A DNA stretch of 64,000 nt from Oscillospiraceae bacterium (GTDB taxonomy: Bacteria; Bacillota; Clostridia; Oscillospirales; CAG-272): NCBI GenBank assembly GCA_015065005.1, contig SVRE01000005.1:1-64000 (forward strand). Reading direction: 5' to 3'. The position numbers and the translations under genes were made by a program. Shown in pieces: positions 1 through 64,000 of this stretch; the stretch's first letter is position 1, and each line of letters begins with the position of its first letter. The notes under the pieces were generated by a model. The model made no database searches and had not been told where the DNA came from. It was given only the letters and a program-made list of their open reading frames with translations.

Positions 1-188
1 AATGACCGTATTCAATTAAAAACAAAACTGACACCATTAGAAAAACGATGCCAGTTTGCTTCTTAAAATTTAATATTCTACCATAGGGGGTGTTTTTTGT
101 GCCGTCTGCACAAAATGGTTCACTTCAGTTAGGAGGCTTTTGTTATACAATATAGCGCAAGGGGGTTAACATAGCTGATGAAGGGCTA

Positions 189-800
189 TTAATTTATTTT
201 TTCAAAATCAACAGCACCATGCTTACAAACAGGGCAAACAAAGTCATCAGGTAACGTTTCTCCCTCATATACGTAACCGCAAATTCTGCACACGTATCCC
301 GACTTTTTTGTTTTTTTCTTTGGTTTTACATGCTTGTGATAGTAGTCATACGTCATGCTTTCCTCGTCCCCCATATGGGTAGCCTCGCAAACCTTGCATA
401 TAAACATTCCGTGTGAGCCTAAATCAACATAGCTGCTTACCTCAAGTGAGAAAAATGCGTTAATAATCTCCCCTGAAAGCACTGCCAAGCCGTTTCCACT
501 TTTCCAATGGAAAACGTCCTTGAATTTATCAGCATCACGTCCGCTTTGAAAACCGAAATTTTCAAAAATAGCGAAGGGAGTGTTTGTATTTAGACAATTT
601 ACATTCATTTTTCCCGTGCTTTTTATTACATCGTGGGAGTAATTTTGCTTGCTTATAGTAACGCTGATACACAAAGGGTCGCTTGCCTGCTGAATAACAG
701 TATTTACAATTAAGCCGTTATCCTTTTGCCCGTCATTGCAGGTAACAACATAAAGTCCGTAGCTAATCTTAAAAAGGGAAGAGGGTTCAATTTTTTCCAT
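189..800 (-). CDS. Flavin reductase-like domain fused to C-terminal rubredoxin (high-molecular-weight rubredoxin type)
   Basis: N-terminal flavin-reductase-like region; C-terminal YVCRICGYVYEGETLPDDFVCPVCK rubredoxin CxxC...CxxC motif. Confidence 0.88.
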   Translation of the reverse strand: MEKIEPSSLFKISYGLYVVTCNDGQKDNGLIVNTVIQQASDPLCISVTISKQNYSHDVIKSTGKMNVNCLNTNTPFAIFENFGFQSGRDADKFKDVFHWKSGNGLAVLSGEIINAFFSLEVSSYVDLGSHGMFICKVCEATHMGDEESMTYDYYHKHVKPKKKTKKSGYVCRICGYVYEGETLPDDFVCPVCKHGAVDFEKIN

Positions 801-837
801 AATAATCTCCTTAGAAGAAATTTCCTAATAATATTAT

Positions 838-873
838 AACAAAAAAGCCTTGAATTAACAAGGCTTTTTTGTG
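838..873. terminator. Rho-independent terminator, probably for thrS
   Basis: AAAAAAGCCTTG-aattaa-CAAGGCTTTTTT hairpin with flanking A/T tracts. Confidence 0.8.
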
Positions 874-874
874 T

Positions 875-2803
875 TTATCTCTTTTTGGTGTCTATTTCTT
901 CCTTAAGCTTAGCCACCATTTCATCAACAGGCATAACACCACAGTCAATACCGCCGCGTGCGCGAAGAGAAACAGTGCCGTTTTCCTTCTCGTTAGCACC
1001 AACAACAATTACATAGTTAATCTTTTGCAGCTGTGCCTCACGGATTCTCTTACCCATTGTTTCATTACGGCAATCAACCTCAACTCTCATACCCTGTGCA
1101 AGCATCTTGCTTTCAATTTCTTTTGCATAGTCATCAAAGTCAGAGTTAATAGGAACAATAGTTGCCTGTGTTGGGGACAACCAAAGCGGCAAAGCACCGG
1201 CATACTTTTCAAGTATAAGCGCAAGTGTTCTTTCGTAGCAGCCAAGTGATGTTCTGTGGATAATGTATGGTGTTGCAAGCTGGTTGTTGGAGTCAACATA
1301 TTCCATGCCAAACTTCTTAGCAAGAAGCATATCAATCTGGATTGTAACAATAGTGTCCTCTTTACCGAATACATTCTTGCACTGGATGTCAAGCTTAGGA
1401 CCGTAGAAGGCAGCCTCATCAATACCAATTTCGTACTTTAAGCCGATTTCATCAAGGAGCTTGCCCATAATTTCCTGTGCTTCGTTCCATTGCTCGGGAG
1501 TACCCTCGTACTTGTCTGTGCGGTTAGGGTCCCACTGTGAGAAACGGAAGGTGCAATCCTCCCAAAGACCAACGGTTTCAAGGCAGTACTTTGCAAGGTC
1601 AAGACAGCCCTTGAATTCCTCTGCAAGCTGGTCAGGGCGAAGCACTAAGTGTCCCTCGGAAATAGTAAACTGTCTTACGCGGATAAGACCGTGCATTTCA
1701 CCGCTGTCCTCGTTTCTGAAAAGAGTAGAGGTTTCGCCAAGACGCATAGGCAGGTCACGGTAAGAACGCTTCTTATTTAAAAATACTTGATATTGGAATG
1801 GGCATGTCATAGGACGTAGCGCAAAGCATTCCTTTGTATAGTCATCCGGGTCGCCCATTACAAACATACCGTCAAGGTAGTGGTCCCAGTGGCCGGAAAT
1901 CTTGTAAAGCTCTCTCTTTGCCATCAAAGGTGTCTTGGTAAGGAGGTAGCCTCTCTTTTGCTCAGTGTCCTCAACCCAACGCTGTAAAAGCTGGATAACA
2001 CGGGAGCCCTTTGGTAAAAGAATCGGTAAGCCCTGACCGATAGAATCAACAGTTGTAAAGAACTCAAGCTCACGTCCTATTTTGTTGTGGTCGCGCTTTC
2101 TTGCTTCTTCCATAGCGGTTAAATGTGCGTTCAATTCATCCTTGGATGGGAAGGCAACGCCGTAAACTCTTTGTAGCTGCTTGTTCTTTTGGTCACCCTT
2201 CCAGTAAGCGCCTGTGCATTGGAGCAGCTTAAGCGCCTTTACCGCACCTGTTGAAAAAAGGTGTGGGCCTGCGCAAAGGTCAACAAAATCACCCTGCTGG
2301 TAAAAGCTGATAACAGAGCCCTCTGGAAGCTCATTTATAAGCTGAACCTTGTAAGGCTCACCCTTTTCCTCCATAAATTTAACAGCCTCGTCACGTGGAA
2401 GCTCAAAGCGTTCAATCTTCAAGTTTTCCTTAACAATCTTCTTCATTTCGTCCTCAAGCTTTTTGAGAACATCGGGAGAAAAGGCAACATCACTGTCAAA
2501 GTCATAGTAAAAGCCGTTTTCAATAGCAGGACCTATTGTAAGCTTGGTTTCTGGGTAAAGTCTTTTTACCGCCTGTGCCAAAATATGTGATGCTGTGTGC
2601 CAGAATACGTGCTTTCCGTCAGCCTGTGCAAAGGTCAGAAGCTCCGCACTGTCACCGTCATTTAAAGACGCGGTCATGGCGCATACTGTGCCGTTTACTT
2701 TAGCAGCAATAACGCTTCTGTCAACAAACTCACCACGTCTTGCGTGGTCATAAACAGTTTCGCCATTAACAAATTCAATTTCTTTTCCGTTGATAATAAC
2801 CAT
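875..2803 (-). CDS. thrS: Threonyl-tRNA synthetase
   Basis: Full-length TGS plus class II aaRS protein (LRPMTCPFQYQVF, RNEDSGEMHGLIRVRQF). Start trimmed to MVIINGKEIEF behind an AGGAG-type RBS; the ORF track starts 9 codons upstream. Confidence 0.96.
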   Translation of the reverse strand: MVIINGKEIEFVNGETVYDHARRGEFVDRSVIAAKVNGTVCAMTASLNDGDSAELLTFAQADGKHVFWHTASHILAQAVKRLYPETKLTIGPAIENGFYYDFDSDVAFSPDVLKKLEDEMKKIVKENLKIERFELPRDEAVKFMEEKGEPYKVQLINELPEGSVISFYQQGDFVDLCAGPHLFSTGAVKALKLLQCTGAYWKGDQKNKQLQRVYGVAFPSKDELNAHLTAMEEARKRDHNKIGRELEFFTTVDSIGQGLPILLPKGSRVIQLLQRWVEDTEQKRGYLLTKTPLMAKRELYKISGHWDHYLDGMFVMGDPDDYTKECFALRPMTCPFQYQVFLNKKRSYRDLPMRLGETSTLFRNEDSGEMHGLIRVRQFTISEGHLVLRPDQLAEEFKGCLDLAKYCLETVGLWEDCTFRFSQWDPNRTDKYEGTPEQWNEAQEIMGKLLDEIGLKYEIGIDEAAFYGPKLDIQCKNVFGKEDTIVTIQIDMLLAKKFGMEYVDSNNQLATPYIIHRTSLGCYERTLALILEKYAGALPLWLSPTQATIVPINSDFDDYAKEIESKMLAQGMRVEVDCRNETMGKRIREAQLQKINYVIVVGANEKENGTVSLRARGGIDCGVMPVDEMVAKLKEEIDTKKR

Positions 2804-2832
2804 AAAATCCTCCTTAAAATTAAAAAACACCT

Positions 2833-3018
2833 CGACAAAAGCATAAAAGCCTTGTCGGGGTGCAGAAATATCTACACGGTTCCACCCGAGATTTAACTTA
2901 ATTTATTGTACTTGTTAACAGTAAATGGTACCCCAAATGCCAATTGCGATTGCACTTTCAGCCACGGTGCAATTCTCTGTACGCTTGAATCAGATGGGAC
3001 GTGTTTTACCCAAATACA
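2833..3018 (-). promoter_or_regulatory. T-box leader upstream of thrS
   Basis: Minus strand contains T-box core CGGGTGGAACCGTG, Stem I distal AGAGAA...GTGGCTGAAAG, candidate specifier ACC (+ strand 2927-2929) followed by A, then terminator CACCCCGACAAGGC...GTCGAGGTGTTTTTT. Confidence 0.93.
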
Positions 3019-3023
3019 CATAG

Positions 3024-3052
3024 ATTATAACACTTAAAATTTATTTTGTCAA
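3024..3052 (-). promoter_or_regulatory. SigA-type promoter of the thrS leader
   Basis: TTGACA-17-TATAAT on minus strand. Confidence 0.85.
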
Positions 3053-3113
3053 GTACAAAAATATATTGACTAAAGAGCAAAAAAATGCTACAATTTTAAA
3101 AGAGGTGATAAAA

Positions 3114-3545
3114 TTGAAAAACAAGGTGTATATTACCGTTTTGCTCTCACATTTAATAGTATTGTTGTCGCTTTTTGCGCCTATTATACGTGTAAATTTA
3201 GGAGAAATGAAGGTTGAGGGCGAAAGCCTTTTGGATAGCTATTATACCAATATTGTTGAATCTGTTTTGAATAATGCCTACGATGTAACAACAATACTGA
3301 TGCTTGTTTTGGTGTTCTTTCATATGTGCGGAATTGCAAACGCAATTTACGGCTTGATAAGAAAGGGATACAGAAACAGGACTATAAATGTAACAGTTGC
3401 ACTGAGCTTTGCCTCAGGCTTAATGGGTGCCTTGCAGCTTTATTCAAAATCCTATGTGTTGTTTGCTATATGCGCAGCTTCATTTTTGGTGTTGTCTGCC
3501 TGCTCAATGCTACTTGTAAAGGAGGATGGACGACAATGTATTTAG
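3114..3545 (+). CDS. Small multi-pass membrane protein, unknown function
   Basis: ORF with several hydrophobic segments; TTG start at 3114 behind AGAGGTGATAA RBS preferred over the 3066 start. Confidence 0.6.
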   Translation: MKNKVYITVLLSHLIVLLSLFAPIIRVNLGEMKVEGESLLDSYYTNIVESVLNNAYDVTTILMLVLVFFHMCGIANAIYGLIRKGYRNRTINVTVALSFASGLMGALQLYSKSYVLFAICAASFLVLSACSMLLVKEDGRQCI

Positions 3546-4828
3546 AAAAAGAAAGAGAATTACCTGTAATTGCTAAAACGCAGGTGCTTGTTTGCGGTGG
3601 TGGACCTGCCGGTGTGGGTGCCGCTGTGCGCGCATCCCAGCTTGGCGTAAAAACTATGGTCGTTGAAATGCAGGACTGCTTGGGCGGTGTTGCAACGGCA
3701 GGTATGATGTCGCACTGGACGGGCTGGTCAAGCAGTAAAATTCTTCATCAAATCCAATCAAGGTGTGAGAAAAAGGGTAAAGCGCTTGGCTGGATAGACC
3801 AGAAGGATGTACGTGATATAACCATAGACCAGGAAATTATGAAAATTGTTCTTAACGAAATGGCGCTTGAAAACGGTATAGAGTTGCTTTTCTACACAAT
3901 GATATGCGGTGCTATTGTTGAAGACGGTGAAATTAAGGGCGTAATTGTTGAAAATAAAAGTGGGCGCGGAGCTATACTTGCGGATGTGGTAATTGATGCC
4001 ACAGGTGACGGCGATGTTGCTGCCTACGCAGGCGTTCCATATTATAAGGGCAGAGAAGAGGACGGCAAAATGCAGCCCTGCACCCTTATGTTTAAGGTGG
4101 GCGGCGTTGATTATTCCCATGCTGTATTACCGCCAAGCTTTGAAACAAGAGTGGAAACAGAAAAAGGGGAGCTGCAATCTCTTGCAAAGGAGTTTTTGCC
4201 CTTTCCCGCAGGCCACGTCCTTTTGTATCCACAGCACACTCCGGGTACAGTTTGCTGTAATATGACTAATGCAATCAATGTTGACGCAACAGACGGCTTT
4301 AGCTTGACTAAGGGTATGCTTACCTGCCGCAGTCAAATTGAGCCGATAATTAAGTTTTTGAGGGAATATGCCCCAGGCTATGAGAATTGTTGGCTTATGG
4401 GCTCAGCCTCCTTGATCGGTATTCGTGAAACAAGGCACTTTGAGGGCTTGGAGAAGCTGACTCCCGATGATATTTTGAAGGCGCGATATTTTGACAATTG
4501 GGTTGTAAGATACGCATCCTTCAATTTCGATGTTCATAATATGTCGGGTGCCAGCCTTGATGAAACAGGCGTACAGGCAAAATGGAATCAGCCCGATGCA
4601 TATTCAATCCCCTATGGCTGCTTGCTTCCCGTAAATGTGGAAAGCCTTCTCTTAAGCGGCAGGAACATAAGCGGTACCCATCTTGCCCACTCAAACTACC
4701 GCGTAATGCCAATAGCTATGGCACTGGGCGAAGCCGCAGGTACAGCCGCCGCCCTTAAATTAAAGCAACGCCTAAAATCCCTGCGTGACGTAAGCGTGAA
4801 GGAAATCCAATCAATAGTCGGAGAATAA
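3536..4828 (+). CDS. FAD-dependent oxidoreductase
   Basis: Dinucleotide-binding motif VLVCGGGPAGVGAAVRASQLGVKTMVVE; start trimmed to MYLEKERELPVIAK behind GGAGG. Confidence 0.9.
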   Translation: MYLEKERELPVIAKTQVLVCGGGPAGVGAAVRASQLGVKTMVVEMQDCLGGVATAGMMSHWTGWSSSKILHQIQSRCEKKGKALGWIDQKDVRDITIDQEIMKIVLNEMALENGIELLFYTMICGAIVEDGEIKGVIVENKSGRGAILADVVIDATGDGDVAAYAGVPYYKGREEDGKMQPCTLMFKVGGVDYSHAVLPPSFETRVETEKGELQSLAKEFLPFPAGHVLLYPQHTPGTVCCNMTNAINVDATDGFSLTKGMLTCRSQIEPIIKFLREYAPGYENCWLMGSASLIGIRETRHFEGLEKLTPDDILKARYFDNWVVRYASFNFDVHNMSGASLDETGVQAKWNQPDAYSIPYGCLLPVNVESLLLSGRNISGTHLAHSNYRVMPIAMALGEAAGTAAALKLKQRLKSLRDVSVKEIQSIVGE

Positions 4829-4845
4829 TCAATAATACAAAAATA

Positions 4846-4877
4846 CGAAAGGAGCAGATTTTATTCTGCTCCTTTCG
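4846..4877. terminator. Hairpin terminator between convergent genes
   Basis: CGAAAGGAGCAGA-ttttat-TCTGCTCCTTTCG perfect 13-bp stem. Confidence 0.65.
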
Positions 4878-4921
4878 CGCGCTAATATAAAGCTATCGCA
4901 TTATTGTATATTTGTGTAATC

Positions 4922-7900
4922 TTACTCTTGCAGTAAAAAATCATCCCAGTTTATGTCCACATTAATATTACCCATTAATGTTATAGTAATATCGCCCGCA
5001 AAATAATTTTTCATAGAATCTATGATGTCCATACAGCAATTTTCGTAGTATGCTTCAGCCATCTCAAAACTTTCGAAGAATATAACCTGTATAAAATCAC
5101 TGTTATTTTGCGCTATAAACATATCGGTGATTGCAACGGTAACGCCGAATTGCTCTTGTGCTACGCTCTCTTGATTGCGTAAATCGTCTTCAGTGGCAAT
5201 TGTTAAGGTGTACCCGTTATTTTCTAAATATTCAATCATTTTACCGTAATCGTGATAGCCCTGTGTGTAAGTAGCCTCAGTGTCGGATGGTACATTTCGT
5301 ACATACTTGTATTGATAATCTACTTCCGTTAGGTTGAAAGCTGCTTCTTTAGGGTCGCTGACATCAACCTCCATAAAGCCCCCAACGATCCAATTGTCCG
5401 TCTTAGCAAAAGTTACACTTTCAAGGTAGATGCAATTGTAGAAGGCGTGTGAGCCGATTTCAATAATATTCTCAGGTATGTATATGGTTTTAATTACCAT
5501 GCAACTCTTAAAAGCATTTTTTCCTATTTTTGTAACAGGCAAACCACTGTGAGTGTTGGGTATAATAACATCACTATCTGTACAGTTACCAATACCACTT
5601 ACTGTATAGTGTGTAGAGTCTTCACTTAAAGTAAGCTCAAGTCCGTTTTCCGCAAAGTAAATATTGGTTTTCTTAAGTGCAAGCTTACAGTTGTAATTTT
5701 CGTTATCCAAGATAACAGGTTCATTGTTTAGCTCATATCCGCCGTTGCTTGCGAGTCCTGTGACCTTAACACTAATCTCATTTCCATTCAAAGCCACATA
5801 TGCACATGCTTTACCGTCATTGTCTGTAACGAGAGTGTTTTTAAATGCTTTCTCGCCTTGATAGAGTTGGACTGTTGCACCGGAAATTCCTTGTTCTTGA
5901 TCATCAACTACGTTAACCGTAACTTTTTGTATGCAAATTGTTAGTGACTGTGAATCGGTATCAAAGTATACAAATTCGCTCGATTCATAGAAATCGCTCA
6001 TACTATTGATAGAAACAACCCTTGCCATAAATTGTTTGTCATTAGGTATGCACTTTATTGAGCATGTACCGCTTTCGTCTGTCATAATTGTTGTACCGTA
6101 GCATAAATCACCTTGACAGATTTGAATATGTGCTCCACAAACTGCCTCGCCGCTTTGATTTAGTACGGTAACAGTAGCTTCTAAAGTTTCAGTTCCCCAC
6201 ACGATTTCGCAATCATTCTTAGCCCAATTTTCACCCCAACCAACCGGTTGATAGCTTGCTTCACAGTATATGGTAGGGGTTATGGTAGAGTTGCTACCGA
6301 AAATATAAAATGCATCGTTGCCTATGTTTGTTACACTGTTAGGTATCACTACATTAGCGAGAATGCAACCTAAGAATGCTGTCTCGCCTATACTTATTAC
6401 ACTATCGGGTATTGTTATGCTTGTAAGTCTGCAATAAGCGAAAGCACTTTTGTCTATGCTTGTTACGCTATTGGGTATTGTTACACTTGTTAGTCTGTAG
6501 CAATTAAAAAACAGCCTTTCGCTTATGCTTGTCACACTATCTGGTATTATTACGCTTGTTAGGTTTTGACAATATTCAAACGCACTGTTACCTATGCTTG
6601 TTACATTGTCAGGTATCGTTATGCTTGTTAAATTTGTGCAACTACGGAAAGCATCATCTCCTATCATTGTTATACTGTTCGGCATCGTTATACTTGTCAA
6701 GCTTATGCAACCAGCAAACGCAAAATCGTTTATGCTTGTACATGCGCTATTTTCTTCAAATACAACGCTAGTTAATTTTGGAAAACCAGCAAATAAATGG
6801 CTTGGAATTTTAGTTACATTGCTTCCTATATGTACTGTTATTCCATTGCCGTTTTCGCCTGCATTGTCAAATACATAGTTATCTTCGCTTAAATCCAACA
6901 TTTCAGTTGCATTAAAGTTGATTTCGGTTAAGCTTATGCACTCATCAAACACACCGTTGCCCATGCTTTTTACACTATCGGGTATTGTTACGCTTGTCAA
7001 ACTTGTGCAATAGTAGAATGCATCATCGCCTATGCTTATTACACTATTGGGTATTGTTATGCTTGTCAGGTTTTTGCAAAATTGGAATGCACAATCACCT
7101 ATGCTTGTTACACTATCGGGTATTGTTACGCTTGTCAAACTTGTGCAATAGTAGAATGCATCATCGCCTATGCTTGTACATGTGCTATTTTCTTCAAATA
7201 CTACACTTGTTAATTTTGATGCACCGGCAAACAAGCGGTTTGGAATTTTTGATACACTGATTCCTATATTTACCGTTATTCCATTACCATTTTCTCCTGT
7301 ATTGTAAAATAAACAGTTATCTTCGCTTAAATCCATCATTTCAGTTGCGTTAAAGTTAATTTCAGTTAAGCTTTCGCAATTTCTGAATGCTTCATCGCCT
7401 ATGCTTATTACACTATTGGGTATTGTTATGCTTGTCAGGTTTTTGCAAAATTGGAATGCAGAACAAATAATCTTTGTATTTTCATTTATTTTACAACTTG
7501 ATATGGACAAATTCTTTGCTTCTATAAGAACTAAATACGGATTTTTTTCATTTCCCATATAATATCCGTTATCATATTCGTTATACTTTAGACTTGTGCA
7601 ACCACGGAACGCAGAACCTCCTATACTTGTTACGCTATCGGGTATAGTTATGCTTGTAAGACTTGTGCAATAATAGAATGCGAGATCGCCTATGCTTGTA
7701 CATACGCTATTTTCTTCAAATATAACACTCGTTAAATTTTCTTTTGATGAGGAATAACTAGGATAGAATAAATAGCTTGGTATTTTAGTTACATTGCTTC
7801 CTATATTTAATGTTATTCCATTGCCTTCTGCACCTGCGTTGTGAAACACATAGTTGTTATCATTTAAATCTGTCATTTCAGTCGCATTGAAATAAATTTG

Positions 7901-8719
7901 TGTTAAATTTGTGCAATTATGGAATGCATAAACGTCAATAACTGCTACGCTTTTCCCGATTGTTACGCTTGTAAGGCTAGTGCAACCTGAGAATGCAGAA
8001 TAGTCTATGTTTGTGACACTGTCCGGTATTGTTACGCTTGTAAGGCTGTCATATTTTGCAAACGCATTATAGCCAATCCTTGTTACCGGCAAGCCTTCAT
8101 ATGTGCTTGGTATATAGAGTTCTGTATCAGTACAGGTGCCCATGCCGGAAACAGTATAATATGTGCTGTCCTCACTTAAAGTATATTCAAGTTCTACACT
8201 TATTTTTTCGCCACATCTATCACAACATCCATTCACATAGTTATGTCCTGTTGCTTTGATTTCTTCGGTTAATGTCTCACCGCATGAGCAGGTCTTTTCC
8301 TTTAAGCCGTTTTCTGTACAGGTGGGCTCTTTTGTTGCTGTCCATTCACTGTAAACGTGCTTATGCGGCACATCGGGGCTTGTATTATCGGTTTTACTTG
8401 AATCTGTTGTGTCGCCTGAACCATTCATATCGCCTGAATCGGTCGTATCACTTGAACCTGTATCGTTACTTGAATCGGTCGTACCACTTGAACCTGTAGC
8501 GTTACTTGAATCAGTTGTGCCACTTGAACCAGAGGTATTATTCGAATCAGTTGTACCGCTAAAATCTGTGATGTCGGAGCCTTCAACAGAAATGTCTGTG
8601 CTTGAATTTGTTGCTTTGCTTGAGGTTGAGCTGTTATCACCACCAAAGCACGAGGCGAGCAAGCAGCTTGCCAAAATGCAAATTAAGATAAGCGTTGATA
8701 AAAATGTTAATTTTTTCAT
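4922..8719 (-). CDS. BspA-like leucine-rich-repeat surface lipoprotein
   Basis: Lipobox-like ILASCLLASC; Ser/Thr/Gly/Asp-rich linker; many ~23-aa LRR units (LTSVTIPDSVTSIGDxAFxxC); C-terminal Ig/carboxypeptidase-regulatory-like repeats. Start set at MKKLTFLSTL behind AGGAG. Confidence 0.9.
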   Translation of the reverse strand: MKKLTFLSTLILICILASCLLASCFGGDNSSTSSKATNSSTDISVEGSDITDFSGTTDSNNTSGSSGTTDSSNATGSSGTTDSSNDTGSSDTTDSGDMNGSGDTTDSSKTDNTSPDVPHKHVYSEWTATKEPTCTENGLKEKTCSCGETLTEEIKATGHNYVNGCCDRCGEKISVELEYTLSEDSTYYTVSGMGTCTDTELYIPSTYEGLPVTRIGYNAFAKYDSLTSVTIPDSVTNIDYSAFSGCTSLTSVTIGKSVAVIDVYAFHNCTNLTQIYFNATEMTDLNDNNYVFHNAGAEGNGITLNIGSNVTKIPSYLFYPSYSSSKENLTSVIFEENSVCTSIGDLAFYYCTSLTSITIPDSVTSIGGSAFRGCTSLKYNEYDNGYYMGNEKNPYLVLIEAKNLSISSCKINENTKIICSAFQFCKNLTSITIPNSVISIGDEAFRNCESLTEINFNATEMMDLSEDNCLFYNTGENGNGITVNIGISVSKIPNRLFAGASKLTSVVFEENSTCTSIGDDAFYYCTSLTSVTIPDSVTSIGDCAFQFCKNLTSITIPNSVISIGDDAFYYCTSLTSVTIPDSVKSMGNGVFDECISLTEINFNATEMLDLSEDNYVFDNAGENGNGITVHIGSNVTKIPSHLFAGFPKLTSVVFEENSACTSINDFAFAGCISLTSITMPNSITMIGDDAFRSCTNLTSITIPDNVTSIGNSAFEYCQNLTSVIIPDSVTSISERLFFNCYRLTSVTIPNSVTSIDKSAFAYCRLTSITIPDSVISIGETAFLGCILANVVIPNSVTNIGNDAFYIFGSNSTITPTIYCEASYQPVGWGENWAKNDCEIVWGTETLEATVTVLNQSGEAVCGAHIQICQGDLCYGTTIMTDESGTCSIKCIPNDKQFMARVVSINSMSDFYESSEFVYFDTDSQSLTICIQKVTVNVVDDQEQGISGATVQLYQGEKAFKNTLVTDNDGKACAYVALNGNEISVKVTGLASNGGYELNNEPVILDNENYNCKLALKKTNIYFAENGLELTLSEDSTHYTVSGIGNCTDSDVIIPNTHSGLPVTKIGKNAFKSCMVIKTIYIPENIIEIGSHAFYNCIYLESVTFAKTDNWIVGGFMEVDVSDPKEAAFNLTEVDYQYKYVRNVPSDTEATYTQGYHDYGKMIEYLENNGYTLTIATEDDLRNQESVAQEQFGVTVAITDMFIAQNNSDFIQVIFFESFEMAEAYYENCCMDIIDSMKNYFAGDITITLMGNINVDINWDDFLLQE
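6970..7175. repeat. Exact 68-bp direct repeat within the LRR gene (6970-7037 and 7108-7175)
   Basis: Both copies read TTACACTATCGGGTATTGTTACGCTTGTCAAACTTGTGCAATAGTAGAATGCATCATCGCCTATGCTT; offset 138 bp = two 23-aa LRR units. Confidence 0.92.
7023..7460. repeat. Exact ~69-bp direct repeat within the LRR gene (7023-7091 and 7392-7460)
   Basis: Both copies read TCATCGCCTATGCTTATTACACTATTGGGTATTGTTATGCTTGTCAGGTTTTTGCAAAATTGGAATGCA. Confidence 0.9.
8398..8600. repeat. Low-complexity tandem repeats encoding a TDSSNATGSSGTTDSS-type linker
   Basis: Degenerate repeated 'cttgaatcggtcgtaccacttgaacctgta' units. Confidence 0.8.
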
Positions 8720-8748
8720 ATTCATTCTCCTTTGTGTATAAATTCTTA

Positions 8749-8809
8749 TCTTTAACACAATTATAACTTATAAATATTGTTAAAGTCAAGAAAATTCTCA
8801 ACTTTAACA
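8749..8809. promoter_or_regulatory. Candidate operator region with three TGTTAAAG(T/A) half-sites
   Basis: TCTTTAACA (8749-8757), TGTTAAAGT (8778-8786), ACTTTAACA (8801-8809); the last two form an inverted repeat with a 14-nt spacer. Confidence 0.55.
8760..8789 (-). promoter_or_regulatory. Promoter of the LRR lipoprotein gene
   Basis: TTGACT-18-TATAAT on minus strand. Confidence 0.65.
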
Positions 8810-8827
8810 CATTTAAAGAGGTTAATC

Positions 8828-9081
8828 ATGAAAATTTACGACTTTAACGACAAGAAGAATATTTGCGGAAAAAGGGTAAAAGAAGCAAGAAAAAATCTTA
8901 AACTTTCTCAAACTGATTTGGCAGCACGCTTGCAGGTGTGATAATAGAAAGGGATAGCTTAAGCCGTATTGAAATAGGAACAAGATTTGTGACGGATTAC
9001 GAGGTGGTTGCGCTTTCTAAATGCTTAGGAGTAAGCCCACTATGGCTACTTGGAATTGAGCAAAAAATCTCTTGGCATTGA
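8828..9081 (+). pseudogene. Frameshifted XRE-family HTH regulator
   Basis: Frame 1 MKIYDFNDKKNICGKRVKEARKNLKLSQTDLAARLQV* (8828-8941); a shifted frame continues VIIERDSLSRIEIGTRFVTDYEVVALSKCLGVSPLWLLGIEQKISWH* (8938-9081). Together they form one HTH_3-like protein. Confidence 0.8.
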
Positions 9082-9096
9082 GCCAAGAGATTTTTT
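9062..9096 (+). terminator. Rho-independent terminator after the XRE pseudogene
   Basis: AAATCTCTTGGC-attga-GCCAAGAGATTTTTT; overlaps the shifted-frame stop codon. Confidence 0.8.
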
Positions 9097-9139
9097 GTTA
9101 TTTACCCACGCAAGAGGATTTATCTGCACGATAATCGCA

Positions 9140-10066
9140 CTATAGCTCCCAACTGCCGAGCCATTCCTCAAAGCCTGTATAAATATTGTTAAGCTCTGCC
9201 TTTAGCTCCTCGCCACCGTTAATGGTGTACTTGTAGTCCATACGGTCAAACTCCTCAATATAATGGAGCTCTCCCTTGTCGTACTCACCGTTATAGAGCT
9301 TGCTGTACGCCTTTTTGGCAAGCGTCTCGGCTTGCTTTATGTTTTCCACAAGCTGAGAAAAGGCTTCCTTATCTATTGCTTCAACCTTGGCTATAAGACC
9401 GCTGAAATAATCGGGATCTGTGCCGTATTTTTTGCTTCCGCTTTCAAGATACATTTTTGTGTCCTCGGCATTGAGATAATAGCCCTTATGTGTGGGGGTT
9501 GTGTTTACATAGTATTCATTCCACTTGCACACAAAGTCAACATAGTCATACATCTTGTATATTTCATCAATAACACCGCTCTGGGCAAATTTCTCCCAAA
9601 CCGCAAAGTCAGCGCCCATTTCCTCGCTTTTTAAGGTTTCATATTCTGCGTCAATTATCTTAAAATTAAATTGATAGCCGTACGGGTCGGTGAAAAATTG
9701 GTCAACGCTTGGAGAGACCACAAGCTTACCGCTTACCTTAACAGCAGATGCGGTATAATCAAATTTTTGGTTTTTCTTTGGATAAACCTCAATTGTATTT
9801 GAAAGCTCAGTGGTGTTGGGCACACAGAAAGGGCAGCTTTGATAAGGCATGTTCATAAGGAATATAAATGAACCGTCAACAGGTGAGGATGTGGCAATAT
9901 AACCGTTGATGCTCACATTTTCACCGTCAAGAGTTTTTAAATAGTCATAGCTAAGGGTTGATTTGAAGCTTAGCCTTGTGTACTCACCGTTTCCGCAGGA
10001 CAAGCAAAGCGGAGATATGATAAGTAAGCACATAAATAAGCTGATTATTTTTACAGATAATTTCAT
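9140..10066 (-). CDS. Lipoprotein with CPFC motif; resembles DUF3299-type proteins linked to metal ABC systems
   Basis: Signal plus lipobox MKLSVKIISLFMCLLIISPLCLSC; GYIATSSPVDGSFIFLMNMPYQSCPFCVPN motif; RBS AGGAGG before 10066. Confidence 0.65.
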   Translation of the reverse strand: MKLSVKIISLFMCLLIISPLCLSCGNGEYTRLSFKSTLSYDYLKTLDGENVSINGYIATSSPVDGSFIFLMNMPYQSCPFCVPNTTELSNTIEVYPKKNQKFDYTASAVKVSGKLVVSPSVDQFFTDPYGYQFNFKIIDAEYETLKSEEMGADFAVWEKFAQSGVIDEIYKMYDYVDFVCKWNEYYVNTTPTHKGYYLNAEDTKMYLESGSKKYGTDPDYFSGLIAKVEAIDKEAFSQLVENIKQAETLAKKAYSKLYNGEYDKGELHYIEEFDRMDYKYTINGGEELKAELNNIYTGFEEWLGSWEL

Positions 10067-10074
10067 TTTTCCTC

Positions 10075-11280
10075 CTATTCTGCCAAGCTGTCGCGCTTTG
10101 CCATAACGAAGGTGCATATAATTGTAGGTATAACACTGATTAGGAAAATACCCACAAGGATAATGATTTCAAGGGGATAAACCTTGTTAAGGTTAAGCAC
10201 AACACCCATGGTGGCAACATAGTCACCCATTAAAAGCAGGCAAAGTCTTGACACACCAAAGGCAATAACCGTGGAAATAGCACCGATAATACTGTTTTGT
10301 ATAAGGTATAAAAGATTTATTTTCTTCATACTGATACCAATTAATCTCATCAAGGAAATTTCCTTTGCTGAGTGGTACATATTAAGAAGCGTGATAATGG
10401 AAATTACAATTATGTTCATTATAAGAATAATAGCACAGAGAACAAATACAATGTATTTTGTGTCATCAGCATCACTCAGTACATCTCTGACAATCTGCAT
10501 AGGCTCAATTGCCTGCAAGGAATAGGTTTCGCCATCGTGGGTGATGGTCTTGTTTTCGTATTCATTTACAAGCTGCATAGCATATGTGGGATTTTTGGTG
10601 TTGACCAAAACAGCGCAAACTGTTCCGTGCATATGCTCGTGCTCCTCGTTCTTGCTTTCCTCGTGCTCATCACTCTCGTGGTCGTGCATTTCCCAAAGCG
10701 TATTAATTTGCGTAAACACAACTCTATCATAAACAGAGTATGTTTCGTCTAAAATACCAACAACTAAAATACCCTTTTCGTGCTTGCTGCTTTCGGCGGC
10801 TGAATGGCTTGTGTAAATGGTGTCTCCAACCTTAAGCCCGTTTTGCTTGGCAACCGTAGCACCAACCACAGCCTCAAGGGACCCTTCGTCTGTGAACATT
10901 TCACCCGCTTTTAGCTCCTTGCCTGCTAAAAATTTGCTCTTAGTGCCCACAACGCTTGAGCCGTTGTAGTTGTCCGCCATAGCATAAGGAATGGCTGATA
11001 CAACATTGGGGTTTTGCTCTAATTCTGTAACCACAGAGTAAGGGATAGTGCCAAGTGGCTCCTCTGTAAAGTACATTGTATTCATAGCAAGCTGTGTCTT
11101 ACTTCCGGAAGGACCGACAATCAAGGAATAATATCCTGCATTGCTTGTAATACCGTCACTTACCTGGCTTGAAACGTTAAAGGCAAGAACGCCAACGCTT
11201 GCCGAAATGATTATAGAAATAACAATGAGAATAACCTGAACCTTTTTTATTCCCATATTTTTAAGGGCAAATTTAAGCAT
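10075..11280 (-). CDS. FtsX/MacB-type ABC transporter permease with His/Glu/Asp-rich extracytoplasmic loop
   Basis: N-terminal TM, MacB-like extracytoplasmic domain, three C-terminal TMs; loop MHDHESDEHEESKNEEHEHMHG. Confidence 0.85.
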   Translation of the reverse strand: MLKFALKNMGIKKVQVILIVISIIISASVGVLAFNVSSQVSDGITSNAGYYSLIVGPSGSKTQLAMNTMYFTEEPLGTIPYSVVTELEQNPNVVSAIPYAMADNYNGSSVVGTKSKFLAGKELKAGEMFTDEGSLEAVVGATVAKQNGLKVGDTIYTSHSAAESSKHEKGILVVGILDETYSVYDRVVFTQINTLWEMHDHESDEHEESKNEEHEHMHGTVCAVLVNTKNPTYAMQLVNEYENKTITHDGETYSLQAIEPMQIVRDVLSDADDTKYIVFVLCAIILIMNIIVISIITLLNMYHSAKEISLMRLIGISMKKINLLYLIQNSIIGAISTVIAFGVSRLCLLLMGDYVATMGVVLNLNKVYPLEIIILVGIFLISVIPTIICTFVMAKRDSLAE

Positions 11281-11914
11281 CGTATCTTCCTCCCGTCATT
11301 TCGTTCATATCAATAACATAGTCAAAATACTTACACAAGCGGTCATCGTGCGCTACCGCAATCAAGGTTTTTCCCTTGGAAATTTCAGTCAACTCCTTGA
11401 TTACAACCTCTCCAATCGCAAAATTAAGATTGCCCGTTGGCTCGTCAGCCAAAATAATCTCAGGAGACTTAACAATTGCTCTTGCAATAGCCACCCTTTG
11501 CTTTTGTCCACCGGACAAATGCTTGATTTTCTTGTTTTTTCTTTCAAGCATATCAAGGCTCTTTAATACCTCGTCTGCTTTGGATGTGTCGATACCCTCC
11601 AGCTTAAGGATGTTAATATTATCAATAACACTCATTTCAGTTATCAGCTTAAAGTCCTGAAATATATAGCCAATATTCTTAATTCGGAATAAATCCTTTT
11701 CCTTTTGGGAAAGCTTGGTCATATCAATGCCATCAATAGTAATTTCGCCCTTTTCTGGGGAGAGAATACCTGCAATCATATTAAGAAGTGTGGATTTTCC
11801 ACAGCCGGAAGCGCCTAATAAAATGTAGGATTTTCCGCTTTCAAATACCATATCCTTGTAGTCAATTGCGGTTTCGTTTTTGAATTTCTTTGAAACACCT
11901 GTTATGCTAATCAT
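11273..11914 (-). CDS. ABC transporter ATP-binding protein (LolD/MacB type)
   Basis: Walker A GASGCGKST, signature LSGGQKQRVAIARA, Walker B IILADEPTGNL. Confidence 0.93.
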   Translation of the reverse strand: MISITGVSKKFKNETAIDYKDMVFESGKSYILLGASGCGKSTLLNMIAGILSPEKGEITIDGIDMTKLSQKEKDLFRIKNIGYIFQDFKLITEMSVIDNINILKLEGIDTSKADEVLKSLDMLERKNKKIKHLSGGQKQRVAIARAIVKSPEIILADEPTGNLNFAIGEVVIKELTEISKGKTLIAVAHDDRLCKYFDYVIDMNEMTGGRYDA

Positions 11915-11923
11915 AAAAACCTC

Positions 11924-12808
11924 CTAATTAATTCCAAATAGCATTAAAGCAAAGCCGATCAAGGCAGAAACTAAATACATAGTAATAATAATGCGCATGT
12001 TTTCCTTTTTTATCGGGTTAGCCTTAAGAAGCACTGCAATGCCAACCCCCGCGCCTGAGCAAAGTCCGGAAAGGGTCGCGCCAAAGGAAAGAGAGCCGTT
12101 AATATAAAGCTGTGTAATAGCAGAGGAAATTGCACAGTTTGGTATCAAGCCCAAAAGCGCTGTAATAAACGGCTGGGCATAATGTCCGCTCAGCAAAATA
12201 TCATTAAGTCTGCCCTCACCCAAGAAATATATAGCATAGCTAACTATAATATTAACAATAAAAATAAATAAAGTAGTCTTTAGAGTGTGAATAAGAGCAG
12301 GCTTTAAAATACCCTCCTCTTTCTCACAACCGCAGTCCTTGCACATATCAACAGCCGCTTTTTTGATTTTAAGCAGCTTTAAGGCAATGTCAACGCCAAA
12401 TCCGACTACAATACCAATAATAATCTTGGCAAGGATAATTTTCCAAATAGAGCCGTGTGCCTCAGGAGTGGAAATAAGTATAGGAATCGCCTCGTCACTT
12501 GTGGCTAAAAAAACCGCAATAAGTGTGCCCTCGGTAACTACACCTGCTGTATATAGGTTAGAGGCAGTTGCGGAAAAGCCGCACTGTGGAATACAGCCAA
12601 GCAAGGAGCCAAGCAAGGGTCCCCCACGTCCGATTTTAGATAAGGATTTTTCCATTTTATCAGACGCCTTATGCTCGATAAACTCCATTAAAAGATAGGC
12701 TAAAAATAAAAACAAAATAGCATTTAACGTGTCAATAGTACTGTGCCAAAGGGGATGCAAGAACTCTGGTAAAATATGATGCAAAAGCTCGTGTAAAAAG
12801 TTGAACAT
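11924..12808 (-). CDS. Putative polytopic heavy-metal exporter (ArsP_2-like)
   Basis: Polytopic protein with LGCIPQCGFSATASNLY and GLIPNCAISSAITQLY repeats; cytosolic CKDCGCEKEE Cys cluster; His-rich N-terminus. Confidence 0.75.
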   Translation of the reverse strand: MFNFLHELLHHILPEFLHPLWHSTIDTLNAILFLFLAYLLMEFIEHKASDKMEKSLSKIGRGGPLLGSLLGCIPQCGFSATASNLYTAGVVTEGTLIAVFLATSDEAIPILISTPEAHGSIWKIILAKIIIGIVVGFGVDIALKLLKIKKAAVDMCKDCGCEKEEGILKPALIHTLKTTLFIFIVNIIVSYAIYFLGEGRLNDILLSGHYAQPFITALLGLIPNCAISSAITQLYINGSLSFGATLSGLCSGAGVGIAVLLKANPIKKENMRIIITMYLVSALIGFALMLFGIN

Positions 12809-12829
12809 TAAGGCTCCTTTTCAAATTCA

Positions 12830-12857
12830 TTCTCAAATTTGAGAAGTGTTCTCAAAT
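12830..12857. promoter_or_regulatory. Palindromic operator at the start of the metal operon
   Basis: TTCTCAAATTTGAGAA perfect 16-bp palindrome overlapping ATTTGAGAA-gtg-TTCTCAAAT perfect 9-3-9 inverted repeat. Confidence 0.75.
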
Positions 12858-12866
12858 TACGAATTC

Positions 12867-12895
12867 ATTATAATACCAAAAGAGTAAAATGTCAA
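12867..12895 (-). promoter_or_regulatory. SigA promoter of the metal operon
   Basis: TTGACA-17-TATAAT on minus strand, immediately upstream of the operator. Confidence 0.88.
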
Positions 12896-12969
12896 CACCC
12901 AAAATGAAAACAAAAAATTAAATTTTGTAAATTAATGTAATGTTTGGTAAAAATACTAACAAAAAGGTA

Positions 12970-12998
12970 TTGAAAAAAACGAATCATTGTGGTATTAT
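12970..12998 (+). promoter_or_regulatory. Promoter upstream of the THF riboswitch
   Basis: TTGAAA-17-TATTAT. Confidence 0.6.
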
Positions 12999-13016
12999 CT
13001 TAACAGATAGATTTTA

Positions 13017-13115
13017 CAGAGTAAACATATGTGCGTTAAGTGTTTAGAGGACGGGGAGTTGCCTCTTTAACGAAAACCATTGGCGGTTGCGGTACATATG
13101 TTGCATCCCGCTGGA
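13017..13115 (+). promoter_or_regulatory. Tetrahydrofolate (THF-I) riboswitch
   Basis: CAGAGUAAACAUAUGUGCGUUAAGUG...GGGGaguugCCUC...CGAAAACCA..CGGUUGCGGUACAUAUGUUGCAUCCCGCUGG matches the THF motif; precedes folT. Confidence 0.9.
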
Positions 13116-13169
13116 CTCATCTCCACAAACGGTGCAAAATCTGTATTTCGTTTAGGGAGGTGTTTTTTT

Positions 13170-13700
13170 ATGCGAAAAAATGAAAAAATAAGAAAAATAA
13201 CTACAACAGCAATGATGATAGCCTTAAGTGTTATTATCGGTATGTTCTGCAAAACCTTTTTGAATTTCGGTGCAGGGCTCTTTAGGGTAACCTTTGAAAA
13301 CATTCCTATTATTATGTCGGGCATAATTATGGGGCCGTTTGTAGGCGGAGCGGTTGGCTTAGCCTCCGACCTTCTCAGCTATTTTTTGTCTCCGCAGGCA
13401 TACCCGCCGAATTTGATAGTAACCTTAGGTGCTACAATGGTTGGTGTTATGTCAGGCTTAGGGTCAAGGCTGATAGTAAGGAAAAAGGGAAGAGCGCAAA
13501 TAATAGTTTCTGGCGCTCTTGCACATTTGGTAGGCTCTATGATAATAAAGCCAATCGGTCTTTATCAGTACTATCAAGCTATGACGTTTTTGCGCATACC
13601 CTTTTATTTGGTAATTGCTCCTATTGAAATTGCTCTTATTTGTATGCTATTAAGCAGGCGTGGCTTTGCAAGGGTGGTCGGATATTGTGACACACAGTAA
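13170..13700 (+). CDS. folT: Folate ECF transporter S component FolT
   Basis: ECF S-component topology and motifs (FENIPIIMSGIIMGPFVGGAVGLASDLLSY); THF riboswitch upstream, folC downstream; start trimmed to 13170 behind AGGGAGGTG. Confidence 0.9.
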   Translation: MRKNEKIRKITTTAMMIALSVIIGMFCKTFLNFGAGLFRVTFENIPIIMSGIIMGPFVGGAVGLASDLLSYFLSPQAYPPNLIVTLGATMVGVMSGLGSRLIVRKKGRAQIIVSGALAHLVGSMIIKPIGLYQYYQAMTFLRIPFYLVIAPIEIALICMLLSRRGFARVVGYCDTQ

Positions 13701-13714
13701 ACGGAGGATATATA

Positions 13715-14992
13715 ATGAATAAGGAAGAAGCACTTGAATATATACATTCAATAAATTGGACCTTTTGCAAGCCGGGGCTTGAAAGGATAAGAGAGCTTTG
13801 TGAAAAGCTTGGAAATCCGCAAAACAGCTTGAAATTCATCCACGTGGCGGGGACAAACGGCAAGGGCTCCCTTTGCTCAATGCTCTCAAGCGTGTTGAAG
13901 GAGCAGGGTTATACAGTTGGCTTATATACATCTCCTTACATCAAATGCTTTAATGAAAGGATGCAGATTAACGGGGAGATGATAAGTGATTCCGAGCTTG
14001 CGGAAATTACTGAAAAAATCAAGCCTATAGCGGACAGTCTGGAGGATAAGCCAACGGAATTCGAGCTTGTAACCGCTATCGCATTTGAGTATTTTAAAAA
14101 GCATAGATGTGATTATGTTGTTCTTGAATGTGGCTTGGGCGGCAGGCTTGATTCCACCAATATAATTGAAAATTCGGTTTTATCTGTAATTACGGGAATT
14201 GCCCTTGACCATACATCAATTTTAGGTGACACGGTCGAAAAAATCGCCTATGAAAAGGCGGGCATAATAAAAGAGGGTGTACCGTGCCTTTGGTGCGGTG
14301 ATAATGCTGAGGCTTACGGTGTAATAAGTAATGTAGCTAAAGAAAAAAACGCACCCTTATTCAAGACAGAAAAAAGTGGGGTAAACATTAAAAATGCGAC
14401 ACTGGATGGCACTTTTTTTGATTTTGATGACTATAATAATGTAAAAATCAATCTTCTTGGCACCTATCAGGTCAGCAACGCAATAAACGTCTTGTATGCA
14501 GTCAAGCTTTTACAGAAAAGCGGTGTGAAAATTAACAAGGAAAGTGTATATAAGGGGCTTGAGAAGGCTCGCTGGCAGGCTCGATTTGAAAAAATCTCAG
14601 ACACTCCCCTCGCTATTTTTGACGGAGGTCACAATCCGCAGGGGGTTGACTCCTGTGTTGAAAGCATAAAATCATATTTTGGTAACGAAAGGGTGTATGT
14701 CTTAACAGGAGTTATGGCTGATAAGGATTATACTTATATTTCAAATAAAATCGGTGAAATTGCTGCTTGTGTTTTTTGCATAACTCCCAATAACCCACGT
14801 GCCTTGGATGCAAGGGAGTATAAAAAAGAGTTTTTAAGACAAAATATAACAGCAGAAAGTTATCAAAGCATTGATGAGGCTGTTTGTGCTGCATTGGAAA
14901 TGGCAAAAAGAATGAACAAATCCCTTGTCTGTCTTGGCTCGCTTTATATGTATTCGCAGGTTGTGGACAGCGTGAAAAAACACAGCAAATAA
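13715..14992 (+). CDS. folC: Bifunctional folylpolyglutamate/dihydrofolate synthase
   Basis: FIHVAGTNGKGSLCSML P-loop; CGLGGRLDSTNII; GGHNPQG. Confidence 0.95.
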   Translation: MNKEEALEYIHSINWTFCKPGLERIRELCEKLGNPQNSLKFIHVAGTNGKGSLCSMLSSVLKEQGYTVGLYTSPYIKCFNERMQINGEMISDSELAEITEKIKPIADSLEDKPTEFELVTAIAFEYFKKHRCDYVVLECGLGGRLDSTNIIENSVLSVITGIALDHTSILGDTVEKIAYEKAGIIKEGVPCLWCGDNAEAYGVISNVAKEKNAPLFKTEKSGVNIKNATLDGTFFDFDDYNNVKINLLGTYQVSNAINVLYAVKLLQKSGVKINKESVYKGLEKARWQARFEKISDTPLAIFDGGHNPQGVDSCVESIKSYFGNERVYVLTGVMADKDYTYISNKIGEIAACVFCITPNNPRALDAREYKKEFLRQNITAESYQSIDEAVCAALEMAKRMNKSLVCLGSLYMYSQVVDSVKKHSK

Positions 14993-15020
14993 GCCTTAAT
15001 TCCTCAAAATTCGCTATGAC

Positions 15021-15049
15021 TTGACAAAGAATATAATATATGTTATAAT
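15021..15049 (+). promoter_or_regulatory. SigA promoter of the polysaccharide export cluster
   Basis: TTGACA-17-TATAAT. Confidence 0.85.
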
Positions 15050-15096
15050 AAAGCATCCACATAGTGATTTTCGTTCTTGAAGAATAGGAAGATTTT

Positions 15097-16059
15097 ATGA
15101 ATAAAAATATTGATAAGTCTGACATCAAGGCTCAGGAAAAATCTGAGTTTAAGGAATGGTTTGACTTTACAAAAAAAGAATTCGTTAAAAATATAAATAT
15201 TGTTAAGCAGCTTGTTTTAAGGAGCATTAAGGTTCAGTACAGGAACTCTGTTATCGGTGTTTTCTGGACAATTCTTAATCCTCTTTTGAATATGCTTGTT
15301 ATGTATCTTGTGTTTAGCAGCATGTTCAGCAGGGGTGGTACTACAACGGAGGTTGATAAGGCAACGTATGCTCTTTACCTTCTTTGCGGTAATATTGTTT
15401 TCGGTATGATGAGGACGGCAACATTTCAATCCCTTCCATCTATCGTACAGAATCGCGGCTTGCTTACGAAAAACAAAATGTCATACAATGTTTTTCCCTT
15501 GTCTCACAATTTAAGTGCGGTTGTTAATTTCGGATTTTCATTTGTCGCACTTTTGGGCGTTATGCTTGTTGTCTGGATACAGGGTCAGGCGGTGTTTAGC
15601 GTGAATATTTTCAGGGTGTTTATTGTTCTTCCTGCGCTGTTCTTATTCAGCTACGGTCTTTCCTTGGTGCTTTCGGCAATGTACACCTTCTTCAGAGACA
15701 TTATGCATTTTTACAATGTGTTCTTGACACTATGGATGTATCTTACACCGATTTTCTATAATCTCAGCATGTTCGGCAAGGATTTTTCTGGCAAGTTTAT
15801 GGAAACGGTTATCAAGCTTAATCCAATGTACTATTACGTTGAATATTTTAGGGATGTTGTGTACAGATGCTCGGCGCATCAGGCGGTAGTGGATAAAATG
15901 CAGGCAGCAGGCGAAACGGTGTCTCAGGTTATGTCTCAGGCGGCATTGCTTCCGGGTGCTTGGGAAACTGCAATACTGTACATTATCGGTATAGCGACAA
16001 CACTCATTGGTGCTATTGTATTTATGGCAACAAAGCGTAGATTTATTTACAATATTTAA
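15097..16059 (+). CDS. Polysaccharide ABC exporter permease (Wzm/TagG type)
   Basis: ABC-2 topology; VIGVFWTILNPLLNMLVMYLVF and LNPMYYYVEYFRDVVY motifs. Confidence 0.92.
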   Translation: MNKNIDKSDIKAQEKSEFKEWFDFTKKEFVKNINIVKQLVLRSIKVQYRNSVIGVFWTILNPLLNMLVMYLVFSSMFSRGGTTTEVDKATYALYLLCGNIVFGMMRTATFQSLPSIVQNRGLLTKNKMSYNVFPLSHNLSAVVNFGFSFVALLGVMLVVWIQGQAVFSVNIFRVFIVLPALFLFSYGLSLVLSAMYTFFRDIMHFYNVFLTLWMYLTPIFYNLSMFGKDFSGKFMETVIKLNPMYYYVEYFRDVVYRCSAHQAVVDKMQAAGETVSQVMSQAALLPGAWETAILYIIGIATTLIGAIVFMATKRRFIYNI

Positions 16060-16068
16060 TGGTGAAAA

Positions 16069-16863
16069 GTGATGTTTAAAAGTCATAAAAAGCATAAAAT
16101 GAATAACAGTGAAAACGTTATTGAGGTAGAAAATGTCTGTATGGATTTCTACCACCGTGAGGAAAAGGTTGACAACCTAAAGGAGTTTTTTGTAAGATTG
16201 CTTAAGGGTAAGCTTGAGCGCAAGAAGGAAAGGGTTCTTGAAAATGTCAGCTTTGAGCTTAAAAAGGGTGAGTCAATAGGTCTTATCGGTCACAATGGCG
16301 CGGGAAAAAGTACACTGCTCAAAATTATTTCCGATATTATAGAACCGACCGAGGGTAAGGTTAGAACTCACGGTGTAATTGCTCCTCTTTTGAACCTTGG
16401 CGCAGGCTTTGATTATGAGGCTACAGGTAAAGAAAACGTTTACTTAAACGGTGCTATTCTTGGATATTCCAAGAAGGAGCTTGAGCGTAAGTATGAAGAA
16501 ATTGTTGAGTTTTCCGAGCTTGGAAAGCATATGAATGTTCCGCTTAAAAACTATTCCTCGGGTATGGTAGCCCGTCTTGGCTTTGCAATTGCCATAGATG
16601 TTGAGCCGGATATACTGTTGGTTGATGAAATTTTGTCAGTTGGTGATGAAAATTTCAGGCGTAAATGTGCTGACAAGATTGATGAGCTTCGTAAAAAGGG
16701 CGTATCATTCGTAATCGTATCTCACAATATGGACCAGATTAAAAAGCTGTGTCAAAAGGCACTGTGGATAGAAAATGCTCATGTTCGTGCTTATGGAGAG
16801 GTGCATGATGTGTGCGCTAAGTACGAAAAATATTGCTTGGAGATTAAAAAGACAAACAAATGA
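16069..16863 (+). CDS. Polysaccharide ABC exporter ATPase (Wzt/TagH type)
   Basis: Walker A GHNGAGKSTLL, YSSGMVARLGFAIA, DEILSVGDENFRRKC. Confidence 0.94.
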   Translation: MMFKSHKKHKMNNSENVIEVENVCMDFYHREEKVDNLKEFFVRLLKGKLERKKERVLENVSFELKKGESIGLIGHNGAGKSTLLKIISDIIEPTEGKVRTHGVIAPLLNLGAGFDYEATGKENVYLNGAILGYSKKELERKYEEIVEFSELGKHMNVPLKNYSSGMVARLGFAIAIDVEPDILLVDEILSVGDENFRRKCADKIDELRKKGVSFVIVSHNMDQIKKLCQKALWIENAHVRAYGEVHDVCAKYEKYCLEIKKTNK

Positions 16864-16932
16864 TATCGTTCGTAGCAAGCAAACGGTATATTCTGTAAAG
16901 CAGTGAGCGCTTATAACGGGAATACAAATATA

Positions 16933-16967
16933 CAGCCTGGCGAGCTTTTGATATTCTCGTCAGGCTG
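16933..16967. terminator. Intergenic hairpin without T-tract
   Basis: CAGCCTGGCGAG-cttttgatatt-CTCGTCAGGCTG. Confidence 0.4.
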
Positions 16968-17004
16968 AAATTTTAAAATAATAATGAAGGGAGAGGAATG
17001 GAAA

Positions 17005-18375
17005 ATGAAACAAAACATGAATAAAACAGCGGCAATATTCAGTGCGATTTTGGACCTGATTATCAACACAGGGTCCGTATATTTGGCAATATTATTGCTC
17101 AGCAACAGTGCCCGCGTGTTTGGCAAAACCTCAATGGTTGTTTCTACAGTATGTGCGGTATGCTCTGTATTAATTTATTTTGCCTGTGACCTGTATTCCT
17201 CAACCGTTCTTGAAAGGCTTCACAGGGTGCTGTTCAAGCTGGCAGGGGTGCAATTTTTTATTGTATGCAGCTTGCTGTTCGTTATAGTTTGCATAGTGCC
17301 GAGAAGAATTGAATATTATGAGCTTTTGTTTGTAAGTGCGCTAATTTCATATGTTGCTTTATCGTTCAAAAAGGTTCTTGCAACTAAAATTGCTCACGGC
17401 ATCAGAAAAAGTCAGAAGCACAGAAGGACCGTTTTGCTTGTTGGAAACGGGCACGGTGCAATTGAGTATAGTAAGCAAATAAAGGAAAACCCTCACTACG
17501 GATATTCTGTTGTGGGTTGTATCAGCGACAGGCAGACAGATGAGCTTGAGTGGCTTGGTGAGTATAAGGAGCTTGCCTCGGTTTTGGAAAGTACAAATCC
17601 TGATGAGGTTGTAATTGCTTTGTCAATAAGAGAAGAGCCTATGATACAGGAGTTTATTCGAATTTGTGATAACGCAGGTGTCAGGGCATCTATTGTGCCA
17701 CCTATATACAGATATTTCAAGGCGAAATGCCAGGTGGATATGGTTGGCTCGTTGCCTCTTATCAATACAAGAGACATTCCCCTTGACAATCCGGCAAATG
17801 CCGCTATGAAAAGACTTATGGATATAATAATATCCTTAATAATGATAGTTTTTACATCTCCTATAATGCTGATTGCTGCACTCGGTGTAAGGTTATCCTC
17901 CAAGGGCCCCGTGATTTTTAAGCAAAAAAGAGTCGGCAAAAACAATAAAATATTTACAATGTATAAATTCCGCTCCATGAAGGTAAATGACCAGGAGGAG
18001 ACGGGATGGACTGTACCTGAGGACCCGAGGAAAACACCGTTTGGCACATTTATGCGTAAAACGGGTATAGATGAGCTACCTCAGCTTTTCAATGTCCTTT
18101 TCGGAAGTATGTCTATTGTTGGCCCAAGGCCGGAGCTTCCAGCCTTTGTCGAAAAGTATTCAAAAACCGTTCCGCTTTATAAGGTTAAGCACCAGGTAAA
18201 GCCGGGCATAACAGGGCTTGCACAGATCTATGGATTTAGGGGAGATACATCCATTGAGGGCAGAATTGAAATGGATATTAAATACATTGAAAACTGGTCA
18301 TTGTTTAACGACATAAAAATACTTGTGGTAACCCCATTTAAAATGTTTAACAGAAATGAAAAATACGTAAAATGA
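17005..18375 (+). CDS. Polyprenyl-phosphate sugar phosphotransferase (WbaP/exopolysaccharide type)
   Basis: Membrane N-terminus; C-terminal bacterial sugar transferase motif KRLMDIIISLIMI...FKQKRVGKNNKIFTMYKFRSM...GIDELPQLFNVLFGSMSIVGPRPELP. Confidence 0.94.
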   Translation: MKQNMNKTAAIFSAILDLIINTGSVYLAILLLSNSARVFGKTSMVVSTVCAVCSVLIYFACDLYSSTVLERLHRVLFKLAGVQFFIVCSLLFVIVCIVPRRIEYYELLFVSALISYVALSFKKVLATKIAHGIRKSQKHRRTVLLVGNGHGAIEYSKQIKENPHYGYSVVGCISDRQTDELEWLGEYKELASVLESTNPDEVVIALSIREEPMIQEFIRICDNAGVRASIVPPIYRYFKAKCQVDMVGSLPLINTRDIPLDNPANAAMKRLMDIIISLIMIVFTSPIMLIAALGVRLSSKGPVIFKQKRVGKNNKIFTMYKFRSMKVNDQEETGWTVPEDPRKTPFGTFMRKTGIDELPQLFNVLFGSMSIVGPRPELPAFVEKYSKTVPLYKVKHQVKPGITGLAQIYGFRGDTSIEGRIEMDIKYIENWSLFNDIKILVVTPFKMFNRNEKYVK

Positions 18376-19430
18376 AAATATTTATTGCCGCATCAAATAT
18401 GATGCATATAAACAACTTTCACCGTCCGTACATAGATAAGCTCAGGGCAGAAGGTCATCAGGTTTACATAATGGCAAGTGGAGAAGGGGCGGATTTTAAC
18501 ATCGGTTTTGAAAAACGCTCCCTTTCTTTTACCAATTTCAAGTTAAGTCGCCAAATAAAGGATATAATAAATAAAGAAAAGCCGGATGTGATTTATTTGC
18601 ATACAACCTTAGCTGCTTTTTGGATAAGAATGGCGCTTAAGGGTATAAAAAAGCGACCGTATGTTATAAATACCGTTCACGGATATTTATTTGGGAATAG
18701 CTCAGGCAGGATGCATAATTTTGTATACCTTACCTGCGAAAGGCTCGTGAAAAAGCAAACCGATGATATTATTGTTATGAACAAAGAGGACTATGAAATA
18801 GCCACAAAAAATAAGCTGTGCCTTGGAAATGTCTATTCTTCAAACGGAATGGGCGTTAGCTTCAAGGAATGTGATGTGCCATTAAAAAATGAAAGAAAAG
18901 ATAAAATTGCCCTTGCCTATGTTGGTGAGATAAGCAAGCGTAAAAATCAAATTTTTTTGGTACAAGCAATGAAGCAGCTTGAGCGCTATACTCTCACTCT
19001 TGTTGGTGACGGTGATGAAAGATCAAGAATAGAAGAATACATAAATAAAGAAGGCTTGAGTGACAGGGTATTCATAACAGGCTTTACAAGTAAAGCATAC
19101 GAGTATATAATGAACTGCGATATTTATGTTTCCGCATCCAGAATTGAGGGCTTACCCTTTAATATAATAGAGGCTATGTACTTGAAAAAGCCCATAGTTG
19201 CCAGCGATATTAAGGGCCAAAGGGATCTTTTGCCAAAGGAAATGCTATACCCCTTGAATAATATGGGGGAATTTATTGAGCATTTAAAAAATACAAATGC
19301 TGTCAGGGTTGAGTATGATGTTCAAAAATACAGTCTTGACAAGGTTCTTGGCGAAAATATGGAGCTTTACTTAATGTGTAAAAAGGAAATGCAACCAACA
19401 GTTGCAAAGGAACAACTCACAGTATATTGA
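18372..19430 (+). CDS. Family 4 glycosyltransferase
   Basis: GT-B motifs ALAYVGEISKRKNQIFLVQAM, LVGDGDERSRIE, SASRIEGLPFNIIEAM. Confidence 0.92.
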   Translation: MKIFIAASNMMHINNFHRPYIDKLRAEGHQVYIMASGEGADFNIGFEKRSLSFTNFKLSRQIKDIINKEKPDVIYLHTTLAAFWIRMALKGIKKRPYVINTVHGYLFGNSSGRMHNFVYLTCERLVKKQTDDIIVMNKEDYEIATKNKLCLGNVYSSNGMGVSFKECDVPLKNERKDKIALAYVGEISKRKNQIFLVQAMKQLERYTLTLVGDGDERSRIEEYINKEGLSDRVFITGFTSKAYEYIMNCDIYVSASRIEGLPFNIIEAMYLKKPIVASDIKGQRDLLPKEMLYPLNNMGEFIEHLKNTNAVRVEYDVQKYSLDKVLGENMELYLMCKKEMQPTVAKEQLTVY

Positions 19431-19475
19431 CAATAAAAGAGAGTTGTTATATACTATATACAAGGAGGAAATAAT

Positions 19476-19916
19476 ATGGAATGGTTTTGGCTTGCATTGG
19501 CAATTGCTTTAATGGTAGTTGAATTATCTACTGTTCAGCTGGTGTCCCTTTGGTTTTCCATCGGTGCCATAATTACATCAATTATCAAATTGATTTTTCC
19601 AAGCCTTGGTTTTCCGTGGCAGGCGCTTATTTTTGCGCTTGTGTCAGTTGCACTTTTGATTGCGACAAGACCGCTTGTGAAGAAGTTTCTAACAAAGCAC
19701 GGTGAAGGGCAAAAGACAAATTTAGAGCTTGTTCTTGGCAAGGAAGCAATTGTGGTTGAGGAAATTAATAATATCAGGGGAGAGGGCGCCATAAAAATAA
19801 ACGGAATTGTTTGGAGTGCCCGTTCAGTTGACAATAATATAATTCCCGCCGATACAATAGTAATTTTTAAAGAAATAAACGGCAATAAAGCCGTAGTTGA
19901 GAAAAAAGGAGAATAA
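19476..19916 (+). CDS. NfeD family membrane protein
   Basis: Short TM protein with C-terminal OB-like domain, directly upstream of an SPFH gene. Confidence 0.88.
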   Translation: MEWFWLALAIALMVVELSTVQLVSLWFSIGAIITSIIKLIFPSLGFPWQALIFALVSVALLIATRPLVKKFLTKHGEGQKTNLELVLGKEAIVVEEINNIRGEGAIKINGIVWSARSVDNNIIPADTIVIFKEINGNKAVVEKKGE

Positions 19917-19919
19917 TAT

Positions 19920-20843
19920 ATGTGGTTAATACCTGTTATAATTGTTGTTTTGTTAGCAGTTGTTGTAATCATTAACATCAAAATTGTGCCACAGTCAAGG
20001 GCGTATGTAATTGAGCGCCTTGGCGCATATCACTGCACCTGGGACACAGGCTTGCATTTTTTAATCCCCATCATTGATAGGGTTTCAAAGCAGGTTTCCT
20101 TGAAGGAGCAGGTGGCGGACTTCCCACCGCAGCCGGTTATTACAAAGGATAATGTAACAATGCAAATCGATACAGTCGTGTTCTTCCAGATAACAGACCC
20201 TAAGCTGTTTGCATACGGTGTTGAAAATCCAATCGCCGCTATTGAAAACTTAACGGCAACAACATTGCGTAACATAATCGGTGACCTTGAGCTTGACCAT
20301 ACATTGACCTCAAGAGATACAATCAATGCAAAAATCCGTTCAATTCTTGATGAAGCAACAGACCCTTGGGGTATCAAAATAAACAGAGTAGAGCTTAAGA
20401 ATATTAAGCCACCTGCTGAAATCCAGGATGCGATGGAAAAGCAGATGAAGGCAGAGCGTCAAAGACGTGAGGCAATATTGAGGGCAGAGGGTGAAAAGTC
20501 AAGTAACATTCTTGTAGCCCAGGGTAAAAAGGAAAGTCAGATTCTGGAGGCAGAGGCTGCAAAGCAAGCCGCAATTCTTCAGGCAGAGGCTGAAAAGGAA
20601 GCGAGAATAAGAAGGGCAGAGGGTGAGGCTGAAGCAATTCTTAAAATCAACCAAGCAGAGGCGGAGTCAATCAGACTTATTAACGAAGCATCTCCAAGTG
20701 CTGAATACTTGACAATTAAAAAGCTTGAATCCTTTGAAAAGGTGTCAGACGGTAATGCAACTAAGGTAATTATCCCAAGTGACCTGCAAAATGTTGTTGG
20801 ACTTGTAAATACAATTGCCGAAAGCACAAAGGAAAACAAATAA
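19920..20843 (+). CDS. SPFH/Band 7 (stomatin/QmcA-like) protein
   Basis: VPQSRAYVIERLGAYHCTWDTGLHFLIPIIDRV; Glu/Ala-rich coiled coil. Confidence 0.93.
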   Translation: MWLIPVIIVVLLAVVVIINIKIVPQSRAYVIERLGAYHCTWDTGLHFLIPIIDRVSKQVSLKEQVADFPPQPVITKDNVTMQIDTVVFFQITDPKLFAYGVENPIAAIENLTATTLRNIIGDLELDHTLTSRDTINAKIRSILDEATDPWGIKINRVELKNIKPPAEIQDAMEKQMKAERQRREAILRAEGEKSSNILVAQGKKESQILEAEAAKQAAILQAEAEKEARIRRAEGEAEAILKINQAEAESIRLINEASPSAEYLTIKKLESFEKVSDGNATKVIIPSDLQNVVGLVNTIAESTKENK

Positions 20844-20846
20844 ATC

Positions 20847-20879
20847 AAAGCCGATATGGAGGTATCCATATCGGCTTTT
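20847..20879. terminator. Rho-independent terminator
   Basis: AAAGCCGATATGGA-ggta-TCCATATCGGCTTT. Confidence 0.8.
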
Positions 20880-20899
20880 AAAGTGTTTCGATAAAACTG

Positions 20900-22210
20900 T
20901 TAGTTGCTAATAACCTCAGCATAAATATATTCACCGTCTGTATGCGTTGGCTTCACTGTCAAAATTTCGTTTCCGCGCGGCGTATCACTTTTAACCTTAA
21001 CCTCAATGAAATTTGGCGTGTGACCTGAGATATATTCACCGTCATAGCTTTCAAAAAGCACCTCTGTTTTGGCATTAGACAAAACAAAATTCTCCAAAAG
21101 CTCTTTCTTTATTGCTTTTTGTTGGCTTTCAAGCATATGTAAGCGCTCTTTTTTTATATTCTCGAGAACTTGATTTTTCATTGTAGCGGCAGGAGTGCCC
21201 GCCCGCTTGGAATAAGGGAAAATGTGCAGGTGCAAAAACCTTTCTTTTTCAAAAAAACTTAGCGTTTCCTTGAAGTCCTCATCGCTTTCATTTGGAAAAC
21301 CGGTTATAACATCAGCGGACAGCATAAGTGAAGGGATGCATTCCTTAAGATAATGCAAATTGCGTTGTGCCATTTGTATGTTGTACTTTCTTTTCATTTC
21401 ATTAAGGGTTTTAGTGCATCCGCTTTGCATTGAAATGTGAAAATGCGGCATTACCTTGTCAATTGTTTTGATTTTATCAACAAATTCCTTGGTGATTGCA
21501 CTCGGGTCAAGTGAGCCTAATCGTATTCTTTTCAAGCCCGGTATTTTACTCACCTCAAGGAGTAAATCCCCGAGGGAGTGTTTGATTTTTAAATCTTTTC
21601 CGTATGCAGCCGTCTCAATTCCGGTCAGCACAATTTCCTGGCATCCCTCGCAAACAATCCTGTTTGCCTCGGCCAAAATGTTTTCAACCGTGTCAGAGCG
21701 CACGCTACCCCTTGCATAAGGGATAATGCAGTATGCACATTTGGAGTTGCACCCGTCTTGAATTTTAATAAAGGCGCGTGTTCTTGTTAAGGGTGCGCCC
21801 ACACTCATTGAGTCAAATTTGCCGCTATAAATATCAGACATTATAAGCTGACATTCTGGGGCATTGCCTTTTACAAGCTCAAGGGCCTTCTTCGCAATAA
21901 TGGATTTATCGTTGTTTCCGCAAACAAGGCTGACCCCTTCGATGCTCATGGCATCCTTAGGGTTGATCTGCGAATAACAGCCTGTAACAATAGTGACAGC
22001 ATTGGGGTTTTTGGAAGATAAACGGCGGATAATCTGCTTTGATTTCCTGTCACTCTCGCCGGTAACGGAGCAGGTGTTTATAATACAAATGTCGCAATTT
22101 TCATTGGGACCTACAATTAAAACACCGTTTTCTTTCAGTTCTTGCATTATTGCATCACTTTCGTATTGGTTGACCCTACAACCGAGTGTATAAATACAAG
22201 CCTTAAGCAT
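20900..22210 (-). CDS. mtaB: tRNA t6A37 methylthiotransferase MtaB
   Basis: MLKACIYTLGCRVNQYESD; radical SAM CNSKCAYCIIPYARG; C-terminal TRAM-like region. Confidence 0.93.
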   Translation of the reverse strand: MLKACIYTLGCRVNQYESDAIMQELKENGVLIVGPNENCDICIINTCSVTGESDRKSKQIIRRLSSKNPNAVTIVTGCYSQINPKDAMSIEGVSLVCGNNDKSIIAKKALELVKGNAPECQLIMSDIYSGKFDSMSVGAPLTRTRAFIKIQDGCNSKCAYCIIPYARGSVRSDTVENILAEANRIVCEGCQEIVLTGIETAAYGKDLKIKHSLGDLLLEVSKIPGLKRIRLGSLDPSAITKEFVDKIKTIDKVMPHFHISMQSGCTKTLNEMKRKYNIQMAQRNLHYLKECIPSLMLSADVITGFPNESDEDFKETLSFFEKERFLHLHIFPYSKRAGTPAATMKNQVLENIKKERLHMLESQQKAIKKELLENFVLSNAKTEVLFESYDGEYISGHTPNFIEVKVKSDTPRGNEILTVKPTHTDGEYIYAEVISN

Positions 22211-22340
22211 ATTATCCCCCCTTTGTTTTTTAGTATTTTATCATAAAAGTAGTAAGTTGTAAACAAAAAAACGAAAATTACTTGAAAAGAGCAAAGAAAA
22301 TCTATATAATAAAGCTATAGTAACATATAGCAGAGGTAAA

Positions 22341-23339
22341 ATGAGAGAGTTTATAATCAATTCAAATGACGCAGGTCAACGCTTGGACAAATTTGTCTTA
22401 AAAGCGGTTAAGGGAATGCCCATTTCCTTGATGTATAAGGCCATTCGTCTTAAAAAAATAAAAGTCAACAGGAAAAGGGCGGAGCAAAAGCAAATTCTTT
22501 GCAAGGGTGACACGGTTCAGATGTTTTTAAATGAGGATTTGTTTTCGGAAAAAATAACCGATAACGAGCTTCTCACAGTTAAAACCAACTTGAATATAGT
22601 TTATGAGGACGAAAACATTTTGATTTGTGATAAGGCACCGGGGGTTTTGGTTCACAGTGGAGACGGTGATGGTAAGGTTAGTGGGGATGGCAATGTAAAT
22701 GACCGTAATACACTTGTATATCATATTCAAGCCTATCTTGCCCAAAAGGGGGAGTATGTGCCTGATATGGAAAGCTCATTTGCTCCCGCGCTATGCAATC
22801 GGATTGACAGAAACACAGGCGGAATGGTGATTTCTGCAAAGAACGCACAGGCGCTAAGAGACATGAATGAAAGAATAAAAAACAACGAAATCACAAAAAA
22901 GTATTTGTGTGTTGTGCATGGCTCCTTACCCCAAAAAACAGACACTCTGTGCGACTTTTTGCTAAAAGATAGCAAAAATAACAAGGTTAAAGTGCTAAAA
23001 AACAAGACAAGCGGGGCGAAGGAAATTATTACAAAATACAGGCTTATCAAGTTTGATAATGAGAAAAAGTTATCTTTGGTTGAAATCGAGCTGGTAACAG
23101 GAAGGACACACCAGATAAGAGCTCATATGGCATCAATTGGCAACCCTCTATTGGGGGACGGAAAATATGCGGTGAATGAAAAGGATAGGCGCATGGGTTA
23201 TAACCATCAAGCGCTGTATTCGTACAAGCTGACATTTGGTGATGCACAGGATAGCCTTTCATATCTCAACGGAAAAACCATTGAGGTAAGCCCCAAAAGC
23301 ATTTATTTTTTGAAAGAATTTGATAAAACAACAAAGTAA
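22341..23339 (+). CDS. RluA-family pseudouridine synthase
   Basis: N-terminal S4-like domain; CNRIDRNTGGMVI catalytic motif; GRTHQIRAHMASIGNPLLGDGKYA. Confidence 0.94.
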   Translation: MREFIINSNDAGQRLDKFVLKAVKGMPISLMYKAIRLKKIKVNRKRAEQKQILCKGDTVQMFLNEDLFSEKITDNELLTVKTNLNIVYEDENILICDKAPGVLVHSGDGDGKVSGDGNVNDRNTLVYHIQAYLAQKGEYVPDMESSFAPALCNRIDRNTGGMVISAKNAQALRDMNERIKNNEITKKYLCVVHGSLPQKTDTLCDFLLKDSKNNKVKVLKNKTSGAKEIITKYRLIKFDNEKKLSLVEIELVTGRTHQIRAHMASIGNPLLGDGKYAVNEKDRRMGYNHQALYSYKLTFGDAQDSLSYLNGKTIEVSPKSIYFLKEFDKTTK

Positions 23340-23372
23340 CAACAAAAAAATTATTTTTTATTTTAAAAACTG

Positions 23373-23401
23373 TTGACAATGTTTTTATTTTGTTATATAA
23401 T
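23373..23401 (+). promoter_or_regulatory. SigA promoter of the LCP-like gene
   Basis: TTGACA-17-TATAAT. Confidence 0.85.
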
Positions 23402-23446
23402 TTAATATATAAAACTTTGGATAGTCTTTTGTCAAGGAGGATTGCT

Positions 23447-24562
23447 ATGAGCGATAATAAAGATATGAAGATTCCTGCTACTATGGCAGAAAATACGGTT
23501 TTATCAAAGGATAAGCGCGGGTTCCCTTTCAGAAAGGTGTTGTTCGGCATTGTTGTTGCCGTTCTTGTTATTTCACTTGTTCTTTTGGTAATTAACCTGG
23601 TTATTAACAGCTATTTAAGCAAGGTGACTATTTTTGACGGTGTGTGGGAGCTTGATACAGTTAAAATGTATATTATGCCACTATACAGAAATAATCCGAA
23701 ATTCTTTGCACAAACCGAAGAATTGCATGATGCAAGTGATAAGGTTTTGCTTAACTATGCGCAGGCTTCATCTACTGTAAAGGTTGATGAAAATGTGTTT
23801 AACTATGCTATTTTCGGTACTGACCAATTTGATGAATCAACAAGTGGAAGTGCTGACATTATAATGATGGCGTCTGTTAATAAGGCTACAAACCAAGTAA
23901 CATATCTTGCGTTTGAAACAAGAATGCTTGTATACATCCCCGGCGTTGGTATCGGTCCTCTGTGTGATGCATACACCTTGGGTGGTTCACAGCTTTTGGC
24001 AAATGCTATTTCATTAAACTACGGTATTCAAATTGACGGCTTTGTTGAATTAAATATGGCGGCTTTTGTTGAAATCATTGATAACTATGGTGCTTTGAGC
24101 TTCAAGGCTGATGCAGCTTTTGTTGAAAAGCTTAATGCCGACATTGATAGCTTTAATGAATCAAAGGGTTTATCTGGTGATAGCGCTACTAAAAAGGCAA
24201 AGCTTGAAAAGAACATGGTATATCTTGATGGTAAGCAGACACTTGCTTATTTAAGAAGCGCAGGAGAAAACAAGTCTGCAATTGCGAACAATATTATTTC
24301 TCAGCTTACAAAGATGATTTTTGAAAAGGGCTTTGGCGGAGTTAAGCAAACTCTTGATATCGCTCTTGAGAGAACAACAGTTTCTCTTGTTAGAGATGAT
24401 GTTGGTGCATTGTTAAGAATTGGTATTTCTGTTCTCGGTTCTATTGATTCTATTCCTGTCGGAAGCATGGAAGGTAAGACATTGGTAAGAGATGCCGGTG
24501 GATATATTTGTGATTATCAAGCTGAAAGAGCTGTAATTTTACAAGAGCTTTATGGTGAATAA
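23447..24562 (+). CDS. Divergent LytR-CpsA-Psr (LCP)-like membrane protein
   Basis: N-terminal TM; FGTDQFDESTSGSADIIMMASVNKATNQVTYLAFETRMLVYIPGVG aligns with the LCP core; start trimmed to MSDNKDMK behind AAGGAGG. Confidence 0.7.
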   Translation: MSDNKDMKIPATMAENTVLSKDKRGFPFRKVLFGIVVAVLVISLVLLVINLVINSYLSKVTIFDGVWELDTVKMYIMPLYRNNPKFFAQTEELHDASDKVLLNYAQASSTVKVDENVFNYAIFGTDQFDESTSGSADIIMMASVNKATNQVTYLAFETRMLVYIPGVGIGPLCDAYTLGGSQLLANAISLNYGIQIDGFVELNMAAFVEIIDNYGALSFKADAAFVEKLNADIDSFNESKGLSGDSATKKAKLEKNMVYLDGKQTLAYLRSAGENKSAIANNIISQLTKMIFEKGFGGVKQTLDIALERTTVSLVRDDVGALLRIGISVLGSIDSIPVGSMEGKTLVRDAGGYICDYQAERAVILQELYGE

Positions 24563-24566
24563 TATC

Positions 24567-24590
24567 AAAGCTGGCCATTCGGTCAGCTTT
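24567..24590 (+). terminator. Terminator after the LCP-like gene
   Basis: AAAGCTGGCC-attc-GGTCAGCTTT followed by cttttaaa. Confidence 0.6.
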
Positions 24591-24602
24591 CTTTTAAAAA
24601 TC

Positions 24603-24634
24603 TTGTCACCCTGGACTTACACTAAGGGTGACAC
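24603..24634 (+). promoter_or_regulatory. BirA-box-like dyad upstream of birA
   Basis: TTGTCACCC-N14-GGGTGACAC directly before the birA RBS. Confidence 0.5.
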
Positions 24635-24644
24635 AAGGAGAAAA

Positions 24645-25619
24645 ATGAAAACTAAAGATAAAATTTTGGAAATATTATATAGCAAGGATGGGTATATTTC
24701 CGGCGCAGAAATGGCTAAATGCTTGGGCATCAGTCGTAACTCTGTGTGGAAGTGCATTAATCAGTTGAAAGCGGAAGGATACTCTATCAGCACATCGAAC
24801 ATGGGATATTGCCTTGATATGTGTGATGAGCTTGATGAGTTTTCCGTAAGAAGACATTTAACAACTGAGCATAAGCTATATATATATAGGAAAGAAAGCT
24901 CATCAAACACAGTGGCGAAATTACTTTGCCAAAACGGAGAAAAAGAGGGTAGTGTTGTAATTGTCAAATCCCAAACAGGCGGCAGGGGGAGAATGGGCAG
25001 GAGCTTTATTTCGGAAAGCGAAAACGGACTTTATATGTCTATAATTTTGCGCCCAAAAATAACAGCAGACAAATGTGTAAACATAACTGTAGCAGGTGCT
25101 GTTGCAGTGCTGGAGGCAATTGAAAAAATATCAAACAAGGCATGTCAGATTAAATGGGTAAACGATATTTATATTGGAGAAAAAAAGTGCTGTGGGATTT
25201 TAACGGAGGCATCATTTGATTTTGAAAGCGGAATAGTTCAATATGCGGTAATAGGAATCGGCGTGAATCTGTGCCCACCGACAGGCGGATTTGACAAGGA
25301 AATTAAAGAAATAGCCTGTGGAGTGTATGAAAATGAGTGTCCGAAGGGCATCAAAGCAAGGCTGTGTGCTCAAATTATCAATGACTTTTTTAAGTACTAT
25401 AATAGACTTGATAAAAAAGAATATATAAAGAAATATAAGGAAAAATCCAATATCATAGGCAAAAACGTTGACGTGTACGTGGGGAATGAAATTGTCAGCG
25501 GCGTAGCAACAAATATTGATAACAGTGCAAATTTAATTGTGAAAGACGAAAAAGGAAAATTGCATACCTTCAATTCGGGAGAGGCAAGGGTAAGGAAGAG
25601 TGGAAAGGGGATCAATTAA
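24645..25619 (+). CDS. birA: Bifunctional biotin protein ligase/repressor BirA
   Basis: N-terminal HTH (ISGAEMAKCLGISRNSVWKCINQL) plus ligase motif SQTGGRGRMGRSF and KWVNDIYI. Confidence 0.94.
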   Translation: MKTKDKILEILYSKDGYISGAEMAKCLGISRNSVWKCINQLKAEGYSISTSNMGYCLDMCDELDEFSVRRHLTTEHKLYIYRKESSSNTVAKLLCQNGEKEGSVVIVKSQTGGRGRMGRSFISESENGLYMSIILRPKITADKCVNITVAGAVAVLEAIEKISNKACQIKWVNDIYIGEKKCCGILTEASFDFESGIVQYAVIGIGVNLCPPTGGFDKEIKEIACGVYENECPKGIKARLCAQIINDFFKYYNRLDKKEYIKKYKEKSNIIGKNVDVYVGNEIVSGVATNIDNSANLIVKDEKGKLHTFNSGEARVRKSGKGIN

Positions 25620-26112
25620 AAGCTTAACATTTATTTCCTTGTGCGTAGCCATGATGGCGATAATTTCTCAGCTTTCCGTTCCAATTGGTGCAGTCCCAAT
25701 CACGCTGCAGGCGTTGTCTGTTGCATTTATAGGTTACTTTTTGGGTGTAAAAAAAGGCTTGGTTGCTATTTTGGCTTACATTCTTTTAGGTGCTGTGGGC
25801 GCCCCTGTATTTGCAGGCTTTCAAGGGGGCTTTCATATGCTGATTGGCTACACAGGGGGCTTTATTTTCGGCTTTGTTCCCTTTACCTGCCTTTGCGGTA
25901 TAGGGAGCAAAAAATGGGTAAAAATTGCCCTCGGTATGCTTGGGCTTTTGCTTTGCCATATTATAGGAATAATACAATATTCAATTTTGGCAGGGCTTAA
26001 GTTGTGGCTATCCTTTTTATCGGTATCATTGCCGTATCTTTTAAAGGATATAATGTTGACAGCTTCAGCATATTTTATCGCAGAAAAGGTGAAACAAATA
26101 AAACGGTGCTAG
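25600..26112 (+). CDS. bioY: Biotin ECF transporter S component BioY
   Basis: BioY motifs (VPIGAVPITLQALSVAFIGYFLG, LLGAVGAPVFAGFQGG); overlaps the birA 3' end; GTG start. Confidence 0.93.
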   Translation: MERGSIKSLTFISLCVAMMAIISQLSVPIGAVPITLQALSVAFIGYFLGVKKGLVAILAYILLGAVGAPVFAGFQGGFHMLIGYTGGFIFGFVPFTCLCGIGSKKWVKIALGMLGLLLCHIIGIIQYSILAGLKLWLSFLSVSLPYLLKDIMLTASAYFIAEKVKQIKRC

Positions 26113-26138
26113 TCCATTTGATGGCTAACACCGTTTTT
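26101..26138. terminator. Bidirectional terminator between bioY and ung
   Basis: AAACGGTGCTAG...CTAACACCGTTTTTT hairpin. Confidence 0.7.
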
Positions 26139-26812
26139 TATTCATTTACACTGTTCCAGTCAATTGCCTCTTGCCCTGTTTTAGTTAAAAATTCATTTGC
26201 CTTTGAAAAATGCTTGCAGCCGAAAAAGCCGTTATAAGCGGAAAGCGGGGACGGATGTACCGTCTCAAGCACTAAATGGTGCTTTCCCGTTATGTAAACC
26301 TTTTTGCTTCTTGCATTGCCTCCCCAAAGAAGGAAAACAATGGGGCGCTGGCTGCTATTCAGCAATTTTATTACATTATCAGTAAAGGTTGCCCAACCTA
26401 TTTTTTGGTGGCTGTTTGCCTGTCCTTGGCGCACAGTCAGCGTAGCATTGAGAAGCAAAACACCCTGCTTGGCCCAAGAGGTCAGCTCACCGTGATTCGG
26501 TATTTCCATTCCAATATCATCGTGCAGCTCCTTGTAAATATTTACAAGTGATGGCGGAATTTTTACCCCCCTTTTAACCGAAAAGGAAAGTCCGTGTGCC
26601 TGTCCGGGCTCGTGGTATGGGTCTTGTCCTAAAATAACAACCTTAGTGTTTTCAAATGGCGTATATTTCAGTGCATTGAAAATATCGTGCATAGGTGGAA
26701 AAATACTTTTTGTAAAATACTCGCTTTTAAGGTATTCACGAATTTTAAGGTAGTAGTCCTTTTCAAATTCACCCTTTAAAATTTCATCCCAATCATTACC
26801 CAAATTTACCAT
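26138..26812 (-). CDS. ung: Uracil-DNA glycosylase
   Basis: VVILGQDPYHEPGQAHGLSFSV; HPSPLSAYNGFFGCKHF. Confidence 0.96.
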   Translation of the reverse strand: MVNLGNDWDEILKGEFEKDYYLKIREYLKSEYFTKSIFPPMHDIFNALKYTPFENTKVVILGQDPYHEPGQAHGLSFSVKRGVKIPPSLVNIYKELHDDIGMEIPNHGELTSWAKQGVLLLNATLTVRQGQANSHQKIGWATFTDNVIKLLNSSQRPIVFLLWGGNARSKKVYITGKHHLVLETVHPSPLSAYNGFFGCKHFSKANEFLTKTGQEAIDWNSVNE

Positions 26813-26949
26813 AAAATCACCTCACTTTTATGTTATCATTTTTGGGCTTTTTTGTCAATAAAATTTGCTTATTTACTTGAAATATAAGCATATATATGAT
26901 ATACTAACCACGTAGAAGCACTACAATTTTTTAATCAAGGAGTATTAAA

Positions 26950-27690
26950 ATGATTAGAGTAACAGTTTGGAACGAGTATTGTCACGAGCAAGAGGAAGAA
27001 AGGATCAGAAAGGTATATCCTAACGGTATACATAATGCGATTGCTGAGTTCCTTGGCGCTAACGATGATATACAGGTAACAACAGCAACACTTTATGATG
27101 AAAATATGCAGTTAAGACCTAATGCAGGCATTACAGATGAATTGCTTGCCAATACAGACGTTATGTTTTGGTGGGGTCACGTAAGACATGGTGAGGTGCC
27201 TGATGAAATTGCAATCAAGGTTAAGGAAGCGGTTCTTTCAGGTATGGGTATCGTGTTCCTTCATTCTGCACATCACTCCAAGCCCTTCAAGCTTTTAATG
27301 GGTACAACCTGTAACCTTGGCTGGAGAGAAAGTGATGATAAGGAAAGGCTTTGGATTCTTGACCATAACCACCCAATTATGGCTGGTATTGAGGGTAGAT
27401 ATTTTGAGCTTGAGGCTGAGGAAACATATACTGAGCCATTTGGTGTTCCCGACCCTGATAAGCTTCTTTTGATTGGCTGGTATAACGGTGGTGAGGTTTT
27501 CCGTTCAGGCTGTATCTGGAGACGTGAAAACGGTAAGGTGTTCTACTTCCAGCCCGGTCACGAGTCATATCCAACCTTCTATAACCCAACAGTACAAAAG
27601 ATTCTTACAAACGCTGCACGCTGGACAGCACCTGTTTGTCCAAGAATGCCCCTTGAGTGTCCTTGGGTTGCAAGATTAGAGGAAAAATAA
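26950..27690 (+). CDS. ThuA-like domain protein
   Basis: IRVTVWNEYCHEQEE...VYPNGIHNAIAEFL, MFWWGHVRHGEV, FYFQPGHESYPTFYNP. Confidence 0.88.
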   Translation: MIRVTVWNEYCHEQEEERIRKVYPNGIHNAIAEFLGANDDIQVTTATLYDENMQLRPNAGITDELLANTDVMFWWGHVRHGEVPDEIAIKVKEAVLSGMGIVFLHSAHHSKPFKLLMGTTCNLGWRESDDKERLWILDHNHPIMAGIEGRYFELEAEETYTEPFGVPDPDKLLLIGWYNGGEVFRSGCIWRRENGKVFYFQPGHESYPTFYNPTVQKILTNAARWTAPVCPRMPLECPWVARLEEK

Positions 27691-28712
27691 TGCTTAAGTT
27701 TGGTATGATTGGCGTGGGCAAAATATGCCAAGGCTGTCATTTGCCCGCATACGATAAAATCAATGATGTTGAAATCGTTGCTCTTTGCGATATAAATGAG
27801 GAAAGACTAAAAGAGGTTGGTAAAAAATATCCAAACGCAAGGCTTTACTCCGATTATAAGGAAATGATAAACAAGGAAGAGCTTGATGCGGTAGATATCT
27901 GCACACCGAATAATATTCACTCACAGGCGGCTATTTACGCTCTTGACAAGGGCTTGCACGTTATGTGTGAAAAGCCGGATGCCGTAAGCGTTAGCGAGGC
28001 AGAAAAAATGAAGGCTGCCGCTGAAAAAAGCGGAAAAACCTTAATGGTTATGAGGAATAACCGTTACCGCCCGTCAACAAAGTTCTTAAAGCAATATATT
28101 GCCGAGGGCAAAATGGGTAAAATTTATGCAGGCCGTTGCGGCTGGATCAGGCGCCGCGGTATTCCTGGTTGGGGCGGCTGGTTCACCGACAAGGCGCAGG
28201 CTGGCGGCGGACCGCTTATTGATTTGGGTGTTCATATTATTGACCTTTCAATGTACTTAATGGGCAATGCTAAGCCTGTAACCGTTAGTGGATGTACATA
28301 TCTTAAATTCCCGCACACCTCATATTCTAAAATAGATGTTGAGGATTTGGCAATGGGCTTTATCCGCTTTGATAACGGCGCTTGCTTGCAAATTGAGTTT
28401 TCTTGGGCTTCCAATATCCCTGGGGACCAAATGTTTGTGGAGCTTCGCGGTACAAAGGCAGGCTCAAGGATGTCAGGTATTGACAGGAAGTTTGAAATAT
28501 TTACTGAGGAATGTGGAGTTAACACATACCTAAAGCCTGATATTGATGACTATAACTGTCCCCCACACCATGAGCAAAATATACGTCACTTTATTGACGT
28601 TATAAACGGCAAGGCAGAGCCGGACTTTACCCCTGAGCAAGGACTTAATATGGTCAAAATCTTGGAGGCACTTTATAAGTCAGCCGAGCTTGGTCACGAA
28701 ATAGAGCTATAA
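27690..28712 (+). CDS. Gfo/Idh/MocA family oxidoreductase
   Basis: MLKFGMIGVGKICQGCHLPAY; GLHVMCEKPDAVS; GGGPLIDLGVHIIDL; ATG overlaps the preceding stop (TAATG). Confidence 0.94.
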   Translation: MLKFGMIGVGKICQGCHLPAYDKINDVEIVALCDINEERLKEVGKKYPNARLYSDYKEMINKEELDAVDICTPNNIHSQAAIYALDKGLHVMCEKPDAVSVSEAEKMKAAAEKSGKTLMVMRNNRYRPSTKFLKQYIAEGKMGKIYAGRCGWIRRRGIPGWGGWFTDKAQAGGGPLIDLGVHIIDLSMYLMGNAKPVTVSGCTYLKFPHTSYSKIDVEDLAMGFIRFDNGACLQIEFSWASNIPGDQMFVELRGTKAGSRMSGIDRKFEIFTEECGVNTYLKPDIDDYNCPPHHEQNIRHFIDVINGKAEPDFTPEQGLNMVKILEALYKSAELGHEIEL

Positions 28713-28718
28713 TTAAAA

Positions 28719-28746
28719 TGAGCTTGCAGCGTATACTGCAAGCTCT
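28719..28746 (+). terminator. Rho-independent terminator
   Basis: GAGCTTGCAG-cgtata-CTGCAAGCTC followed by a T-rich run. Confidence 0.75.
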
Positions 28747-28826
28747 ATTTTTCTTTATTCACAATCATTACATTAATCGGTTTATTTTTCTGTATTCACA
28801 ATTATAACGCTAATCGGTTTGCTTTT
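28746..28826. repeat. Imperfect direct duplication of the 3' end of the SLOG gene (37-bp offset)
   Basis: TATTCACAAT...TAATCGGTTT at 28756-28783 and again at 28793-28820. Confidence 0.7.
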
Positions 28827-29123
28827 CTTTTTGGCATAATCTATTGTGTATTTCGTTCCTCTTGATTTTTTGTCCCATATAACAAGTATACTGTCTGCTA
28901 TATCTATCATTTCCTCATTACGCTTCAAGGGTGCGCCCTTGCCATATAAATTGTATTTTGGACGCAATACTAATTTAGATAAATTATGCTTATCCGCATA
29001 TTTTTCTGCAAGAGTGTCAATCCCTTTGGCACCACCGCTAATAATAAGCTCAACATCATTTGAAATGTAATTTTCCAAATTAAAATCAGTTATTGTTCTT
29101 GACCCTGCGATCATTAATTTCAT
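28782..29123 (-). CDS. SLOG/DUF2493-like nucleotide-binding family protein
   Basis: MKLMIAGSRTITD...ELIISGGAKGIDTLAEKYA...YNLYGKGAPLKRNEEMIDIADSILVIWDKKSRGT. Confidence 0.82.
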   Translation of the reverse strand: MKLMIAGSRTITDFNLENYISNDVELIISGGAKGIDTLAEKYADKHNLSKLVLRPKYNLYGKGAPLKRNEEMIDIADSILVIWDKKSRGTKYTIDYAKKKSKPISVIIVNTEK

Positions 29124-29246
29124 AAAATACCTCGAAGCGATTAAAAAATTCCTATGTAATATATAGGGTTTACTATATTATACCAAGTAAATATTAATTT
29201 GTAAATAGGCTATAATAAATTTACAATAATATGCGGAGGTAATAAT

Positions 29247-29483
29247 ATGCTTGAAAGTCAATATAAAATGAATTTAATTAAGATTGGATTAAAGATTGCA
29301 TATTATAGAAAGCTCCAGGGTATGACACAGGAGGAAATGGCTGAAGCTTGTGATTTGTCAGCAGGTTATGTATCACAGCTTGAAGCTCCAAATTGCTATT
29401 TTTGCCCGTCACTTAAAACCTTGTTTAAAATTGCTGAGGTTTTAGGTACAACAGTGTCAAAGCTAACGGATATCGAGGACTAA
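29247..29483 (+). CDS. XRE-family HTH regulator
   Basis: IGLKIAYYRKLQGMTQEEMAEACDLSAGYVSQLEAPN HTH_3. Confidence 0.9.
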   Translation: MLESQYKMNLIKIGLKIAYYRKLQGMTQEEMAEACDLSAGYVSQLEAPNCYFCPSLKTLFKIAEVLGTTVSKLTDIED

Positions 29484-29519
29484 AAAGCGCCTTCTCAAAA
29501 TAAAGAGAAGGTGCTTTTA
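29483..29519. terminator. Rho-independent terminator
   Basis: AAAAAGCGCCTTCTC-aaaataaa-GAGAAGGTGCTTTTT. Confidence 0.85.
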
Positions 29520-29584
29520 TTCTATTGATTTTTTGTGCATATTATGGTAAAATAAGTAAAAGCAAATTCAAGGAGGCTTACCAT

Positions 29585-30409
29585 ATGGGAGTAGTAGTAG
29601 GAATAGATATAGGCGGCAGCACCACAAAGATAGTGGGCTTTGACCAAAATAAAAATTTAATCCACCCAATGTTTGTGACAGCCGATGACCCGATTACATC
29701 AATTTACGGCGCCTTTGGTAAGTTTACCGACACAAATAATTTAGGTCTTTCAGATATAGAAAAGGTAATGATAACAGGCGTAGGCGCATCTTACGTAAAC
29801 AAGCCTATTTACAATCTTGAATGTGTTCACACTCCTGAGTTTAAAAGCATAGGCTTGGGAGGGCTTTATTTGTCAAAGTTTAAGGAAGCTATTATTGTAA
29901 GCTTGGGCACAGGTACAGCTCTTGTTCACGCGCAAGAGGGTAAAGCTCCCGAATATTTGGGCGGTACAGGTGTTGGTGGCGGTACACTTGTTGGACTTTC
30001 CAAGAAAATCTTGGGCGTTAACAAGGTGGAAACTATTGATGAGCTTGCCCGTTTAGGCGATATAAACAATATTGACTTGAAAATCAGAGACATTTCTAAG
30101 AAGGATATAGGACTAAGCAGCCAGATGACAGCGGCTAACTTTGCCAATATAAGTGAAACAGCAACCCAAAATGACTTTGCAATGGGTCTTATCAATATGG
30201 TGTTTGAAACTGTTGGTATGATAGCGTACTTTGCTTCAAAGCCATACGGACTAAAGGACATTGTGTTAACAGGCAATTTAACCCAAATGTCACAGGCATC
30301 CGAAATATTTGATGCGCTTAACAAAATGTTCAATATGAACTTTGTTATTCCCGAAAATGCGCAGTTCAGCACAGTTATCGGTGCGGCGCTTTCATCCTTT
30401 GAAAAATGA
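29585..30409 (+). CDS. coaW: Type II pantothenate kinase
   Basis: VGIDIGGSTTKIVGF; SLGTGTALVHA; GGTGVGGGTLVGLSKKILG. Confidence 0.88.
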   Translation: MGVVVGIDIGGSTTKIVGFDQNKNLIHPMFVTADDPITSIYGAFGKFTDTNNLGLSDIEKVMITGVGASYVNKPIYNLECVHTPEFKSIGLGGLYLSKFKEAIIVSLGTGTALVHAQEGKAPEYLGGTGVGGGTLVGLSKKILGVNKVETIDELARLGDINNIDLKIRDISKKDIGLSSQMTAANFANISETATQNDFAMGLINMVFETVGMIAYFASKPYGLKDIVLTGNLTQMSQASEIFDALNKMFNMNFVIPENAQFSTVIGAALSSFEK

Positions 30410-31407
30410 TAAAGAGAATAGAAGAAATAAACAAGCGTAAGGAAATGAATTTTCATGTTTTTACGCTTGTTGCATCTTATTTGAATAATTGTCCCGACTT
30501 GGTTACAAGGGAAACAATAGTGGAAATAACCAATGGCGTAAAAGCAAATGAGGAAAGAGCATTTGTTTCCTTCCTTGCCAATGTTTTTTCCGAAAACGAG
30601 GACGAAATCAAATTGATAGAAAAAGAGTACCTATCAAGGGGAATTAAGCAATTATCCCCCGAGGAGTATCTGAAAAACCCATTTTTGGTAAACATTAAAA
30701 TACCCGAAATCAAAGAGGGAAATTGGAATTTAGGCTATCAAACGTACAAACCGTATGAGGGGTTTATATACCGTGATATTGAGACCTTGCCAAACTATAC
30801 GGAAATTCCGCAAATAGGCTATTTCAACACGGAATTTTCCTATCCAACCGTGTTTGAAAACGGGATAGAATGGATGGCAATAAAGCCAAATGAAATTGAA
30901 ACAATGAAGGCACCCATTGAAAAAGCGCGGGGACGTGTCTTAGTTTACGGTCTTGGCATAGGTTATTTTGCCTATATGGTCAGCCTAAAGCAAGAGGTTG
31001 AAAGCGTAACAATCGTTGAACGCGACCAAAATGTGATTAATTTGTTTAAACAGCATATTTTGCCCCAATTTCCAAACAAAAGCAAAATCAACATCGTAAA
31101 AAGCGATGCCTTTGATTATGCAAAAAGCGAAATGAAAGCAGGTAACTTCAATTACGTCTTTACCGACCTTTGGCACGACGTGTCCGATGGCGTTGATTTG
31201 TACGTAAAAATGAAAAAATACGAGGGGACGTGTCCAAATTCTCAATTTGAGTATTGGATTGAAAAATCCCTTCTTTCAAGCATCCGCTGGAGCATTTTCG
31301 GTGGAATATACACACGTGTCAAGGCAAAATCCTTCAACGGCACCATCGAAGAGATAGAGAAGTACCTAACCGATGATTATCTTAAATCTTTCGTAAAATT
31401 TATATAG
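30406..31407 (+). CDS. Class I SAM-methyltransferase-fold protein, unknown substrate
   Basis: Rossmann motif RVLVYGLGIGYFAYMVS...SVTIVERDQNVINLF; FNYVFTDLWHD; ATGA overlap with the kinase gene. Confidence 0.72.
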   Translation: MIKRIEEINKRKEMNFHVFTLVASYLNNCPDLVTRETIVEITNGVKANEERAFVSFLANVFSENEDEIKLIEKEYLSRGIKQLSPEEYLKNPFLVNIKIPEIKEGNWNLGYQTYKPYEGFIYRDIETLPNYTEIPQIGYFNTEFSYPTVFENGIEWMAIKPNEIETMKAPIEKARGRVLVYGLGIGYFAYMVSLKQEVESVTIVERDQNVINLFKQHILPQFPNKSKINIVKSDAFDYAKSEMKAGNFNYVFTDLWHDVSDGVDLYVKMKKYEGTCPNSQFEYWIEKSLLSSIRWSIFGGIYTRVKAKSFNGTIEEIEKYLTDDYLKSFVKFI

Positions 31408-31463
31408 TTAAGTGTTACAACAATAAGCTGAAATAGCTTTTCTAACCAAAAATTAATTCGTAG

Positions 31464-31483
31464 GGCGGGGGCTTGCTCCCGCC
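31464..31483. repeat. GC-rich intergenic hairpin (REP-like)
   Basis: GGCGGGGGCTTGCTCCCGCC. Confidence 0.6.
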
Positions 31484-31499
31484 GCTTTTGATAAATTGA

Positions 31500-31525
31500 A
31501 AACGCCCTCAAACGAGGGCTTTTTA
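31500..31525. terminator. Rho-independent terminator
   Basis: GCCCTC-aaac-GAGGGCTTTTT. Confidence 0.75.
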
Positions 31526-31592
31526 TGAATGGGCGAGAAAAAAGATATTTTCGCCTTTTTTTTGTTTGGGTTTGAACTGATGCGTTTTAATC

Positions 31593-31777
31593 ACGGCAAA
31601 GCCGAGTATGAAATCAATGCAAAGCATTGTATGGAATCCGTCACAAGACGGTATGGAATCAACACAGGGTGTTGGATGGAATCAAGCCGCAGAAGGAAAC
31701 ATCTACGGTGATGCCATGCGCCTTCGGCAATTCCATACACGCAAAGCGTGATGCCATGCCAAGCCTGCGGCTTGGAT
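31593..31777. repeat. Array of mini-hairpins separated by ATGGAATC / GATGCCAT spacers
   Basis: GGCaaaGCC, AATGCaaaGCATT, CCGTCacaaGACGG, CGCCttcgGGC-type, CACGCaaaGCGTG, AAGCCtgcGGCTT; TATGGAAT on the left is complementary to ATTCCATA on the right. Confidence 0.75.
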
Positions 31778-31810
31778 AAAAAACGACAGGCCGAAACCTG
31801 TCGTTTTTTG
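31777..31810 (-). terminator. Terminator of tRNA-Arg
   Basis: AAAAAACGACAGG-ttt/ccgaaa-CCTGTCGTTTTTT, directly after the tRNA 3' end. Confidence 0.85.
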
Positions 31811-31885
31811 GCCTACCCGATAGGATTTGAACCTACGACCTACAGAGTCGGAGTCTGTCGCTCTATCCAGCTGGGCTACGGGTAG
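31809..31885 (-). tRNA. tRNA-Arg (anticodon CCG)
   Basis: CTACCCGTAGCCCAGCTGGATAGAGCGACAGACTCCGACTCTGTAGGTCGTAGGTTCAAATCCTATCGGGTAGGCCA; full cloverleaf, encoded CCA. Confidence 0.95.
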
Positions 31886-31945
31886 TTGTGTTTTAAAGTA
31901 TAGCACAAACTTAGCAAAAAGTAAACAATTATTTTCAAAATGGTG

Positions 31946-31974
31946 TTGCACTTATAAAATGCGTGTGCTATAAT
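31946..31974 (+). promoter_or_regulatory. Promoter of fhs
   Basis: TTGCAC-17-TATAAT. Confidence 0.7.
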
Positions 31975-32030
31975 ATAATTAATTTAAGTAAAGGGCGAAT
32001 TATGCCCAAAATTAGAAGGAGATGCAAATT

Positions 32031-33704
32031 ATGTTATCTGACATCGAAATTGCACAGTGTGCAAAGCTAAAGAGAATTAATGAAATTGCTGATCAAATCG
32101 GTCTTTTGCCTGAGGAATATGAGCCTTACGGTCACTACAAGGCAAAGATTACAGACGCATTCTTGAACAGAATGGCGGACAAGCCAAACGGTAAGCTTGT
32201 TCTTGTAACAGCCATCAACCCAACCCCGGCAGGTGAGGGTAAAACAACAACCTCTGTTGGACTTGGTATGGCTATGAATAAAATAGGTAAGAAAACCATT
32301 ATCGCTCTTCGTGAGCCTTCCTTGGGTCCTGTATTCGGTGTTAAGGGTGGCGCTGCAGGTGGCGGTTATTCTCAGGTTTTGCCAATGGAGGACATTAACC
32401 TTCATTTTACAGGTGACTTCCATGCAATTACAACCGCAAACAATCTTTTAAGCGCAGTTATTGACAACCATATTCAGCAGGGTAACGTGCTCGGTATCGA
32501 CCAAAGACGTATCCTCTTCCCACGCGTTCTTGATATGAATGACAGGGCTCTTCGTAATGTAGTAGTTGGCTTGGGTACAAAGGTTGACGGTGTTCCAAGA
32601 GAGGACCACTTTATGATTACCGTTGCCAGTGAAATTATGGCTATCCTTTGCTTGAGCGAATCTATTGATGACTTAAAGGCACGTCTTGGCAAAATTCTTG
32701 TGGCTTACAAATATGACGGCTCCCCTGTTTACTGTCGTGACCTTGGTGTTAATGGCGCTATGGCAGCAGTGCTTAAGGATGCCTTGAAGCCAAACCTTGT
32801 ACAAACAATAGAGAACACACCGGCACTTATCCACGGCGGCCCATTTGCAAATATCGCACACGGCTGCAACTCGGTTCGCGCTACAAAGCTTGCATTAAAG
32901 CTTGCTGATTATACAATTACTGAGGCTGGCTTCGGTGCTGACCTTGGCGCTGAAAAGTTCTTCGATATCAAGTGCCGCTTTGCAGGCTTGAAGCCGGAGT
33001 GCGTTGTTCTTGTTGCAACCGTTCGTGCGCTTAAGTATAACGGCGGTGTTCCCAAGGCAGAGCTTGTTAACGAAAATCTTGAAGCACTCAAAAAGGGTGC
33101 GGTTAACCTTGAGGCTCACATTGATAACCTTCAAAAATACGGTGTACCTGTTGTTGTTGCAATCAACCGCTTCGGCACAGATACAGAGGCTGAGCTTAAG
33201 GCAGTTGAGGAAATGTGTATTGCCAAGGGTGCTGATTTTGCATTGTCAGACGTATTTGCCAAGGGCGGTGACGGTGGTATAGACCTTGCAAACAAGGTTG
33301 TTGCCGCTTGTGAAAAGGAAAGCAATTTCCATGTGCTTTATCCCGATGAAATGTCAATCAAAGATAAGATTATCACAATAGCTAAGGAGATTTACGGTGC
33401 TGCTGACGTTAAGTTTGATGCGGCTGCCTCTAAGGCAATTGCTGAATTTGAGGCACTTGATCCTGAATACTCTAAGTTCCCTGTTTGTATGGCAAAGACA
33501 CAGTATTCCTTGTCTGATGACCAAACAAAGCTTGGCAGACCTACAGGCTTCACCCTTACCGTTCGTGAGGTTAAGCTCTCTGCGGGCGCTGGCTTTATCG
33601 TAGCTCTTACAGGCTCTATTATGACAATGCCGGGCTTGCCAAAGGCTCCTGCCGCACTTAAAATTGACGTTGATAATGACGGAAAGATAACAGGACTGTT
33701 CTGA
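32031..33704 (+). CDS. fhs: Formate-tetrahydrofolate ligase
   Basis: [43 protein letters not shown]. Confidence 0.97.
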
Positions 33705-33705
33705 T

Positions 33706-34140
33706 ATGATTAAGGAATTTCATACACAAAGTGTGGAAGAAACCGAAATGATAGGGCGTGAGCTTGCAGGCTCTCTTGATAAAGAAAAGCCTTGCTTTAT
33801 TGCAATGTACGGAGACTTAGGTGTGGGTAAAACCGCCTTTGTCCGCGGTCTTGCCTCGGTGCTGGCTCCCACCGCCCGTGTTAAAAGCCCTACATATACG
33901 GTTGTGAATAAATATGAGGGAGATAGCATACCTCTTTATCACTTGGACGTTTATCGCATCAATGATGAGGATGAGCTTTATTCCATCGGCTTTGATGACT
34001 ATGTAAATACAGGCATTTGCGTAGTTGAATGGAGCGAAAATATTCCAGAATCTATTCCAAAAGATGCCATTAAGGTGTCAATTGAAAAAGAAGGGGAGAA
34101 TTTTGAAAAAAGAAAGATTACAGTAGAGGTGAAGGGATGA
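33706..34140 (+). CDS. tsaE: tRNA t6A biosynthesis ATPase TsaE
   Basis: GDLGVGKTAFVRGLA; SPTYTVVNKY; YHLDVYRI. Confidence 0.95.
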   Translation: MIKEFHTQSVEETEMIGRELAGSLDKEKPCFIAMYGDLGVGKTAFVRGLASVLAPTARVKSPTYTVVNKYEGDSIPLYHLDVYRINDEDELYSIGFDDYVNTGICVVEWSENIPESIPKDAIKVSIEKEGENFEKRKITVEVKG

Positions 34141-34823
34141 AAATTTTAGCAATAGATTCAACCGCCAACACCTCAACCGTTGCGGTGCTTGAAAATGACA
34201 AGCTTTTGTCCGTTTACACCGCAAACATAAAAAACACTCATAGTGAAACGCTTTTACCTATGGTAAAATCCGTGCTTGAAACCTTGAAGCTAAGCATTGA
34301 TGATATAGATGCTTTTGCCGCATCTCAAGGCCCGGGGTCCTTTACAGGAGTTCGTATCGGCATAGCAACAATAAAAGGCCTTGCCTTTGGTAAGGACAAA
34401 AGGTGCGTAGGTGTGTCTACAATTGAAGCTCTTGCCCAAAATTTAGAGGGCTTTTGCGGTATCGTGTGCCCCATAATGAATGCAAGGCGCGGTCAGGTTT
34501 ACACAGGCGCGTTCTTGAATGGCAAACGCATTTTGGATGACCAATGTATGCTCCTTTGTGACCTTATTCCAATGCTTGAAGCATATGATGAGCCTATATA
34601 TTTTGTAGGTGACGGGTATTCCTTGATTGAAGGGATGGAAAACGGCAAATTCAAACACGTCCCCGAGGCTTTAAGGTATCAAAGCGCATATTCTGTCGGC
34701 AAAATAGCCTATGAAAAATTGCAAAAGGGTGAATATACAACGGACAACGATTTGCGTGTGGAATATCTGAGGAAGCCACAGGCGGAAAGAGAAAGAGAAG
34801 AAAGGCTGAAGAACAATGAATAA
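34137..34823 (+). CDS. tsaB: tRNA t6A biosynthesis protein TsaB
   Basis: ILAIDSTANTSTVAVLE; GPGSFTGVRIGIATIKGLAF. Confidence 0.95.
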   Translation: MKILAIDSTANTSTVAVLENDKLLSVYTANIKNTHSETLLPMVKSVLETLKLSIDDIDAFAASQGPGSFTGVRIGIATIKGLAFGKDKRCVGVSTIEALAQNLEGFCGIVCPIMNARRGQVYTGAFLNGKRILDDQCMLLCDLIPMLEAYDEPIYFVGDGYSLIEGMENGKFKHVPEALRYQSAYSVGKIAYEKLQKGEYTTDNDLRVEYLRKPQAEREREERLKNNE

Positions 34824-35277
34824 ACCGATTTTAGTAGCCTGCGACCACGCAGCGCTTGAAATGAAAAAAGAGGTAATTAAGCATCTTGAGGACCAGGGAT
34901 ACACCTGTGTTGACTTTGGTACACACACAAGCGCAAGCTGTAATTACCCGGATTATGCAGAAAAGGTTTGTAGAGCCATCAATGACGGCGAGGGGGACAT
35001 GGGCATTTTGATTTGCGGCACAGGTATCGGTATGTCTATGGCGGCAAATAAATGCCGTGGCATCCGTGCAGCACTTTGCAGCGACACATTTTCTGCAAGA
35101 TTTACAAGGCTTCACAACAATGCAAATGTGCTTTGTATGGGCGCACGCACAATAGGCGCGGGATTAGCCTGCGATATTGCAGACGTTTTTGTTAAAACGG
35201 GCTTTGAAGGGGGCAGGCACCAGACAAGAATAGATATGGTGATGGCTCTTGAAGAAAAGCGTTTGAATAATAACTAA
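34816..35277 (+). CDS. rpiB: Ribose-5-phosphate isomerase B
   Basis: VACDHAALEMKK; ICGTGIGMSMAANKCRGIRAAL. Confidence 0.95.
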   Translation: MNKPILVACDHAALEMKKEVIKHLEDQGYTCVDFGTHTSASCNYPDYAEKVCRAINDGEGDMGILICGTGIGMSMAANKCRGIRAALCSDTFSARFTRLHNNANVLCMGARTIGAGLACDIADVFVKTGFEGGRHQTRIDMVMALEEKRLNNN

Positions 35278-35298
35278 TATTTTACGAGGTGATAAATT

Positions 35299-36759
35299 AT
35301 GAAAAAGGTTTATTTTATAACAGGTAGCCAGGATTTGTATGGCGAGGAGTGCTTGCTTGACGTAGCAAAGGATTCAAAGACTATTGCAAAGTATCTTGAC
35401 AAAAAAATCGAGGGCGTAAAAATTGAATATCTCGGTATTGTAAGAGATGAGGCAAGCTGTGTTGAAATGTGCAAAAAAGCAACAAATGACGTTGACTGTA
35501 TTGCTGTTATTACTTGGATGCACACCTTCAGTCCTGCAAAAATGTGGATCAAGGGCCTTCAGTTCTTGAAAAAGCCCCTTTTGCACTTCCACACTCAGGC
35601 AAATGAAAAGCTACCGTATGATGAAATTGATATGGACTTTATGAACCTTAACCAAACAGCGCACGGCGGACGTGAATACGGCTTTATGTGCACACGTCTT
35701 GGCGTTAAGCGTGAGGTTGTTGTTGGCTACTATAAGCACGAGGATGTAATTGAAAAAATCAGAAAGTTCCTTGATGTTGCGAGAGCAGTTGACTTTTCAA
35801 AGAACCTTAACGTTGCTATGTTCGGTAGCAATATGAGAGAGGTTTCTGTAACAGACGGTGACAGGGTTGAAAGCCAGATCAAGTACGGCTGGAACGTAAA
35901 TTATTACGGCATTGGTGACCTTGTTGCGCTTGTAAACCAAGTAACCGATGAGGAGCTCAATGCTAAAATGGCAGAGTACAATGAGCTTTACATAATGAAC
36001 ACAGATAACCTTGATGCAGTAAAAGAGCAGGCAAAATACGAAATCGCTCTTGATAAGTTCTTGACACAGGGTAATTTCGGTGCATATACAGACACCTTCC
36101 AGGATCTTCACGGTATGAAGCAACTCCCGGGCCTTGCTACACAGAGAATGATGGCAAAGGGTATCGGCTTCGGCGCAGAGGGTGACTATAAGACAGCAGC
36201 TCTTAATGCAATCTTCTGTGAAATGGCAAAGGGAAGAGAAGGCTCTACAGGCTTTATGGAGGACTACACCTATGACTTTACAAAGGGCGGCGAGGTTGTT
36301 CTTGGCTCTCATATGCTTGAGGTTTCTCCCGATTTTGCATCAACTCAGCCGAAAATTGAGGTGCATCACCTTGGTATCGGCGGCAAGGAGCCACCTGCAA
36401 GACTTGTGTTTGACGGTGTAGAGGGTGATGCTGTTGCTGTTTGTATGATCGATATGGGTAACCGCTTCCGTCTTATCTGCGCAAGCGTTGAGCTTGTTAA
36501 ACAGCCAAAGCCAATGCCAAAGCTTCCTGTTGCAAGAATTATGTGGAAGTTAAAGCCAAACCATGCAACAGGTGCCGCTGCTTGGATTTATGCAGGCGGT
36601 GCACACCACACAGTAGTTTCAAGCGCTTTAACAGTTGATGATGTTCGCTTGTTTGCAAAGCTTACAGATACAGAGCTTGTGGTTATTGATGAAAATACAG
36701 ACCTTAATAAGCTCCAATCCGAGCTTGATATGCTTGATCTCTTGGCAAAATTAAAATAA
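35299..36759 (+). CDS. araA: L-arabinose isomerase-family protein
   Basis: FITGSQDLYGEECL; WMHTFSPAKMWI; HMLEVSP; HHTVVSSAL. Confidence 0.93.
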   Translation: MKKVYFITGSQDLYGEECLLDVAKDSKTIAKYLDKKIEGVKIEYLGIVRDEASCVEMCKKATNDVDCIAVITWMHTFSPAKMWIKGLQFLKKPLLHFHTQANEKLPYDEIDMDFMNLNQTAHGGREYGFMCTRLGVKREVVVGYYKHEDVIEKIRKFLDVARAVDFSKNLNVAMFGSNMREVSVTDGDRVESQIKYGWNVNYYGIGDLVALVNQVTDEELNAKMAEYNELYIMNTDNLDAVKEQAKYEIALDKFLTQGNFGAYTDTFQDLHGMKQLPGLATQRMMAKGIGFGAEGDYKTAALNAIFCEMAKGREGSTGFMEDYTYDFTKGGEVVLGSHMLEVSPDFASTQPKIEVHHLGIGGKEPPARLVFDGVEGDAVAVCMIDMGNRFRLICASVELVKQPKPMPKLPVARIMWKLKPNHATGAAAWIYAGGAHHTVVSSALTVDDVRLFAKLTDTELVVIDENTDLNKLQSELDMLDLLAKLK

Positions 36760-36781
36760 ACTGTTGAAGAGGTAATTTATA

Positions 36782-38386
36782 ATGAAAAAGAAATTTTTGT
36801 TAATCGTTTCTCTCGTGTTTGTAGTATGTTGCTTGTTTGCAGTTTCCGTGTCGGCTGAAGTTGTGATTTCAGATAGCAATATTGACGAAAACGGAGATGT
36901 AGTAGCAGACTTGATTTGCAAGTGTTCCGATACAGAGGAGCAGCATATCGCTTCAATTGACATAACATACACATCTAAAGATGGGGAAACAAAACTTGGT
37001 AAATTTTATTATGTAGTTGGACTTTGGTCTCAACAGAACAAAAGACAAATAGAAGCGATTTATTTGCCAAGCGATTTTGATATGACACAGACCGTTTACT
37101 TTTTTGATAAGATTGATATAAACGGAAACGGTGAGTATGGCTATAACGAGTTAATAAAAGGAACAAGAGGTGGCGCATTTTATATAAAGTCCTATACAGA
37201 CTTTATTGATAATAACTTCGAGGGTGCTGTGGATGTAAAGAGTACGGAGGTACAGGCTATTTCGTATTCAAAATATTTAACCTATTTTGGCAATAATGCC
37301 TTTTCAAAGTGCGCAGCACTCAATAGCGTAACCTATAACGGTCGTGAACTTGAGGAGTACACTTGTATCATTTCTCCAAATGTTGAGCAAGTAATGTCAG
37401 GTGCCTTTGGTGGAGACGGTAAGAGCCTTGACTCCAACACGGTTACATCCAATTTCACAAGACTTATCTTTGAGGACAGAGCGGGCAGCGTTTCTTTTGA
37501 CCAGTATTGCTTTACGCGTAATGAACTTAAAGAAATTGTTTTTGGCAGTGGCAGATACGCCCTGAATGGAAGTGATAGAATCGCTTTACAATACAAAACC
37601 GAAAACACGAGCGAATATTGTCTTGAAAGAGTAATAGTTTCAAAGGATACTTTGATAGCGTCAGGCAGCATTTCGTGGCATGTTGGTGAATATGATGTTA
37701 TCGTTTTGGGTACCGAGAGTGAATGCTCTGCGCTGTACGAAACAAATTGCAAAAACGCATTGCCCAATGCTAAAAGTGTAACATTTAACCCTTGCTATTT
37801 CGGACACACAGAGGCGCAAGATGACGGTGACTGTACAACCGCCGTTGTTTGCCCGGCTTGCTTAACTTATATATATAAGGAAGCTTCATCACACAATAAT
37901 GAAGAGACGGTTACATACGGAAGCTACTTTGAAAAGGGCGTACACTATGTTGGATGCTGTAATGAAGGCTGTACTGTTGGTACAACTACAGAATTGGACG
38001 CCTTAGTTACGAGCGCAGGCTACTCCTCTTCTACTTACGGTGAAACTCGTTCTGTTGTACAGGGCTTTATTATAAATAAGGAAGCAATTGAATTTTACAG
38101 TGCATACAACAAAGCCTTTGAAATAGGCGTGGTAGCGCTTGCTAATGCTACAGGGGAAGCAGTTACTCCAAGCTTTAGTGACAAGAAAGTGGTTAGCGGT
38201 AAAATAAGTCTTGTCAACTCATATGTTGATGTTTGTGTAAAGGGCATTACTGATAAAATCGGAGAAAAAAGAGTAGTATTATGCTTGTACATTATTGATG
38301 ATAAAGGGCTTAATTTCTTAAACGAAGGCAAAACTGAAGATAGTGTCCGTGGCATTTCTTACAGTGAAATTTTAGCTTTAAATTAG
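36782..38386 (+). CDS. Secreted protein with degenerate LRR-like segment and Cys-rich module
   Basis: Signal peptide MKKKFLLIVSLVFVVCCLFAVSVSA; YLTYFGNNAFSKCAALNSVTYNG LRR-like; GHTEAQDDGDCTTAVVCPAC. Confidence 0.7.
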   Translation: MKKKFLLIVSLVFVVCCLFAVSVSAEVVISDSNIDENGDVVADLICKCSDTEEQHIASIDITYTSKDGETKLGKFYYVVGLWSQQNKRQIEAIYLPSDFDMTQTVYFFDKIDINGNGEYGYNELIKGTRGGAFYIKSYTDFIDNNFEGAVDVKSTEVQAISYSKYLTYFGNNAFSKCAALNSVTYNGRELEEYTCIISPNVEQVMSGAFGGDGKSLDSNTVTSNFTRLIFEDRAGSVSFDQYCFTRNELKEIVFGSGRYALNGSDRIALQYKTENTSEYCLERVIVSKDTLIASGSISWHVGEYDVIVLGTESECSALYETNCKNALPNAKSVTFNPCYFGHTEAQDDGDCTTAVVCPACLTYIYKEASSHNNEETVTYGSYFEKGVHYVGCCNEGCTVGTTTELDALVTSAGYSSSTYGETRSVVQGFIINKEAIEFYSAYNKAFEIGVVALANATGEAVTPSFSDKKVVSGKISLVNSYVDVCVKGITDKIGEKRVVLCLYIIDDKGLNFLNEGKTEDSVRGISYSEILALN

Positions 38387-38405
38387 AAATATAATAGCAA
38401 TTTAA

Positions 38406-38436
38406 AGGGTGGCAATGTAAATCAAAGCCACCCTGT
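38406..38436 (+). terminator. Terminator-like hairpin
   Basis: GGGTGGC-aatgtaaatcaaa-GCCACCC followed by tgttt. Confidence 0.6.
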
Positions 38437-38450
38437 TTCAATTTATTGGA

Positions 38451-38636
38451 TGAATATTTATAATAACATATTCAAAAAATATTCACTGTTTGTTATGCAA
38501 TATTTACTAAAAGACAGCACATATAGATATTATTTATAATAAAAGACAATAAAAATAAAAAATATTCAAAAAAAGACTTGACAAACGGTGAATAAAGATA
38601 TATAATACAATTCGTAAAAAATGAATAATATTTCAT
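38451..38636. promoter_or_regulatory. Candidate ArgR operator (ARG box) cluster upstream of argG
   Basis: TGAATATTTATAATAACATATTCA (38451-38474), ATATTCAC, AATATTCAAA, GTGAATAAA, ATGAATAATATTTCAT (38621-38636). Confidence 0.7.
38578..38606 (+). promoter_or_regulatory. SigA promoter of the arg operon
   Basis: TTGACA-17-TATAAT. Confidence 0.88.
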
Positions 38637-38650
38637 TGGAGGAAAATAAA

Positions 38651-39877
38651 ATGGATAAGTCAAAAATTAAAAAGGTAGTTCTTGCATACTCAGGCGGTCT
38701 TGATACATCAATCATCATTCCGTGGTTAAAGGAAAATTATAACAACTGTGAGGTTATCGCCGTTAGCGGTAACGTTGGTCAGGCTGATGAGCTTGAGGGC
38801 CTTGAGGAAAAGGCTATAAAGACAGGCGCTTCCAAGTGCTATATTGAGGACCTTACAGAGGAGTTTGTTGATGACTATGTAATCCCAACCGTTAAGGCTG
38901 GTGCACTTTATGAGGAATATATGCTTGGTACATCCTTTGCACGTCCTGTTATTGCAAAGAGAATTGCTGAAATTGCAATTAAAGAGGGGGCAGATGCTAT
39001 CTGTCACGGTTGTACAGGTAAGGGTAATGACCAGGTTCGTTTCGAACTTACAATTAAGGCTTTCGCACCTGATATGCCAATTATCGCTCCTTGGAGAGAG
39101 TGGACAATCAAATCCCGTGAAGAGGAAATTGAATATGCAGAGGCACACAATGTACCTCTTAAGATAAACCGTGAGACCAACTATTCTAAGGATAAGAACC
39201 TTTGGCACTTAAGCCACGAGGGTCTTGACCTTGAGGATGCAGGTAATGAGCCGCTTTATGAAAAGGACGGCTTCCTTGAAATGGGCGTTTCTCCACTTCA
39301 AGCACCTGACGTACCTACATATGTTGAGCTTGATTTTGTTCAGGGTATTCCTGTTGCTATCAACGGCGAAAAGATGAGCGCTAAGAATATAATTCTTAAG
39401 CTTAATGAGCTTGGTGGTGCTAACGGTATCGGCCTTCTCGACATTGTTGAAAACCGTTTGGTTGGTATGAAGTGCCGTGGCGTATATGAAACTCCCGGCG
39501 GAGCTATCTTGTACGCTGCACACAGCTATCTTGAAACAATTTGTCTTGACAAAATGACAATGCACGAAAAGCAAAAGCTCTCAATCACATTTGCTGAGCT
39601 TGTATATAACGGTCAGTGGTTCACCCCACTTCGTGAGGCTTTGTCTGCTTTCGTTGATAAGACACAGGAAAATGTAACAGGTAAGGTAAAGCTCAAGCTT
39701 TATAAGGGCAACATTATTAAGGCTGGCGTTTGGAGTGACTACTCACTCTATTCTGAGGAAATTGCTACCTTCGGTGAGGACAATGTATATAACCAGGCAG
39801 ACAGCGCCGGATTTATTAACCTCTTTGGCTTGCCAATCAAGGTTCAGGCGCAGGTTAACGCAAAAAACAAGAAATAA
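38651..39877 (+). CDS. argG: Argininosuccinate synthase
   Basis: [22 protein letters not shown]; start trimmed to MDKSKIKK behind TGGAGG. Confidence 0.97.
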
Positions 39878-39897
39878 TTTGTAAAAACACCTAAAAA

Positions 39898-39946
39898 GCC
39901 TCCCCTGTGCAAGGGGAGGTGCCGTGTTTTCACGGCGGAAGGGTTG
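39898..39946. repeat. Dispersed palindromic repeat, copy 1 (argG-argH intergenic)
   Basis: GCCTCCCCTGTGCAAGGGGAGGTGCCGTGTTTTCACGGCGGAAGGGTTG. Confidence 0.85.
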
Positions 39947-39959
39947 AAACGGAGATATT

Positions 39960-41333
39960 ATGGACAAAATGTGGGCAGGAAGATTTGAAAAGGCGCTTGA
40001 TAAGCAGGCTGATGACTTCAACTCTTCAATTCATTTCGACAGTAAAATGTATAAGCAGGATATTCGCGGCTCCTTAGAGCATGCGCTTATGCTGACTACC
40101 TGTGGAATTTTAAATCAAACCGAATATGAAAAAATCAACGAGGGTCTTAATTCGATTCTTGATGACTTGGATAGCGGTGCGCTCGCATTTGATATGGATG
40201 CTGAGGACATACATATGTTTGTGGAGGCGGAGCTGACCAAGAGAATTGGCGATTACGGTAAGAAGCTGCATACCGCACGTAGCCGTAACGACCAGGTGGC
40301 TTTGGACCTTCGTTTATATATGCGTGACGAAGCAAATAAAATAATCAATCTTTTATGTGAGCTTGTTTGCGTGGTAAAGGACAAGGCAAAGGAAAACCAG
40401 GATGCAATTATGCCGGGCTACACTCATTTGCAAAGGGCGCAGCCAATCACCTTTGCGCATCACCTGCTTGCTTACTGTATGATGCTTTTGCGCGATATTA
40501 CAAGGGTGCAGGATGCACTCAAGAGGATGAATTATTCCCCTCTTGGCTCATGCGCTTTGGCAGGCACAACATATCCCACAAACAGAGATATGGTTGCGAA
40601 AAATCTTGGATTTGACGGCGTTTGTATGAACTCTATTGACGGCGTTTCCGACAGGGATTACTGTATTGAGCTTGAAGGTGCCTTTTCAACTATAATGATG
40701 CACCTGTCCCGTTTCAGTGAGGAAATTATCCTTTGGTCAAGCTGGGAATTTAAGTTTGTGGAGCTTGATGATTCTTATACAACAGGCTCATCAATTATGC
40801 CGCAAAAGAAAAACCCGGACATGGCAGAGCTTGTCCGCGGAAAAACAGGACGTGTTTACGGTGATTTGATGGCTACCTTAACAATGCTCAAGGGCATTCC
40901 CCTTGCATATAACAAGGATATGCAGGAGGATAAGGAAGCAATATTTGATGCCACCGAAACCGTTATCAAGTGCTTAGAGGTGTTCATTCCTATGGTCAAA
41001 ACAATGACACCTATTAAGGGAAATATGTATAAGGCGGCAGGCAAGGGCTTTATCAATGCAACAGACTTGGCAGACTACCTTACAAAAAAGGGTATGCCAT
41101 TTAGAAGTGCATATAAAATCGTTGGTACAATAGTTGCTGAGTGCATAAGAAATGATATCACCCTTGATCAAATGTCACTTGAAGCTTACAAAAAGCACTC
41201 CGACCTTTTTGAAAACGATTTGTATGAGGAAATTTCCCTTGAAAGCTGTGTGGCAAAGAGAATTTCCAAGGGCTCCACGGGCTATGATTCTGTAAAGGAG
41301 CAAATCGCTTACGTAGAGGAGCAATTAAAATGA
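39960..41333 (+). CDS. argH: Argininosuccinate lyase
   Basis: MWAGRFEKALDKQADDFNSSI; TGSSIMPQKKNPDMAELVRGK. Confidence 0.97.
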   Translation: MDKMWAGRFEKALDKQADDFNSSIHFDSKMYKQDIRGSLEHALMLTTCGILNQTEYEKINEGLNSILDDLDSGALAFDMDAEDIHMFVEAELTKRIGDYGKKLHTARSRNDQVALDLRLYMRDEANKIINLLCELVCVVKDKAKENQDAIMPGYTHLQRAQPITFAHHLLAYCMMLLRDITRVQDALKRMNYSPLGSCALAGTTYPTNRDMVAKNLGFDGVCMNSIDGVSDRDYCIELEGAFSTIMMHLSRFSEEIILWSSWEFKFVELDDSYTTGSSIMPQKKNPDMAELVRGKTGRVYGDLMATLTMLKGIPLAYNKDMQEDKEAIFDATETVIKCLEVFIPMVKTMTPIKGNMYKAAGKGFINATDLADYLTKKGMPFRSAYKIVGTIVAECIRNDITLDQMSLEAYKKHSDLFENDLYEEISLESCVAKRISKGSTGYDSVKEQIAYVEEQLK

Positions 41334-42259
41334 AGAAGATATTTATAGACGGAAAAGCAGGCACAACAGGCTTGCGTATTGAGGAAAGGCTAAGTGGGCG
41401 TGATGATATTGAAATCGTTACAATTCCCGAGGAATTAAGGAAGGATCCTGTTGCCAAAAAGGAAATACTCAACTCAGTTGATATTGCCTTTCTTTGCTTG
41501 CCCGATGCGGCGGCTGTGGAATCTGTTGGCTTAATAGAAAATGAAAATGTGGTTGTAATTGATACATCAACCGCACATAGGACAAATCCCGCTTGGGCAT
41601 ATGGCTTCCCTGAGCTTGATAAGTCCTTTGAGGAAAAGATTAAGAATAGCAAGAGAATAGCTGTTCCGGGCTGTCACGCAAGCGGCTTTATCGCCCTTGT
41701 TTATCCTCTTGTCAAAAACGGAATTATTTCTCCCGACATCCTCTTAACCGCCCATTCCTTAACAGGTTATAGCGGCGGCGGAAAAAATATGATAGCGCAA
41801 TATGAGGATGATGAGCTTGAAATGCTTTTGCATGGCCCAAGGCAGTACGGCTTAACCCAAAAGCATAAGCATTTGCCGGAAATGGTAAAAATCACAGGCT
41901 TAAAAAATGCGCCTGTATTTTGCCCAATCGTTGGCACCTTCTATTCGGGAATGGAGGTAACAGTTCCTCTTTTCAAGTCCCAGCTTTTAAAGGGCGGAAT
42001 AGAGGAAATTAAGGAAATATACAGAAATACATATAATAACGGAATCGTTTCCTATGTGGATGGTGATGACGAAAACGGCTTCTTGTCCGCTGTAAAGCTA
42101 GAGGGCAAGGACTCGATGCAGATTGAGGTATACGGCAATGAGGATAGGATTTTGCTTGTTGCAAGGTATGACAATCTTGGCAAGGGCGCATCCGGTGCCG
42201 CTGTTGAGTGCTTAAATATTGTTTTAGGCGCAGATAAGACAAAAACTCTTGAAATCTAA
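41330..42259 (+). CDS. argC: N-acetyl-gamma-glutamyl-phosphate reductase
   Basis: KIFIDGKAGTTGLRI; VPGCHASGFIALVYPLV. Confidence 0.94.
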   Translation: MKKIFIDGKAGTTGLRIEERLSGRDDIEIVTIPEELRKDPVAKKEILNSVDIAFLCLPDAAAVESVGLIENENVVVIDTSTAHRTNPAWAYGFPELDKSFEEKIKNSKRIAVPGCHASGFIALVYPLVKNGIISPDILLTAHSLTGYSGGGKNMIAQYEDDELEMLLHGPRQYGLTQKHKHLPEMVKITGLKNAPVFCPIVGTFYSGMEVTVPLFKSQLLKGGIEEIKEIYRNTYNNGIVSYVDGDDENGFLSAVKLEGKDSMQIEVYGNEDRILLVARYDNLGKGASGAAVECLNIVLGADKTKTLEI

Positions 42260-42269
42260 GGAGAAGAAA

Positions 42270-43484
42270 ATGAAATTACTTTATGGTGGCGTTTGTGCAG
42301 CACAGGGCTTTTTAGCATCAGGTGTTCATTGTGGCATACGTAAGAACAAGGAGAAAAAGGACTTAGCGCTTATATATTCCGAAACACGCGCAGCCTGTGC
42401 CTCAGTATATACAACAAATAAGGTTAAGGGTGCGCCGTTGACCGTAACTAAGAATAATATTAGTGATGGCTATGCACAGGCGGTAATTTGCAACAGCGGT
42501 AACGCTAACACCTGTAATGCAAACGGCATTGAGGTGGCGGAGCAAACATGCGAGCTTATTGCAAATGAGCTTGGGATTTCACCAAAGGATATTGTGGTTG
42601 CATCCACAGGAGTTATAGGTCAGCCTCTTGACATAACACCTATTAAAAACGGTATTCCTGCTCTTGTAAAATCACTTGGTGATAATAAGAGTGGCGATGC
42701 AGCAGAAGGAATTATGACCACCGATACACGCTTAAAGGAAATCGCAGTTAGCTTTGAAATCGGTGGAGTTGAATGTAAAATGGGCGGTATTGCAAAGGGC
42801 TCAGGTATGATTCACCCTAACATGGCAACAATGCTTGTTTTCATCACAACTGACTGTAAAATCAGCCCTGAAATGCTTCAACTTGCACTTTCAACAGATA
42901 TTAAGAAAACCTTTAATATGGTTAGTGTTGACGGTGATACATCTACAAACGATATGGTGTCAGTTCTTGCTAACGGAAAGGCAGGAAATGAGGAAATAAC
43001 AACACAGGGTGAGGCGTTTGACACATTTATGGAAGCGTTGAACACTATAACCGTAAACCTTTGCCAAAAAATTGCAGGCGATGGCGAGGGTGCTACAAAG
43101 CGTATAGACTGTGAGGTCAGCGGAGCAATTGATGAGGAAAATGCTAAGATAATAGCAAAGAGTGTTATTTGCTCCTCGCTTGTAAAAGCGGCAATGTTCG
43201 GCTCTGATGCCAACTGGGGCAGAATACTTTGTGCCATCGGTTATAGCGGAGCAGAGGTTGATGTTAACAAGGTTAAGGTTTCATTCGTGTCAGAATTTGG
43301 TGAGGTTGTAGTTTGCGAAAACGGCGCAGGCGTTGATTTTTCCGAAGAGCTTGCAAAGGCGGTTTTGTCTTGTTACGAGGTAACAATTAAGGTTGAGTTA
43401 GGTGACGGAGACGGTGAAGCAACCGCTTGGGGCTGCGACTTGACCTACGATTACGTAAAGATAAATGGAGATTACAGAACATAA
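42270..43484 (+). CDS. argJ: Glutamate N-acetyltransferase/acetylglutamate synthase ArgJ
   Basis: GIAKGSGMIHPNMATMLVF autocleavage motif. Confidence 0.96.
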   Translation: MKLLYGGVCAAQGFLASGVHCGIRKNKEKKDLALIYSETRAACASVYTTNKVKGAPLTVTKNNISDGYAQAVICNSGNANTCNANGIEVAEQTCELIANELGISPKDIVVASTGVIGQPLDITPIKNGIPALVKSLGDNKSGDAAEGIMTTDTRLKEIAVSFEIGGVECKMGGIAKGSGMIHPNMATMLVFITTDCKISPEMLQLALSTDIKKTFNMVSVDGDTSTNDMVSVLANGKAGNEEITTQGEAFDTFMEALNTITVNLCQKIAGDGEGATKRIDCEVSGAIDEENAKIIAKSVICSSLVKAAMFGSDANWGRILCAIGYSGAEVDVNKVKVSFVSEFGEVVVCENGAGVDFSEELAKAVLSCYEVTIKVELGDGDGEATAWGCDLTYDYVKINGDYRT

Positions 43485-44362
43485 TGGATATGTCGATTAA
43501 GATTACAAATGCGCAAAGGGCTGAAATTCTAACCCAAGCCCTTCCCTATATCAAGGAATACTACGGCAAAACCATAGTTATTAAATATGGCGGAAATGCA
43601 ATGATTAACGAGGAGCTTAAAGAGCAGGTAATGGAGGACATTGTCCTTTTGCACTTAATCGGCGTTAACGTTGTGCTCGTTCACGGTGGCGGCCCTGAGA
43701 TTACAGACACCTTGAAAAAAATCGGCAAGGAATCTAAGTTCGTTGGCGGACTCCGTGTAACAGACAAGGAAACTATTGACGTTGTTCAAATGGTTTTGGC
43801 TGGTAAAATCAACAAATCTCTTGTTAATAAGCTTGGAATCAACGGTGGCAGGGCAATCGGTATTTCAGGTCTCGACGGTCATATGATTAAGGCTGAGATG
43901 AAGAATAGTGAGCTTGGCTATGTTGGTAAGATTACTGAGGTTGATATAACTCCAATTAATGACCTTATCGAAAAGGGATACATTCCCGTTGTTTCTACAA
44001 TCGGTTGTGATGAAGAGGGTAATGTATATAACATTAATGCGGATACAGCCGCAGCATTTATCGCAGGTAACTTAAAGGCTGAAAGGCTTATCACAATGAC
44101 AGATATTGAGGGCATTTTGATGGATAAGGATGACCCACATTCCTTGATTCAGGAAATTGATATTAAGGGCTGTTATGAGCTGTTTGCAACAGGCGTTATC
44201 GGTGGCGGTATGATACCTAAGGTAGAATGCTGTATTGATGCAATTCGTAAGGGCGTAAAAACAGTAACTATTCTTGACGGACGTGTTCCTCACGCTTTGC
44301 TTATCGAAACCTTGACTGATGAAGGCGCGGGAACAATGGTTGTAGAGGATCTTGGTAAATGA
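43484..44362 (+). CDS. argB: Acetylglutamate kinase
   Basis: VIKYGGNAM; VLVHGGGPEI; ATG overlaps the argJ stop. Confidence 0.96.
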   Translation: MDMSIKITNAQRAEILTQALPYIKEYYGKTIVIKYGGNAMINEELKEQVMEDIVLLHLIGVNVVLVHGGGPEITDTLKKIGKESKFVGGLRVTDKETIDVVQMVLAGKINKSLVNKLGINGGRAIGISGLDGHMIKAEMKNSELGYVGKITEVDITPINDLIEKGYIPVVSTIGCDEEGNVYNINADTAAAFIAGNLKAERLITMTDIEGILMDKDDPHSLIQEIDIKGCYELFATGVIGGGMIPKVECCIDAIRKGVKTVTILDGRVPHALLIETLTDEGAGTMVVEDLGK

Positions 44363-45531
44363 GTATTAAGGAAATAGATAAAAGCTATGTAGCTGGAACC
44401 TATGGTAGATTTGATGTTGAAATCTCCCACGGAAAAGGTTCACTTGTATATGATACGCAGGGCAAGGAGTATATTGATTTATCCTCCGGAATTGCAGTAA
44501 ATACCTTTGGAATGTGCGACCCTGTGTTTATAAATGCAGTAAATGAGCAATTAAATAAGTGCCAGCATACATCTAATTTGTATTATTCTGAGCCTTGTGC
44601 TAAGCTGGCACAGCTTTTGTGTGAAAGAACAGGAGCAAAAAAGGTATTTTTTGGAAACTCAGGTGCTGAAGCAAATGAATGTGCAATTAAGGTTGCACGT
44701 CTATGGGGCAGCGAAAACAAAGGGGAGAAATATTACAATATTATCACCTTGAAAAACAGCTTCCACGGACGTACCTTAACCACATTATCAGCCACAGGGC
44801 AGGACGTTTTTCATAAATACTTCAATCCTTTAACAGAGGGGTTTTTGTACGCTGAGGCAAATAATGTTGAAAGTGTGGAAACACTTTTGATGGAAAATAA
44901 GTGCTGTGCAATCCTAATGGAGCTTGTACAGGGCGAGGGTGGAGTAATGGCATTAAATCCCGATTTTGTCAGGGGAGTGTCCATGCTTTGCCAAAAATAC
45001 AACATTCTTTTAATGATTGATGAGGTTCAGACAGGCAACGGACGTACAGGTAATTTGTATGCATACCAGGGCTATGGAATTGAGCCTGATGTTATAACCA
45101 CAGCCAAGGGCTTAGGCGGCGGCTTACCAATAGGCGCTTGCTTAATGTTTGGTAAAACTGAAAATGTGCTTGGCGCGGGCTTGCACGGCTCTACCTTTGG
45201 CGGCAACCCTGTTTCCTGTGCCGCAGGTATTTCTGTTATAGAAAGAATTGACAACACCCTGCTTAACGAGGTAAAGGAAAAATCAAAATTTGTTTTTGAT
45301 GAGCTAAACGGTGCGCAGGGCATAAAGAGCGTTAGCGGCTTAGGACTTATGATTGGTATCGAAACAGAAGCAGATGCTTCCCTTGTTATTTCCAAGTGTA
45401 TGGAAAGAGGGCTTTTGCCAATCAAAGCGAAGAATAAGGTTAGATTGTTGCCACCGCTTAATATTCCATTTGATTTGCTCAAAAAAGCGGTTAGCATCAT
45501 TAAAGAGGTTGCAAAGGAGTGTGTACAATGA
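44359..45531 (+). CDS. argD: Acetylornithine aminotransferase
   Basis: [52 protein letters not shown]. Confidence 0.95.
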
Positions 45532-46514
45532 ATTTAAAGGGCAGAGATTTTTTAAAGCTTCTTGATTTCACCCCTGAGGAAATCGGCGGGTTAATTGACT
45601 TAGCGGCTGAATTAAAGGCAAAAAAGAAAAACGGTATTCCCCACGCAGAGCTTTGCGGTAAGAATATCGCGCTTATATTTGAGAAAACAAGCACAAGGAC
45701 ACGTTGCAGCTTTGAGGTTGCAGCCTATGACTTAGGTATGCACGCAACCTATCTTGACCCTAAGGCATCCCAAATCGGCAAAAAGGAAAGCATTGCAGAT
45801 ACCGCAAGGGTTCTTTCCTCTATATATGACGGTATTGAATATCGCGGCTACGGACAAGAAATTGTTGAACAGCTTGCAAAGTATTCAAAGGTCCCTGTTT
45901 GGAACGGACTTACAAATGAGTTTCATCCAACACAGATTTTGGCTGACTTTTTAACAATTAAGGAGCATTTTGGTAAATTAAAGGGCATCAAGCTTGTTTA
46001 TATGGGCGATGCAAGATATAATATGGGCAATTCTTTAATGGTTGGCTGTGCTAAAATGGGTCTTGACTTTGTTGCATGCGCACCAAAGAAATATTTCCCC
46101 GACCAAGCATTAATCAATGAGTGCCTTGAAATTGCAAAGCAAACAGGCGCAACTCTCTCCTTTGAGGAAAATCCCGACATTGCTGTAAAGGGCGCAAATG
46201 TAATCTACACAGACGTGTGGGTTTCAATGGGTGAGCCAACAGAGGTATGGCAGGAAAGAATTAACGACTTGTCTCCATACCAGGTAAATAAGGTGCTTAT
46301 GTCAAAGGCAGACAAAAATGCGGTGTTTATGCACTGCTTGCCGGCATATCACGACCTTAATACAGAGGTAGGACACGAAATGGGCGAAAAATTTGGTAGG
46401 GCAGATATGGAGGTAACAGACGAGGTATTCGAGTCTGAGCAATCTATCGTATTCCAAGAGGCTGAAAACAGAATGCACACCATAAAGGCAGTAATGCTTT
46501 CAACACTCAAATAA
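45528..46514 (+). CDS. argF: Ornithine carbamoyltransferase
   Basis: [33 protein letters not shown]. Confidence 0.96.
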
Positions 46515-46566
46515 ATACAAAAAGCCAAGTTTAGAATATAAAATATAAAAAGCATAATTAAGATAT

Positions 46567-46613
46567 GCCTCCCCTGTGTAAGGGGAGGTGTCTTTTTTAA
46601 GACGGAAGGGTTG
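46567..46613. repeat. Dispersed palindromic repeat, copy 2
   Basis: GCCTCCCCTGTGTAAGGGGAGGTGTCTTTTTTAAGACGGAAGGGTTG. Confidence 0.85.
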
Positions 46614-46694
46614 TATTATTTTTTCAAAAAGTGTAACTTTCCTAACCGAAAATCCGTCTATATAAGTGAAGGACAAAAACGGGAGGAAATGCAT

Positions 46695-48080
46695 ATGAAA
46701 AAACTAATATCACTCACAATTTTACTTCTTTCACTTTTCTTAATGGCGTCCTGCCAAAATGAAAGCATAAGCTGTGGGCCCGGAGAAAATGACGGAAAAT
46801 ACAAGCTCACAGTAGAAGATGAATACCATATGCTAATCGAAGAGCTAAGCTGCTATTATGATGAGGGAGATACGGTTATTGTCAAAACAGGACTTGTTAT
46901 GGACGCAAATGTGGTTGTGGAGCTAAACGGCGCCAGGTCACAAAATCATTTTATTGCTAAGGATGAAAATGGCAGATATTCCCACACTGAATGGGAGTTT
47001 GTAATGCCGGCTAAGGATTCTATTTTGGAAATTACTATTTCCTCGGGTATGGATGCGATTTATTACCGTGTTGGCTTAAGTGACCCCAACAACCTTGTTG
47101 TAAATGACCTTGCCGGTATGTATACCCCGGGCGAAACCGTCAAAATCAAAACTCAAACAAGTAAATTTGAAAACTCTAACATCAGCTTTACTGCCAATAA
47201 TTTGTATGTAAAATACGAGGGTGAAACAAAGAACGAAAATGGTGAGCTTCTGTACCACGAATGGAGCTTTGTTATGCCCCACGAGGACGTTATCGTTTCC
47301 GCAGTTCTTTCCCCTATTGAATATTACTTAAACGTACAGGATGAGCGCGATTTACTTCAAAATAACATAATCGGATACTATAAAATCGGTGCTGAAATTG
47401 AAATTCATTTGAACACAGGAAATGTTCTTCTGTTCTTAAACGAGTTCCCGCTTGATTTAAGCTTGGAAGAGGTTTTAGACGAAAACAATCAGGTTCTTTA
47501 CTATAAGCAAGCAATAAAAATGCCGGATCGCCAGTCAACCTTAAGGGTTGAACCCGGTGAGCCGTTGCCCTCCTTGCATAATTTGGTTTTTATTGATGAA
47601 ACGCCTTATAAAATGTTTGAGACTGATTATTCGGGTGAGTATGCAGCGGGCGAAAAAATTACAATAACATCAAATAGCGATGTTCTTGATGCTGAGGTTA
47701 TATTAAAGGCAAACGGAATAAAAATCGAGGAAATCGGATATGATCAGTGGCAGTTTATAATGCCCCACAAGGATGTAACAATAAAAGCATATTTGATTAA
47801 TACATCATGGGGAGATAATTGGCACTATCTTAACGTGGAGGACAAGGAGCTGCTCCTTGTTGCTGGTGTATTTTATGACAGGCTTGGAGTAGTAGATGGA
47901 TACTATCAAGAGGAAGAGACTATAACTTTGTATTCGCGTGCATTGTTAATCTTGGAGGCAGATTGCGAGATTAACGTGTTGGATTATCTGTACATAGAGA
48001 GTAGAGGGATCTATGAATACAAATTTATAATGCCGGAACAAGATATTACATTAAAAATCAGTCAATTAAAGAATGAATAA
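46695..48080 (+). CDS. Lipoprotein with about five repeated beta-type domains
   Basis: MKKLISLTILLLSLFLMASC lipobox; recurrent EWEFVMPAKDSIL / EWSFVMPHEDVIV / QAIKMPDRQSTL / QWQFIMPHKDVTI / YKFIMPEQDITL. Confidence 0.8.
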   Translation: MKKLISLTILLLSLFLMASCQNESISCGPGENDGKYKLTVEDEYHMLIEELSCYYDEGDTVIVKTGLVMDANVVVELNGARSQNHFIAKDENGRYSHTEWEFVMPAKDSILEITISSGMDAIYYRVGLSDPNNLVVNDLAGMYTPGETVKIKTQTSKFENSNISFTANNLYVKYEGETKNENGELLYHEWSFVMPHEDVIVSAVLSPIEYYLNVQDERDLLQNNIIGYYKIGAEIEIHLNTGNVLLFLNEFPLDLSLEEVLDENNQVLYYKQAIKMPDRQSTLRVEPGEPLPSLHNLVFIDETPYKMFETDYSGEYAAGEKITITSNSDVLDAEVILKANGIKIEEIGYDQWQFIMPHKDVTIKAYLINTSWGDNWHYLNVEDKELLLVAGVFYDRLGVVDGYYQEEETITLYSRALLILEADCEINVLDYLYIESRGIYEYKFIMPEQDITLKISQLKNE

Positions 48081-48115
48081 TCATATGTACAATTGAACAT
48101 ATATAACAAATCATA

Positions 48116-48136
48116 ACCACCAGTGCAACTGGTGGT
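48116..48136. repeat. Hairpin of possible IS200/IS605-type or PATE remnant
   Basis: ACCACCAGT-gca-ACTGGTGGT followed by CCCCTAgaAGGGatctttacaggctt. Confidence 0.45.
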
Positions 48137-48240
48137 ATGCATACCCCTAGAAGGGATCTTTACAGGCTTAACCTCGGGGGAGGCGCTGAAATTTATCATA
48201 GCATTACACGCACAGCACTCCGTAAAACGGGCTGATTTTA

Positions 48241-48288
48241 GGCTCCTTTGTGTAAAGGGAGCTGTCGCAAAGCGACTGAGGGATTGTT
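48241..48288. repeat. Dispersed palindromic repeat, degenerate copy 3
   Basis: GGCTCCTTTGTGTAAAGGGAGCTGTCGCAAAGCGACTGAGGGATTGTT. Confidence 0.7.
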
Positions 48289-48301
48289 CCTCATAATCTT
48301 A

Positions 48302-48425
48302 CAACCCTTCCGTCTTGCTTCGCAATCCACCTGTCTCGCTGCGGCTCGGTCACATTTCGGCTCTGCCACCCCCCGAGTGCCATTCACTACCGAAATGACG
48401 TTCCACTACCTTACACAGGGGAGGC
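48302..48425. repeat. Dispersed palindromic repeat, inverted and internally expanded copy 4
   Basis: Minus strand: GCCTCCCCTGTGTAAGG...[about 90 bp]...GACGGAAGGGTTG, same ends as copies 1 and 2. Confidence 0.75.
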
Positions 48426-48520
48426 TTGCTTTTTTATGGGCTTGCGTTAAGCTCGCCCGAACTCATTGCAGTTCCTCTCGTCTTTTTCCCCTAGTAACGC
48501 CTAAAAGGCACCAATAAAGA

Positions 48521-48545
48521 AAAAGCACTCACACGAGTGCTTTTT
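48521..48545. terminator. Hairpin terminator
   Basis: AAAAGCACTC-acac-GAGTGCTTTTT. Confidence 0.75.
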
Positions 48546-48551
48546 CCAAAC

Positions 48552-48583
48552 AAAAAATCCGCTTTGTGAAAAGCGGATTTTTT
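48552..48583. terminator. Terminator of the Na/Pi transporter gene
   Basis: AAAAAATCCGCTTT-gtga-AAAGCGGATTTTTT. Confidence 0.85.
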
Positions 48584-48586
48584 AAA

Positions 48587-50389
48587 TTAATGCTGTGATG
48601 TTGGTAAATAGTACTTTTTCTTAAATGAATTAAACTCACCTTGGAATGATTGGTCATCGCTGGTCTTAAGTGCATTCAAGTATTCGTGGGTACCAAAGCT
48701 GCTGTGTGAGGTTTCGATAATCGCAACCGCAATGTTTGAGCAGTGGTCAGAAACTCTTGAATAGTTATTGAGAAGGTCGGAAAGAACAAATCCAAGCTCA
48801 ATAGTACAAGCACCCGCTTGGAGTCTTGTGATATGGTTGGATTTTGTTCCGGAAATAAGGCCGTCAATAACCTGCTCAAGCGGTTCAACCTTGATAGCAA
48901 CGTCAATGCTGTTGTCAACAAAGGATGTAGCGGTAATATCAAGGATTTCTGAAATAGCGTTTGTTATAACCTCAATTTCAGCGGTAGCCTCCTTAGAGAA
49001 CACAATCTTTTTGGTGCTTAATTCTTCGGAAACCTTAAGTATGTTGATTGCGTGGTCGCTTAAACGCTCAAAGTCACCGATTGTATGTAGCATTTTGGAA
49101 ATTCTGATGCTGTCAGCCTGTGAAAGTGGGAAGGCGGAAAGCTGAACCAAGTAAGTGCCAAGCCTGTCCTCATACTTATCAATAATACTTTCGTTATCAA
49201 TAATTGTCTGCGCAGTTTTTGGATTATAGTTGTAAAGATTGTTAATAGCCAAATCCAATGTTTCCTTTGAAAGCTTGCACATCTCAACGGTTAAGTTACC
49301 GCACTCGGAAATAGCAACGGAAGGAGATCTTTGAATAAGAAGCGGGTCGATAAAGGCAACCTCAATCTTACTTTCCTTATCCTTCATAAGTACATAAGCA
49401 AGCTTTTCGATAAGCTTTGAGAATGGAAGGAGGATAGCGGTGGTGACAACGTTAAACAATGTATGGAATATTGCAATGGACCAAACGTCAACCTCGGAAT
49501 TTAGGAAGTCTGCACCCAATGCACTGCAAATAGCAAACGGGATAAAGCAAAGTAAAACAGCAATAATCTTAATTACAAGGTGGGTAACGGCAACACGCTT
49601 TGCATTTCTGTTAGCAGCTAAGCTGGAAATAACAGCTGTTACACATGTACCGATATTAAATCCAAGAATAAGCGGGACGGCAACATTGAAGCTCATAACA
49701 AAGCCACCACTCATAACAAGCGCCTGCAAAACGCCGACAGAGGCTGAGGAGGACTGAATTATAGTGGTAAACAGAGTTGCAATAATAAGACCTAAGAAAA
49801 TACCTGCATAGTTACCGTCAAGCCAGGAAATTACATTTGCGAAGGTATCGTTGTTATCTGTCAAGCCTTCAACAGAGCCGGACATAAGCTCCATGCCCTG
49901 CATCAAAATAGCAAAGCCTAAGCAAATAGCACCAATATCCTTGTTTTTAATGTTCTTTTTGCTTAAGAACATAATGAGCGCAATACCGATAACGGCAATA
50001 ATTGGGGTGAAGAAGGAGGGCTTTAAATAACCAAGCCAGCCTAAATCAGCACTGTTTCCTCCCAAAGCGGGAAGAGCAGTAATCCAAGGGGTGATGGTCG
50101 TACCGATGTTTGTACCCATAAGCATACCAATTGTTTGGGGCAACGTCATAATGCCGGAGCCAACAAGACCAACAATCATAACGGTAGTAGCGGATGAGGA
50201 CTGAATAACAGCAGTAACTCCGCAGCCCAGGGCCATGCCCTTAAATTTATTAGAAGAAGCCTTTTTCAAAATGGTTTCCATTTTTCCGCCTGCCATTCTT
50301 TCAAGGCCGGTTGACATAATGTTCATACCGTAAAGGAAGAAGGCAAGGCCGCCCAAAAGCATAACTAATGAAACAATTATAGTATTCAT
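48587..50389 (-). CDS. Na/Pi cotransporter family protein (NptA-like) with C-terminal PhoU-like domain
   Basis: GLAFFLYGMNIMSTGLERMAG; duplicated QSSSATTVMIVGLV / QSSSASVGVLQAL. Confidence 0.93.
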   Translation of the reverse strand: MNTIIVSLVMLLGGLAFFLYGMNIMSTGLERMAGGKMETILKKASSNKFKGMALGCGVTAVIQSSSATTVMIVGLVGSGIMTLPQTIGMLMGTNIGTTITPWITALPALGGNSADLGWLGYLKPSFFTPIIAVIGIALIMFLSKKNIKNKDIGAICLGFAILMQGMELMSGSVEGLTDNNDTFANVISWLDGNYAGIFLGLIIATLFTTIIQSSSASVGVLQALVMSGGFVMSFNVAVPLILGFNIGTCVTAVISSLAANRNAKRVAVTHLVIKIIAVLLCFIPFAICSALGADFLNSEVDVWSIAIFHTLFNVVTTAILLPFSKLIEKLAYVLMKDKESKIEVAFIDPLLIQRSPSVAISECGNLTVEMCKLSKETLDLAINNLYNYNPKTAQTIIDNESIIDKYEDRLGTYLVQLSAFPLSQADSIRISKMLHTIGDFERLSDHAINILKVSEELSTKKIVFSKEATAEIEVITNAISEILDITATSFVDNSIDVAIKVEPLEQVIDGLISGTKSNHITRLQAGACTIELGFVLSDLLNNYSRVSDHCSNIAVAIIETSHSSFGTHEYLNALKTSDDQSFQGEFNSFKKKYYLPTSQH

Positions 50390-50464
50390 GTAAACAGCCT
50401 TTCAAAATATAATTTTCATCGTATTAAATTTTACCACAAAATTTGACAAAAATCAAGAAAAAAT

Positions 50465-51220
50465 TCAGCATTTGCAAATAGGAATAAGCATGCCATGCGG
50501 TAAAACCTTTGCCAAGACCCTGTACACCTTAAACAAAGCTCTCGGGGTATATACAGCCTTGCCGTTTTTTGCAGCATTAATTGCTTTTCTTGCAACTAAT
50601 GATGGCTTAGTGGTAGGTAAGGTGTCAAACATTTTTGAAACTCCCTTGTCAATTCCCGCCACCTCTAAAAATTCAGTAGCCATAGGGCCGGGACAAACAG
50701 CTGTTACATTGATTTTTCTTTTCTTCAGCTCTTGTCTTAATCCTCGCGAAAAGCTCATAACATAAGCCTTTGTTGATGAATATACAGTTAAATTAGCATT
50801 TGGAACAAAGGAAGCAATAGAACAGGTGTTAATAATGTAGCTTTTTTCGTTCATATGCTTTAGTGCAACGGCGGTGATTTCCGTAAGCGCACGAACGTTC
50901 AAATCAACCATAGCGCCCTGTGCTTCAAAATCAGAGTCAATAACAGCTCCGAATATTCCAAAGCCTGCATTGTTTACAAGAAATTTCACACAAGGGGCTT
51001 CCTCATCTAACATTTTTTGAAGCTTCAGAATGCTTTCTTGAACAGTTAAGTCCATAGGAACGATGCGGGTTTTGATTTTTCCGAACTTCTCACTGTTTTC
51101 GCGTAGCTTTTCCTCACGCCTTGCAATTACCCAAATTTCATCAAGGCCTTCTTTTTGAATTTCCTTGTAAAACTCAACGCCAAGACCACTTGATGCGCCT
51201 GTAATAATGGCAATATTCAT
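50465..51220 (-). CDS. Short-chain dehydrogenase/reductase
   Basis: ITGASSGLGVEF; LVNNAGFGIFG; YSSTKAYVMSFS. Confidence 0.93.
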   Translation of the reverse strand: MNIAIITGASSGLGVEFYKEIQKEGLDEIWVIARREEKLRENSEKFGKIKTRIVPMDLTVQESILKLQKMLDEEAPCVKFLVNNAGFGIFGAVIDSDFEAQGAMVDLNVRALTEITAVALKHMNEKSYIINTCSIASFVPNANLTVYSSTKAYVMSFSRGLRQELKKRKINVTAVCPGPMATEFLEVAGIDKGVSKMFDTLPTTKPSLVARKAINAAKNGKAVYTPRALFKVYRVLAKVLPHGMLIPICKC

Positions 51221-51229
51221 AAAATCTCC

Positions 51230-52003
51230 TTAGAAATTAATGTTTTTTAAGAATGTGCAAGCGCACTCAGACCAAATTCCAATGTCGTTTCTATCATATG
51301 CTAAGCCTAAGCCGTGACAGCCGTTTGGAAAAATGTGCATTTCAAAATAAACCTTGTTTTTAGCCAAAGCAGCTGCAAGCTCTAAGGAGTTTTTAATAGG
51401 TACGGCTTCATCATTTGCAGTATGCCAAATGAAGCAAGGTGGAGTATTCTCATCTATATGCTTTTCATTAGAAAACAGCTCTGCAAGCTCCTCGTTTTCC
51501 CATTCATCAGACAGTAAATTCTGTCTTGAGCCTATGTGTGTAAAGGATTTGTCCATTGTAACAACAGGGTAGCAAGGGATAAAAGCATCAGGGCGTGCGC
51601 TTAAATTATCTATTTCGTCAGCTTTCTCATAAGCTTCAAAATTATACATAGTAGCGCTGGTGCAGGTAAGATGTCCGCCGGCGGAAAAACCGCAAACAGC
51701 AATCTTTTCATACCCCATACTGCGCACAAGCCTTATTGCACGCTGTACATCACTTAAAGGGGCATACTTGTGGCAAGGAGCAACGTTATAATCAAGAGTG
51801 AATGCGTTGATGCCGTGCTTGTTAAACATTTCTGCAATCGGCTCACGTTCGTGGTCGGCTTTGCAGCCGTATCCGCCACCTGGGCAAACAATCACAGCGG
51901 TCTTTTTATCGTTAACCTTGAATTCAGTTACGGAAGGACGGAACTGGTTGTTAGTAAATTCAATGTAAGGGGGATTTTCCCACAGCATAGTTTTTGTGTT
52001 CAT
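51230..52003 (-). CDS. Alpha/beta hydrolase (acetyl-esterase/xylanase-like)
   Basis: VIVCPGGGYGCKADHE; VCGFSAGGHLTC; HIFPNGCHGLGLA; start trimmed to MNTKTMLW. Confidence 0.88.
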   Translation of the reverse strand: MNTKTMLWENPPYIEFTNNQFRPSVTEFKVNDKKTAVIVCPGGGYGCKADHEREPIAEMFNKHGINAFTLDYNVAPCHKYAPLSDVQRAIRLVRSMGYEKIAVCGFSAGGHLTCTSATMYNFEAYEKADEIDNLSARPDAFIPCYPVVTMDKSFTHIGSRQNLLSDEWENEELAELFSNEKHIDENTPPCFIWHTANDEAVPIKNSLELAAALAKNKVYFEMHIFPNGCHGLGLAYDRNDIGIWSECACTFLKNINF

Positions 52004-52137
52004 ATTACACCTCGAAAAATTAAATTGTACGGACAAGCCATACTTTACTAACAGTATAACACTTTTATAATAATGTGTCAACAAAAAACATTGTGGGAAA
52101 ATTCAAGAAAAAATCTTTGGAAAAATAAAAAACACTA

Positions 52138-52166
52138 TTGACAAACAAAATTTTGTGTGATAATAT
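52138..52166 (+). promoter_or_regulatory. Promoter of tRNA-Lys
   Basis: TTGACA-17-TAATAT. Confidence 0.7.
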
Positions 52167-52185
52167 ATATAGGCATTAAAAATGC

Positions 52186-52261
52186 GCCCTTGTAGCTCAG
52201 AAGGTAGAGCACTTGACTTTTAATCAAGGTGTCCGGAGTTCGAATCTCCGCAAGAGCACCA
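52186..52261 (+). tRNA. tRNA-Lys (anticodon TTT)
   Basis: GCCCTTGTAGCTCAGAAGGTAGAGCACTTGACTTTTAATCAAGGTGTCCGGAGTTCGAATCTCCGCAAGAGCACCA; cloverleaf with encoded CCA and a C3-A70 mismatch. Confidence 0.94.
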
Positions 52262-52262
52262 A

Positions 52263-52295
52263 AAAAGCCCGTAAACGCTTGCGTTACGGGCTTTT
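52263..52295. terminator. Terminator of tRNA-Lys, possibly bidirectional
   Basis: AAAAGCCCGTAACGC/GCGTTACGGGCTTTT-type hairpin. Confidence 0.8.
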
Positions 52296-52298
52296 GAT

Positions 52299-52802
52299 TT
52301 ATTTGTCTTCGGTAAATTGAAAGAACAGGTCAAAATAATCATCCCTGACTCCAATAGCGAAAAACAAGTCAGACTCTTCGATTTCGAGGGTTGGCTCTAA
52401 TTCTCCGGTTTCAAATTTATTCCATTCGCTTGAATACAAGTCACTAAACTCAATAAAATATCTTTCGTTTTTCTTAGTTACAGTCCATTGAATGTTATCA
52501 ATAGAAAAGCCATCGGCTGATTTGTTAATATTAGATGGAGTGTATTTGTATTCAAAGGAGCAGGTGCCATCATCGTCAAAAGTAAATGTATACTTGGAAA
52601 TGCCAATTGTGTTAAATGGAGAACTAATACTTTTGTGAGTAGCATGTGCGGATAGGACAGACCCACTTATCATATCCTCATAATACTGAACTTTTTCTTT
52701 AACCTCTTGTTTGTAGTTAATGACACATATAGATGTTCCTATGACAACAGCAGCTAGAACTAATAGAGCTATCATTATCTTAGAGTCTTTTCTTTTGTCC
52801 AT
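52299..52802 (-). CDS. Membrane-anchored hypothetical protein
   Basis: Single N-terminal TM (IMIALLVLAAVVIGTSICVI) and a soluble domain. Confidence 0.65.
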   Translation of the reverse strand: MDKRKDSKIMIALLVLAAVVIGTSICVINYKQEVKEKVQYYEDMISGSVLSAHATHKSISSPFNTIGISKYTFTFDDDGTCSFEYKYTPSNINKSADGFSIDNIQWTVTKKNERYFIEFSDLYSSEWNKFETGELEPTLEIEESDLFFAIGVRDDYFDLFFQFTEDK

Positions 52803-52980
52803 AATCTAAACTCTCCTTGAAAATTAAAATGTCTTTACAATTATACAACTTTTTTTGATTTGTGTCAAGAAATAATTTGCTTTTAGAACTGTAACATAGT
52901 ACATTGTCAAAATGTGAACCTCTTGCCGTTAAAGCATACATAAATATTTTATATTATTATCAAAAAATCGTTTTAGCAAC

Positions 52981-53009
52981 TTGACAAATTTTCCTTAATA
53001 TGTTATATT
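52981..53009 (+). promoter_or_regulatory. Promoter of the large secreted protein gene
   Basis: TTGACA-17-TATATT. Confidence 0.75.
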
Positions 53010-53072
53010 ATTATTGTGATAAATTAACAAATTATGCTTTTTAGGCGAATTTGTGTTTCAGGAGGAAAACAA

Positions 53073-56024
53073 ATGAAAAAAATTTTAGCAGTAACACTCG
53101 CAGTATTGATGCTTTTGCCGGTATTTGCAAGTCTTGTTAATGCGGAGATGACAATACCTGAAGGGGTTAAGTCGGAAAACATTGCAAGCGATGCAAAAAT
53201 TGAAATAATTGATACTAATAGTCTTGGTATTGATGTCGGTAGCACTGTTGACGTTAGCAAGGTGGTTGACGGTGATAAGAGCACAGGTACTAACTCTCCT
53301 TTGGGTGAGTACTATTCATATGTTCTCAGCTATGATGAAGCTCATATCTTTACAGATATCGTTGTTGCTTGTAACGGTAAGGGCACACTTGCAAGCGGCA
53401 AAACAGTTGATAAGGATACCTTCAACATAAAGAAAATCATTGTTAAGGTTTACTACGGTGAGGAAACTACATTTGAAAGCGAGATTTTGGATGTTTCCAA
53501 GCTTTCAGAAATAAAGGTTAGCGCTAATGCAAAGGGCGACAAGGTGGAAATCTACAAGATTTCCGGTAATGGCGGCAGAAATGAGTATATGTGGGAAATC
53601 GAAACATATGCTCCTGATATAGAGGTTTGTAGCGCACAGGTTGAAAACGTAGCATCTGAGGCTGTTTTCTCAGCAACAGGTGCAAACGCTAACTATTGGT
53701 GGGCAATGAACTACAAGATGTGGACAGACGGTGACCCTCTTACAGGCTCCCGTTCTCCAAAGGGCAGAAACTATTCTGTATGGATGCACTTCTCCCAGGA
53801 ATATTTGTTCTCACAGATCGATATTGTATGTAATACCGATGGCGGTGCGAGGTTAATTGCAGCTAACGGTACTATAGATGAAATCAAGGACCCATATTAC
53901 GGTAACGGTATGATGAGAGTTCTTGTTTATAATAAGAATGAAGACCTTGTATGGGACTCTGACTTGATTGATACATCAACAGTTACAACTCTTTCCGTAG
54001 CACCGTATGTTGAGGGTGCGATTATCGAAATCCGTTTCTTCAACGGTAACTTCGGCGGTGGCGAATATATTTATGAGGTTAGTACATATGCTCAAAGCGG
54101 TAGCCACGTATTTACTCAGCTTTCCGAGGAAAACCCTACCTGCTTGGTTCCCGGCTTTAGAGAGCTTGCTTGTCACTGCGGCAAGGTAATTAAGCAAAGC
54201 ATTCCTGCAACAGGCTTCCATAAGTGGGATGACGGTGTTGTTACTAAGGGCGCGTCCGACACATCAAACGGCGTTTTAACAGTTACCTGTCCGGTCTGTG
54301 AAAGCACAAAGCTTTATGATGTTGCGGCAACCGGACATACCTGGGATAAGGGTGTGGTTGTTCCGCCAACATGTGATGTTGAGGGCTATACACTCTATAC
54401 GTGTAACTGTGAAGGCGGTCACGTTGATGCGGAGGGAAATGCGTACAACCTAACTTATAAGGGTAACCCAACAGAGGCACTTGTTCATAAATGGGATGAC
54501 GGTACCGTTACCAAGCTTCCTTCAATTTCAGAAGAGGGTGTAATTACTTATAAATGCTCTGTTTGTAACGGTGAAAAGTTTGGCAGAATCAGAAAGCACA
54601 AATATACCGACAGTACAGAGAGCTTCTCTGCAAGCAATATTGTTAATTATGATATAGTGATAAACACAGAAGATTCACTTTATAATAAGGACTCCTATGA
54701 ATTAGAGGTTGCAGGCGGCATCCTCCCTGAAAAGCTCTTTGACGGTGATATGGGATCCTGGTGGTTTGCACCTGCGGGTTCATATTTCGTGGCAAATCTT
54801 GATAGAGAATATGTATTTACAACAGGCTTGTTCTTTATGTCATCCAACTGGAGCTCTGCTAAAATCGAGTTCTATAATTTGAATCCTGACTTTGATCCAA
54901 CTAAGGATGAAAGCGAAGAAAATCCTTTGTATGTATTAACAGGTGAATTCGGCTCAGGTAACATTAATGACGGTTGTGACACAGCTAACCCATCCGAGTG
55001 CGATATGTATGATGCACTTAAGGAGGGTGTAAGAGCACGTAAGATAAAGGTTACTACAATCGGTGCAAAGTGGCCAAACGGTAACGCAGCAAAGCTTCAG
55101 GAATTAAGGCTTGTTGTTCACAAGTGTGAAATTTCTCCGGTTGACTATATTCTTGAAGGTCCTGACTATGTTGCTCCTGACTGTGGAACAGACGGTAGCT
55201 GCCTTGCAAATTGCCAGGTGTGCGGTCGTGTAAACGAAGTAGTAATTAAGGCTGGTCCTGATGTTGGTCATAGCTATGATGATGTAATTGCTGATACACT
55301 TCCTACATGTGTAGATAACGGTGTCGGTCATGCAGTATGTACAAAGTGTAATGCCACAGTATCTGGTATTACAATCCCTGCAACAGGCGAACATAAATAT
55401 ACAGTTGATAGGGAATTGGTATCTGCAAAGTGTGACTTTGCAGGTGTTGGTCAAATCGTTTGTGAGGTTTGCGAAAGAGTAAGCTCCAGCTACGAAATTG
55501 CACCTACAGGTAAGCACGAGTATGAATGGACAACCAAGTCACAGGCGGCATATACAGCTGTTGGTAAAACAGAATATTGCTGTATTTACTGTGATAGCCT
55601 TGATCCTGATACAAAAGAGAATGTAAAGGTTGCAGAAAAGCTTGAAATTCCTAAAGATATCCTTACATTCGTTGGTGCAAGCGCTACCTCTGATGCTGAA
55701 AACGGTAATGTTTTGTCCTTCACATATAAGATTAATCTTGAAGATGTAGCAGAAATTGAAAAGACCTGCGATATCAGAGTAATCTCAACAATCAAGGATG
55801 CACAGGGTAGAGAGGCTTCTATTGAATCCTACGGTAAGTATGCTGTTGAGGGTGCATTTAATGCTGAAACAGGCGAGCTTACAGTTAAGATTTATCCAAA
55901 AGCATCAAGCGATGAGTTTGAAATTAATACCTGCATCAGAGTTATGAACTTCAGAGGTATTGTTTATATGTACTTCCCAATGGGTGAGTATGGAACAAAG
56001 CTTTCTATGGATGCAGCAAAATAA
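53073..56024 (+). CDS. Large secreted protein with discoidin-like segments and repeated Cys-rich (CxxC...GH) modules
   Basis: Signal MKKILAVTLAVLMLLPVFASLVNA; repeated TCDVEGYTLYTCNCEGGH, PTCVDNGVGHAVCTKCNATVSGITIPATGEHKY, KCDFAGVGQIVCEVCERVSSSYEIAPTGKHEYEW. Confidence 0.78.
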   Translation: MKKILAVTLAVLMLLPVFASLVNAEMTIPEGVKSENIASDAKIEIIDTNSLGIDVGSTVDVSKVVDGDKSTGTNSPLGEYYSYVLSYDEAHIFTDIVVACNGKGTLASGKTVDKDTFNIKKIIVKVYYGEETTFESEILDVSKLSEIKVSANAKGDKVEIYKISGNGGRNEYMWEIETYAPDIEVCSAQVENVASEAVFSATGANANYWWAMNYKMWTDGDPLTGSRSPKGRNYSVWMHFSQEYLFSQIDIVCNTDGGARLIAANGTIDEIKDPYYGNGMMRVLVYNKNEDLVWDSDLIDTSTVTTLSVAPYVEGAIIEIRFFNGNFGGGEYIYEVSTYAQSGSHVFTQLSEENPTCLVPGFRELACHCGKVIKQSIPATGFHKWDDGVVTKGASDTSNGVLTVTCPVCESTKLYDVAATGHTWDKGVVVPPTCDVEGYTLYTCNCEGGHVDAEGNAYNLTYKGNPTEALVHKWDDGTVTKLPSISEEGVITYKCSVCNGEKFGRIRKHKYTDSTESFSASNIVNYDIVINTEDSLYNKDSYELEVAGGILPEKLFDGDMGSWWFAPAGSYFVANLDREYVFTTGLFFMSSNWSSAKIEFYNLNPDFDPTKDESEENPLYVLTGEFGSGNINDGCDTANPSECDMYDALKEGVRARKIKVTTIGAKWPNGNAAKLQELRLVVHKCEISPVDYILEGPDYVAPDCGTDGSCLANCQVCGRVNEVVIKAGPDVGHSYDDVIADTLPTCVDNGVGHAVCTKCNATVSGITIPATGEHKYTVDRELVSAKCDFAGVGQIVCEVCERVSSSYEIAPTGKHEYEWTTKSQAAYTAVGKTEYCCIYCDSLDPDTKENVKVAEKLEIPKDILTFVGASATSDAENGNVLSFTYKINLEDVAEIEKTCDIRVISTIKDAQGREASIESYGKYAVEGAFNAETGELTVKIYPKASSDEFEINTCIRVMNFRGIVYMYFPMGEYGTKLSMDAAK

Positions 56025-56034
56025 TTAAAAATAT

Positions 56035-56065
56035 GCACCGTAGCGTTTGCTACGGTGCTGTTTTA
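56035..56065 (+). terminator. Rho-independent terminator
   Basis: GCACCGTAGC-gttt-GCTACGGTGCTGTTTT. Confidence 0.85.
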
Positions 56066-56214
56066 TTAACAACTGTTTTTGTGCGCTTAGTATAATTTCA
56101 GATAGGTGACTGCCAATTGCCGAAAGCCGTATTCTTTGAAAAAATTCTACATTATATATTATATAGTACTTTCAAAAGCTTTATATCGGTGGAAAACAAA
56201 AAGTCTTGAAAAAT

Positions 56215-56253
56215 AATATGCCCCCAAAAGTTAGACACTTTTGGGGGCATATT
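56215..56253. repeat. Long perfect hairpin resembling IS3-family end sequence
   Basis: AATATGCCCCCAAAAGT-tagac-ACTTTTGGGGGCATATT, 17-bp perfect stem. Confidence 0.7.
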
Positions 56254-56271
56254 AAAACCCGAAGGCTTACA

Positions 56272-56712
56272 TTAATTTAAAAACTTTCCTGACTCTCTTT
56301 GCGCCATTTCATCACATCTTTCGTTGTATGGATGACCCGCGTGGCCCTTTACCCAAACATAGGTTATTTGGTGCTTTTTGATTTCTTCAAGCAAAATTTC
56401 CCAAAGGTCGGGGTTTAGCGCAGGACTTTTATCCGCTTTTCTCCAGCCCTTTGCCTTCCAGGACTCAGCCCAACCGTTAGTAATGGCATCAAGCACGTAT
56501 TTTGAGTCGGAGGTAAGGGTAATCTCACAGCTCTCTTTAAGCGCCTGTAAAGCTTTTATAACGGCGGTTAATTCCATTCTGTTGTTGGTGGTTTCACACT
56601 CTCCGCCGCATAACTCCTTTTCAACACCCTTGTAAACAAGAATTGCCCCCCATCCACCGGGCCCCGGGTTATACCTGCAAGAACCGTCTGTATATATATC
56701 AATATGCTTCAT
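56272..56712 (-). CDS. rnhA: Ribonuclease HI
   Basis: IDIYTDGSCRYNPGPGGWGAIL; TTNNRMELTAVIKAL; WVKGHAGHPYNERCD. Confidence 0.94.
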   Translation of the reverse strand: MKHIDIYTDGSCRYNPGPGGWGAILVYKGVEKELCGGECETTNNRMELTAVIKALQALKESCEITLTSDSKYVLDAITNGWAESWKAKGWRKADKSPALNPDLWEILLEEIKKHQITYVWVKGHAGHPYNERCDEMAQRESGKFLN

Positions 56713-56798
56713 AAAACACCTCATAAAATCATTTCCTGATAATTTTACCATATAATAATATTTAAATCAATAATTTTCAAAAAAAATATAAAAACTTA

Positions 56799-56827
56799 TT
56801 GACAAGTAAATAATTGTGTGATAAAAT
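56799..56827 (+). promoter_or_regulatory. Promoter of rpsF-ssb-rpsR
   Basis: TTGACA-17-TAAAAT. Confidence 0.8.
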
Positions 56828-56834
56828 ATCGCAG

Positions 56835-56905
56835 AACAGGTATGCAAATACCTGCTTCCTGCCGACAGTAAATCTTTAAATTGTCGGTCGCAAGTCCATA
56901 GGGAG
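56835..56905 (+). promoter_or_regulatory. Candidate S6:S18 ribosomal-protein leader
   Basis: CAGGTATgcaaATACCTG and GCCGACAGT...ATTGTCGGTC helices in the rpsF 5' UTR with a CCG element. Confidence 0.5.
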
Positions 56906-56915
56906 GTGTAAAAAG

Positions 56916-57236
56916 ATGGAAAAGATTCTCAACTCTTATGAAACTTTGTTCGTTGTTGACTGTGCAAACGGTGAGGATGCAGTAAAGGCAACAGTTGAAA
57001 AGTTCACAGCATTAATTGCAGAGAATGGTACTATCGATAATGTTGATGAGTGGGGCAAGCGTAGACTCGCATACCCAATCAATGACCAGCACGATGGTTA
57101 CTATGTTCTTGTAAACTTCAAGAGTGAAGGTGAATTCCCGGCTGAGCTTGAGCGTTTGTTCGGTATCAACGAAAGCATTCTTCGTTCAATCGTAATTCGT
57201 CTTGTTGAAGACAAGAAGACAAAGAAGGAAGCGTAA
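56916..57236 (+). CDS. rpsF: 30S ribosomal protein S6
   Basis: YETLFVVDCANGEDAVKATVEKFTALI...WGKRRLAYPINDQHDGYYVLVNF. Confidence 0.96.
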   Translation: MEKILNSYETLFVVDCANGEDAVKATVEKFTALIAENGTIDNVDEWGKRRLAYPINDQHDGYYVLVNFKSEGEFPAELERLFGINESILRSIVIRLVEDKKTKKEA

Positions 57237-57254
57237 GCTTCAAGGAGGGTCAAA

Positions 57255-57677
57255 ATGGCAAACTTTAATCTAAATAAGGTGATTTTAGGCGGCAGATTAA
57301 CTGCTGATCCTGAACTTAAGCAGACCCCACAAGGCGTATCTGTTACGTCCTTTTCAATCGCGGTTAACCGTAGAGGTAAGGATGCCCAAACAGATTTTAT
57401 TAGCTGTGTTGCTTGGAGACAAACAGCAGATTTCATTTGCAGATTTTTCAAAAAGGGTAGCTCAATCTGCATTTCAGGCTCTGTTCAGACAAGAACCTGG
57501 AATGACCAGCAGAACAATAAGCGTTATGCAACAGAGATAGTTGCTGATGAGGCTTATTTTGTAGATGCTAAGGCTGATGCTCCTTCAGGCTCATTTGGTG
57601 CGGATGCTCCTGCATTCCAGACACAGGAGAGCGCAAGATTTGAAGAGGTTGCAAGCGATGACGATTTGCCATTCTAA
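57255..57677 (+). CDS. ssb: Single-stranded DNA-binding protein
   Basis: NLNKVILGGRLTADPELKQTPQGVSVTSFSIAVNR; C-terminal DDDLPF. Confidence 0.97.
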   Translation: MANFNLNKVILGGRLTADPELKQTPQGVSVTSFSIAVNRRGKDAQTDFISCVAWRQTADFICRFFKKGSSICISGSVQTRTWNDQQNNKRYATEIVADEAYFVDAKADAPSGSFGADAPAFQTQESARFEEVASDDDLPF

Positions 57678-57716
57678 TTAAGAAATGGTAACAAATTTTA
57701 TAGGAGGATAATACAA

Positions 57717-57986
57717 ATGGATAACAACGTTGTTGAAAAAGAACAGGTTGCTCAGCGTCCTGCACGTCAGGTAATGCGCAAGAAGAAGAAGGTTTGCGCA
57801 TTCTGCGCTGACAAGGTTGGTCACATTGATTATAAAGATACAGCTCGTTTGAGAAAGTATGTAACTGAGCGTGCAAAGATTCTTCCAAGAAGAATTACAG
57901 GCACATGTGCTCATCACCAGGGCGAGCTTACAAAGGCAATTAAGAGAGCACGCTTTATGGCTCTTATGCCTTACATTGATGACTAA
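57717..57986 (+). CDS. rpsR: 30S ribosomal protein S18
   Basis: [44 protein letters not shown]. Confidence 0.97.
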
Positions 57987-57996
57987 TTTTTAGTTA

Positions 57997-58031
57997 AATA
58001 AAAAAGTGCTTCGTAGGAAGCACTTTTTTGT
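57997..58031 (+). terminator. Terminator of rpsR
   Basis: AAAAAGTGCTTC-gtag-GAAGCACTTTTTT. Confidence 0.85.
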
Positions 58032-58097
58032 TGCTTTATAAAGCAGAGAACAGTATAAAATTTAGTGATCATTAGAATAACTGTAAAAAATAACAAG

Positions 58098-58122
58098 CTG
58101 TGCGGGTTAAACACAGCTTGTC
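58098..58122 (-). terminator. Terminator of rpsT
   Basis: ACAAGCTGTG-cgggttaaa-CACAGCTTGT with T-run on minus strand. Confidence 0.75.
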
Positions 58123-58130
58123 TGATTGGC

Positions 58131-58394
58131 TTACGCCATCTTGTTATACATAAGTGTGAACTGGCTCTTCTTGTGTGCAGCGTTGTTCTTGTGGAGAATA
58201 CCCTGGCTTACAGCCTTGTCAACTCTCTTCACAGCAGCTACATAAGCAACTTGAGCAGCTTCCTTGTCACCGGCCTCAACAGCAGACTTGAACTTCTTAA
58301 TAGCTGTATTAAGCTGTGACTTTAGCATCTTGTTACGAAGGGTCTTAGTAGCGATAACCTTAACTCTCTTCTTAGCAGATTTGATATTTGGCAT
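58131..58394 (-). CDS. rpsT: 30S ribosomal protein S20
   Basis: MPNIKSAKKRVKVIATKTLRNKMLKSQLNTAIKKF. Confidence 0.96.
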   Translation of the reverse strand: MPNIKSAKKRVKVIATKTLRNKMLKSQLNTAIKKFKSAVEAGDKEAAQVAYVAAVKRVDKAVSQGILHKNNAAHKKSQFTLMYNKMA

Positions 58395-58699
58395 GAGAAA
58401 TTCCTCCTTATAAATATTATCATCCGACAGATGCTATCCGTCGCCTGAGAGGGTGCTCCGAATATAGCCTGTTCGTACAGTTACATATAATAACACATCT
58501 TAATTAAAAAATCAATACCTTTTCAAAAAAATCTGAAAATATTTTTATAACTAAAATTAGTGAATACGGTTAGATCGTTAAAAGCATATAAAAGCAAGCA
58601 AAAACGGTTCATAAAAAATTTACATATTAAAAAATTGTAAAATTTCAATAGATAAATTGTAAATTATTTTAAAAATTTTGATTTATTTTTTTAAAGCTA

Positions 58700-58728
58700 T
58701 TGACTTTAAATGGAAAAGGTGCTAAAAT
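58700..58728 (+). promoter_or_regulatory. Promoter of rpoBC
   Basis: TTGACT-17-TAAAAT. Confidence 0.7.
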
Positions 58729-58801
58729 TACGAACTGCATAATATTTTCTAAAATAATCTTTTATATATTATATAAAAGGGAATTGGAGTGATTAAAGTC
58801 T

Positions 58802-61800
58802 ATGGTCAAAGAACAAAAGCTTGGCAAAAACACGAGAATGAGCTTTGCTAAAATTAACGAGCTCTGTGAAATGCCGAACCTCATCGATGTTCAGAAGGAG
58901 TCCTTCCAATGGTTTCTTGAAAAGGGAATCAAGGAGGTTCTTCACGATGTATCTCCTATAACAGATCATTCTGAGGATCTTTGCATTGAGTTTGTATCCT
59001 ACACACTTGATGTAAACAAGCCAAAGTATCCTGTTGAAGAGTGCAAAATCAGAGATGTTAACTACGCAGCTCCCCTAAGAGTTAATGTTCGTTTGTCAAA
59101 CCGTTTGACAGGCGAGGTTAAGGAGCATGAGGTGTTCATGGGTGATTTCCCACTTATGACAGACAACGGTACCTTTGTTATCAACGGTGCTGAGCGTGTT
59201 GTTGTATCTCAAATTGTACGTTCACCCGGAATGTACTACGACTACTCAATAGATAAAACAGGTATTCACAACTATTCTGCTCAGGTTATCCCATACCGTG
59301 GTGCATGGCTCGAGTATGAAACCGATGCATCTAATGTATTCCATGTTCACATTGATAAGAACAGAAAGATGCCTGTAACAGTGTTTATCCGTGCTCTCGG
59401 TATTGAAACAGCTGAGGAAATCAAGGATATGTTCGGTGAAAAGTTTATGACACCAACACTTGAAAAGGATGACAGTGAAAAGCTTGCTATGGAATTCGGC
59501 ACATCTATTCAGGAGGAGGCTCTTAAGGAAATCTATAAGAGACACCGCCCTGGTGAGCCTGCTAACGTAGAAAGCGCCAAGACCCTTATTCATAACTATT
59601 TCTTTGATGGCAAGAGATATGACTTGTATCCTGTTGGCCGCTATAAGTTCAATGAAAAGCTTGCTATTTCAAAGCGTATTCTTGGCTTAACACTTTCACG
59701 TCCTGTTGTAAGTAATTTGACAGGTGAAATCATTTGTGAGCCGGGTAAGGTAATTACAAAAGAGGATATTGAGCTTATTGATTCAAACTGCGTAAACGAG
59801 GTTTATGTAATTGCAACCGAGAAGGAAACAGGTAACCCTGTTGAGCTTAAAATCTTCGGTAACGGTACAGTTGACCCTAAGTATTTGCTTGGTGAAAACT
59901 GGAGAGACGGTCTTGAGGACTTTGGTGTTAGCGAAAAGCTTCACTTTGAAAATCTTCAGGCTATTATCAATGAGTGCGGCGGCGACAGAGAGGCTATAAT
60001 CGAAAAGATTAAGTACTCAACTGAGGAGCTTTGTCCGAAGCACATCACAAAGGAGGATATTTTGTCCTCAATTTCTTATATGATTGGTCTTGACTACAAC
60101 ATTGGTAAGAAGGACGATATCGACCACTTGGGTAACAGACGTTTACGTTGCGTTGGTGAGCTTTTGCAGAACCAGCTTCGTATCGGTATGTCCCGTATGG
60201 AAAAGATAATCAGAGAAAGACTTACAACACAAAGCGCTGAGGACCTTTCTCCAAAAACTTTGGTTAACATAAGACCTGTTGCAACCGCAATCCGTGAGTT
60301 CTTTGGTTCTTCCCCACTTTCACAGTTTATGGACCAGAATAACCCACTTGCAGAAATTACACATAAGCGCCGTATTTCAGCTCTTGGTCCTGGCGGTTTG
60401 TCAAGAGATAGGGCTGGCTTTGAGGTTCGTGACGTTCACTATACCCACTACGGTAGAATGTGTCCTGTTGAAACACCTGAAGGTCCAAACATCGGTCTTA
60501 TTTCTTACCTTTCAACATATGCAAAAATTGATAAATATGGCTTTATTGAGGCTCCATACCGTAAAATCATTGACGGTGTAGTAACAGATGAGGTTGTTTA
60601 CTTAACCGCTGATGAGGAGGATGGACACGTTATCGCTCAGGCTTATGAGGAGCTTGATGAAAACAGACGCTTCGTAAAGAAAAAGATTATCGCTCGTGAG
60701 AGAAGCGAAATCTTGGAAACAGACTCAGACAGAGCAGAGTATATGGACGTTTCTCCTAAGATGGTTGTATCAGTTGCTACCGCAATGATACCGTTTATTG
60801 AAAATGATGACAATGCTCGTGCGCTCATGGGTTCAAACATGCAGAAGCAGGCAGTTCCGCTCCTTACCTCCGATTCTCCAATCGTTGGTACAGGTATGGA
60901 ATATAAGGCAGCTATTGACTCCGGTGTTGTTGTTCTTGCAAAGGAAAACGGTACTGTTGAGGAAGTAGATGCAACACACATTGTTATAAAGAACGACAAG
61001 GGCTTAAAGGACAGATATGAGCTTATTAAGTTCAAGAGATCCAACCAGGGTAACTGTGTAAACCAGAAGCCGATTGTTAAGGTTGGTGAGAGCGTAATCA
61101 AGGGTCAGGTTATTGCTGACGGTCCTGCTACCTCCAACGGTGAGATTTCCCTTGGTAAGAATGCACTTATCGGCTTTATGACTTGGGAGGGTTATAACTA
61201 CGAGGACGCGGTTCTTTTGAACGAAAAGCTTATCCGCGATGACGTTTATACTTCTATTCATATTGAAGAATATTCACAGGAAGCAAGAGATACAAAGCTC
61301 GGTCCTGAAGAAATTACAAGAGAAATTCCAAACGTTGGTGAGGATGCTCTTAAGAACCTTGATGAAAACGGTATAGTTAGAATCGGTTCTGAGGTTAAGG
61401 CTCACAGCATTCTTGTAGGTAAGGTAACACCAAAGGGCGAAACTGAGCTTACAGCTGAGGAAAGATTGCTTCGTGCTATCTTCGGTGAAAAGTCAAGAGA
61501 CGTTCGTGATACATCTCTCCGCTTGAAGAACGGTGAGGCTGGTATAGTTGTTGACGTTAAGGTATTCTCCCGTGAAAACGGTGATGAATCCTTATCCCCT
61601 GGAGTACACAAGGTAGTTAAGGTTTACGTAGCGCAGAAGAGAAAAATATCTGTTGGTGACAAGATGGCTGGTCGTCACGGTAACAAGGGTGTTATTTCAA
61701 GAATACTCCCACCGGAGGATATGCCATATCTTGCAGACGGTACACCGCTTGATATCGTTCTTAACCCACTCGGCGTTCCTTCACGTATGAATATCGGTCA

Positions 61801-62689
61801 GGTTCTTGAGGTGCATCTTGGTATTGCAGCTAAGAAGCTTGGCTGGAAGATAATGACACCTGTATTTGACGGTGCAAAGGAGCAGGATATCTTTGAATGT
61901 CTTAAGATGGCAGGACTTTGGAGAAAGGTATTGCCTAACGAAAACACAGACGGTAAGGACTTGTTTGAGGAAGTAGTAAGAGAAGACGGCAAGAAGGATA
62001 TCCAAAAGCTGGATAAGGAAACAAGAAATGACCCTGAAGCAATTAAGAAGCTTTATGAAGAAGATAAGCTTAGAATTTGTGACGGTAAGACAATCCTTTA
62101 TGATGGACGTACAGGTGAAGCATTTGATAACCCTGTAACAGTTGGTATTATGTACTACTTAAAGCTCCATCACTTGGTTGATGATAAGATTCACGCACGT
62201 TCCACAGGTCCTTACTCACTGGTAACTCAGCAGCCTCTCGGTGGTAAAGCACAGTTTGGTGGTCAGCGTTTCGGTGAAATGGAAGTTTGGGCACTTGAAG
62301 CGTACGGTGCTGCATATACTCTCCAGGAAATCCTGACTGTAAAGAGTGATGACGTTCTTGGTAGAACAAAGGCATTTGAGGCAATCGTTAAGGGCCAGAA
62401 TATCCCAACTCCTGGTGTACCTGAATCATTTAAGGTTCTTGTTAAGGAGCTTCAGGCACTTGCCCTTGATATTACAGTTCTTGATAAGGATGGAAATGAA
62501 ATAGAGCTTTCTAACCTTGGTGAGGAAGAGCTTGAGCCAATGAATATTGTAGCTCCTGTTGAGGAAGCGCATGAGGAAGAGGCTCACGAGGAATATGAGG
62601 AAGAGTACGAGGAAGAGTACGAGGAAGAGTACGATGACTCAGAGGAAGCCTATGAAGAAGAAGGCAACTTCGACGATTTTGATGACTGA
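58802..62689 (+). CDS. rpoB: DNA-directed RNA polymerase subunit beta
   Basis: Full-length beta subunit ([47 protein letters not shown]). Confidence 0.98.
62597..62632 (+). repeat. Three exact 12-bp tandem units in the rpoB 3' end
   Basis: (GAGGAAGAGTAC)x3 encoding EEEY repeats. Confidence 0.9.
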
Positions 62690-62701
62690 TACTAAATCTA
62701 A

Positions 62702-64000
<1,299 letters not shown>

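Follow-up and report, generated by a model that had tools for sequence, protein, structure and literature searches.

An inverted mini-hairpin array behind a tRNA-Arg gene of an Oscillospiraceae bacterium, probably a gene-less copy of a group of small IVP-linked mobile elements of Clostridia

Between a methyltransferase-like gene and a tRNA-Arg gene of Oscillospiraceae bacterium (assembly GCA_015065005.1, contig SVRE01000005.1) lies a run of short hairpins, which raises the question of what kind of element this is and what ties it to the tRNA. The window analysed is the first 64,000 nucleotides of the contig. The initial annotation placed the array at 31593–31777; it is indeed found there, but the element reaches further, its full extent being 31592–31809 with the terminator that ends at 31809 included. 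Where at least six short stems had been noticed there are eight mini-hairpins once weak stems are counted, joined by 8-nt linkers that read TATGGAAT in the left half and are reversed in orientation in the right half (ATTCCATA/ATGCCATG). The parts, from the far end to the tRNA, are:

31568–31584, minus strand: tRNA T-arm-like remnant (GGGTTTGAAC...) at the far end of the element
31592–31604, plus strand: outermost weak mini-hairpin CA-CGGC(aaa)GCCG, with TTTTAAT before it (from sequence and fold)
31607–31614, plus strand: linker TATGAAAT
31615–31629, plus strand: mini-hairpin CAATGC(aaa)GCATTG, where the covariance-model match begins
31630–31637, plus strand: linker TATGGAAT
31638–31651, plus strand: mini-hairpin CCGTC(acaa)GACGG
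31652–31659, plus strand: linker TATGGAAT
31660–31674, plus strand: mini-hairpin CAACAC(agg)GTGTTG
31675–31682, plus strand: linker GATGGAAT
31683–31692, plus strand: "mid", a 10-nt half-hairpin CAAGCCGCAG that pairs with the loop and 3' arm of hp0 (31765–31774); AAGGAAA follows
31700–31710, minus strand: mini-hairpin CATC(tac)GGTG with one G-T pair, opening the right half in inverted orientation (from sequence and the architecture of relatives)
31711–31718, minus strand: inverted linker ATGCCATG
31719–31728, minus strand: mini-hairpin CGCC(ttc)GGC, outer pair lost (from sequence and relatives)
31730–31737, minus strand: inverted linker ATTCCATA
31738–31750, minus strand: mini-hairpin CACGC(aaa)GCGTG (from sequence)
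31751–31758, minus strand: inverted linker ATGCCATG
31759–31775, minus strand: hp0, CCAAGCC(tgc)GGCTTGG, the hairpin closest to the tRNA; AT follows
31778–31809, no strand assigned: intrinsic terminator (A-tract, stem, T-tract) in the gap between array and tRNA-Arg, on paper bidirectional
31809–31885, minus strand: tRNA-Arg(CCG), a host gene with the element on its 3' side

Every stem and spacer named in the initial annotation is present in the sequence, the stems being located at 31638–31651 (CCGTCacaaGACGG), 31738–31750 (CACGCaaaGCGTG) and 31759–31775 (AAGCCtgcGGCTT within CCAAGCCtgcGGCTTGG), and its picture of a multi-branched, cruciform-like, non-coding element with inverted left and right spacers holds. 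Rfam has no family for the array; at the gathering threshold its only matches in the window are two tRNAs and a THF riboswitch. From comparison with relatives, we consider this feature to be probably a non-autonomous, gene-less copy belonging to a group of small mobile elements of Clostridia, for which we use the name T-type IVP-array elements. The complete form would consist, in order, of a tRNA, an intrinsic terminator, hp0, at least three mini-hairpins with 8-nt linkers, mid, at least three oppositely oriented mini-hairpins, an outward promoter and an IVP gene. The window copy shows the inverted hairpin halves, a linker of the form YATNNNAT, the mid:hp0 pairing and the position 3' of a tRNA terminator. 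No IVP gene was found at its far end (best E 0.2), which makes it a gene-less member.

Taken as a single strand, the array region folds better than 200 of 200 shuffles both as RNA (z -3.5) and, more strongly, as DNA (z -6.4). Arrays of at least three mini-hairpins numbered 126 in related loci, many of them fetched for holding such arrays, against 2 when the same loci were simulated with a Markov model. Stem pairing was assessed on 164 distinct units excised by their linkers alone, the structure not being consulted: stem positions 2–5 form Watson-Crick pairs in 85–93% of cases, with 27–42% expected from the columns, and the closing C-G pair is nearly fixed. When 32 elements are aligned, 93.5% of the cells form pairs, compared with 30.5–36.7% when the partner is slid by 1–3 columns. 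Both-sided changes occur in 22 of 37 pairs, a level that 0 of 500 shuffles reached, and the cells with such changes number 176 against 51.8 in shuffles; G-U pairs are rare relative to double changes. The pairing of mid with hp0 is seen again in relatives, where at least eight different sequences form it, among them CAAGCCGCAG/CTGCGGCTTG, CAATCCGAAG/CTTCGGATTG, CATTGCGAAAG/CTTTCGCAATG and CAAACTGAAG/CTTCAGTTTG; one set of these pairs was chosen for exact complementarity and another allowed two mismatches. Independently of that selection, 90% of the mid:hp0 cells of the alignment pair, with a covariation score of 0.180 versus 0.069 when shuffled. Homologs and compensatory stem changes, whose absence the initial annotation had named as its refutation, both exist, as seen in the pattern search, the linker-cut units and the alignment.

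Is the conserved form DNA or RNA? GNA triloops form very stable DNA mini-hairpins. In left halves with YATNNNAT linkers the triloops are R-N-A rather than T-N-Y by 32 to 2, and in the inverted right halves, read on the same strand, the ratio is 3 to 23. The loops follow linker polarity. In our reading, selection acts on the hairpin as an oriented unit of DNA and not on a single RNA; template switching alone would invert the loops (PMC8794818). Wobble counts in the 164 units tilt slightly to the linker strand (G-T 21, A-C 12), a lean that single-stranded RNA would also give and that counts against the DNA reading.

BLAST found the window element once in its own genome and gave no match among phage or plasmid records. 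We do not take this for uniqueness, since the stems differ between relatives: the BLASTn search against the host genome, proposed at the outset, returned the one copy, while the covariance model detects relatives across the genus and beyond. The linker-pair pattern matched 12 of the 28 other genomes of the genus and one genome outside it, the latter by chance; written backwards it matched none of the genomes scanned. In a genome-wide pattern scan, true arrays were essentially confined to metagenome-assembled genomes of Clostridia/Oscillospiraceae, mostly from the ruminant gut. A second linker, YATATCAT, occurs in the same architecture and extends to other families of the order. With matches counted below E 1e-10, the covariance model, built from the 32 elements, detected the element in 25 of 29 genus genomes, reaching dozens of matches in a single genome; these counts include both-strand and partial matches. 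The window copy scores 130 bits (E 1.5e-30), being itself one of the 32 model-building sequences; the other matches in its genome are weak or partial. Across the order 26 of 295 genomes matched (reversed control, 0), a few of these being chance matches in coding sequence, and class-wide the covariance model matched 8 of 391 genomes, six of them in other orders. The data are sequences only, and most of the genomes are metagenome assemblies that are often broken at these repeats. Among viral contigs there were 94 pattern matches, with true arrays, all beside tRNAs, in only three contigs, two of which share the same sequence; a phage origin is therefore not supported. Word matches within the open PMC library returned no description of arrays of this kind.

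Arrays with other linkers (ATTTCAC, ATTCA/ATTTA, CTAAA) were also seen in the genus (L016, L172, L178, L191, L192, L201, L202). At L182 and L192, in two species and with different hairpins, mini-hairpin arrays lie directly 5' of the start codon of mnmG (gidA).

The position of the relatives is informative. A tRNA gene lies within 75 nt of hp0 in 43 of the 70 T-types that have 110 nt or more of further sequence, and all 44 tRNAs found, which represent 14 isotypes, are on the opposite strand with the 3' end toward the array; most tRNAs have no such element. This 3' siting supports the suggestion in the initial annotation that the adjacent tRNA marks an integration-type site. Stems resembling the window terminator recur at other tRNA loci. 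In one genome (G218), tRNA-Val and tRNA-Gln (L443 and L444) are followed by copies of a 215-nt block that are 99% identical, the flanks being unrelated, and the element therefore disperses. Arrays from different families and orders reach 91–95% identity over about 240–260 nt, and L415 and its counterpart from another order, L489, share 95% identity over 237 nt. Whole units have been gained or lost between elements (L407/L408). At the orthologous fhs/tRNA-Arg site, 25 genomes hold TATGGAAT, YATATCAT or ATATCAC arrays, another repeat, or none or a terminator only. T-types thus target the 3' side of tRNAs and are dispersed.

A tRNA-Val locus was compared between two congeners (G198 and G135); one of them has, precisely at the 3' end of the tRNA, a complete element of about 1 kb. 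The difference could be an insertion; a deletion would also account for it. The insert consists of a terminator, an inverted hairpin array with mid/hp0 pairing, a promoter, an ORF of 117 amino acids and a further ORF whose putative product is a membrane protein. No target-site duplication, which together with terminal inverted repeats marks the MITEs of DDE transposases, was seen at the boundaries of L443/L444 and L407/L408. Duplication of an attachment site by a tRNA-targeting integrase, a tyrosine recombinase that would leave a direct repeat of the tRNA 3' end at the far junction, seems improbable: the T-arm remnant differs from the local tRNA beyond the T-loop, and it is absent at L408, the clearest insertion. 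Similar remnants stand beside T-types at several tRNA loci. A recurrent T-arm-like module, AAAAAAGATATTTTCG...GTATGRATTCGAACYC, occurs at L018, L220, L443, L444 and window 31541–31584, at the far end or between tandem T-types.

The 117-aa protein is a member of PF05635, 23S_rRNA_IVP (Pfam E 1.2e-23), and of the four-helix bundle family TIGR02436 (NCBIfam E 1.9e-26), with 2rld as a solved structural relative; the protein of complete copies is an Avd-like (S23/IVP) four-helix bundle of about 115 aa. No catalytic motif was recognised in it, and PADLOC assigned it to no defence family. PF05635 was detected in 27 of the 29 genomes of the genus, in 44 of 57 relatives and in 0 of 14 control genomes. 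By phmmer, an IVP gene lies at the far end of 13 of 86 T-types, the majority, window copy included, having none adjoining. A candidate arrangement with lone left halves around a longer gene was discarded, since these were mostly chance matches and the gene was found at the far end instead. When 30 IVP loci were picked by protein score alone, an inverted mini-hairpin array stood directly upstream at 24 (counted by eye), the mean number of hairpins near IVP genes being 5.7 upstream versus 2.7 in the downstream control. ARAGORN detected a tRNA no more than 600 nt away at 14 of the 28 IVP loci with enough sequence, in every case on the same strand. The six of the 30 loci that have no array form one clade, with simple flanking inverted repeats in its place. 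These repeats (L500, L505, L506, L508, L520, L524) read ATGCAGAATGCAGAA / TTCTGCATTCTGCAT and similar.

A tree of 39 IVPs was built with IQ-TREE, linker labels having been assigned by us beforehand. The 14 linker classes need 13 changes on it, which is the minimum (shuffled mean 29.2; 0 of 200 as low), a clustering inflated by near-copies within a linker class. Inside the superfamily to which the window element belongs, the IVPs of TATGGAAT arrays form a clade (99/100) nested among those of YATATCAT arrays, with hosts of different families intermixed. Linker sequence and IVP lineage co-segregate perfectly. The arrays are structured and dispersed elements with strong covariation and a fixed architecture, and they are tied to IVP. 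Several of the other-linker arrays mentioned above match linkers beside other IVP lineages.

The genome that holds the window has IVP elements of its own: an intact one at tRNA-Leu with ACTTCAC linkers, a second at tRNA-Leu with ATTTCAC linkers that is cut by a contig end, one at tRNA-Trp with a GTGAAGAG-type repeat, and a damaged copy with CTTCATT linkers. A repeat GTGAAGAGTGAAAAGTGAAGAGG behind tRNA genes (L530, on contig C42 of this genome, and L221, L231 and L233), with an IVP gene in L530, is a second IVP-linked repeat type, also seen at the fhs/tRNA-Arg site in other species; in it the terminator stem seems to take the part of hp0. Where the outermost hairpin starts with CAA, a -10 element follows at 16–18 nt in 8 of 21 cases and in none at control spacings, and in a subset of copies the -35 element overlaps the array end. 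An outward promoter as a general trait was rejected, as only some T-types have it and the window copy does not. In some subtypes (CTTCATT) the array abuts the IVP start codon; such arrays may be transcribed.

Which other explanations could account for this locus? The initial annotation had suggested a search for a RAYT/IS200-type transposase, that is, a repeat of the REP/BIME/REPIN type moved in trans by a RAYT (Y1 HUH) enzyme. The likeness is real: extragenic palindromes in inverted pairs, dispersed, with an oriented tag and hairpin, single-strand folding and non-autonomous copies that outnumber the gene (PMC2817692, PMC3116915, PMC3733652). Two inverted copies forming a unit correspond to the left and right half-arrays, and the genome holds a RAYT-like Y1 transposase gene with HIH and YIFLNPQNW motifs (contig C76, L186:1019–1528, minus strand). 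We nevertheless consider this explanation very improbable. The lead failed in that no Y1 transposase of the genus is flanked by a TATGGAAT-type array, and none was matched at all in array-holding G003, G011, G015, G024 and G025 (90–97% complete). There is no GTAG/CGTC tag, no conserved palindrome and no RAYT flanked by two repeat copies; instead, YATNNNAT linkers bound several different hairpins with a C-G closing pair, and the linkers are the conserved part, whereas stem sequence is free and varies between copies with both-sided changes. Genus RAYT loci carry GTAG-REPs (three loci of G006) or no palindromes or arrays, siting is at tRNA 3' ends, and the gene that co-segregates is of another family, IVP. 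A GTAG-tagged REP-like palindrome, GTAGGGCGGGGGCTTGCTCCCGCCGC, does occur at window 31460–31484 (plus strand), downstream of the methyltransferase-like gene; since palindromes of this kind stand beside RAYT-like genes in G006 (L389–L391), a separate REP/RAYT system seems to be present in the genus. Equally doubtful is the idea that functionless palindromes are kept perfect by template-switch mutation only. Template switching creates and maintains perfect stems and yields double changes without wobble intermediates (PMC8794818), in keeping with the few G-U pairs here, and it may contribute to the double changes. It also inverts loops (PMC8794818), however, and the loops here are strictly oriented; linker conservation, mid:hp0 pairing, tRNA siting and the IVP link would be left unexplained.

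Two further possibilities are unlikely rather than remote. The array might serve the host, as an insulator between tRNA terminator and promoter or as a site for a nucleoid protein, with IVP a non-selfish binding protein; the fixed position between terminator and promoter and the recurrent -35 made by the array end would fit. The turnover at the fhs/tRNA-Arg site in the 25 genomes, the near-identical copies across orders and the many tRNAs lacking a copy argue against it. An RNA element, namely a transcribed multi-hairpin RNA acting as a sponge, an mRNA 3' end or a reverse transcriptase template as in diversity-generating retroelements, is likewise improbable. It draws on the likeness of IVP to Avd, the partner of a reverse transcriptase and its template RNA (PMC10053308), on the good folding of the window strand as RNA and on the slight G-T excess. 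Because loop polarity flips, however, half of the hairpins on any one RNA would be of the opposite form; relative to neighbouring genes the arrays occur in both orientations, and G-U pairs are rare next to double changes. A CsrA-like sponge RNA, suggested by the GGA in the linker, was dropped because YATATCAT and other linkers have no GGA and the right half is inverted.

Among the closest known systems are the intervening sequences (IVSs) of 23S rRNA with an S23/IVP ORF, for example in Coxiella and Leptospira, which have long been suspected to be mobile and whose function and origin are unclear; a Xanthomonas IVP homologue is a toroidal pentamer (PMC4990558). Both they and the T-types are small stem-loop elements beside a structural RNA and share the PF05635 protein family. 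The IVSs, however, interrupt 23S rRNA and are excised by RNase III, whereas T-types lie behind tRNA terminators and have a multi-hairpin array with cognate linkers. The window element has the tRNA-Arg terminator on one side and an intergenic region on the other, no rRNA was recognised by Rfam in the window, and the copy has no S23/IVP ORF, although relatives with the same array encode one. PF05635 proteins also resemble Avd of diversity-generating retroelements in sequence and structure (PMC10053308); no reverse transcriptase or template/variable repeat pair was found at the loci examined. Mitochondrial double-hairpin elements and related palindromic repeats are likewise mobile short hairpins, but they are organellar and have one or two hairpins; no cognate gene is known for them.

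Returning to T-type IVP-array elements as the preferred reading, we propose that IVP, an oligomeric four-helix bundle, would bind the linker and hairpin unit of its own element. Recognition would be mainly of DNA, single-stranded or as a cruciform, for two reasons: the loops take their polarity from the linkers and change it from one half of a strand to the other, and TATGGAAT and YATATCAT arrays lie between terminator and promoter, outside both transcripts. Such binding may help the element to be copied or inserted at tRNA 3' ends, may control the IVP promoter, or may do both: with the array between terminator and promoter and the -35 overlapping its end in a subset of copies, IVP could control its own expression and also bring the element DNA together for copying. 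Copies lacking the gene would be moved in trans, as proposed for REPINs and RAYTs (PMC3116915), by analogy and not by membership; the window copy may have been mobilised in this way or have lost its gene. More tentatively, PF05635 proteins might confer sequence specificity on a new class of transposable elements: each would bind its own folded-DNA array and direct copying 3' of structural RNA genes (tRNAs here, 23S rRNA in the classical IVSs), and most copies would be gene-less passengers.

The function of S23/IVP and the origin of 23S IVSs have been unsettled for decades (PMC4990558), and PF05635 is here tied to a precise nucleic-acid partner. Since linker sequence follows IVP lineage one to one, a binding assay would come with built-in negative controls in the form of swapped linkers. 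The elements would make up a large class of small mobile DNA, so far unrecognised, that is sited at the tRNA 3' ends of gut Clostridia, and would explain intergenic arrays that break assemblies and appear at integration hot spots.

Two other features of the window were recorded. A THF riboswitch aptamer lies at 13015–13115 (plus strand; 84.7 bits), and the same window has a formate-THF ligase gene (32022–33704). A 37-nt tandem repeat in two copies (28746–28828) is found at the end of a small ORF.
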